Shown piece after piece: positions 1 to 33,665 of a stretch of 33,665 nt of DNA. A program made the translations under genes and the position numbers. This DNA is from an uncultured Lachnospiraceae bacterium. Lineage in GTDB: Bacteria; Bacillota; Clostridia; Lachnospirales; Lachnospiraceae. The DNA is taken from contig CANRFJ010000026.1 of the NCBI GenBank assembly GCA_947629865.1, positions 1 through 33,665 on the forward strand. The letters run 5' to 3'. The notes under the pieces were generated by a model. That model was not told the DNA's origin and ran no database searches. It saw nothing but the letters and a program-made list of their open reading frames with translations. Position 1 is the stretch's first letter; each line of letters begins with the position of its first letter.

Positions 1-2
1 CT

Positions 3-341
3 AACAGCTTAAGCAACAAGATGGGTAATTCCTTACTGGCTGTAAGGGGTATTAACCATAAATATATTGTAGTAGGAAATAAGTTAATTGTAAAGGGGTC
101 TCTTATACGAGCATCTTCCAAAAAGAAGCTTTATGATGAATTTAAAAGAATTTATTTAAAGAAAGCAACCAGAACTTTTAAACTTGATAAAAATTTCAAG
201 GCTTATGGATGCGGTGGAGATGATCCGCCCCGAAGGTTAACTACAAAAGAATTTAAATCATACCTTAAAACTGCTGGCGGATTAGGACTTGAATTTACAG
301 TAAAAAATGGTAAATTAACAAGATTGGAGTTCTCTAGTTAA
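3..341 (+). CDS. Hypothetical protein, C-terminal part (runs off left edge)
   Basis: The frame ending in the TAA at 339-341 is open to the left edge, with sense codons before the first in-window ATG at 21, so this is probably the C-terminus of a longer gene. The ATG at 21 has no ribosome binding site. The visible part is basic and AT-rich, with many Lys, Leu and Asn codons, unlike the GC-richer genes that follow. It has a short acidic-Gly stretch (GCGGDDPP) near residue 64 and ends EFSS. I recognise no family. Its composition resembles the accessory genes at the right of the window, so it may mark the edge of another acquired segment. Confidence 0.5.
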
Positions 342-376
342 AAAATGCAAATTCCTCAGAAAATCGACGAGATGCA

Positions 377-405
377 TTGACAAATCTGTGTTCCTAAATC
401 ATAAT
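377..405 (+). promoter_or_regulatory. Putative sigma-A promoter of rubrerythrin
   Basis: TTGACA at 377-382 is followed, after 17 bases, by CATAAT at 400-405. The spacing and the perfect -35 box fit a housekeeping promoter about 45 bases upstream of the rubrerythrin start. Confidence 0.6.
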
Positions 406-447
406 ATGGTTAGAATTACAATCCATACGAAGAAGGAGGATTTCATC

Positions 448-990
448 ATGAAAGAAAACAAATACGCGGGTACACAGACGGAGAAAAATCTGGAGGCCGC
501 CTTTGCCGGCGAGTCTCAGGCGAGAAACAAGTATACATATTTTGCCTCTGTGGCTAAGAAAGAGGGATATGAGCAGATGTCAGCCCTGTTTCTGCGGACG
601 GCGGACAATGAGAAAGAACATGCAAAGATGTGGTTTAAGGAGTTAAATGGTATCGGCAGTACGCCGGAAAACCTGGAAGCTGCCGCCGAGGGTGAAAACT
701 ATGAGTGGACGGATATGTATGAGGGATTTGCAAAGACGGCAGAGAGCGAGGGATTTGATGAACTGGCTCGGAAGTTCCGTATGGTAGCCGCCATTGAGAA
801 ATGTCACGAGGAGCGTTACCGCGCCCTGCTGAAGAACATTGAGACGGCTCAGGTGTTTGAAAAGAGCGAAGTTAAGGTGTGGGAATGTCGGAACTGCGGG
901 CACATTGTCGTGGGAACCGCGGCGCCGGAAGTCTGTCCGGTATGTAATCACCCACAGAGTTATTTTGAGATACACGCGGAAAATTACTAG
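448..990 (+). CDS. rbr: Rubrerythrin
   Basis: This is a 180-aa non-heme iron peroxidase of the anaerobe oxidative-stress response, which reduces hydrogen peroxide in the cytoplasm with electrons from NADH through rubredoxin-type carriers. The N-terminal ferritin-like four-helix domain shows diiron ligands Glu22, the ExxH pair Glu55/His58 and the second ExxH Glu117/His120. The C-terminal rubredoxin domain has Cys147/Cys150 and Cys163/Cys166 for its FeS4 centre. The start at 448 was chosen over the upstream ATG at 388 because AGAAGGAGGA ends seven bases before it and the family begins at this point. The length is normal and all ligands are present. A small membrane-anchored gene follows after 11 bases. 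Confidence 0.96.
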
Positions 991-1001
991 AGGCGGGAGA
1001 C

Positions 1002-1415
1002 ATGAAAAAGACAATTAGGAAAAGGCAGATGTTTATTCCCATGAGCGCTGCTATGGTGGCGCTTGTACTCGTCTGCTTTTTCAGCAGCGACAGATGGGTT
1101 CTGCGGGGAGGTGAGAAACTCGCAGACGCCGCCTCGCTGCAGAGACAGGACTTTTATTCCCTGAAGGAAGGGTATTATTGCGGAGAGGGAGGGTGCACCG
1201 AGGGGCATGGAACCGGCTACCTGTATTATCTAAATGATATCCGTGACGCGGAGGCCATGCAGCGGGCGGGATTTTCTCCCACGGAGGAATGTATAGAATG
1301 GGGCGGGATAACCTGGAGAGTATATAATAACGGATTCGAGTCTGCCGTGATTGTCCGGGCGGGAGACTATAAGGGCGGCCGGCTGCTCATGTATGAGATT
1401 ATCGGAGCGGCCTGA
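1002..1415 (+). CDS. Small membrane-anchored hypothetical protein
   Basis: This 137-aa protein has a basic N-terminus (MKKTIRKR) followed by one hydrophobic segment at about residues 9-27, so it is probably anchored in the membrane or exported with an uncleaved signal. The outer part is rich in Gly, Tyr and acidic residues and holds a Cys pair (YYCGEGGCTEG). The start ATG has an AGAGG-type site about eight bases upstream. It lies 11 bases after rubrerythrin and 63 bases before the next lipoprotein gene, so all three could be co-transcribed. No family was recognised and no function is proposed. Confidence 0.7.
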   Translation: MKKTIRKRQMFIPMSAAMVALVLVCFFSSDRWVLRGGEKLADAASLQRQDFYSLKEGYYCGEGGCTEGHGTGYLYYLNDIRDAEAMQRAGFSPTEECIEWGGITWRVYNNGFESAVIVRAGDYKGGRLLMYEIIGAA

Positions 1416-1478
1416 CGTTTGGAAAATGGCGGAATGATTCAGAGGGAAGCTGTGTTTGGGGAGAGGAGGAACGATCGC

Positions 1479-2501
1479 ATGAGACGATGGCTGTGGGGTT
1501 TTTCGTTTATTCTTATGTGTTTTCTGTTTTCCGGCTGCGGGCAGGATCCCGGCCGAAACTTTACCTGGAGAGAAAAATCAGACGGGACGGTCTGCATTGA
1601 TTCCTACATCGGCGATGAGGTGCAGGTTGACGTGCCGGAGAGCATTGGGGGGAAGGCTGTGACGGAGATCGGTTCGGGCGCGTTCAGGAACAAGCCGCTC
1701 CGCACTATTACGATCCCTCCGACAGTGGAACTGATACAGTCGTATGCTTTTTTCAATCTGGAAGCATGTACGGAGATAACCGTCGGAAATAAAATGGCTT
1801 TGCAGACAGATGACATTTTTCAGCAGTGCCCCGGTCTGGAGCGGGTAAATACAGAGGGAGACGGAACGATTGTCTGGTTTTTGGGCAACAGCCTGATCGA
1901 GGAGGGCAATCTCAATGTATATTTTGAGGATATCTGCCGTGAGAAAGGAGATCCGGTAGTCTGCTATACGAATACCGCAGACGGCTATACGCTGGAAGAC
2001 CATTTGTCGGATTTTTCGGAGAAGGTACCGGAGACCGCCCGTCTTACCGCGGACGTCCTGATGATCCAGCCCATCGACCAGATGGACGAGGAGCGCGTCG
2101 ACCAGCTGCGCCGCCTCTGCAGGGACGGTGTAAAGATATATCTGATCGGGACAAATTATTCCACGCAGGAAATATACCAAATGATACAGGATACATGGAA
2201 GACGCCTCTGGACGGGTTTACCTGGGGCGGCGAGGTCTGCGACCGGCTGATCAGTCAAAATAAGGCGGATTTTTACGACCTGTATTGGAAGGACGGGATC
2301 CACCCGACTTTTCTGAATGGGTTCATTTCCGGCGCGTGTATTTACCGTTCTCTCTACCGGAAGCCGGTGAGCGGTATTGACTACACCAAAATGAGGTATT
2401 CCCTGGAGAGTTTTATTCCTGCCGCAACCGCGGAGGAAAAGAAAGAAAAAATCCGGCAGTATTTAGAGGAAGCAGAGAATTATGTTGCATCGCGCAAATG
2501 A
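1479..2501 (+). CDS. Lipoprotein with BspA-type LRR and SGNH-hydrolase-like domain
   Basis: This is a 340-aa predicted lipoprotein. Residues 1-20 form a signal peptide ending in the lipobox FSGC (Cys20). Residues 45-105 look like BspA-type (LRR_5) repeats, with IGSGAF and LRTITIPPTV. From about residue 132 the sequence resembles an SGNH/GDSL hydrolase: LGNS places a nucleophile at Ser138, and DGIHPT gives an Asp272/His275 dyad. Such domains remove acyl or acetyl groups from glycans or lipids at the cell surface; the substrate here is unknown. The start at 1479 was preferred to an upstream TTG because GAGAGGAGG lies nine bases before it and the signal peptide then begins properly. The pairing of LRR and SGNH domains is inferred by eye. 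Confidence 0.8.
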   Translation: MRRWLWGFSFILMCFLFSGCGQDPGRNFTWREKSDGTVCIDSYIGDEVQVDVPESIGGKAVTEIGSGAFRNKPLRTITIPPTVELIQSYAFFNLEACTEITVGNKMALQTDDIFQQCPGLERVNTEGDGTIVWFLGNSLIEEGNLNVYFEDICREKGDPVVCYTNTADGYTLEDHLSDFSEKVPETARLTADVLMIQPIDQMDEERVDQLRRLCRDGVKIYLIGTNYSTQEIYQMIQDTWKTPLDGFTWGGEVCDRLISQNKADFYDLYWKDGIHPTFLNGFISGACIYRSLYRKPVSGIDYTKMRYSLESFIPAATAEEKKEKIRQYLEEAENYVASRK

Positions 2502-2520
2502 GGCGCTTTCATCAGGCGCG

Positions 2521-2556
2521 TCCATCGAAGCAAGGTTGTCCATCGGAGCAAGGTCT
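2521..2556 (+). repeat. Tandem 18-bp imperfect direct repeat
   Basis: Two adjacent 18-base units, 2521-2538 and 2539-2556, match at 15 of 18 positions (core TCCATCG.AGCAAGGT). They sit just upstream of the predicted promoter of the hybrid kinase gene, so they could be a regulator binding site or simple replication slippage. Confidence 0.6.
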
Positions 2557-2558
2557 GG

Positions 2559-2587
2559 TGGACTTCTTTTTCCGTTTATGTTAGAAT
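2559..2587 (+). promoter_or_regulatory. Putative promoter of hybrid kinase gene
   Basis: TGGACT at 2559-2564, a 17-base spacer and TAGAAT at 2582-2587 with an extended TG motif just before it make a plausible sigma-A promoter. It is 37 bases upstream of the GTG start at 2624. Confidence 0.45.
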
Positions 2588-2623
2588 GGTAGAGAAATGA
2601 AACATGCCAAGGGGAGGATGCGC

Positions 2624-5600
2624 GTGAATACACAGGATTTTGAAATGATACTTGATTCTCTGCAGACCACAGGCGTATATGTGGTGCGGGAGGACAACCA
2701 CCGGATTTTGTACTACAATAAGCGTGTAAAAGAGGTATTTCCACATGTACAGACAGGAGTGGCGTGTCAGGAGGTATGGCAGGAGTACTGCTCGAACTGC
2801 CCTCTGCTCCATATGGAGGGGAAAGAGGAAAACCGCACAGTGAGTCATAAAAGTCCCTTTGGCGGCGTGGTTGACGTGGTTTCAAAGAGAATTTTATGGG
2901 AGGAGAGCACGCCCGCTTTTCTCATTACGATTACCCCCCATGCGGAGGCGGCCAGTTATACTTACAGTAAAATACTGCGCGTGAATCTGACGAAGGACAG
3001 TTATGAGGTGGTTAAGGAGAGCGCGGAAGAACGGGAGATTGAGTCCGATGGAGGGAACCTCTCCGCCCTGTCGGATTATTTTATGGGGGCGGGGAATATT
3101 TACCGGAACGACCAGAAGCGTTTTCGGGAGTTTATTTCCCTGGACAATCTCCGTCAGCAGATGAAAGAGAAAAAGATGGCCGTCTGCACCTACCGCAGAA
3201 AATGGGGAGAGGGATTCCGCTGGCATACGATGGAAGTTCTTCCGGCCTATGATTATACAGACAGGAACCAGAATGTCATGCTGTATGTCAAAGACGTGCA
3301 TGACATCTACCGCAAGGGGATTGAACTGGACGAATTCAGTATCCGGAACCAGGAAGTCATTCAGGCGCTGGTGGATTTGAATTTTGGCATATATATTATC
3401 GACCTTCACAATGGAACGATCAATCCGGTTCGCGTCTCCGGAGACGTGGACAAATTGTTCCAGAAGGGGATCCGCCAATGGGACAGTGTGCTGGATAGAA
3501 TGATGTCTTTCTTCCACGAGGAGTATAAAGAAGAACTCTGGGAGAAATTCTCTCTGGGCGCACTGCGGGACAGCGCGGCGCGGGGAGAGAATGAGATTGA
3601 GTTTCTCTGTCTGAGGGATATGTCCGGGGAGTACCACTATGTGTCGCTGACAGCGCATTTTTATGAGACGGAGGGGGACAACAGCCATGTGGTGATTGCG
3701 ATACAGGACGTGGACGAGCGTACCCGCCAGGAGATCCGCCGCTCCCAGGACGACCGGAGAATGTCCGTGATTATCCGGAGTATGAGCAGCCTGTTTTTCG
3801 CCACCTACTATATGGATATGGAGACGGATACGTTCCAGGCCATAACGGAGCGCGAGGAAGTGGGAAAAATACTGGGTGAGGAGACAAGCGCCAACAAAGC
3901 GCTCGACAATTATGCGGAAAATTTTGTCCACCCGGACGACCGGGAGGAATTTTTCTCTGTGATGAATGAAAATAATTTTCGGGAGAATCTGCGCCGGACG
4001 CACCCGTTTCTGGCGGTAGAGTACCGACTGATTGAAAAAAATGAAAAAGGTTTTTCCATTACCGGCTGGGTTCGGGGCACCATAATCCTCGCGGAGGAAA
4101 CGAACGGGAGACCGGCCAGGGTGCTGTATGTGGTGCAGGACGTGACGGAGAGCAAGGAAAAACAGGAGCGTGAAAAGAGGGCGCTGAAGGAGGCCTGTGA
4201 TGCGGCGATCCATGCCAATGCGTCCAAGAGCGAATTTCTTTCCAGAATGAGCCACGACATACGCACGCCGATGAATGCGATTATCGGAATGACCTCGATT
4301 GCAGGCTCCCATCTGGACAACAGGGAGCGGGTGGAGGACTGCCTGAATAAGATCAATGTTTCCAGCCGTCACCTTCTCTCGCTGATCAATGAAGTGCTGG
4401 ATATGAGCAAGATCGAGTCCGGCAAGATCGATCTGGCCGAGGAGGAATTTAACCTCTCGGATCTCATTGAAAATCTTCTCACAATGATTCGCCCCACGAC
4501 CAAGGCGAAGGAACAGAAACTGGAGCTTCACATTACCGGCGTGAAGCATGAGGACGTCATAGGAGATGTGCTGAGGCTTCAGCAGGTCTTCATGAATATT
4601 CTCGGAAATGCCGTTAAATATACGCCGGAGGGCGGGCGGCTGCAATTGACGATTTCGGAAAAGCCGTCGGACGTGTACGGATACGGCTGCTATGAATTTA
4701 TCTTTGAGGACAATGGCATAGGTATGTCGGAGGAGTTTGTGAAAAAAATATTCGAGCCCTTCAGCCGGGCGGAGGATTCCAGAGTCAGCAGGATTGAGGG
4801 AACCGGTCTCGGCATGACGATTGCCCTGAATATCGTCCACATGATGAACGGAAATATCCAGGTGGACAGCCGGGAGGGAGAGGGTTCCCGGTTTACGGTG
4901 ACGGTGTTTTTGCGGCAGCAGTCCGGAGAGGCGCTCTCGCTGGAACATTTTGCCAATCTGCCGGTGCTGGTAGTGGACGACGAGCAGTATGCCTGTGAGA
5001 CAACCTGCGCGCTCTTAGAGGAGATGGGAATGAGGGCTGAGTGGGTACAGAGCGGTGCGGAGGCACTGCCGCGGATCCGCGGGGCGCACCAGAGTGGAGA
5101 CGACTATTTTGCCATTATTCTGGACTGGAAAATGCCGGGAATGGACGGAATACAGACGGCGAAGAAAATCCGGAGCGAGATCGACGAGGACATACCGATA
5201 ATCATTTTGTCAGCCTATGACTGGAGCAGCATTGAGGCAGAGGCGAGGCAGGCCGGAATCAGCGAATTTATATCCAAGCCGCTCTTTCAGTCGCGCCTGG
5301 TATATCTGTTCAAAAAAATTCTGGAGGGAGACGCCGAAGCGGAGGCGGAGGCTCCGGGGAAAGCGCCGGAGCAGGAGTTTGAAGACGCCCGAATCCTTCT
5401 GGCAGAGGACAATGACCTGAACAGGGAAATAGCGGAGGAGATAATAGGGGATACCGGTATCACTGTGGAGAGCGCGGTAGACGGAAAGCAGGCTCTTGAG
5501 ATGTACCGTGAGAGGGGGGCCGGTTATTACGACATGATCCTCATGGACATTCAGATGCCGATTATGAACGGCTATGAGGCCACCAGAGCCATACGCGCCA

Positions 5601-5800
5601 GCGGGCAGGAGGACGCGGCGGACATTCCCATTGTGGCGATGACGGCCAACGCTTTTATGGAAGACGTCATTGCCAGCAGGGAGGCCGGAATGAATGAGCA
5701 TATTACTAAGCCGCTCGATATGGGGCAGCTGATGAACTGCCTGCGCAGCTGGGTAAAAAAGCAGGGTGAAGTGAGTGATGAAACTGAGAGAGGGAAGTGA
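2624..5800 (+). CDS. Hybrid sensor histidine kinase with two receiver domains
   Basis: This is a 1058-aa soluble hybrid kinase with no clear membrane segment. It has N-terminal PAS-like sensor modules (about 1-520), then a HisKA domain with SHDIRTPMNAI (phospho-acceptor His544). An HATPase_c domain follows with N-box Asn658 and G-box motifs NGIGMS and GTGLGM. Two receiver domains come last: the first has acidic pair Asp785/Asp786 and phospho-acceptor Asp834, the second has phospho-acceptor Asp975 in MDIQMP. No Hpt domain follows, so phosphotransfer onward needs a separate protein. The GTG at 2624 is preferred because GGGGAGG lies six bases upstream. A module near residues 110-235 closely resembles one in the GGDEF protein at 14304. 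The DUF4846 gene starts nine bases downstream. Confidence 0.93.
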   Translation: MNTQDFEMILDSLQTTGVYVVREDNHRILYYNKRVKEVFPHVQTGVACQEVWQEYCSNCPLLHMEGKEENRTVSHKSPFGGVVDVVSKRILWEESTPAFLITITPHAEAASYTYSKILRVNLTKDSYEVVKESAEEREIESDGGNLSALSDYFMGAGNIYRNDQKRFREFISLDNLRQQMKEKKMAVCTYRRKWGEGFRWHTMEVLPAYDYTDRNQNVMLYVKDVHDIYRKGIELDEFSIRNQEVIQALVDLNFGIYIIDLHNGTINPVRVSGDVDKLFQKGIRQWDSVLDRMMSFFHEEYKEELWEKFSLGALRDSAARGENEIEFLCLRDMSGEYHYVSLTAHFYETEGDNSHVVIAIQDVDERTRQEIRRSQDDRRMSVIIRSMSSLFFATYYMDMETDTFQAITEREEVGKILGEETSANKALDNYAENFVHPDDREEFFSVMNENNFRENLRRTHPFLAVEYRLIEKNEKGFSITGWVRGTIILAEETNGRPARVLYVVQDVTESKEKQEREKRALKEACDAAIHANASKSEFLSRMSHDIRTPMNAIIGMTSIAGSHLDNRERVEDCLNKINVSSRHLLSLINEVLDMSKIESGKIDLAEEEFNLSDLIENLLTMIRPTTKAKEQKLELHITGVKHEDVIGDVLRLQQVFMNILGNAVKYTPEGGRLQLTISEKPSDVYGYGCYEFIFEDNGIGMSEEFVKKIFEPFSRAEDSRVSRIEGTGLGMTIALNIVHMMNGNIQVDSREGEGSRFTVTVFLRQQSGEALSLEHFANLPVLVVDDEQYACETTCALLEEMGMRAEWVQSGAEALPRIRGAHQSGDDYFAIILDWKMPGMDGIQTAKKIRSEIDEDIPIIILSAYDWSSIEAEARQAGISEFISKPLFQSRLVYLFKKILEGDAEAEAEAPGKAPEQEFEDARILLAEDNDLNREIAEEIIGDTGITVESAVDGKQALEMYRERGAGYYDMILMDIQMPIMNGYEATRAIRASGQEDAADIPIVAMTANAFMEDVIASREAGMNEHITKPLDMGQLMNCLRSWVKKQGEVSDETERGK

Positions 5801-5808
5801 GGGAAACT

Positions 5809-6777
5809 ATGGCAGGGAAAAAGATGAAGGAAAAAGATGCAATTATTTATTCGGGAGTGCTAGGACTGGTCGTGCTGTTTCTCTTTCTTTTTGCAATGAA
5901 TCCGTTTTCCGGCTTTGAGAGCGAAACGGTGACGGAGGGCGACATGCAGGGCAAATCCGCCAGCGGGACGGCGGCGGCCGTGGAGGTGGCGACAGGGCCT
6001 TCTGTGACGGCGACGGGCCCGGCGGCCTTTATCAATGCCGGCGGCTCCACGCTGGAGGAGCGGATCCTCACACCGGCGGGCTTTGCCCGCACGGAGGCGG
6101 AGACCGATAGCCTGACGGCCTTTTTGCGCAGTTATCCGATGAAAAAAGACGGGAAACCGGTACTCTTATACAACGGGAAGAAAAAGGAAAACCAGAGCGC
6201 CCACGTCGCGGTATTCAAACTTCCGCTGGAGAAGGAGGATCTGCAGCAGTGTGCGGATTCAGTCATGCGGATATACGCGGAATATTTCTGGAAGACAGAG
6301 CAGTATGACAGGATTTCCTATCGTTTCGTGGACGGATTCCAGGCGGAATATGTGAAATGGCGGGAGGGATACCGGATTCAGACGGGTTCCGCCTCCTCCT
6401 GGGTGGACAGTGACGCCTACGATGATTCCTATGCAAATTTTCAGAAATATATGCGCATGGTATTTGCCTATGCCAGCACTGTTTCCATGAAAGAGGAGTC
6501 GGAAAAAATAAAACCGGACGCCATGCAGGTGGGAGATATTTTTCTGGAGGCGGGAAATCCGGGACATGTTGTGATGGTCGTGGATATGTGTGAGAGCGAA
6601 TCGGGCGACAAAGCCTTTCTCCTGGGGCAGGGATATATGCCTGCACAGGAATTTCATCTGTTGAAAAATCCCGCCCATGAGGACGATCCGTGGTATTATG
6701 CGGGAGAGATAACCTACCCGCTTGAGACGCCGGAGTATACCTTTAAGAAGGGAGCCCTGCGGCGGCTGAAGTATTAA
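5809..6777 (+). CDS. DUF4846 domain-containing membrane-anchored protein
   Basis: This 322-aa protein has a single N-terminal hydrophobic segment at about residues 12-29, so the rest probably lies outside the membrane. A low-complexity Ala/Gly/Thr linker follows (about 45-75), then a domain that fits DUF4846: an LLYNGKKK segment, a middle with YAEYFW and YRFVDGFQAEY, and a later GDIFLEAGNPGHVVMVVDM stretch. The His in GHVVMV and the GDI motif are strongly conserved-looking and suggest an enzyme, but the family has no settled function. The ATG at 5809 was chosen over the overlapping GTG at 5797 because GAGGG lies just upstream. It is almost contiguous with the hybrid kinase and likely shares its transcript. 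Confidence 0.8.
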   Translation: MAGKKMKEKDAIIYSGVLGLVVLFLFLFAMNPFSGFESETVTEGDMQGKSASGTAAAVEVATGPSVTATGPAAFINAGGSTLEERILTPAGFARTEAETDSLTAFLRSYPMKKDGKPVLLYNGKKKENQSAHVAVFKLPLEKEDLQQCADSVMRIYAEYFWKTEQYDRISYRFVDGFQAEYVKWREGYRIQTGSASSWVDSDAYDDSYANFQKYMRMVFAYASTVSMKEESEKIKPDAMQVGDIFLEAGNPGHVVMVVDMCESESGDKAFLLGQGYMPAQEFHLLKNPAHEDDPWYYAGEITYPLETPEYTFKKGALRRLKY

Positions 6778-6796
6778 CAGATTTTTCAAAAATAGG

Positions 6797-6825
6797 TTGA
6801 CAGGATAGACCTCGTGCGTTATAAT
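6797..6825 (+). promoter_or_regulatory. Consensus sigma-A promoter of lipoprotein cluster
   Basis: A perfect TTGACA (6797-6802), a 17-base spacer and a perfect TATAAT (6820-6825) lie about 50 bases before the lipoprotein gene at 6876. A near copy of the -35 region (GTTGACAGAATAAACCT, 15 of 17 bases) recurs at 6834, just downstream. Confidence 0.85.
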
Positions 6826-6875
6826 CAATACAAGTTGACAGAATAAACCTTTCATAGGAGAGGAGGCAGACATAG

Positions 6876-8237
6876 TTGAAAAGGAGAAAACGCACCACAG
6901 CCCTCCTAATTGTCTTTATCCTGTCAGTGTGGGCGACGGGGTGCGGAATGAAGAATAACGCCGGAAATATAGCGCTGACGGCGTCCGGAGCGGGGGCGGA
7001 GGGAGCTGCGTCGGGGAGCGCGGCGGAGACGGACTCAGTGACAGCTGCCGGGACAGACGAATACCGCTATTGCAACGATTACCACTCCTACACCCAGAAC
7101 AGCGAGAACGGGAAACTGGAGCAGCGGACGCTCAAGGGAAAGAAAATAGCGGAATTTGATTGTGATCTGACGATAGCCGGCTGCGAATGTGAGCGAATAT
7201 TATTTTTGGTAAATGACAGGGAGATTCTTTATTGTCTCTGCCCTGATTCAGTGAAGCCGGATGAATTATGGAGCGTTCCGCTGGACGAGGACACCCATTC
7301 TCCGGAGATGGAGCAGGCGCAAAAAGTATTGGAGGAGGCAGAGGGGATAGACGCTGGATATATTTATGCAGATGCCTCCTACATCGCCTATTTGACTTCC
7401 AATAAGGTAGAATTTTCAGAATACGACAGGGAGAAAAGGGAAAAAATCCCCATTGATAAGGCGATGAAGAAAAACCGGACGGGAGAAAAGGGGGACGGAG
7501 AGAAAGGCGCACGGGAATGGTATTCCCTGTCTGACATTGATAGTGCGTTGTCAGCGTGGCGGTGGGGCAGCAAAACATTTGGCAATACAGTGCTGCTCAG
7601 CAGGGAAGGATATGAACTGTATCACGATGGCGTGTATGCTCACAGTATAGGGAGCGGCGTGGTGACAAAGATAGATGACTCCTGGGAGTATACCTTAGGA
7701 GCGTACACTCCGGAGGAAGATAGCTTTGTTTATACAACCGGGATGGAACTGGGAACAAGTAAACGGACGGATTATAAAATATACAGGTACGACTGTGGCA
7801 CGGGGAAAAACAGTTCCCTTGTGTCGCTCGGGGAAATAGAAGCGACGTTAAAGAAGGAGGCTTCTCTGGACTTGGGCAGCATAGAGGGGGTGTTTATAGT
7901 GGACAGCCGCCTGTATGTGGACACCTGTGATAGCAGACTCGAAAACGGCCATATCGTGAGCTGCTCGTTAGAGGGGGGAGGGGGACTGCGCTATGAAAAG
8001 GAACTGAGCCGGTTTATGGCCGCTGTCAATGATACATCATCCGACTACATGTATATTGCAGGTGTGGCAGAGGGAAATATACTGATCAATATAGAGTGGG
8101 ATTCGAAGGAGTTCCATTATGTGTGGGACACGGATAAGAGACAGGGAAAAAGGGTGGACGAGAACTTTTACCTGAATTGTTATAATGCAGAATCGAGTGA
8201 TTGCTTTTGCGACTACTTCATGTACAGAGTGCTTTAG
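6876..8237 (+). CDS. Lipoprotein, paralogue A of lipoprotein cluster
   Basis: This is a 453-aa predicted lipoprotein starting at TTG 6876, with AGGAGG nine bases upstream. The signal peptide ends in VWATGC (Cys23). An Ala/Gly/Ser-rich spacer (GAGAEGAASGSAAE) leads to a body with repeated Tyr/Asp/Gly-rich beta-strand segments, such as ADASYIAYL and YKIYRYDCGTG, which suggest a propeller-like fold. It is homologous to the next gene: both have CND, then an ExEQR[TS]L stretch after the spacer, and their signal-peptide/spacer DNA is identical over 110 bp. No catalytic motif was seen. It heads a run of co-directional genes transcribed from the consensus promoter at 6797. Confidence 0.8.
   Translation: MKRRKRTTALLIVFILSVWATGCGMKNNAGNIALTASGAGAEGAASGSAAETDSVTAAGTDEYRYCNDYHSYTQNSENGKLEQRTLKGKKIAEFDCDLTIAGCECERILFLVNDREILYCLCPDSVKPDELWSVPLDEDTHSPEMEQAQKVLEEAEGIDAGYIYADASYIAYLTSNKVEFSEYDREKREKIPIDKAMKKNRTGEKGDGEKGAREWYSLSDIDSALSAWRWGSKTFGNTVLLSREGYELYHDGVYAHSIGSGVVTKIDDSWEYTLGAYTPEEDSFVYTTGMELGTSKRTDYKIYRYDCGTGKNSSLVSLGEIEATLKKEASLDLGSIEGVFIVDSRLYVDTCDSRLENGHIVSCSLEGGGGLRYEKELSRFMAAVNDTSSDYMYIAGVAEGNILINIEWDSKEFHYVWDTDKRQGKRVDENFYLNCYNAESSDCFCDYFMYRVL
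6919..7028 (+). repeat. 110-bp perfect direct repeat, copy 1
   Basis: Positions 6919-7028 match 8291-8400 with no differences, and one mismatch extends the match to 7036. It covers the second half of the signal peptide, the lipobox and the Ala/Gly/Ser spacer of paralogue A. Confidence 0.95.
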
Positions 8238-8247
8238 GAGGAGGGGT

Positions 8248-9573
8248 ATGGGTAAAAAAATCAGAGTGGAAGTTACCATTGTGCTTATGCTCCTGTCAGT
8301 GTGGGCGACGGGGTGCGGAATGAAGAATAACGCCGGAAATATAGCGCTGACGGCGTCCGGAGCGGGGGCGGAGGGAGCTGCGTCGGGGAGCGCGGCGGAG
8401 GCGGACTCGGATTTTGCCAGCCGATACCCGTTTTGCAATGACTGGAATCTGTATACGGGATTTGAAGGGAAGCCCACTTTTGAGCAGAGGAGCCTGCGGG
8501 GAGAAAAGCAGGGAGAATTTACCTGTCCGGATATGGAGCACTACATGGAAATGGTTCTTGTGACTAACCGGGAAATTTTGTATATCGACTATCTGACAGA
8601 TGGCGGTATGATGGAACTGCTCAGTATACCACTGGCCGGCAAAGACCACCGGCCGCAGGTGGACAGGATAAGAAGGATATTGACGACAGAAACCGGCTAT
8701 ACTCTCGCTCCGGGTGATATATATGCGGACAGCCGGTATGTCGCAATGGGTTTATACTGTAGAGGTACGTTAAATGTTTACCGGGAATACGACAGGCAGA
8801 GCAATCGGAAGATTTCGATTGACGGAACGGAGACGGGAAAGCAGAGAATTTATGAAGCGATGGGGCCGTGGCCGCTCAGAAATACTGTTCTCCTTTACAG
8901 CGATACGGTAAAAGATGAGGACGGAAGTTACGAGGAGGTAAAGGGGCGTTTTTACTGGCATGTGGTGGGAAGCGGAAAGGTTGAGGAAATCGCCTGGGCC
9001 CGCGGGATTCATGATACCGTGTGCGTTCCGGTGATCTGTGAGGACGGCTATATGTATTATTGTATATCGGGGGCGGGGAAAGGAGTTTACAGGCTGGATC
9101 CACGGACGGGGGAGCAGAGAGAGATTCTGCCTCTTAGCCGGTTAAGAGAGGCGGCGGATAGCGAGAGGGAAATAACAGTAGTATCCCTGTGGATAGCAAA
9201 CGCCCGGCTTTACGTAAACTGTGAGGCAACAGATAAAAATGCGGAGACGGATAAAGAAATTTGCTTCAAATTCAGCTGGCCGCTGAATGACTGGGATAGT
9301 CCTCCGCTGCCGGGGGCCGGAGAGGGAAAAATGAAAGCCCGGAGCAACGTGGAAAAAATTCTGGAAAACGACCTTTTTTATTTGGGTAACACTACTCCGG
9401 TAGTGGGAAGTAAGGTGCTGACTTGTGAGAGAGGAAACGGATACTGTTATGATTTTGCAGACAACAGTTTAAAAAAATTGAATAAAGATGACAAGGATAG
9501 GTGGCTGTGGTATTATAACAACAGAATGGAGTATGCCTGTCAAAAAGACGGCGAGTTCTGGCTTTTTGAATAG
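8248..9573 (+). CDS. Lipoprotein, paralogue B of lipoprotein cluster
   Basis: This is a 441-aa predicted lipoprotein. The ATG at 8248 follows AGGAGGAGGGG directly and gives a proper signal peptide with lipobox VWATGC (Cys23), so it was preferred to an in-frame ATG 21 codons earlier inside the previous gene. After the Ala/Gly/Ser spacer the body parallels paralogue A (CNDWNLY, FEQRSLRGEK), but most of the sequence has diverged. Repeated short beta-strand units such as YMYYCISGAGKGVYRLDPRTGE resemble propeller blades. It starts 10 bases after paralogue A, so the two are one transcription unit. Function is unknown; a surface sensor or binding role is only a guess. Confidence 0.8.
   Translation: MGKKIRVEVTIVLMLLSVWATGCGMKNNAGNIALTASGAGAEGAASGSAAEADSDFASRYPFCNDWNLYTGFEGKPTFEQRSLRGEKQGEFTCPDMEHYMEMVLVTNREILYIDYLTDGGMMELLSIPLAGKDHRPQVDRIRRILTTETGYTLAPGDIYADSRYVAMGLYCRGTLNVYREYDRQSNRKISIDGTETGKQRIYEAMGPWPLRNTVLLYSDTVKDEDGSYEEVKGRFYWHVVGSGKVEEIAWARGIHDTVCVPVICEDGYMYYCISGAGKGVYRLDPRTGEQREILPLSRLREAADSEREITVVSLWIANARLYVNCEATDKNAETDKEICFKFSWPLNDWDSPPLPGAGEGKMKARSNVEKILENDLFYLGNTTPVVGSKVLTCERGNGYCYDFADNSLKKLNKDDKDRWLWYYNNRMEYACQKDGEFWLFE
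8291..8400 (+). repeat. 110-bp perfect direct repeat, copy 2
   Basis: This is the second copy of the repeat at 6919-7028, offset by 1372 bases. It lies at the same codon positions of paralogue B, which points to recent gene conversion or selective retention after duplication. Confidence 0.95.
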
Positions 9574-9600
9574 CGGCAGACGGAAAGGGGAGGAACAGGA

Positions 9601-9762
9601 ATGAGACAGGTAATTCGCATTATACCCGCTCTGTGTCTGTTATCGGTGGCTGTGCTGACAGCCTGTCGTTCGGTCAATACGGCGGGAGATAAGAGTGCAG
9701 CTGTGACGGGAGCGGCTGCATCGGGGAGCGCGGCGGAGGAGAAGGATGCTCTGGTGCGGTAG
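9601..9762 (+). CDS. Very short lipoprotein (53 aa), probable stub of a third paralogue
   Basis: ATG 9601 follows GGGGAGG by seven bases and encodes 53 aa: a signal peptide, a lipobox ending LTAC (Cys22), and an Ala/Gly/Ser spacer containing AASGSAAE, the same words found in paralogues A and B. Translation then stops at TAG 9760 after LVR, where the other two continue into their body. Either the body was deleted, leaving a stub, or this is a genuine micro-lipoprotein. The good ribosome binding site suggests it is still translated. The next gene starts 26 bases later. Confidence 0.65.
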   Translation: MRQVIRIIPALCLLSVAVLTACRSVNTAGDKSAAVTGAAASGSAAEEKDALVR

Positions 9763-9788
9763 AGGGCCGGAATGAAGGGAATGATTTT

Positions 9789-11042
9789 ATGAATGTGGGG
9801 ATAGAGAGGCATAAATGGATAGACGGGATAGGACGGAAAAGGGTATATGGGAAGATGCGCGGGCGGAAATGGGTAAAGGCAGCAGCGGCCGCCCTGCTGC
9901 TGTTTTTTCTGGCAGTAGCGGGACAGAGTGCGACGGCCAGCGCGGCAAAAGTATATAACAACGGAGGGAATATTGTAGAGTGCGGGGGCAGGATATATTT
10001 CAACCAGAGCGGAGAAATTTTTTCCTTTGATTTAAAGAGCAGACAGAAAGTGAAACTGGCTGAAAACGTGTGGGAGAGCGATATCTGGATTGCCAGAGAC
10101 GCTCTTTACTATACCAGAGAGAAAGTTCTGTACAGCAGGGCGTTATCGGGCGGCACGGAGAAGGCTTTGTATAAGGGGAAGCGTGCTCTGACGGTTCTCG
10201 GCTTTGCGGCCGGAAATAAGAGGCTCCATATTGGGGACGGACGCAGCGTGTATCGGCTCACTCTGTCCGGACGAGTGATTAGCAGCCATACTTTTGCCGG
10301 CAAGGGAGCCGCGCTCGCATGGGGACAGGGAAAGTATATAATCGTTCAGAAAAGAAAAACTCTTTTCTGTGGAACTTCTCCCGGAAAGCTCCGGAAATTT
10401 TCCGGCGCGATGAAGAAACTTGAAAAGAAATCCGGCCTGGAGGACGACTGGATGCAGTTTCTGGGAATATATGGGACGTATCTGTATGGTTACATCTATG
10501 AGGCCCCTGGGACGATAGGGTATATCAATGGGTATTTGTTTCAGATTTCCCTGAAAAACGGCGCCGTTAAGGTGTACAAAAAGTATAAGTCCCGCTGGGA
10601 AGCCTGTGAGATGAGAAAGGGCCGGATCTATACGGGGGATTATCCGATGGAGGCGGGTGGGAAAACAAAAACCCATGTATTTATTCTGAACAAAAAGACC
10701 GGCGCGGTGAAGCACAAAACATATGCCTGCGCCTTTAACGGCACAGACGGCAGATATTTTTACCAGGCGGGTAACATGATTTCCCGCTATGATCCGAAGA
10801 CGGGCAGGAAAAAGGTATTGGACGCCCGATATAGAAAAGGGAAAAAAGACATATATTACGTACCGATGTCCACGGGAGCCGCCAGCCGTCTTACGGTGGT
10901 CAACGGCAAACTCTTTTACACAGTCTACGATTGTAGAAAAGAGAAATATGTAGGCTGGAGGCTGATGGCTGACCTGCACAGATATTATATCGTGCTGAGG
11001 AGCGGAGAGAGAGTCAGGTACACGGTGGAGAAGTGGGACTGA
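9789..11042 (+). CDS. Secreted beta-propeller-like protein (DUF5050-like)
   Basis: This is a 417-aa protein. Residues 23-52 form a typical Sec signal peptide (MRGRKWVKAAAAALLLFFLA then ATASA before AKVYNN), so the true start may be the ATG at 9855 rather than 9789; GAAGGGA upstream of 9789 and AAAAGGG upstream of 9855 are both usable. The mature part has repeated blades of the form G-x-x-[YL]-Y-x3-x-[IV]-x-[RK]-[YL]-D with turns such as DPKTGRK and LKNGAVK, like the DUF5050/LRP1-type six-bladed propellers of Clostridia. It is probably a cell-surface or secreted binding protein. It closes the co-directional lipoprotein cluster and faces mscL. Confidence 0.75.
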   Translation: MNVGIERHKWIDGIGRKRVYGKMRGRKWVKAAAAALLLFFLAVAGQSATASAAKVYNNGGNIVECGGRIYFNQSGEIFSFDLKSRQKVKLAENVWESDIWIARDALYYTREKVLYSRALSGGTEKALYKGKRALTVLGFAAGNKRLHIGDGRSVYRLTLSGRVISSHTFAGKGAALAWGQGKYIIVQKRKTLFCGTSPGKLRKFSGAMKKLEKKSGLEDDWMQFLGIYGTYLYGYIYEAPGTIGYINGYLFQISLKNGAVKVYKKYKSRWEACEMRKGRIYTGDYPMEAGGKTKTHVFILNKKTGAVKHKTYACAFNGTDGRYFYQAGNMISRYDPKTGRKKVLDARYRKGKKDIYYVPMSTGAASRLTVVNGKLFYTVYDCRKEKYVGWRLMADLHRYYIVLRSGERVRYTVEKWD

Positions 11043-11081
11043 CACCGGAGTTACGGGAGAGCGAAGGGGGAGGAGAGACTC

Positions 11082-11546
11082 TCAGGCCTCTCCGTCCGCA
11101 ATAGCTTCCGCAGCTTCTCCGGTTCCCGTCTCCGCAGCGTCCAGTTCCGAGGTGCAGTGAGGACACCGGGTGGCTTCAATGGCAATCTCACTCATGCAGT
11201 ACGGACAGATCTTAGTCGTGGGCTCGTCCTCCTGGGCGGGCTTTTTTCTGCCCAGTGAAGCGAGGGCGTTCATTCCCTTTATTAACAGAAAGATGGAAAA
11301 TGCCATGATGACAAAGTTGATAATGGCAGTCAGAAAAGAGCCGTATTTGATGGATACGTCGAAAATCTTAAGGGACAGGTCGCTTAAATCGGTATTGGCC
11401 ACCAGACCGATGAGCGGTGAGAGCACATCTTTGACAAGCGAGTTGATGATGGCCTGAAAAGCGGCGCCGATAATAACACCAACAGCCAGATCCATAACGT
11501 TGCCGCGCAGGGCAAATTCCTTGAATTCTTTCAAAAATTTCTTCAT
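11082..11546 (-). CDS. mscL: Large-conductance mechanosensitive channel MscL with C-terminal zinc ribbon
   Basis: This is a 154-aa membrane protein that opens under membrane tension to release solutes on hypo-osmotic shock. The N-terminal helix MKKFLKEFKEFALRGN and TM1 (about 17-46, with VMDLAVGVIIGAAF) match MscL closely; TM2 is at about 70-92. The usual short cytoplasmic helix is replaced or extended by a zinc ribbon with Cys114/Cys117 and Cys128/Cys131 (CPYC, CPHC) and an acidic tail. The start was placed at 11546, with AGGAGG 10 bases upstream on the minus strand, rather than 18 codons earlier. It converges with the propeller gene; only about 40 bases separate the two stops. Confidence 0.94.
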   Translation of the reverse strand: MKKFLKEFKEFALRGNVMDLAVGVIIGAAFQAIINSLVKDVLSPLIGLVANTDLSDLSLKIFDVSIKYGSFLTAIINFVIMAFSIFLLIKGMNALASLGRKKPAQEDEPTTKICPYCMSEIAIEATRCPHCTSELDAAETGTGEAAEAIADGEA

Positions 11547-11675
11547 AAATGTAAATCCTCCTGACATTTGCAGTACATTGTTTCCAGTCCAGTGTAGCAC
11601 ATTTTCCGTCGAAATGCCATGATTATCTTATATTTTTGAAAAATCCCGTGTTTTTTTAAAAAATCCCGGAATATT

Positions 11676-12680
11676 TCAGGAAAAAGTGGAAAAGCGTGTC
11701 AGATGGAGACGGGCGGACGGATCCTGGTGGACAAGATAGAGAATCCCTCCTCTGGCGGCCTGAAAGTACAGGATGCGGTTTTCATTTGGTATGCCGAGCG
11801 CATCAAAGGGTTTTTCCAGCCGGAAGGATTCTGCCTGTGGTGAACTGACATAAAGGCCGTCGCCGGTCAGAAGATAGAAATGCTCAAGGTAGTTTGAGAG
11901 GAAAAATTGTCCGGCGGTGGCGGAAGCAGCGTTTTCTACAGGTATAGTACGCCGCAGTTCTCCGGAGCGTATGTCGTAGAGACTGAGCGAAAACGTCTCC
12001 TGCCGGTTCCAGAGGCTCTGTGTGAGATAGCCGTAGTCGTAAAAAATATTCCGTCCGGCCTGTCCGGTAATGGAGGCGGCGCCCAGAGGTTCTCCCTCTC
12101 CGATATTATAAAATTTTACCCCGTAATTGCCGTAGGTGACGGATAGGACGGTGCCGGAGAAGCGCAAGTCCGTGACGCCCTGGACGACGCTGCCGCCCCG
12201 CTCCCTCAGCATGGTATCCAGTCGGGTTTTGGGCATCTGGTTCAGATCCCGCAGAGCTATGCGCCGCGTCTTCCCGTTTTTTTTCAGACGGATCAGAGTC
12301 TGTCGGGTGCGTCCCGTTTTTGTATAGCGGCCCAGGCAGGCGTAAAAATCTCCGTCCGGGCCGTAGACGAAATTGTCCAGAAAGCGATTTTTTTCCGTCT
12401 TCCACGGGGCGGATTTTTTTGCCCAGGTATCATCCTTTCTCAGGTTGTATGCCGTGTAGGAATTTTCGCTCTGTATAATCATAGTCAGCGTATTGTCAGC
12501 GGGATTATAGGCAAATGTCTCGGCCCCCTGGGACATAAGCGGGATCTCCCGACAGGGTTTCTGAGGAGTGGCTGTAGCCATGGCTATGGTGTCGGCTGCG
12601 GGTTCGTCTTCCGAACAGGCGCTAAAGAGAAAGATTGGAAACAGTGCGGCGATTATAAGCAGGAGCGGCCGGTAATTCAT
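11676..12680 (-). CDS. Predicted lipoprotein, propeller-like
   Basis: This is a 334-aa protein with a signal peptide and lipobox FSAC (Cys22) followed by an acidic linker (SEDEPAAD). The start at 12680 is preferred over two earlier in-frame ATGs because GAGGG lies six bases upstream and the hydrophobic segment then starts at residue 5. The body has repeated beta-strand segments with aromatic ends (GVKFYNIGEGEPLG, TFSLSLYDIRSGELRR, HFYLLTGDGLYV), suggestive of a beta-propeller. It may be a distant relative of the proteins encoded at 6876-11042 on the other strand. No catalytic residues were recognised. Confidence 0.75.
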   Translation of the reverse strand: MNYRPLLLIIAALFPIFLFSACSEDEPAADTIAMATATPQKPCREIPLMSQGAETFAYNPADNTLTMIIQSENSYTAYNLRKDDTWAKKSAPWKTEKNRFLDNFVYGPDGDFYACLGRYTKTGRTRQTLIRLKKNGKTRRIALRDLNQMPKTRLDTMLRERGGSVVQGVTDLRFSGTVLSVTYGNYGVKFYNIGEGEPLGAASITGQAGRNIFYDYGYLTQSLWNRQETFSLSLYDIRSGELRRTIPVENAASATAGQFFLSNYLEHFYLLTGDGLYVSSPQAESFRLEKPFDALGIPNENRILYFQAARGGILYLVHQDPSARLHLTRFSTFS

Positions 12681-12764
12681 GAAATCCCTCATTTCTGCCA
12701 AAACAGGCATATATATACTATTATCTATTGTATGCGGCGAAATGAGGGAATATGAATAAAAAAG

Positions 12765-12959
12765 TCATCTCTTTTCTTCCGATGGGGAGTCGTCCGCTTC
12801 TGCTTCCGGAGGCGCATCGTAGCCGTTTCCCTGCGCATCGCGCACGATTTCCCGCAGGTGCGGCCCGTCTGTCTTGTTATCGGGGCGGTCTGTGCGGCTG
12901 CTCTCCCATACGCCGTCGGGCACCGTGTGAACCGGTTTGTCTTTTCTCGTCATTTTCAT
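12765..12959 (-). CDS. Small hydrophilic protein (64 aa), unknown
   Basis: The ATG at 12959 is preceded by AGGAGG eight bases away, which is strong support that it is translated even though a longer open frame runs upstream. The product is highly charged and without hydrophobic segments: it begins MKMTRKDKP, has HLREIVRDAQGNGYD in the middle and ends in an acidic tail (EAEADDSPSEEKR). Such small soluble proteins are common in Lachnospiraceae but carry no assigned function. It precedes the lipoprotein gene at 12680 on the same strand by 84 bases. Between 12960 and the bile salt hydrolase gene I see no other gene, only an isolated TATAAT at 13066 without a good -35 box. Confidence 0.6.
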   Translation of the reverse strand: MKMTRKDKPVHTVPDGVWESSRTDRPDNKTDGPHLREIVRDAQGNGYDAPPEAEADDSPSEEKR

Positions 12960-13196
12960 CGCGTTTTCCTCCTGTCGTTCTTTTTGGCTAGTATGGCCGG
13001 AAGGAGGGTGATATATACGGCCGCCCCGCGGAATAAAAGGAGTGGCGCTGGGAGAAAATGAGGTGTATAATAATGGTATGTGCGAAAATAATGACAAAAG
13101 AGGGCGGCGTGAAAAGCTTTGATGGCAGATGAGAAACTGCGTACGCAGCTTTCTCATCGCCTCCTCGCGACAGGTCGCTCGGAAAAGAGGGATGCT

Positions 13197-14171
13197 ATGT
13201 GTACGGCTATTGCTTATAAGACGAAAGATTTTTATTTTGGACGCAATATGGACTATGAGTATTCTTATCAGGAGAGCGTCACGGTGACGCCGCGGAATTA
13301 TCCGTTTAATTTCCGAAAGGCCGGTTCCATGCCGCAGCACCATGCCATGATCGGCATGGCCTATGTGGTGGAGGACTATCCCCTGTACTATGATGCCGTG
13401 AATGAAAAGGGACTGGGAATGGCCGGTCTGAACTTTCCGGGGAATGCCTTTTATATGCCGGAGGAGAAGGGGAAGGATAATGTGGCCTCTTTTGAATTTA
13501 TTCCGTGGGTGCTGGGACAGTGCGCAGATCTCGCTCAGGCGAGAAAACTGCTGGAGAGAGTTCATCTGGCGGATATCTCCTTCAGTCCGGAGCTGTCTCC
13601 GTCGCCGTTGCACTGGATCATCGCGGATAAAAATGGTTCTATAATTGTAGAACAGACGAAAGCCGGGCTGCGAATATACGAGGATCCGGTGGGAGTACTG
13701 ACTAATAATCCGCCCTTTGACCAGCAGCTGTTCAATCTGAATAACTACATGGGACTGTCGGCCAAGACACCGGAAAATCGCTTTTCCGAGGATCTGGAGC
13801 TTTCAGTCTACAGCCGTGGAATGGGTGCAATGGGACTGCCGGGGGATTTATCCTCCGCCTCCCGCTATGTGAAGGCGGCGTTCACTAAGATGAATTCCAT
13901 CTCAGGCAGTTCTGAGTTCGAGAGCATCAGCCAGTTTTTCCAGATTCTCGGTTCTGTCGCCCAGCAGAGAGGGTGTGTGCAGGTAGGGGAGGGAATGTAT
14001 GAGATAACGATTTACAGCTGCTGCTGCAATGCGGACAGGGGCATTTACTATTACACCACCTATGAGAACAGCCAGATTACCGCCGTGGATATGCACCGCG
14101 AGGATCTGGAGGGCAGTCAGCTGGTTCTCTATCCGCTCATCGAGGGGCAGCAGATCCACTGGCAGAACTGA
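13197..14171 (+). CDS. bsh: Choloylglycine (bile salt) hydrolase
   Basis: This is a 324-aa cytoplasmic Ntn-hydrolase that cleaves the amide bond of glycine- or taurine-conjugated bile salts. The start at 13197 leaves Cys2 as the N-terminal nucleophile after Met removal (MCTAIAYKT); AGAGGG lies five bases upstream, and the 26 codons before it in the same frame do not belong. Family residues are present: Arg16 and Asp19 in FGRNMDYEY, Asn79 in GLNFPGNA, Asn170/Asn171 in VLTNNPPF, and Arg223 in LPGDLSSASRYVKAAF. These favour a bile salt hydrolase over penicillin V acylase, though the two families intergrade. Length matches the Gram-positive enzymes. It is expected in gut bacteria exposed to bile. 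Confidence 0.92.
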   Translation: MCTAIAYKTKDFYFGRNMDYEYSYQESVTVTPRNYPFNFRKAGSMPQHHAMIGMAYVVEDYPLYYDAVNEKGLGMAGLNFPGNAFYMPEEKGKDNVASFEFIPWVLGQCADLAQARKLLERVHLADISFSPELSPSPLHWIIADKNGSIIVEQTKAGLRIYEDPVGVLTNNPPFDQQLFNLNNYMGLSAKTPENRFSEDLELSVYSRGMGAMGLPGDLSSASRYVKAAFTKMNSISGSSEFESISQFFQILGSVAQQRGCVQVGEGMYEITIYSCCCNADRGIYYYTTYENSQITAVDMHREDLEGSQLVLYPLIEGQQIHWQN

Positions 14172-14203
14172 GAGAGGTGGCGCCGCCAAACGGCGTATGA
14201 AAT

Positions 14204-14232
14204 TTGACTTTACCGGCCCGGTGCGGTACAAT
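14204..14232 (+). promoter_or_regulatory. Putative promoter of GGDEF gene
   Basis: TTGACT (14204-14209), a 17-base spacer and TACAAT (14227-14232) lie about 70 bases upstream of the GGDEF start. Confidence 0.7.
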
Positions 14233-14303
14233 TATGGTTGGGATTCACAGTGAATGAAAAAGGCATAGAGAGCATATTTATTGAGATTAGAGGGTGACGT
14301 ATT

Positions 14304-16037
14304 ATGGATCAAATTATGGGAGACGATACATATTCATTTGTTAAAAACACTTTGCTTGATAACTTCCTCAAGCTTGCCAGGGTGAATGTCCTGACCGGAG
14401 AACATGAGTTTCTGAAGTACGATACTACAGTGCAGGAGGAAGGCTATGGAGATATTTTCAGCATATATGATTATATAGCAAGACAGGTTGAAGACCATAT
14501 GGTTTTATCGGAACATGCCGCCGAGTATGTGAAGTATTCGGATCCGGAATATGTCCAGAGAAGAATCTTTGAGTGCGGTGACAGGCGGATCGTCCAGAGT
14601 TATAAGCGCAGATTACATAACGGTTATGTGTGGGTGACGTTTGGAATCGTCATTCCGAACGATGTGTCCCGCGAAAATCCATGGGCTCTTTTTTACTGGC
14701 AGAAGGCGGATACGGATACGACAACAATGGTAGACGCCCTGACGGCTCTCTCGACAATTTATTATAAAATATTGAAGATAAATCTGACCGAGGACACATT
14801 CCACGCCATCAAAGTGGCAAACTCGGAGAAGGATCGCTTTGCAAACCGGCTGGGCAAGATATCGGAGTGGTGGCAGCAGTTTGAAAATAGCGGATACGTC
14901 TATCAGGAAGACATAGACGTGTATCATGAATTTACGGATATAGAGCGCCTGAAGGAGCTGTTCCGCAAGGACAACGGCGCTATGCAGAGCTGCCGTTACA
15001 GGCGAAAAATCGGAGAGGAATGGCGCTGGGTGCAGATGGAACTTATCTCCAGCATTGAGTATAAAGATGACAATCAGGTTCTGATTTTGTATGTGCGGGA
15101 CGTACATGACGAGTATCTCAAGGAAAAACGCAACCGCGAAGCCCTGCTGGACGAATACCACAGAGACGCACTCACCAGATTGTATAACCGCCACAAATAC
15201 GACGAGGATATCCGGAAAATGTCCAAGGGGGAGGTTTCGCATCTTACGGTCTGCTATGTAGATGTCAACGGGCTCCATGAGCTGAACAATCAGCTGGGAC
15301 ATGAGCGGGGAGACGATATGCTGTGCAGCGTGGCGGACGCATTGAAGAAATATTTTCCGGAAGAATCCGTATACCGGATTGGCGGTGATGAATTTGTAGT
15401 CCTGAGCAGCCGTCTGTCCAAACAGAGCGTGGAGCAAATTGTGGACAGAGTGCGCGAAGAACTCTACAAAGACCATTATGAGATCGCCGCCGGCGTGGAG
15501 AGCGGCAAAAGAGAACTCCCGATATACAAAATTATCGGGGCAGCGGAGCTTGCCATGCGCGCGGACAAGGAGAAATATTACAGGGAAAACGGAGGCAGCA
15601 GAAAGCGCCGCGCCATAAATGAGGAGCTGGAGAGGACGCTGACGCAGAAAAAATATGCGGAGCGTTTTCTGGACGTAATCGCCAACCGCTTCAGCGGCGT
15701 CTACTTTGTGAATCTGAAGACGGATATGCTGCAGCACATTTATATGCCGTACTATTTTTTGGAATTGGTTGAAAAGGCGGATTATTGCTACAGCAAGGCC
15801 ATGAATCTCTATATTCAGAAGTATGTCAAGTGGGAATATTATGACGCCTTTAAGGACGTGCTGGATTACAGCCGTCTGGAGGAGAGACTCCGCAAAGAAA
15901 AAATAGTCGCTTTCACCTATGAGAAAGTGAGCGGCAGGCGTATGTCCCTGAGTATAATACGGCAGTATGACCAGAACGGGGAAAGCGACGAGACGCTCTG
16001 GATTTTCTCGAATGATGAGAAAACGGAGAGCAGGTAA
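14304..16037 (+). CDS. Diguanylate cyclase-type GGDEF protein with flanking PAS-like domains
   Basis: This 577-aa soluble protein has a GGDEF domain at about 290-440, with DALTRLYNR at its start and an intact GGDEF signature at residues 360-364, so it can plausibly make cyclic di-GMP. The RxxD inhibitory site expected five residues before GGDEF is absent (FPEE there), so product feedback through it is unlikely. The N-terminal 150-280 region (ILKINLTEDTF, CRYRRKIGEEWRWVQME, LYVRDVHDEY) is clearly homologous to the sensor module of the hybrid kinase at 2624, suggesting a shared signal. A further PAS-like segment follows the GGDEF domain (SGVYFVNLKTDML). The start has AGAGGGTG upstream. No EAL domain is seen. 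Confidence 0.9.
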   Translation: MDQIMGDDTYSFVKNTLLDNFLKLARVNVLTGEHEFLKYDTTVQEEGYGDIFSIYDYIARQVEDHMVLSEHAAEYVKYSDPEYVQRRIFECGDRRIVQSYKRRLHNGYVWVTFGIVIPNDVSRENPWALFYWQKADTDTTTMVDALTALSTIYYKILKINLTEDTFHAIKVANSEKDRFANRLGKISEWWQQFENSGYVYQEDIDVYHEFTDIERLKELFRKDNGAMQSCRYRRKIGEEWRWVQMELISSIEYKDDNQVLILYVRDVHDEYLKEKRNREALLDEYHRDALTRLYNRHKYDEDIRKMSKGEVSHLTVCYVDVNGLHELNNQLGHERGDDMLCSVADALKKYFPEESVYRIGGDEFVVLSSRLSKQSVEQIVDRVREELYKDHYEIAAGVESGKRELPIYKIIGAAELAMRADKEKYYRENGGSRKRRAINEELERTLTQKKYAERFLDVIANRFSGVYFVNLKTDMLQHIYMPYYFLELVEKADYCYSKAMNLYIQKYVKWEYYDAFKDVLDYSRLEERLRKEKIVAFTYEKVSGRRMSLSIIRQYDQNGESDETLWIFSNDEKTESR

Positions 16038-16092
16038 AGTTTATCACTTCGGAAAGAGTTTTATGTGACAGGGATTTTGGAAATTATTAATT

Positions 16093-16148
16093 AAAAGCAA
16101 TCAAAAAATCAATCGTAAAAAAATACGATTGATTTTTTGATTGCTTTT
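16093..16148. repeat. Perfect 25-bp inverted repeat with six-A loop
   Basis: The left arm 16093-16117 and right arm 16124-16148 are exact reverse complements around six A residues. The arms are AT-rich (core AATCAATCGTA / TACGATTGATT). The right arm contains the -35 box of the next gene. It may be an operator, and as RNA it would form a long hairpin that could also end transcription of the GGDEF gene. Confidence 0.9.
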
Positions 16149-16157
16149 GCGTATAAT
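16129..16157 (+). promoter_or_regulatory. Promoter of AlbA_2 regulator gene, embedded in inverted repeat
   Basis: TTGATT (16129-16134), a 17-base spacer and TATAAT (16152-16157) precede the gene at 16191. The -35 box lies inside the right arm of the 25-bp inverted repeat, so a protein bound to the repeat would block RNA polymerase. Confidence 0.75.
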
Positions 16158-16190
16158 TTAAGTAGAAAAACCGGAAAGGAAGTATAACGT

Positions 16191-17444
16191 ATGCGCGAAA
16201 CAAGGACAACGGAACTCAAAGAAAAGATTACCAATACATTTTTAAAAACAGTAAGCGCCTTCGCAAATTACGATGGAGGAGAAATCTTTTTTGGCGTTGA
16301 TGATAATGGTAATATCAAAGGATTGGCGGATGTAAAACAAGCGTGTCTGGATATTGAAAACAAAGTGAATGACAGCATTACTCCCCAGCCTGATTACATA
16401 CTGGAATTGCAGAATAATGACAGAACGATAAAACTGACCGTAAAAAGCGGAGCCCAAAAGCCGTATTTATATAAATCAAAAGCGTACAAACGAAATAATA
16501 CTGCGACAATAGAGGTTGATGCACTGGAGCTGTCAAGACTGATTTTGGAGGGGAAAAATATCAGATTTGAAGAATTACCGTGCGAAGATCAGGAACTGAC
16601 ATTTGATATTTTGTGCCAAAAATTAAAGGAATGTGTTCAGATTAAAACATTTAATCAGGATACCCTAAAAACGCTGGATTTATATAACAGCACCATCGGA
16701 TATAATAATTCTGCCGGTATTTTAGCGGATAAAAATCATTTCCCGGGAATTGATATTGTAAAGTTCGGTGAAAACATCAGCGTAATCCATAAGAGAGTGA
16801 CGATTGATAATATATCCATTTTGACAGTATATGAAAAAGCATTAGAGGTATTCAGAGATTATTATCAATATGAAGAAATACAAGGTGCTGATAGGAAAAA
16901 GGTAGAAAGAATACCGGAAGCTGCATTCAGAGAAGCAATTGCAAACGCATTAATTCATAGAGTGTGGGATGTGGAGTCGCAAATAAAGGTTTCGATGTTT
17001 GATGATAGAATAGAAATTATTTCTCCGGGCGGGTTGCCGTCTGGAATCACAGAAGATGAGTATTTAGCGGGAAAACTTTCGGTTTTAAGAAATAGAAATC
17101 TGGCAAATGTATTTTACAGGCTGGGACTTGTTGAAATATTCGGTACAGGAATTACCCGGATAAAACAACTCTATGAAGGAGGATTAAAACAACCGGACTT
17201 TGAATTATCGGAAAACACAATTAAGATGGTGCTCCCGGTTTTTGAAAAAAATCTGAATTTAACGGAAGACGAAAGAAAAATATATAAAATTTTAAGCAGG
17301 ACAATGTTGAAATCAATCAGCGAAATTGCTCCTTATGTCGAGTTTGGTAAATCAAAGACAACACAGTTGCTGAAAGAGATGAGCAAAAAAGGTGTTGTGA
17401 AAATTGAGGGCAGGGGTAGAAGTACGAAGTATGTGATAAAATAA
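16191..17444 (+). CDS. AlbA_2/HATPase_c_4 putative transcriptional regulator (COG2865-type)
   Basis: This 417-aa protein begins with an AlbA_2 (formerly AAA_4) DNA-binding domain (SAFANYDGGEIFFGVDDNGNIKGL, about 20-45). A divergent GHKL ATPase domain follows with REAIANALIHR (about 245-255) and IEIISPGGLPSGIT. The C-terminal winged helix (about 350-417) includes SKTTQLLKEMSKKG and GRSTKYVIK. The family is common in mobile regions and linked to phage and toxin-antitoxin loci, but its function is largely untested. The start ATG follows GGAAAGGAAG. The gene appears intact. Its promoter overlaps a perfect 25-bp inverted repeat, suggesting autoregulation. A broken relative lies immediately downstream. 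Confidence 0.85.
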   Translation: MRETRTTELKEKITNTFLKTVSAFANYDGGEIFFGVDDNGNIKGLADVKQACLDIENKVNDSITPQPDYILELQNNDRTIKLTVKSGAQKPYLYKSKAYKRNNTATIEVDALELSRLILEGKNIRFEELPCEDQELTFDILCQKLKECVQIKTFNQDTLKTLDLYNSTIGYNNSAGILADKNHFPGIDIVKFGENISVIHKRVTIDNISILTVYEKALEVFRDYYQYEEIQGADRKKVERIPEAAFREAIANALIHRVWDVESQIKVSMFDDRIEIISPGGLPSGITEDEYLAGKLSVLRNRNLANVFYRLGLVEIFGTGITRIKQLYEGGLKQPDFELSENTIKMVLPVFEKNLNLTEDERKIYKILSRTMLKSISEIAPYVEFGKSKTTQLLKEMSKKGVVKIEGRGRSTKYVIK

Positions 17445-17550
17445 TTATAATAAAATATTTTTTATAGCATATTATCCCCCACTTTATCCCCCACATATGC
17501 TATAATGCATTTTCGGAGGGAGAAGTGGAAAGAGAGAACAACACGCAAAA

Positions 17551-17771
17551 AATGTCGGTTTGAATGTCGGTTTGTATGTCGGTTTGAATAAAACGGAAAA
17601 GGCTGTTTTGGGATTGTTAATTGAAGATTCGGATAGAACTGCCGATATGATTGCGGTAGAGATAGGAGTTACAAAACGTACTATTGAACGTACTTTAGTT
17701 AGTCTTCAAAAAAAGGGAAAATAAAACGTATAGGGTCTAAGCGTGATGGAATGTGAGTTGTCATTAAATAA
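17551..17771 (+). pseudogene. C-terminal remnant of a second AlbA_2-family regulator
   Basis: Frame 1 from 17551 reads NVGLNVGLYVGLNKTEK, the repeat typically found just before the winged helix of these regulators, then a helix-turn-helix (MIAVEIGVTKRTIERTL). At the seven-A run 17708-17714 one base seems lost: the frame ends in TAA at 17722, while the next frame continues with IKRIGSKRDGM, then TGA at 17754 where a Trp is usual, then VVIK and TAA. The N-terminal DNA-binding and ATPase domains are missing. No start codon serves it. This is a decayed copy next to the intact gene at 16191. Confidence 0.8.
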
Positions 17772-17780
17772 TGTTGATCA

Positions 17781-17847
17781 TAAGATGGAGCGGAAATATA
17801 TAAAAGAAGCAATGAACGAAATGTGCTATAATATTCATGACAGTTGA
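17781..17847 (+). repeat. 67-bp direct repeat, copy 1
   Basis: It matches 28041-28107 with one mismatch (17790). Similarity continues weakly for about 19 bases more with a one-base shift. It can be read as the C-terminus of a protein (YIKEAMNEMCYNIHDS, stop TGA at 17845) and contains the -10-like TATAAT. Confidence 0.9.
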
Positions 17848-17995
17848 AGTTCCTTTCTTAGAACGTTTTTGTGGTGATTAACATTCTATAGGACTCAGCC
17901 GTCTTTGTACAGAGGAAAATGTCACATCAATTGTAACTCTACACAAGTGTGGAAACTCAAATTACAAAACTGCGATTCAGAGTGTGGATAATGAG

Positions 17996-18024
17996 TTGAA
18001 AAAGTCATTGTCTTGTGCTATAAT
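17996..18024 (+). promoter_or_regulatory. Promoter of coiled-coil membrane protein gene
   Basis: TTGAAA (17996-18001), a 17-base spacer and a perfect TATAAT (18019-18024) lie 26 bases before the start at 18050. Confidence 0.75.
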
Positions 18025-18049
18025 GCAAGAAATATAAGAGGGAATTGAT

Positions 18050-18853
18050 ATGTCAAAAAAGAGAATTGTAATAATAGTGTTCGGTTTTGTATTTATAGTT
18101 ATGATATTGCCATATGCTCTTGAAGTTTTTATTTTCCGTAATAACGTATATTCGGTTTTAAGCAATGGAGAATGGGGCGGTTTTTTAGGAAGTTATATAG
18201 GTGGAGCATTAGGCGGCATCGGTACTTTACTAGCTGTGTTTATAACTACAAAAGAAACACGGAAAATTCAACGGGAAAATTCGGCACAAATTGAAAATGA
18301 GAAAAGACGTAATGAAAAAAAGGAAAGAAAAAAATTTGTTGATGAAATTGCAAAGGATATTGCAACTTATATTACAGATATTAGTAATTATTTTTATGCA
18401 TGTCGAGTTCTAGAGCGATTACACTATGAAGAACAAATGCTAAATAAGGAGTTAAATGATGTTGAGGGTGAAATTGGTATAAAACATACTAAATTAAAAA
18501 AATTATGTATTGTTAATGATGACGAAACCGAGGAATATCTTTCTATTCAGAATGAACTCGAAGAATTAAAACAAAAGGAGTCTGAGTTACAATATCAAAT
18601 AGAAAGAAATTCAAAAGAGATGGAACAAAATAAAGCAAATAGAACGATTGCAAATGAGCGTTACTTTCTATTGAAAATAAAACTGCAAAATATTGAAAGT
18701 GGTGCGAATATACTTAAACAGCTAAAATTTATCCATAAGAATTCAGCTAATGTAGTGGGGACTAATTTAGATTTTATAAACGTAGAAACAGATAAGTTGT
18801 TAAATATGACGGTGCAATTTGTAGATAGATATGTTAATCAGAAATTGATTTAA
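18050..18853 (+). CDS. Membrane protein with cytoplasmic coiled coil, unknown
   Basis: This 267-aa protein has two hydrophobic segments near the N-terminus, at about 5-28 and 44-66. The second, WGGFLGSYIGGALGGIGTLLAVF, is a Gly-rich type seen in several small accessory membrane proteins of Firmicutes, including ones resembling putative abortive-infection proteins. From 66 on it is highly charged with heptad-like patterns (about 70-110 and 135-210), so a long cytoplasmic coiled coil is likely. AAGAGGGA precedes the start. It is AT-rich and sits alone, with its own promoter, between regulator remnants and the LytTR system. A defence role is possible but unproven. Confidence 0.7.
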   Translation: MSKKRIVIIVFGFVFIVMILPYALEVFIFRNNVYSVLSNGEWGGFLGSYIGGALGGIGTLLAVFITTKETRKIQRENSAQIENEKRRNEKKERKKFVDEIAKDIATYITDISNYFYACRVLERLHYEEQMLNKELNDVEGEIGIKHTKLKKLCIVNDDETEEYLSIQNELEELKQKESELQYQIERNSKEMEQNKANRTIANERYFLLKIKLQNIESGANILKQLKFIHKNSANVVGTNLDFINVETDKLLNMTVQFVDRYVNQKLI

Positions 18854-18868
18854 GTGTGGACTAAAAAT

Positions 18869-18917
18869 GAAAATCGGGACGCGGCAGTTATTAGACAACC
18901 ACCGCGCTCCGGTTTTC
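18869..18917 (+). terminator. Imperfect hairpin, possible terminator
   Basis: Arms 18869-18884 and 18902-18917 pair at 13 of 16 positions, one mismatch being a wobble, around a 17-base loop; the right arm ends in CGGTTTTC. It lies just after the stop at 18853. The T run is short. Confidence 0.4.
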
Positions 18918-19065
18918 CTATGGGTGCAGAGATTGGTTTGTTACGCGAGTCTGTCAATTCTTTTGCCGTAGGCCCTCGCAGAGTGGGAATTTACAGGTAG
19001 TAAATATGAATATAATAATGAAAACAGGGATATTTCAGCGCATTTTTCGGACACACCTGCTTTTC

Positions 19066-19094
19066 TTGCGCTTCCTCCCATTTCGTGGTATAAT
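19066..19094 (+). promoter_or_regulatory. Promoter of LytTR/GHKL genes
   Basis: TTGCGC (19066-19071), a 17-base spacer and a perfect TATAAT (19089-19094) lie 28 bases before the ATG at 19123. This also supports the later start over the in-frame ATG at 19006, which would be upstream of the promoter. Confidence 0.75.
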
Positions 19095-19122
19095 CAGCTT
19101 ATCAATCTTAAGGAGCCTTTTT

Positions 19123-19830
19123 ATGCTTACCGTCTCCCTCTGCGACGACAACGCGCAAGAGCGCGCCTACATAAAATCCCTCGTCCTTGACTGGTCGGAA
19201 CGGTCGGGGGCTATGGTTAGCATACGCGAATATCCCTCCGCTGAAGCGCTCCTGTTTTCCTATTCCGACAACCCGCCCGACATTTTACTTCTGGACATCG
19301 AAATGCCCGGAATGAACGGGGTGGAGCTTGCAAAGCGGCTTCGGGAGCGCGCCGAGACCGTTCAGATCATCTTCATCACGGGCTATTCCGACTTCATTGC
19401 CGAGGGGTACGACGTTTCGGCGCTTCACTATCTTTTAAAGCCCATCTCCTCGGACAAGCTCTTTGAAGTCCTCGACAGGGCATACAAGGTTATTTGCGAG
19501 GAAAAACCGCCGGAAACGGTCGTCTTTAGGGCTGGGATGGAAACATTGCGATTTAAGCTCTCGGACATCGAATACATCGTGGCTTTGGGGCATTCCACCG
19601 TGCTGTCTGCGGACGGTAAGACGTATGATCTGAGCGTTCCGATTTCGGAAGCGGAGAAGGTTTTAGGCGAGGGCTTTATCCGCTGTCACCGCTCATATAT
19701 CGTCAATTTAAAGTATGTGAGCGCGGTATCGGGTGGAACGCTTACTTTAGACAGCGGGGTGAAAATCCCCGTTGCAAGGGGCTCGAAGAAGGCGGTAGCC
19801 GAGGAGTTTGTTAGATATTATAGAGGGTAG
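19123..19830 (+). CDS. LytTR-family response regulator
   Basis: This 235-aa response regulator belongs to the AgrA/ComE type. The receiver domain (1-120) shows the acidic pair Asp8/Asp9, phospho-acceptor Asp58 in LLLDIEMPGMNG, Thr86 and Lys106 in YLLKP. The C-terminal LytTR DNA-binding domain (about 130-235) includes FKLSDIEYIVALGHSTVL, FIRCHRSYIVNLKYV and IPVARGSKKAV. AAGGAG lies seven bases before ATG 19123. The GHKL kinase gene follows after eight bases, so the two form a two-component system. It probably controls the ABC exporter genes downstream, but that is inferred from position only. Codon use is GC-richer than the flanking accessory genes. Confidence 0.92.
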   Translation: MLTVSLCDDNAQERAYIKSLVLDWSERSGAMVSIREYPSAEALLFSYSDNPPDILLLDIEMPGMNGVELAKRLRERAETVQIIFITGYSDFIAEGYDVSALHYLLKPISSDKLFEVLDRAYKVICEEKPPETVVFRAGMETLRFKLSDIEYIVALGHSTVLSADGKTYDLSVPISEAEKVLGEGFIRCHRSYIVNLKYVSAVSGGTLTLDSGVKIPVARGSKKAVAEEFVRYYRG

Positions 19831-19838
19831 TAGTAGAA

Positions 19839-20504
19839 ATGAGGATTAATATGATTTTTTCCCGCATGGCCGACAGGCTTTTGGAAAAGCGGGTGGCGGA
19901 GTATCAGTCGGAGATGCTCAAGCGCCACGTCGAAGAAGTCCAGAGTATTTATACCAAAATGCGGGGCTGGCGGCATGACTATAAGAACCATATCCAGACA
20001 CTTTTGACGCTTGTCGGGGACGACGATAAGACACGCGAATATTTATGGAGTTTGAATAAAGACCTGACCGAGGTGGACGCTGTTTTAAAGACAGGGAACA
20101 TCGTCCTTGACGCTATCTTGAATTCAAAATTAACGCTTATTAAATCCAAGGATATCCCCGTAGAAGCAAAGGCAAATGTTCCGGAAAATCTTAAAATTTC
20201 CGACGCGGATCTATGCGCTGTCATCGGAAATCTTTTGGACAACGCGATAGAGGCGGTCGCAGCGCTCCCGAAAGAGGAGCAGTTTATCAGGATATATATA
20301 GGTATGCTCAAGTCGCAGCTTTATATTTCTGTGACAAATTCATCGGCGGGAAGCCCCAGAAAGCGCGGAGAAAAATATCTTTCGACAAAGGGCGAGGGAC
20401 GGGGCTTGGGGCTTATGCGCATAGACGGGATAGTCAAAAAAGCGGGAGGAACGGTCAACCGCAAGACCGAGCAGGGAGTGTTTGCAACGGAAATACTCGT
20501 TTAG
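19839..20504 (+). CDS. GHKL sensor histidine kinase lacking membrane domain
   Basis: This 221-aa protein is the kinase core of an AgrC-type sensor. The dimerisation region carries WRHDYKNH (phospho-acceptor His46), the ATPase N-box is GNLLDNAIEA (about 130-139), and the G-box is GEGRGLGLMRI (about 185-195). Usual family members have five to seven membrane segments and about 200 more residues at the N-terminus; these are absent, and there is no hydrophobic segment. It may be a soluble kinase, or the sensor region was lost. Starts at 19839 and 19851 are both possible; GAGGG is 11 bases before the first and GAGG six bases before the second. Confidence 0.88.
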   Translation: MRINMIFSRMADRLLEKRVAEYQSEMLKRHVEEVQSIYTKMRGWRHDYKNHIQTLLTLVGDDDKTREYLWSLNKDLTEVDAVLKTGNIVLDAILNSKLTLIKSKDIPVEAKANVPENLKISDADLCAVIGNLLDNAIEAVAALPKEEQFIRIYIGMLKSQLYISVTNSSAGSPRKRGEKYLSTKGEGRGLGLMRIDGIVKKAGGTVNRKTEQGVFATEILV

Positions 20505-20519
20505 AGGATAGATGAACAG

Positions 20520-20555
20520 AGGGTAGAGGATAGATATTCTCTACCCTGATTTTAT
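20520..20555 (+). terminator. Rho-independent terminator after GHKL kinase
   Basis: Arms AGGGTAGAGGA (20520-20530) and 20537-20547 pair over 11 bases with one wobble, with a six-base loop, followed by GATTTTA. It ends the LytTR/GHKL transcript; the T run is modest. Confidence 0.65.
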
Positions 20556-20632
20556 GGATTTTGCACACGCTGACGAACCGTTCGTGCGGAATATCTGCAT
20601 TTCGTGCAAAAATCTGCTATGGCAATCTTGGG

Positions 20633-20643
20633 TATGCTATACT
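20633..20643 (+). promoter_or_regulatory. Possible extended -10 promoter of ABC genes
   Basis: TATACT at 20638-20643 is preceded by TGC (extended -10). No good -35 box is present at 16-18 bases, so it may need an activator such as the LytTR regulator. Confidence 0.45.
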
Positions 20644-20722
20644 GCAATCAAGGAAAAACAGAATTGCAGTTTCATGAACTTTCTGTACTATCCGCACTTT
20701 CTATCTTCTAAAGGAGGGAAAA

Positions 20723-22579
20723 ATGTCAAAAAGAGAAAAACCAAAGTATTCGTGCTTGTCAAATCTTATCTACGCCCTGCGGTTCAACTGGCAGCACGCG
20801 AGGCAGGTCGTAATTTTCAGCCTGTTTTTGTACCCCGTCGGGCTTGCACTGAAGCTTGCGGACATGTACTTTCCGAAGCTTTTAATCGATGGCATAACCG
20901 CCCGCAAATCGGTTTTGTATATCGTTTCGGCAGTTATCATATTTCGGACAGGGATAACTCTTATGGGCGTTCTGCAGAGTTTTTTCAACGCGAGGGTAAA
21001 CGGTCATCACTACCATGTCACAAACGTCATCCAGAACGAGCTCGGTCAGCGCAGAATGAGGGGCGATTTCCAAAAGACCGACGATCCCGATGTGAATTTA
21101 AAATACGATCTGGCGGTGGGAGACGCTTCGGGCGGGAGCTGCGCCGTGGAGTTTGTTTTCAGCGACCTTTCCTCGGTCGTTCAGGCGCTTTTGAATATGC
21201 TCTCCTGCATGGCGATAATCTCGCTGGTATCGCCGTGGATAATACTGACCGTGTTCATTGAAGCGGTAGTATATTATCTTTTAAGCCGCGCGAACATGAA
21301 ATATTCCCGAAGCCTTGCCGATGAAAATGCCGACATAAATCGAAGAAAAAACTATATCGCGGGCTTCTCCTCCGACTTCGGGTATGCAAAAGATATAAGA
21401 ATTTACGGTATGCGCGGGTGGATAGATAATCTGTTCAGAAAGTATCAGCAGGACAGCCGGAATCTCTATAAGAGCGAGCAGAAGCGGTGGTGCGCGCAGT
21501 CGTTGACCGACGTATTTTTGGGAACAGTAAGAAACGGAGTTTCCTATTTTTCCCTTGTAAAGCTGCTCTTTGACGGAGAGATAACGGCGGGAGATTTTGT
21601 ATTCATGTTCTCGGCCGTAGGAGCTTTGGCGGCGGCTTTGAGCAGTATCTCAGGGCAGATAAATTCTTTGCATGACAAGACGGTGAAGATAGGTCTGTAC
21701 CGCGAATATTTTGACATTTCCGATCGCTTTAACCACAGCGAGGGAGAACCTCTGCCTGAAAAATCTCAAATGCCGCTTGAGATTGAATTTAAAAATATTG
21801 GCTTTAAATACCCCACCGCGGACGGCGAGCAGTATGCTCTGAAAAATATAAATCTTAAGATAAAAGCAGGCGAACGGCTTGCAATCGTTGGGCGAAACGG
21901 CGCGGGAAAAACTACGCTTGTAAAGCTCCTATGCGGGCTCTATTATCCCTCCGAGGGGGAAATTTTGCTCGGCGGAACCGATATAAAGAAGTTTAATATA
22001 GACAATTATTACAGTCTTATTTCGGCTGTCTTTCAGGACATATACCTTGTGCCGCTGACGATAGCTCAGTTCGTCGCGGGGACGGATTTAGACGAAAACG
22101 TGAACAGGCTTCGGGCTATAGAATGTCTTAAAAAAGCGGGGCTTGGGGATAAGATAAAAGCCCTCTCAAAGGGGATGGATTCGCGGCTGATGAAAGGCTT
22201 TTACGACGATTCCATAGAGCTTTCTGGCGGCGAAAAACAAAAGCTTATGCTTGCCCGGGCGATATATAAAAACGCGGGGATAGTGATTTTGGACGAGCCT
22301 ACGGCGGCGCTTGATCCCATCGCCGAGAATGAAATTTATCAAAAATACAGCGAACTGACCGAGGGCGCAACGTCACTTTATATCTCCCACCGCCTTGCTT
22401 CCACACGCTTCTGCGACAGGATAATTTATCTTGAGGACAGCGAGATAAAAGAGATCGGCAGTCATGACGAGCTTATGCAAAAGGGCGGGAAGTACGCCTA
22501 TATGTTCGGGCTTCAGGCGAAATATTACAAGGAGGGCGAGATTGATGAAAAAGACGAAAATGAAGAAGATAAGCGATAA
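20723..22579 (+). CDS. ABC exporter half-transporter 1 (permease fused to ATPase)
   Basis: This 618-aa half-transporter has a membrane domain (about 25-330) with several hydrophobic helices, then a nucleotide-binding domain with Walker A GRNGAGKTT (390-398), signature LSGGE (500-504) and Walker B ILDEP (Asp524, Glu525), followed by the switch His in YISHRLAS. All ATPase residues are present. A good AAAGGAGG precedes the start. It overlaps the next gene by 35 bases and pairs with it as a probable heterodimeric exporter. Such pairs beside LytTR/GHKL systems often export peptides or confer resistance to them; no peptide gene was found here. Confidence 0.92.
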   Translation: MSKREKPKYSCLSNLIYALRFNWQHARQVVIFSLFLYPVGLALKLADMYFPKLLIDGITARKSVLYIVSAVIIFRTGITLMGVLQSFFNARVNGHHYHVTNVIQNELGQRRMRGDFQKTDDPDVNLKYDLAVGDASGGSCAVEFVFSDLSSVVQALLNMLSCMAIISLVSPWIILTVFIEAVVYYLLSRANMKYSRSLADENADINRRKNYIAGFSSDFGYAKDIRIYGMRGWIDNLFRKYQQDSRNLYKSEQKRWCAQSLTDVFLGTVRNGVSYFSLVKLLFDGEITAGDFVFMFSAVGALAAALSSISGQINSLHDKTVKIGLYREYFDISDRFNHSEGEPLPEKSQMPLEIEFKNIGFKYPTADGEQYALKNINLKIKAGERLAIVGRNGAGKTTLVKLLCGLYYPSEGEILLGGTDIKKFNIDNYYSLISAVFQDIYLVPLTIAQFVAGTDLDENVNRLRAIECLKKAGLGDKIKALSKGMDSRLMKGFYDDSIELSGGEKQKLMLARAIYKNAGIVILDEPTAALDPIAENEIYQKYSELTEGATSLYISHRLASTRFCDRIIYLEDSEIKEIGSHDELMQKGGKYAYMFGLQAKYYKEGEIDEKDENEEDKR

Positions 22580-24401
22580 TATAAACATTCGGGCGCTGAA
22601 ATTTCTGTACGGACTTTGCCCGGGATATTTCAGGATGACGGTATTTAATGCGTTTATAGGTACGCTCTTGCCGTATTTTGATATCTTCATGTCGGCCGAG
22701 ATCATAAGTGAGCTTTCCGGCAACCGCAACCCTAAAAGAACACTGATTCTGATTATTATAACTCTCGCGGGAAATCTTCTGATAGGCGTTTTCAGGGAGC
22801 TGACGAGCCGCTTTGCAAACATTCTCAGCCGAAAATTTGACGACTCCGAGAGTGCGGCGTTTAACGATAAAACGCTGTCGCTTGATTATTCGGATTTAGA
22901 GGAGCCGAATGTGCGGCAGCTTCGGCGAAAAATAATCGAATCGGCATGGATAGATAACCATGGCAAGGGACTTCTGATGAGCGACTTCTTCCGGCTTGTC
23001 GGATATTTTTCCGACGTAATAATGGCGTTTATATTCTGCCTCGGAATGGTCATAAGCGTGATTATAAACTGCTTTAATCCTATGACCACCCTCTTGCTTA
23101 TTTTATTCATCGCGGCGACTGCGGCGGGAGTAATGTACCAAAAAACCGCAATGGATAAGCTGTCGGATCTCTGGAACAGCGCAAGCCGGAATATGATTGA
23201 GGAAAACCGAATCTCGGGCGAGATGAACGACTACAACTTAGGAAAGGATATACGGCTCTATAATTTAGCGGACTTTTACGAACGGGTAGGTAAAAAGATT
23301 ATCCGAGACAATCGCGCATCGTTCACAAAACTCCAAAACAAGCGGTTTTTGGTAGATATCCCGACGGACGTGATTTCTCTTGTAAAAAACTGTGCTCTCT
23401 ATCTTCTGGTATCGCTCTGCGCAATCAGGGGAACTTTCGGCGCGGGAAGCGTGATAAAATATGTGTCGGCGGTGCAAAGGCTCTCGGACGCGGTGACAAT
23501 GATAATATATTATCTTAACGATATCCGTTCAAACACGCCGTTTGTCGAGGATTATATGCGATATTTCGACCTGCCGCGGAAGATGTATCAGGGCAGTCTG
23601 CCGATAGAAAAGCGGGCATTCTGCGACGACGGCGACTACGATTATAAAATAGAATTTCGGGACGTGAGTTTTAAATACCCCGGCTGCGAGGAATACGCCT
23701 TAAGGCACTTGAATCTGACATTTAAAATCGGCGAGCGTTTGGCGGTCGTTGGGCGAAACGGCTCGGGAAAGACGACGTTTATAAAGCTACTCTGCCGACT
23801 GTACGATCCGACCGAGGGCAGGATATTACTTAATGGCATTGACATTTCAAAATACGACTACGACGAGTATATGCGGGTGTTCACGGTAGTTTTTCAGGAC
23901 TTTCGCCTGTTCTCGTTCAGGCTCTCGGAGAATGTTGCGGCGGGGCTGGAGATCGATGAAAAATACTGTGAAAAATGTCTTGAGGAGGTAGGATTCGGGG
24001 ACAAACTAGAGGAGCTTCCGGAGGGGATAAATACCTATTTATATAAGAATTTTGACAAAAACGGCATTGAGATTTCGGGCGGCGAAGCGCAGAAAATCGC
24101 GCTTGCGAGGGCGTTATACAAAAACGCACCGTTTATAATCCTTGACGAACCAACGGCGGCGCTGGATCCAATATCCGAGGCGGCGATATACGAGCAGTTT
24201 AACGGAATCGTCGGGAACAAAACGGCGGTATATATCAGCCACAGGCTTGCAAGCTGCCGCTTCTGCGACGAAATCGCGGTGTTCGATGGGGGAAAAATCG
24301 TTGAGATGGGAACGCATGAGGGGCTGATTGCGCAAGGCGGGAAGTATCGGGAACTCTGGGACGCCCAGGCGGGGTACTATCAAAAGTCAGAGAACAGATA
24401 G
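22545..24401 (+). CDS. ABC exporter half-transporter 2 (permease fused to ATPase)
   Basis: This is also 618 aa and is the partner of the preceding gene. The membrane domain is at about 20-340, and the ATPase has Walker A GRNGSGKTT (403-411), signature ISGGE (510-514) and Walker B ILDEP (Asp534, Glu535), then YISHRLAS. Both ATP sites therefore look active, unlike many heterodimers with one degenerate site. The start at 22545 follows AAGGAGGG by eight bases and lies inside the end of the first gene; the longer frame from 22464 is not supported. Overlap implies translational coupling. The substrate is unknown. Confidence 0.92.
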   Translation: MKKTKMKKISDNINIRALKFLYGLCPGYFRMTVFNAFIGTLLPYFDIFMSAEIISELSGNRNPKRTLILIIITLAGNLLIGVFRELTSRFANILSRKFDDSESAAFNDKTLSLDYSDLEEPNVRQLRRKIIESAWIDNHGKGLLMSDFFRLVGYFSDVIMAFIFCLGMVISVIINCFNPMTTLLLILFIAATAAGVMYQKTAMDKLSDLWNSASRNMIEENRISGEMNDYNLGKDIRLYNLADFYERVGKKIIRDNRASFTKLQNKRFLVDIPTDVISLVKNCALYLLVSLCAIRGTFGAGSVIKYVSAVQRLSDAVTMIIYYLNDIRSNTPFVEDYMRYFDLPRKMYQGSLPIEKRAFCDDGDYDYKIEFRDVSFKYPGCEEYALRHLNLTFKIGERLAVVGRNGSGKTTFIKLLCRLYDPTEGRILLNGIDISKYDYDEYMRVFTVVFQDFRLFSFRLSENVAAGLEIDEKYCEKCLEEVGFGDKLEELPEGINTYLYKNFDKNGIEISGGEAQKIALARALYKNAPFIILDEPTAALDPISEAAIYEQFNGIVGNKTAVYISHRLASCRFCDEIAVFDGGKIVEMGTHEGLIAQGGKYRELWDAQAGYYQKSENR

Positions 24402-24427
24402 GCAGAAGCCCGATGAGGGGACGGTAA

Positions 24428-24511
24428 ATGAAGAACAAAACTTCAATGCGATATACCTTTGGTGATCTGGTTCAGGCTGCCGCTGATCCTGCTGAGAGTG
24501 GCGTTTTATAA
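24428..24511 (+). pseudogene. Short ORF (27 aa), possible N-terminal gene remnant
   Basis: ATG 24428 follows GAGGGGAC and encodes 27 aa (starting MKNKTSMRYTFGDLV) before TAA at 24509. The good ribosome binding site and a protein-like beginning suggest the start of a gene whose rest was lost. No family could be confirmed. Confidence 0.35.
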
Positions 24512-24544
24512 CCTGAAAGTCTGCCTAATTTCATTTAGCACATA

Positions 24545-24573
24545 TTGACATTTATGCCTTTATTATATATAAT
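24545..24573 (+). promoter_or_regulatory. Consensus promoter of AbiE-type toxin-antitoxin operon
   Basis: A perfect TTGACA (24545-24550), a 17-base spacer and a perfect TATAAT (24568-24573) lie 38 bases before the antitoxin start. Confidence 0.88.
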
Positions 24574-24599
24574 AGTAAGCATGAAAGACAATAAAGGCA
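24555..24599. promoter_or_regulatory. Inverted repeat around -10 box, probable AbiEi operator
   Basis: TGCCTTTATT (24555-24564) and AATAAAGGCA (24590-24599) are exact reverse complements 25 bases apart, on either side of the -10 box. AbiEi antitoxins are known to bind inverted repeats in their own promoter, so this is a likely autoregulatory site. Confidence 0.75.
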
Positions 24600-24610
24600 G
24601 GTGAGGTATT

Positions 24611-25204
24611 ATGGAAATTATTGAAAAAATAATCAAAATGGCGAAAGACAATAATGGTGTGGTTACTACAGCCATGATTGTTGCAGCGGGGTTTTCACGG
24701 GGGAATATCAAATATTTGGTTGATAAGGGAAAACTGGAGAGATCTTCCAGGGGAGTATATATTTTGCCGGGAGTCTGGGACGATGAAATATTCAATTTGC
24801 AGAATCGATTTAAGAAAGGTATATATTCTCATGAAACGGCACTGTTTTTGTGGAATTTGACAGACAGAACACCAAACAGGTACCATATGACATTTCCGAT
24901 GAATTACAATTTGACAAATCCCAAGAAAGAAAATATTCAATGCGGACAGTGCAAAAAGGAGTTATACGGATTGGGGTTAATTGAAGTGGTCACGCCGGGA
25001 AGAAATGTTGTAAAAGCCTATAGCGCGGAGCGTACACTTTGCGATATTCTAAAACCCCGTAGTCGTGTGGACATTCAGATGATAACAGAGGCGTTTAAGA
25101 GTTATGCTGTCAGAGCGGATAAAAACATTCCGTTATTGTCAGAGTATGCAAAAGTACTAAAAGTTGAAGCAAGGCTCAGAGCGTATCTGGAGGTGTTGTT
25201 ATGA
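24611..25204 (+). CDS. abiEi: Type IV toxin-antitoxin antitoxin, AbiEi family
   Basis: This 197-aa protein has an N-terminal winged helix (about 10-55, MAKDNNGVVTTAMIVAAGFSRGNIKYLVDKG then LERSSRGVYILP), as in AbiEi_4 proteins. A C-terminal domain follows with GIYSHETALFLWNLTDRTPN and YSAERTLCDILKPRS, also typical. It represses its own operon and counteracts the toxin AbiEii; in lactococci this pair gives phage abortive infection. It overlaps the toxin gene by four bases (ATGA at 25201). The promoter and inverted repeat upstream fit autoregulation. Length is normal. Confidence 0.9.
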   Translation: MEIIEKIIKMAKDNNGVVTTAMIVAAGFSRGNIKYLVDKGKLERSSRGVYILPGVWDDEIFNLQNRFKKGIYSHETALFLWNLTDRTPNRYHMTFPMNYNLTNPKKENIQCGQCKKELYGLGLIEVVTPGRNVVKAYSAERTLCDILKPRSRVDIQMITEAFKSYAVRADKNIPLLSEYAKVLKVEARLRAYLEVLL

Positions 25205-26037
25205 AAAATGCAATGCAGCTAAAAGCTGTCATGAAAAATATTGCAAAAGAAAAGCATATTTCAGCGCAGCTTGTAATGCAGAATTTTATGTTAGAGAGAT
25301 TATTAGAACGGATATCTGTATCAAAGTATCAGAAGAATTTTATTCTAAAGGGTGGTTTTTTGATTGCGGCGATGGTCGGTTTGGACACCAGAGCGACCAT
25401 GGACATGGATGCGACAATAAAGGGCTTATCTGTAAATGAGCAGACTGTTCGGGAGATGTTTGAAGAAATCTGTAAAATAGATTTAGATGATGACGTGTTA
25501 TTTCGCTTTCGCAGTATTAGAGAGATACGAGAGGGAGATGAATATACAGGGTATCGTGTTGTGTTATCTGCAGATTATCCGCCTATGGCAATTCCTTTGA
25601 AATTGGATATTACTACAGGTGACAAGATCACTCCCAAAGAAATTACATATCGATTCAAACTGCTTTTGGAAGACAGAAGCATTTCGGTGCTTGCCTACAA
25701 TTTGGAAACAGTAATGGCGGAAAAATTAGAGACCGTAATATCCAGAGGTGATCAGAATACAAGACCGAGGGATTATTACGATATATACATATTGACCAAG
25801 TTGCAGTATTTAAACATAGACATTAGCACTTTAAGGGCGGCACTGGGAGCAACCGCGGGAAAACGCGGCTCTAAAAAGGTTCTGAAAGATTATCGTAACA
25901 TTATGGATACTGTTAAGAACAGTGAGATTATGCAGAAACAGTGGGATAATTATTGCAAGGATTTTGAATATGCGTCAGATATTGCGTTTGGGGATGTGTG
26001 TGGTGCGGTTGTACAGTTGATGGATGATTTAGTGTAA
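25201..26037 (+). CDS. abiEii: Type IV toxin, AbiEii/AbiGii nucleotidyltransferase
   Basis: This 278-aa protein belongs to the nucleotidyltransferase-fold toxins that modify nucleic acid, probably tRNA, when not neutralised. Key motifs are KGGFL (about 50-54) followed by Asp68 and Asp70 in MDMDATIKG, the metal-binding pair, then AEKLETVISRG and RPRDYYDIYIL further on. All appear intact. It is translated with AbiEi through the ATGA overlap. The toxin does not depend on contact with the antitoxin in known systems, hence type IV. A secreted-protein gene follows after 39 bases on its own ribosome binding site. Confidence 0.9.
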   Translation: MKNAMQLKAVMKNIAKEKHISAQLVMQNFMLERLLERISVSKYQKNFILKGGFLIAAMVGLDTRATMDMDATIKGLSVNEQTVREMFEEICKIDLDDDVLFRFRSIREIREGDEYTGYRVVLSADYPPMAIPLKLDITTGDKITPKEITYRFKLLLEDRSISVLAYNLETVMAEKLETVISRGDQNTRPRDYYDIYILTKLQYLNIDISTLRAALGATAGKRGSKKVLKDYRNIMDTVKNSEIMQKQWDNYCKDFEYASDIAFGDVCGAVVQLMDDLV

Positions 26038-26076
26038 AATTCAGAAAGGACAAATGAATAAGACAAGGGAGGATAA

Positions 26077-27018
26077 ATGAAAATGGGACAAGACAGGAGA
26101 ACATGCGGTATGGATAAAATGTATCGGGTTTTAAAGGGGATGTTGGTAATATGCGCAGTATTTGCCGTGATGCTGTTGCTCCCGAATTCTGCCAATGCGG
26201 CATCAAAAAGTTCTTTAAAAAAGAAACTTCAGAATAAAACATCTCAGACTATATATATATTTCGATATGCGGATCTAGATCGTCATGGAACCAAAGAGGC
26301 CGTAGCCCTTACCGCAGATAGTATAGATGAGTATGGCGGTTACTTTAGAGCGAAGCTGTGGTATATATCTGATAAAAAATGCTATTGCTTTTACTCCTCC
26401 TCTGATTTGGGCATATACAATTTGGATTTTGAAGGAGACATGCCGATGCTTTGGAAGGTAAAGAATGCTTATCTGTTTAAGGTCGAAGTGGGGGCATATG
26501 GAAGCGGTTCTATGTCTCTTGTATGGAGGTTTACAAAAAAAGGAGCGCGGAAAGTCAAAGTGCCGGGGATGGATCTAATCTATAGAGGCAATAACAAATT
26601 TTATATCTCAGACAGTGTTTTTGATGCCTTGTCTGATGGATCAGGGCATACATGGAAACGTTATTACCTATATTGGAATGGAAAGAAGTTTATAGAATAC
26701 GGTGGCATACGCATTACGGAAACGCAGCTGCAAAAGGCAAAAGGAGCTTCGGCTATCCTGAAAGCGATTCGTAAAAAGGGACGTATACAGAAAATATATT
26801 ATCGTTCCAACGGCATCATCAATATAAACTACAGGGATTACACAACAAAGACGGACTGGATCAATTATAATGTCACATTAAAATTGAAGGGGAAAAAAGT
26901 TACCTATGATACTTCGATATATCCATCCGGCAAAACAAAGCTGGACAAGGCCACGGATAGCGGTGTCTACGGAAAAGCAATTTCGAGGAGTGCCAAATAT
27001 CCCAAAAATTTTCTTTGA
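26077..27018 (+). CDS. Secreted protein of unknown function
   Basis: This 313-aa protein has a signal peptide with a hydrophobic core at about 20-36 (LVICAVFAVMLLLP) and a probable cleavage after ANA, near residue 41. The mature part begins ASKSSLKKKLQNKTS and has mixed beta-strand segments (YIFRYADLDRHGTKEAVAL, MSLVWRFTKKGARKV, YYLYWNGKKFIEYGG). The DxDxHGTKE-like start resembles calcium or repeat motifs in clostridial exported proteins, but no family was confirmed. GGGAGG lies a few bases before ATG 26077. It follows the AbiE pair without a clear promoter of its own. Confidence 0.7.
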   Translation: MKMGQDRRTCGMDKMYRVLKGMLVICAVFAVMLLLPNSANAASKSSLKKKLQNKTSQTIYIFRYADLDRHGTKEAVALTADSIDEYGGYFRAKLWYISDKKCYCFYSSSDLGIYNLDFEGDMPMLWKVKNAYLFKVEVGAYGSGSMSLVWRFTKKGARKVKVPGMDLIYRGNNKFYISDSVFDALSDGSGHTWKRYYLYWNGKKFIEYGGIRITETQLQKAKGASAILKAIRKKGRIQKIYYRSNGIININYRDYTTKTDWINYNVTLKLKGKKVTYDTSIYPSGKTKLDKATDSGVYGKAISRSAKYPKNFL

Positions 27019-27224
27019 AATAGCAGGGAAGTTTTTATGAGAAGAAAAAATTTTGCATTTGACCTGTGTGTCAAAAGCAAATTTTATATCAAAGGCTATT
27101 ATCTGGAAGCTTATGCACCGAAGGGGGATTTTACTACACCACTACTACACCATTTTGGAAAGAGTTTTGATATGACAAGGTTTATAGTGAATATGTTGTT
27201 TTGCGCGGGCAGCTTTTTTTGAGA

Positions 27225-27262
27225 AAGTTGCCCCTTTTGCTTTAAGGGGCAAAGAACTTTTC
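27225..27262 (+). terminator. Rho-independent-type hairpin
   Basis: TTGCCCCTT (27228-27236) pairs perfectly with AAGGGGCAA (27244-27252) around a seven-base loop; the stem can extend outward past a two-base bulge (AAAG with CTTT). It may work in both directions. Confidence 0.65.
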
Positions 27263-27271
27263 CCTCCAACG

Positions 27272-27300
27272 CTAACAACTGTTGCTTTTTGCGGTATAAT
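27272..27300 (+). promoter_or_regulatory. Promoter of Phd-type antitoxin gene
   Basis: CTAACA (27272-27277), a 17-base spacer and a perfect TATAAT (27295-27300) lie 61 bases before the antitoxin start. Confidence 0.6.
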
Positions 27301-27360
27301 AGAGTAAAATAAAGGAAATGATATAATTTGGATAAAATTTTGAGATAGGAGTGAAAGCAT

Positions 27361-27621
27361 ATGTTGCAGATTAGACCTGTTTCTGATTTAAGAAATAAGT
27401 TCCCCGATATTGAGAAAATTGTAAATATGGGTGAACCTGTATATTTGACAAAAAATGGATATGGTGCAATGGTGGTACTTAGTTTGGAGGAATATGCAAG
27501 GCTGACAGATGGGGTAGAAGCTGCATTGGATAAAGCGGACAGACTTGCGGCAGAGGATGCGGCGAGGATGAGTCATGAGGAAGTTTTTGGAAATCTTCGG
27601 AGGAAACTAAATGCTCAGTAA
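27361..27621 (+). CDS. Phd/YefM-family antitoxin (partner toxin disrupted)
   Basis: This 86-aa antitoxin has the Phd/YefM DNA-binding domain at its N-terminus (RPVSDLRNKFPDIEKIV, then VYLTKNGYGAMVVLSLEEYARL) and an acidic, helical C-terminal part that would bind the toxin (AALDKADRLAAEDAARMS). TAGGAG precedes the ATG. The antitoxin appears complete. The downstream toxin gene overlaps its last codons but is cut short, so this is now an orphan antitoxin, which may still repress its promoter or cross-neutralise the related toxin at 28460. Confidence 0.88.
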   Translation: MLQIRPVSDLRNKFPDIEKIVNMGEPVYLTKNGYGAMVVLSLEEYARLTDGVEAALDKADRLAAEDAARMSHEEVFGNLRRKLNAQ

Positions 27622-27718
27622 AAAGTACAGATTAAGTTATCTGCCGCTTTTTTATGAGGATCTTGATAAAAAGCTCACTTATATTGCGGAGGTACTATGG
27701 TCTTATGTCAAGATTTAG
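27611..27718 (+). pseudogene. RelE/ParE-family toxin, 5' fragment truncated by IS
   Basis: ATG 27611 overlaps the antitoxin stop by 11 bases, as in intact pairs. It reads MLSKKYRLSYLPLFYEDLDK then LTYIAEVL, a typical start of this toxin family. After about residue 29 the sequence turns into the end of an IS element and stops at TAG 27716, giving 35 aa. The catalytic and C-terminal parts, some 60-70 residues, are missing, so it is inactive. Confidence 0.82.
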
Positions 27719-27851
27719 TACAAAATAAAATGAGAGGTTCTGCCAGCTAGGCTACCGGCAGATTCTCAACCTTCGCATACAGTTTTTCATAGTCATTCGG
27801 CGACATGTAGTTGCAATGACTGTGTATACGGACAGTGTTATAAAAGGCTTC
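27697..27851 (-). mobile_element. IS3-family remnant (transposase C-terminus and one end)
   Basis: On the minus strand 27851-27747 reads EAFYNTVRIHSHCNYMSPND then YEKLYAKVENLPVA and a stop, the C-terminal end of an IS3-group OrfB transposase (Glu and the RIHS...MSP pattern). About 50 bases beyond the stop the sequence joins the interrupted toxin gene, placing the IS end near 27697. The catalytic DDE core, OrfA and the other end are gone, so it cannot move. Its 5' side joins unrelated sequence at about 27852. Confidence 0.8.
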
Positions 27852-28107
27852 CTATGATGAGTATGATGAAATAATATTTCCTATATCGTCAGAGATATGT
27901 TTGTTCTTATTTGGAAAAGAAAATAAAGAAAATTGTCGTAAGAATTTTTTGTTTCCAATCGGAGATGAAATTAAGAAAGAGGTAATTAAATCTATGACGA
28001 AATCTTCGTTAGGTAAATTATATTCAAATCATATTATGGATAAGATGGAACGGAAATATATAAAAGAAGCAATGAACGAAATGTGCTATAATATTCATGA
28101 CAGTTGA
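27852..28107 (+). pseudogene. C-terminal gene fragment, unknown, without start
   Basis: An open frame runs from the IS junction (YDEYDEIIFPISSE...) to TGA at 28105, including ATG/TTG codons but no ribosome binding site. It looks like the 3' end of a gene whose 5' part was lost at the IS junction. Its last 22 codons lie in the 67-bp repeat also found at 17781. The product is AT-rich and basic, without a recognised family. Downstream to 28203 only the toxin-antitoxin promoter is seen. Confidence 0.5.
28041..28107 (+). repeat. 67-bp direct repeat, copy 2
   Basis: This is the second copy of the repeat at 17781-17847, in the same orientation, with one mismatch and an offset of 10,260 bases. Confidence 0.9.
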
Positions 28108-28148
28108 GTTCCCTTTGTTAGAACATTACAAAAAGCAATAAAATCCAG

Positions 28149-28177
28149 TTGTAAAAGGGACATAATTATGCTATAAT
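28149..28177 (+). promoter_or_regulatory. Promoter of second Phd/RelE operon
   Basis: TTGTAA (28149-28154), a 17-base spacer and a perfect TATAAT (28172-28177) lie 27 bases before the antitoxin start. Confidence 0.75.
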
Positions 28178-28203
28178 TATACACAGAGAAAGGGGTGAAA
28201 ATT

Positions 28204-28467
28204 ATGCCGCTTATCATACCCATTAAAGATTTACGCAATACAACAGAAATTTCCAGTCTTGCACACAAGGAACAGGAGCCTATTTTTATTACGAAAAACG
28301 GTTATAGCGATCTGGTTGTAATGAGCAGTGAATTATATGATAAATTTGCAAGGATAAACCGCATAGATCAGGCAATCTATGAATCTGAGCAGGAAAATGC
28401 AAATGGAGCACAGGCAGTTGATGCGGAAACTGTTTTTGAAGAATTGGGGAAAAAATATTTTGGATAA
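28204..28467 (+). CDS. Phd/YefM-family antitoxin
   Basis: This 87-aa antitoxin has PIKDLRNTTEISSL and PIFITKNGYSDLVVMSSELY, the Phd/YefM DNA-binding fold, and a helical C-terminus (QAIYESEQENANGAQ) for toxin binding. The ATG at 28204 with AGGGG eight bases upstream is preferred over the GTG at 28195, which overlaps that site. It is related to the antitoxin at 27361 (shared TKNGY.xxVV). The toxin start lies inside its last codons. Both genes look intact. Confidence 0.88.
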   Translation: MPLIIPIKDLRNTTEISSLAHKEQEPIFITKNGYSDLVVMSSELYDKFARINRIDQAIYESEQENANGAQAVDAETVFEELGKKYFG

Positions 28468-28792
28468 ATACAAAGTAAAAATCAATTCAAAGGCAATACG
28501 TGAATTAGACAGTATTTATGAATATATTGCAAATGATAAATTGGAACCTGAAAATGCGAGAGGGCAGGTTGATCGAATCAAAAAAGCGATTTTGAGTTTA
28601 GATACCTTTCCGCAGTCGCATCAGGAACGTATTGAGGGCAGATATGCCAAAATGGGTTACAGACAGTTATTGATTGATAATTATATTGCTATTTTTCGCA
28701 TTGATGAAGATCATAAAACGGTATATGTGGTAACAATACAATATCAGGGGCGCGGAGCATATAGCCCGCTTAAAGTGGTTTTTGGGAAATAG
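28460..28792 (+). CDS. RelE/ParE-family toxin
   Basis: This 110-aa toxin starts at TTG 28460, eight bases before the end of the antitoxin gene, and reads LDKYKVKINSKAIRELDSIY then EYIANDKLEPENARGQVDRI. It ends with IAIFRIDEDHKTVYVVTIQYQGR, the beta-sheet core of the family. RelE members cut ribosome-bound mRNA while ParE members poison gyrase; the sequence here, with YIANDKLEPENA, resembles the broad ParE/RelE group and does not decide between them. Translation is probably coupled to the antitoxin. Confidence 0.87.
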   Translation: MDKYKVKINSKAIRELDSIYEYIANDKLEPENARGQVDRIKKAILSLDTFPQSHQERIEGRYAKMGYRQLLIDNYIAIFRIDEDHKTVYVVTIQYQGRGAYSPLKVVFGK

Positions 28793-28867
28793 GTATACTC
28801 ATGGGAAATTTTTGTTTTATAGTGCTTCAAATGTAGTACAAAAGCAATGAACGAAAAGGAAACATAA

Positions 28868-30625
28868 GAAGGTGAATGGAATTATGAAAAGAATAACGGT
28901 TTGAAACCAAGCGAGATTCTTCAAGGTGGAGCTGGTAAAAAGTATTGGTGGATTGGTGCGTGTGGTCATGAGTGGGATGCTGTCATTTCAAGTAGAATTG
29001 CTGTCAGACAAGGAAAAACTCAATTGGTTAAATCAGTTGGATGTCCTTATTGTAGTAATCCACCTAAAAGAATTCTTGTGGGATTTAATGATTTAGAGTC
29101 ATGGTGTATAACTAATCAGAGAGATAATCTTTTGGCGGAATGGGATTACGAAAAAAATGAAATTTCTCCTACAGAAGTCACTTTTGGAAGCGGGAAATAT
29201 GTATGGTGGAAATGTAACAAGAATCATGAATGGAAAACACAAGTGCATAATAGAACGGGAGGCTCAAAAACTAATTGCCCTATTTGTGCTAGAACTCAGA
29301 CTTCTTTTCCGGAACAGGCGGTAGCATTCTATTTAAGGAAAAAATATGACATACTACAAAGATATAAGATAAAGGGGCGAGAGGTAGATATTTTTATACC
29401 GGAATTTAATATTGCCGTAGAATATGATGGTTCAATATGGCACTCTGGAAAGGAAAAAATAAAACAAGACTTAGAAAAAACCAAGAAACTTGTATCTGAG
29501 GGGGTAACACTAATTAGATTAAGAGAAACTAATGATAATATGTCAGTTAATAATAAGGCTGGACAATATGTTATAGAGTTTGTGGAAATGAATGGAAAAT
29601 ATGTTACAACAGAGTTTGAATGGGCTTTAAATGAATTATACAAGGTTATTAATACTATTACTAATCGCAATGATGTACCTATTATAGATATGAAAGCGGA
29701 TGAATTATCAATTAGAGCATATTATATGAATGTTCTTAAAGAAAATAGTGTAGCTAGTGTTTTTCCAGAACTGATTGAGGAATGGGATATTGAAAAAAAT
29801 GAGGGTATTACACCAGATGTATTTTCGGCTAGAAACAATAAAAAAGTATGGTGGAAATGCAGTAGAGGTCATTCCTGGTTAGCGTCAATTAATACAAGAG
29901 GAGAACGTAAATTGGGATGTCCGTATTGTGCTGGACAGAGAGTAATAGTTGGAGAGAATGATTTTAAATCATGGTGTAGAGATAATAATAGTAAGTTATT
30001 AGAAGAATGGGATTATGAAAAAAATACCGTAAAACCATATGAGATCCCCAGGACATACAAAGGGAAAGTACACTGGAAATGTGCTAAAGGACATATTTGG
30101 GAAGCGACAGTATATAATCGTGTGAACGGAACAGGATGTCCAATATGTAATTCTGGCAATCATGGTAAGCGAAATAAGATATCATTAGCAGAATGGTGTT
30201 CTAAAAATAATTCTTCATTATGTGATGAATGGAATTACAAAAGAAATAAAGGTATAACACCACAAACGGTTACATATGGAAGTCATTTAAAAGTATGGTG
30301 GAAATGTTTTAATGGACACGAATGGGAAGCTCAGATTAAAAGTAGAACATATAACCATGGATGTCCGTTCTGCTCTAGCACAAATAAAAAAGCACTTAAA
30401 GGTGTGAATGATTTAGAAACATGGTGCAGACAAAATAATAAAGAATATATATTGGCTGAATGGGATTCGTTACAGAATGGCGAACTAACCCCAGATATGG
30501 TTACATGGGGAAGTCACAAGCGGATTCACTGGAAATGCAGTAACGGACATACATGGGATGCGATGGTGAAAGAAAGAACGAAAATTCGAGGCAATCAATG
30601 TCCCATATGTCGAAAAGAATCATAG
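28868..30625 (+). CDS. Multi-zinc-ribbon protein with embedded PD-(D/E)XK-like nuclease, 5' end damaged
   Basis: The open frame starts right after TAA 28865-28867 and has no convincing start; TTG 28901 would give 574 aa. Already at 28868 the frame reads EGEWNYEKNNGLKPSEI, a module seen five more times, so the N-terminus seems truncated. Six treble-clef/zinc-ribbon units (DUF4379 type) follow the pattern EW[DN]-x3-N, W[WK]-x-C-x2-GH-x-W and a closing CPxC. Between units two and three lies a nuclease-like segment, numbered from 28901: Glu138 (FPEQ), Asp163 (EVDIFIPEF), Glu174 and Asp176 (VEYDGSIWH), like Vsr/DUF559 PD-(D/E)XK folds. It probably binds DNA and may cut it. Related proteins occur in defence-rich regions; the role is unproven. 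Confidence 0.75.
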   Translation, partial: EGEWNYEKNNGLKPSEILQGGAGKKYWWIGACGHEWDAVISSRIAVRQGKTQLVKSVGCPYCSNPPKRILVGFNDLESWCITNQRDNLLAEWDYEKNEISPTEVTFGSGKYVWWKCNKNHEWKTQVHNRTGGSKTNCPICARTQTSFPEQAVAFYLRKKYDILQRYKIKGREVDIFIPEFNIAVEYDGSIWHSGKEKIKQDLEKTKKLVSEGVTLIRLRETNDNMSVNNKAGQYVIEFVEMNGKYVTTEFEWALNELYKVINTITNRNDVPIIDMKADELSIRAYYMNVLKENSVASVFPELIEEWDIEKNEGITPDVFSARNNKKVWWKCSRGHSWLASINTRGERKLGCPYCAGQRVIVGENDFKSWCRDNNSKLLEEWDYEKNTVKPYEIPRTYKGKVHWKCAKGHIWEATVYNRVNGTGCPICNSGNHGKRNKISLAEWCSKNNSSLCDEWNYKRNKGITPQTVTYGSHLKVWWKCFNGHEWEAQIKSRTYNHGCPFCSSTNKKALKGVNDLETWCRQNNKEYILAEWDSLQNGELTPDMVTWGSHKRIHWKCSNGHTWDAMVKERTKIRGNQCPICRKES

Positions 30626-30863
30626 ATTTTGATTGAGCCCATTTGGGTGTCAAAATGCAACTACCAAAAGTTCCAAGGCGATTCAAAATAGGAGCAGTAA
30701 CACATTTATTTTGGCAGGATTTTCCAAGACATGTACCAATTAATAATAAAAGAATTTTATTAACCGGACTGCCTTAAATAGAAATGAATATAACTTTTGA
30801 TGGAAGAAGTTCCTTTGGGGATTTTATTTAATTTAAAAAATTTGATAACTTTTGTCCGGCGGA

Positions 30864-30892
30864 TTGATTTTTCGTCCAAAGTTGAGTATAAT
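30864..30892 (+). promoter_or_regulatory. Promoter of Fic gene
   Basis: TTGATT (30864-30869), a 17-base spacer and a perfect TATAAT (30887-30892) lie 38 bases before the Fic start. Confidence 0.75.
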
Positions 30893-30921
30893 TGGATGAA
30901 AAGAAAGGACGCTGGACGAAA
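30870..30921. promoter_or_regulatory. Inverted repeat flanking Fic -10 box
   Basis: TTTCGTCCA (30870-30878) and TGGACGAAA (30913-30921) are exact reverse complements around the -10 box and just before the ribosome binding site. A further TTTTGTCC lies at 30850-30857. The Fic protein has a C-terminal winged helix and could bind here. Confidence 0.6.
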
Positions 30922-30930
30922 GGAGTTTTT

Positions 30931-31992
30931 ATGAGATCGTTTGATTATGGCATACTTGCAGATAAAGTTTGGGATACAGGGATACTAAATCTTATTGCAA
31001 AGATTCATGAGTGTAAAGGGAGACAGGAATTATTTATTCGGCAAAAGCCAGTTGAATTGGAGCGCCTGGTTAAAATTGCCAAAATACAGAGTACAGAGGC
31101 ATCTAACAAAATAGAAGGAATTGTTACAACAAGTACTCGAATGAAACAGCTTTTTGAAGAAAAAACAACTCCAGGAAACCGCGATGAGGATGAAATTATG
31201 GGATACAGAGATGTGCTGAATACCATTCATGAGAGTAACGAGTACATTCCAATCCGTTCTTCTTATATACTCCAACTTCATCGAGACCTTTTGAAAAGGG
31301 CAGGGTCCTCTTATGGCGGACATTTTAAGAATGTGCAAAACTATATCAATGAAACGAAGCCTGATGGAACGGTAGTTACCAGGTTCACGCCGGTTGCTCC
31401 TTATGACACACCAGGTGCAGTTGAGGATATATGCAAAGCCTATGAGCAGGCTGTTTCAGATGAGAAGATAGATTCATTGATTTTGATTCCGACATTTGTA
31501 TGTGACTTTCTTTGTATCCATCCTTTTAATGATGGCAACGGAAGAATGAGCAGACTGCTTACATTGCTTCTCCTGTATAAGAGCGGATACAGTGTGGGTA
31601 AATACATCAGTATTGAAAAACAGATAGAGAAAACGAAAGATTGTTATTACAACGCGCTTGAAAAAGCTGATGCAGGGTGGCATGAAGAAGAAAACGATCC
31701 AACACCATTTATCAGATATATGCTGCAGGTAATCCTGGCCTGTTATACGGAGTTTGAGGAACGTGTAGGATTAATGTCGAAAAGTGGTGCTGGTAGCACG
31801 GCGTATGATATTGTTAAAAAATATACGAAAGAGAAAATTGGTAAATTTACTGGTGCAGAGGTTGTTTCCCATTGTCCCAGCATAGGAAGGTCGTCAACTC
31901 TTGCAGCCCTGAAGAAGCTTACAGAAGAAGGCTTTATCATTAGGAAAGGCATAGGCAGAAGTACATTTTATGTTCGTGCTGACAGCAAATGA
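30931..31992 (+). CDS. Fic-family protein with C-terminal winged helix
   Basis: This 353-aa Fic protein has the catalytic loop HPFNDGNGRMSR (His197 first), so AMP transfer from ATP to target hydroxyls is plausible. An N-terminal inhibitory helix carries SNKIEG (Ser58-Gly63, Glu62), as in class II Fic proteins that silence their own active site. A Fic N-domain precedes it, and the C-terminus (about 295-353) is a winged helix (FTGAEVVSHCPSIGRSSTLAALKKLTEEGFI then GRSTFYV). The start at 30931 follows AAAGGAG by five bases. The upstream inverted repeat fits autoregulation. It is intact. The target is unknown. Confidence 0.92.
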   Translation: MRSFDYGILADKVWDTGILNLIAKIHECKGRQELFIRQKPVELERLVKIAKIQSTEASNKIEGIVTTSTRMKQLFEEKTTPGNRDEDEIMGYRDVLNTIHESNEYIPIRSSYILQLHRDLLKRAGSSYGGHFKNVQNYINETKPDGTVVTRFTPVAPYDTPGAVEDICKAYEQAVSDEKIDSLILIPTFVCDFLCIHPFNDGNGRMSRLLTLLLLYKSGYSVGKYISIEKQIEKTKDCYYNALEKADAGWHEEENDPTPFIRYMLQVILACYTEFEERVGLMSKSGAGSTAYDIVKKYTKEKIGKFTGAEVVSHCPSIGRSSTLAALKKLTEEGFIIRKGIGRSTFYVRADSK

Positions 31993-32016
31993 TTTTTATC
32001 CAGAACTGCTCTGGGG

Positions 32017-32115
32017 GTGGGTGAAAATTATGTAGTATCACAGCCCAAGAAGCAATTTGAACTTTATTCTCGTCTATGCGAGTATAAGAAAAAATTGGAA
32101 GAATTAAAGCGGTAA
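32017..32115 (+). CDS. Short ORF (32 aa) between Fic and YhcG genes, uncertain
   Basis: GTG 32017 lies in a G-rich run and encodes a basic helical peptide (VSQPKKQFELYSRLCEYKKK then LEELKR). It could be a leftover C-terminus or a small protein downstream of Fic. No ribosome binding site at normal distance is clear. Confidence 0.25.
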   Translation: MGENYVVSQPKKQFELYSRLCEYKKKLEELKR

Positions 32116-32120
32116 AAACA

Positions 32121-32135
32121 CTCCACAGTGTGGAG
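32121..32135. promoter_or_regulatory. 15-bp palindrome upstream of YhcG-type gene
   Basis: CTCCACAGTGTGGAG has perfect seven-base arms around one G and lies 20 bases before ATG 32156. It may be an operator, or a short hairpin close to the ribosome binding site. Confidence 0.55.
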
Positions 32136-32155
32136 CGAATTGAAAGGATGCTTTT

Positions 32156-33208
32156 ATGAACGAAATTATAAAAAATGAAAATTTGTCGAACGATCCTCAG
32201 TCGGAAGATGCGTATCTCTCTATTCGAGGATACGTCATTGATGCACAGCGGCAAGTCTATTCAGCCGTTAATGCAGCTATGGTGACTGCTTATTGGAACA
32301 TCGGCAAGGCGATATATGAAATTTGCGGTGAAAGTGACCGTGCCGCATATGGAAAACAAATCATGGAATATCTCTCTGAACGGCTGACTGCGGAATTTGG
32401 AAAAGGCTTCAGCATTCGGAACCTGCGGAATATGCGGCGGTTTTATCTTGCATTTCCAATTCGGCAGACACTGTCTGCCGAATTAAGCTGGTCTCATTAT
32501 TTACTTTTGATGAAAGTAGAAAATGAAACGGAACGCAAATTCTATTTTGAGGAAACAGCAAAATCAGGTTGGAGTGTCAGACAGCTGCAACGTCAGATTA
32601 ATACCATGTTCTATCAGCGCATCCTTGCAAGCAGAGACAAAGAAAGTGTGGCTGCGGAAATTCAGACTACAGAGCCAAAACCGGAATATGAGCGGATCAT
32701 CAAGGATCCTTATGTGCTGGAGTTTCTTGACTTGCCGGCAAATGAGCATTATTACGAATCTACGCTGGAGCAGGCACTCATCGATCATTTGCAGAAGTTT
32801 CTGCTGGAACTGGGACGCGGGTTTTCTTTTGTCGCCAGGCAGAAGCATTTCAATATAGACGGCAGACACTTTTATATCGATCTTGTCTTTTACAATTATA
32901 TACTAAAATGTTTTGTGCTGATTGATCTGAAGACAGGTGACTTGGCACATCAGGATATCGGTCAGATGCAGATGTATGTCAATTATTATACAAGATATAT
33001 GATGAACGAGGGCGATAATCCGCCGGTAGGTATTCTTCTGTGCGCTCAAAAAAGTAATACTTTGATGCAGCTGACTCTGCCGGAGAATAACACACAGATT
33101 TATGCGGCCAAGTATATGCCGTATATGCCGACCGAGGAAGAATTGAAGCGAGAATTGAATTTGGATGAGTTTGAGAAACTGGAGGATGAAAACAATGGAG
33201 AATCTTAA
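32156..33208 (+). CDS. PDDEXK nuclease-domain protein, YhcG/DUF1016 family
   Basis: This 350-aa protein has the N-terminal DUF1016 helical domain (about 20-150, with NAAMVTAYWNIGKAIYEI, FSIRNLRNMRRFYLAFP and LSWSHYLLLMKVE) and a C-terminal PD-(D/E)XK nuclease. In the latter, FYIDLVFYN supplies Asp242 and CFVLIDLKTG supplies Asp257-x-Lys259; GQMQMYVNYY follows. Catalytic residues are intact. Members are often found beside restriction-modification genes and on mobile elements, and are thought to act in defence or recombination, but the role is not settled. GAAAGGA precedes the start. It overlaps the Mod gene by 14 bases, indicating one operon. Confidence 0.92.
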   Translation: MNEIIKNENLSNDPQSEDAYLSIRGYVIDAQRQVYSAVNAAMVTAYWNIGKAIYEICGESDRAAYGKQIMEYLSERLTAEFGKGFSIRNLRNMRRFYLAFPIRQTLSAELSWSHYLLLMKVENETERKFYFEETAKSGWSVRQLQRQINTMFYQRILASRDKESVAAEIQTTEPKPEYERIIKDPYVLEFLDLPANEHYYESTLEQALIDHLQKFLLELGRGFSFVARQKHFNIDGRHFYIDLVFYNYILKCFVLIDLKTGDLAHQDIGQMQMYVNYYTRYMMNEGDNPPVGILLCAQKSNTLMQLTLPENNTQIYAAKYMPYMPTEEELKRELNLDEFEKLEDENNGES

Positions 33209-33609
33209 AATGCACACGCCGGATTTAGCAGAAGAAAATTTTAAAAAACTTGCTGCGATGTTTCCAAACGCTGTGACGGAAACGCTAAATGGTTCGGGGG
33301 GGGGTAACGCGTGCAATTGATGCGGATGTTCTTCGGCAGGAAATATCTGCTGAAGTTGTGGAAGGCGCACGGGAACGATATCAGTTTACATGGCCGGATA
33401 AGAAAAAGTCGGTGGTGCTGGCGAATCAGCCTATTGCTAAGACCCTGCGCCTTGATAGAGAGAAGTCTGTTGGCAAAGACGGAACACCCGGCAGTATCGA
33501 TACGGAGAACATCTACATCGAGGGCGATAATCTTGATGCGCTGAAACTCCTCCAGGAGACCTATCTTGGCAAAATTAAGGTGATTTATATTGATGAAACC
33601 GTTGCGTGA
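33195..33609 (+). pseudogene. Type III restriction-modification Mod methyltransferase, N-terminal part, frameshifted and truncated
   Basis: ATG 33195, nine bases after GGAGG, starts MENLKMHTPDLAEENFKKLA then MFPNAVTETLNGSG. At a run of nine G (33296-33304) the frame ends in TGA about 20 bases on, while the +1 frame continues VTRAIDADVLRQEISAEVV, ERYQFTWPDKKKS, YIEGDNLDALKLLQETYLGK and IKVIYID. Eight G would restore one frame. The reading then becomes ETVA and TGA (33607-33609) exactly where DPPYNTG, the catalytic motif IV, is expected; the remaining several hundred residues are missing at this point. A G tract near the 5' end is typical of phase-variable mod genes. Confidence 0.8.
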
Positions 33610-33665
33610 TTGATACAAAGCGCCTATGCGGAAGCGGCTTAAATCTCTTGATTTCAAGGCTTTTT
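33610..33665. other. Right-edge sequence beyond the truncated mod gene
   Basis: From about 33,590 the sequence no longer resembles a Mod protein. It is probably the joined flank of a deletion or an integrated element; nothing specific was recognised before the window ends. Confidence 0.3.

Follow-up and report, generated by a model that had tools for sequence, protein, structure and literature searches.

Endonucleases that join zinc-type modules to a Vsr-like nuclease were described in 2025 in phage group II introns, with three to five modules and a C-terminal EDxHD/Vsr domain; as far as the description of these enzymes goes, their modules are distantly related to CapR, DUF4379 and DUF723, and many relatives are said to be unannotated (PMC12350094). 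The homing endonuclease I-Bth0305I is reported to have several domains and a target that spans almost 60 bp (PMC3943268), and MTES_1575 is reported from a HEPN fusion protein (PMC3710099). Here we analyse a gene of an uncultured Lachnospiraceae bacterium that lies in a contig of 33,665 nucleotides (the whole stretch of DNA studied, called the window below) and that encodes an array of DUF4379 units with a predicted nuclease in its interior. We propose that its family, the zinc-array nucleases, consists of site-specific EDxHD/Vsr endonucleases with a DUF4379 array, and that the gene is probably, though by no means certainly, a free-standing homing-type selfish gene. The features of the window are as follows.

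24611-26037: AbiEi/AbiEii type IV toxin-antitoxin pair, with strong Pfam and PADLOC matches.
27361-27621: a second, lone Phd/YefM antitoxin gene (Pfam) with no recognised toxin adjoining; a 68-aa ORF (27901-28107) comes next.
28195..28792, + strand: Phd/YefM-like antitoxin and ParE toxin genes (Pfam), directly upstream of the nuclease gene; a functional link with the nuclease is putative.
28195-28464, + strand: the Phd/YefM-like antitoxin gene, Pfam 27.3 bits, just under the cut-off of 29.8.
28469-28789, + strand: the ParE gene (Pfam).
28866..28875, + strand: Shine-Dalgarno-like AAGAAGGTGA, which the intact relative L007 also has, shortly upstream of its TTG start; the truncation junction of the window copy follows this string immediately.
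28868..30625, + strand: zinc-array nuclease ORF, open throughout, 5′ truncated by comparison with L007; the first usable start, TTG 28901, gives 574 aa.
28874..29059, + strand: DUF4379 unit 1, whose EW[ND] motif lies upstream of TTG 28901.
29129..29293, + strand: DUF4379 unit 2 (Pfam).
29288..29593, + strand: predicted EDxHD/Vsr-type PD-(D/E)XK nuclease domain with E138, D163, E174, D176, H181, D190 and K193 (borders from a family model built in this analysis; residues numbered from TTG 28901).
29771..29938, + strand: DUF4379 unit 3 (Pfam).
29996..30154, + strand: DUF4379 unit 4 (Pfam).
30218..30379, + strand: DUF4379 unit 5 (Pfam).
30449..30616, + strand: DUF4379 unit 6 (Pfam).
30931-31989: Fic gene (Pfam).
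32156-33205: YhcG gene (Pfam).

The reading frame of the ORF is preceded by a TAA stop (28865-28867), and the first in-frame ATG, GTG or TTG is TTG 28901. The six regularly repeated treble-clef units that had been noticed in the DNA are DUF4379 (PF14311) units, matched by Pfam in a single frame with an E-value of 7e-107. Every unit scores >24.5 bits, above the curated cut-off, so that the product is a DUF4379 protein, and the Cys/His ligands are kept in all six by inspection. No further DUF4379 match occurs in the 2.64 Mb genome. The DUF4379 matches support the reading of the array as zinc modules of a nucleic-acid-binding type, which it would be on the strength of these profiles.

We found that the segment between units 2 and 3, which the original prediction had called nuclease-like, matched REase_MTES_1575 in Pfam at 34.0 bits when searched alone, below the curated cut-off of 38.2; DUF559 matched more weakly and was also sub-threshold. 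Glu138, Asp163, Glu174 and Asp176, singled out beforehand, are where they were said to be in the TTG numbering and are kept in 33, 34, 34 and 31 of 34 aligned sequences (window included), respectively. Additionally, S135, G177, H181 and K193 are invariant in all 34, and the position of D190 holds Asp in 22, Glu in 10 and another residue in 2. We take E138, D163, H181 and D190 to be the E, the D, the H and the last D of EDxHD. An AlphaFold2 model of unit 2, the nuclease segment and unit 3 (pLDDT 90.8, pTM 0.79) predicts a helix, three strands, a helix and a strand, the order of a PD-(D/E)XK core, so that the suspected nuclease fold was obtained, with the conserved residues on the predicted core: helix 1 carries E138, strands carry D163 and E174/D176, and H181 lies in the loop that follows, ahead of K193 in the next helix.

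A profile search of the PDB gave six matches, among which the sole nuclease was 3r3p, a "Mobile intron protein" (1.2e-4; 0.06 with the single sequence), which we take to be the catalytic domain of the homing endonuclease I-Bth0305I. The other five, all better, paired DUF4379 units with kinetoplastid mitochondrial ribosome or assembly proteins. Against viral models, Foldseek returned 109 matches at E<=0.001; among the 50 listed are several named as homing endonucleases, giant-virus proteins named as zinc-ribbon or 'restriction endonuclease', and one DUF559 protein. PADLOC gave a single weak match for the window protein, to 'homing endonuclease' (3.3e-4), and PHROGs matched phrog_559 (2.2e-52, named HNH endonuclease) and phrog_3339 ('homing endonuclease', 5.8e-13). 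The HNH label of phrog_559 does not fit the motif as we read it in the window nuclease, which by profile similarity and predicted fold is of the Vsr/EDxHD-type PD-(D/E)XK class.

Relatives of the gene are sporadic. We observed matches in 6 of 61 genomes of near relatives, 22 of 397 of the family (E<=1e-30), 29 of 392 of the order (E<=1e-15, including some matched through zinc units alone) and, at the level of the phylum, 3 of 398 (E<=1e-35), with the genome of the window counted each time; a search of genome contigs yielded 40 loci with relatives. By their titles, matched records also come from Prevotellaceae, spirochaetes, Saccharibacteria and archaea. We assembled 70 nuclease-bearing genes in 67 loci, after dropping the duplicate loci L018, L044 and L121 and leaving genes without the nuclease domain uncounted. 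The nuclease is internal in 63 of the 70, with 1-7 units on either side, and the largest array has 11 units in one protein. In-frame stops occur in 6 of the 26 nuclease-spanning matches of the order, some of whose alignments may overrun the true gene end, and this fits a gene that is gained and then decays. Among mobile DNA, 123 phage records match, those of Campylobacter being annotated as (Hef-like) homing endonucleases with up to 6 matching places per record, as do 79 plasmid records, annotated only as 'zinc-ribbon domain-containing protein'. Viral contigs hold 490 relatives, several contigs having more than one. The best 79 loci of these 490 contain 105 ORFs with the nuclease, in which units lie only before it in 23, on both sides in 9 and only after it in 4; in the remaining 69 the model detected none. 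Two Rhodococcus plasmid proteins (L204:3767-8017 and L212:4905-8945; 1416 and 1346 aa) carry 7 and 6 DUF4379 units, respectively, and no detectable nuclease of the zinc-array family.

An enrichment of tRNA genes is seen close to zinc-array nuclease genes, less strongly under the stricter of two controls. Within 600 bp, a limit set after seeing the data, a tRNA gene is present at 12 of 67 loci. The tRNA 3′ end faces the nuclease gene in all 12 of these cases and in 13 of 14 within 1 kb. The near flanks, 76.5 kb in all, contain 12 tRNA clusters, and the 746 kb of flank beyond 2 kb contain 8 (14.6-fold, p 2.6e-8); the enrichment is present separately in both locus sets (6 clusters in 34 loci and 6 in 32), and against this distant-flank control it also holds at 150, 300 and 1000 bp. 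The stricter control placed genes at random within the loci themselves and gave a mean of 4.9 at 600 bp, against 12 of 70 observed (p 0.0005); at 300 bp the 6 observed against a mean of 4.1 are not significant (p 0.22). The enrichment of tRNA genes beside zinc-array nuclease genes is new here, and among the titles and abstracts listed in literature searches we found none on tRNA-linked zinc-array nucleases. The window itself has no tRNA gene. A coarse search with three recombinase queries found a recombinase-like ORF in 15 of the 67 loci, namely in none of the 12 tRNA-adjacent loci vs 15 of the other 55; with only three queries, divergent integrases may be missed.

A location at tRNA 3′ ends and flanking direct repeats are features of integrative elements that target tRNA genes, and of their integrase-less derivatives; integrases ordinarily use such ends as their sites. 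We therefore note that, with recombinase-like ORFs at some loci, the nuclease gene could be cargo. For the 62 loci with enough flank, we compared up to 3 kb before the gene with up to 3 kb after it, alongside 109 random placements. A direct repeat of 36-60 bits was found at 11 of the 62 loci vs none of the 109 placements; much longer flanking repeats occurred at two loci and in five controls. Of the eleven repeats, four correspond to the 3′ end of a tRNA gene, and a further segment lies inside a conserved gene. The five segments are as follows.

L021: 4.06 kb; 25 bp repeat of tRNA-Gly; the nuclease and a CdiA_C-like gene.
L031: 3.7 kb; 18 bp repeat, 11 of them tRNA-Gln; a Phd-like gene, a short gene and the nuclease.
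L114: 8.5 kb; 20-22 bp repeat of tRNA-Leu; two nucleases and two genes without a Pfam match.
L017: 6.1 kb; 21 bp repeat of tRNA-Gln; a serine recombinase inside.
L007: 3.64 kb; 18 bp repeat, the CHGN-coding stretch of a low-molecular-weight (LMW) phosphatase gene.

At L007 a truncated phosphatase 5′ end lies upstream, and a second 5′ end, joined to the rest of the gene, closes the segment. No ORF in the L021, L031, L114 and L007 loci matched the three recombinase queries. At L015 a gene fragment is repeated around the nucleases and a serine recombinase, and a serine recombinase lies directly downstream of the nuclease in L015, L029 and L034. The 36-60 bit repeats of L037, L112 and L013 are intergenic, and two others were discarded as element borders: that of L035 is explained by paralogous integrase genes, and that of L038 looks like a dispersed repeat. 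In the window no flanking repeat rises above control level, the best being 14 bp. At L031 (9067-9788) the Phd-like gene, 28.7% identical to that of the window, and the short second gene precede the nuclease in an arrangement resembling the window's toxin-antitoxin pair.

Comparison with sites lacking the gene gave no clean single-gene empty site in four cases (G026 lysS, L132, L134 and Rhodococcus pSID). At the G026 lysS site, none of 29 loci of relatives match the sequence after lysS, and the five inspected differ among themselves; for the L132 site, between pfkA and tRNA-Ser, only distant relatives were available for comparison. The L134 tRNA-Met site has a sister genome, G1143, without the gene; homology runs only as far as the tRNA terminator, and no far boundary came to light within 20 kb. 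Two sister plasmids of pSID lack the gene and have ~650 bp of unrelated sequence instead; the pSID protein is itself without a detectable family nuclease. The Listeria, Campylobacter and Lactobacillus records listed showed no empty allele of the nuclease gene. In L151 a partial second copy of the lysS 3′ end (48 bp, 81%) lies ~0.8 kb downstream of lysS, and this part of lysS may attract integration repeatedly in that genus. An intron-borne gene was rejected for the window, which has no Rfam match; one group I intron was found among 12 viral loci scanned of the 79, ~1.2 kb from the nuclease gene.

The surroundings of the gene had suggested a defence nuclease. A toxin-antitoxin pair, Fic and YhcG are indeed present by Pfam, as listed above; an abundance of toxin-antitoxin and Abi genes nearby is not enough to call a gene a defence gene. 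The window contains two copies of an 88-bp sequence (28040-28127 and 17780-17867, 93% identity), which also has shorter matches elsewhere in the genus and is a dispersed repeat. We scanned 124 nearest neighbours of family members with PADLOC at 1e-8, alongside 124 control genes drawn at random from 157 that stand six to nine genes from the nuclease gene within those loci. The nearest neighbours matched 99 families vs 88 in the controls, no clear excess, and among the matches listed (25 of the 99 families) none occurred in more than one of the 124 nearest-neighbour genes. Clustering of 391 neighbours of 46 loci gave no conserved partner gene; the largest recurring groups were HTH_3 regulators (10 loci), a group with other family members (8), serine recombinases (5) and response regulators (5). 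Five groups occurred in 3 loci, among them a Y-family polymerase gene accompanied by a small adjacent gene. Two of the nucleases have an HNH_4 endonuclease gene in their vicinity (L117:6718-7878 and L123:5652-6830). After PADLOC on the protein, the clustering of neighbours and the near and far neighbour scans, a defence system was dropped as the leading idea, and the gene resembles phage homing endonucleases more than it does a defence system.

The domain make-up, residue conservation, predicted fold, kinship to phage homing endonucleases, sporadic distribution, tRNA enrichment and few repeat-bounded segments are observed by computation; we infer from these that the substrate is DNA rather than RNA and that the protein binds through its array, cleaves and homes. 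In the proposed mechanism, the DUF4379 treble-clef array would bind a long DNA site, and the internal nuclease would cut the bound site. The selfish gene would travel by itself or as part of small elements in the chromosome, a number of which lie at the 3′ end of a tRNA gene or within a conserved gene, and would spread by cleavage of empty alleles followed by copying through recombination. We favour this homing-type reading because the nuclease class is known for homing, the array could read a long site, and the hosts are sporadic and distant, with decay and some positions at conserved sites. Counting against it are the outcome of the empty-site comparisons, which gave no clean single-gene case, the recombinase-like ORFs in 15 of 67 loci, the PDB matches of DUF4379 units with mitoribosome proteins, the variable residue at D190, the loss of significance at 300 bp under the stricter tRNA control, and a window with neither an Rfam intron nor a flanking repeat above control level.

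Since integrases also make repeat-bounded segments at tRNA genes, the nuclease could either move its element or be carried by it. As cargo, it would attack rival elements or phages on behalf of integrative elements or plasmids whose recombinases, in cis or in trans, provide mobility. The toxin-antitoxin, AbiE, Fic and YhcG genes of the window, the serine recombinases downstream of three nucleases and inside the L017 segment, and the 79 plasmid records are consistent with this, as are the Abi, GmrSD, YhcG and Schlafen-helicase genes (one case each) and ResIII genes (two cases) that occur as nearest neighbours. However, with the near-equal family counts in controls from the same loci and no recurring family among the matches listed, with housekeeping genes among the neighbours (lysyl- and leucyl-tRNA synthetase, thiolase and M42 peptidase) and with phage homing endonucleases as the closest named relatives, we consider the cargo role unlikely. 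A stronger form of the homing reading, not exclusive of it, makes the nuclease the mobility factor of a small recombinase-less element that targets tRNA 3′ ends or conserved coding sequence and carries a copy of the interrupted end. The direct repeats that bound L021, L031, L114 and L007, and the skew of recombinase-like ORFs away from tRNA-adjacent loci, point in this direction. Against it, divergent integrases may escape three queries, Pfam matches nothing in two genes of the L114 segment, a tRNA repeat of this kind encloses a serine recombinase in L017, and the segments may be remnants moved by helpers, so we regard it as possible but on the unlikely side. Carried further, the zinc-array Vsr nuclease would be the self-sufficient mobility protein of unrecognised miniature recombinase-less elements, whose units read a long tRNA 3′ end or coding address, whose nuclease cuts there and which are copied in with the gene end restored; this we hold to be doubtful.

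An RNA-directed nuclease, whose DUF4379 array binds structured RNA such as tRNA, is very unlikely, as the nuclease domain is similar to DNA endonucleases of the Vsr/I-Bth0305I type; RNA binding is made possible by the five better PDB profile matches, all with kinetoplastid mitoribosome proteins that contain DUF4379 domains, and the enrichment at tRNA genes would also suit it. That the window copy is a dead fragment without present function would be compatible with the homing, cargo, mobility-factor and RNA readings alike. The closest relative found, L007 from a Lachnospiraceae MAG, is 87% identical, has 693 aa with a TTG start and has one extra unit. The window keeps AAGAAGGTGA and then passes directly into the EW[ND] motif of L007 unit 2, so that ~110 N-terminal residues and one unit are missing, and no ATG, GTG or TTG lies between the upstream stop and TTG 28901. 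The suspected truncation is thus real; death of the copy, which had also been raised, is no more than likely. Ka/Ks is 0.108 between the window and L007, perhaps mostly from the time before truncation, and 0.111 between L007 and L008, with synonymous sites near saturation, and these coding sequences indicate that the family is under purifying selection. The in-frame stops in 6 of 26 matches of the order, where alignments may overrun, also fit a dead fragment, whereas the 574 codons still open, the low Ka/Ks and the intact ligands of all six units speak against one. Having lost its first unit and natural start, the window copy is probably a decaying remnant, and we lean towards its being a dead fragment. 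A six-codon ORF follows the leader (28884-28904), and its TGA overlaps TTG 28901 (TTGA); coupled re-initiation might occur there.

If the array reads DNA modularly, the family would offer a natural, programmable-looking DNA-binding scaffold with up to 7 units on a side of the nuclease, in 70 genes and related viral genes. The tRNA-flanked segments are a direct place to test the movement of small elements without an evident recombinase.

Zinc-array nucleases share tandem ~60-aa zinc-type modules and a Vsr-like nuclease of ~100 aa with the phage intron enzymes, as these are described, so the original prediction of an undescribed nuclease is right only in part (PMC12350094). The REase_MTES_1575/DUF559 (Vsr-like) nucleases are the best, if sub-threshold, Pfam match of the window nuclease segment. 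I-Bth0305I has a similar catalytic domain (3r3p, at the profile E-value given above), and to our knowledge its DNA-binding region is not a DUF4379 array. The Hef-like homing endonucleases of Campylobacter phages resemble the family in their nuclease domain (for Los1, the family model gives E 2.8e-16) and in having several matching places per record; the Los1 protein, the only one tested, has no detected DUF4379 unit, unlike the zinc-array family. With tRNA-targeted integrative elements and their integrase-less derivatives, the zinc-array segments share the position at tRNA 3′ ends and the direct repeats; unlike them, they measure 3.7-8.5 kb and have the zinc-array nuclease as their largest gene. 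The phage enzymes place the nuclease C-terminally after 3-5 modules and lie in introns of phage genes, whereas the family has a mostly internal nuclease, up to 11 units and a mostly bacterial chromosomal location, with no intron detected in the window (PMC12350094, from its account of the phage enzymes). Because these phage enzymes are already described, the bacterial form is best seen, on that account, as a variant whose nuclease is internal, whose arrays are larger and whose genes stand free in the chromosome.
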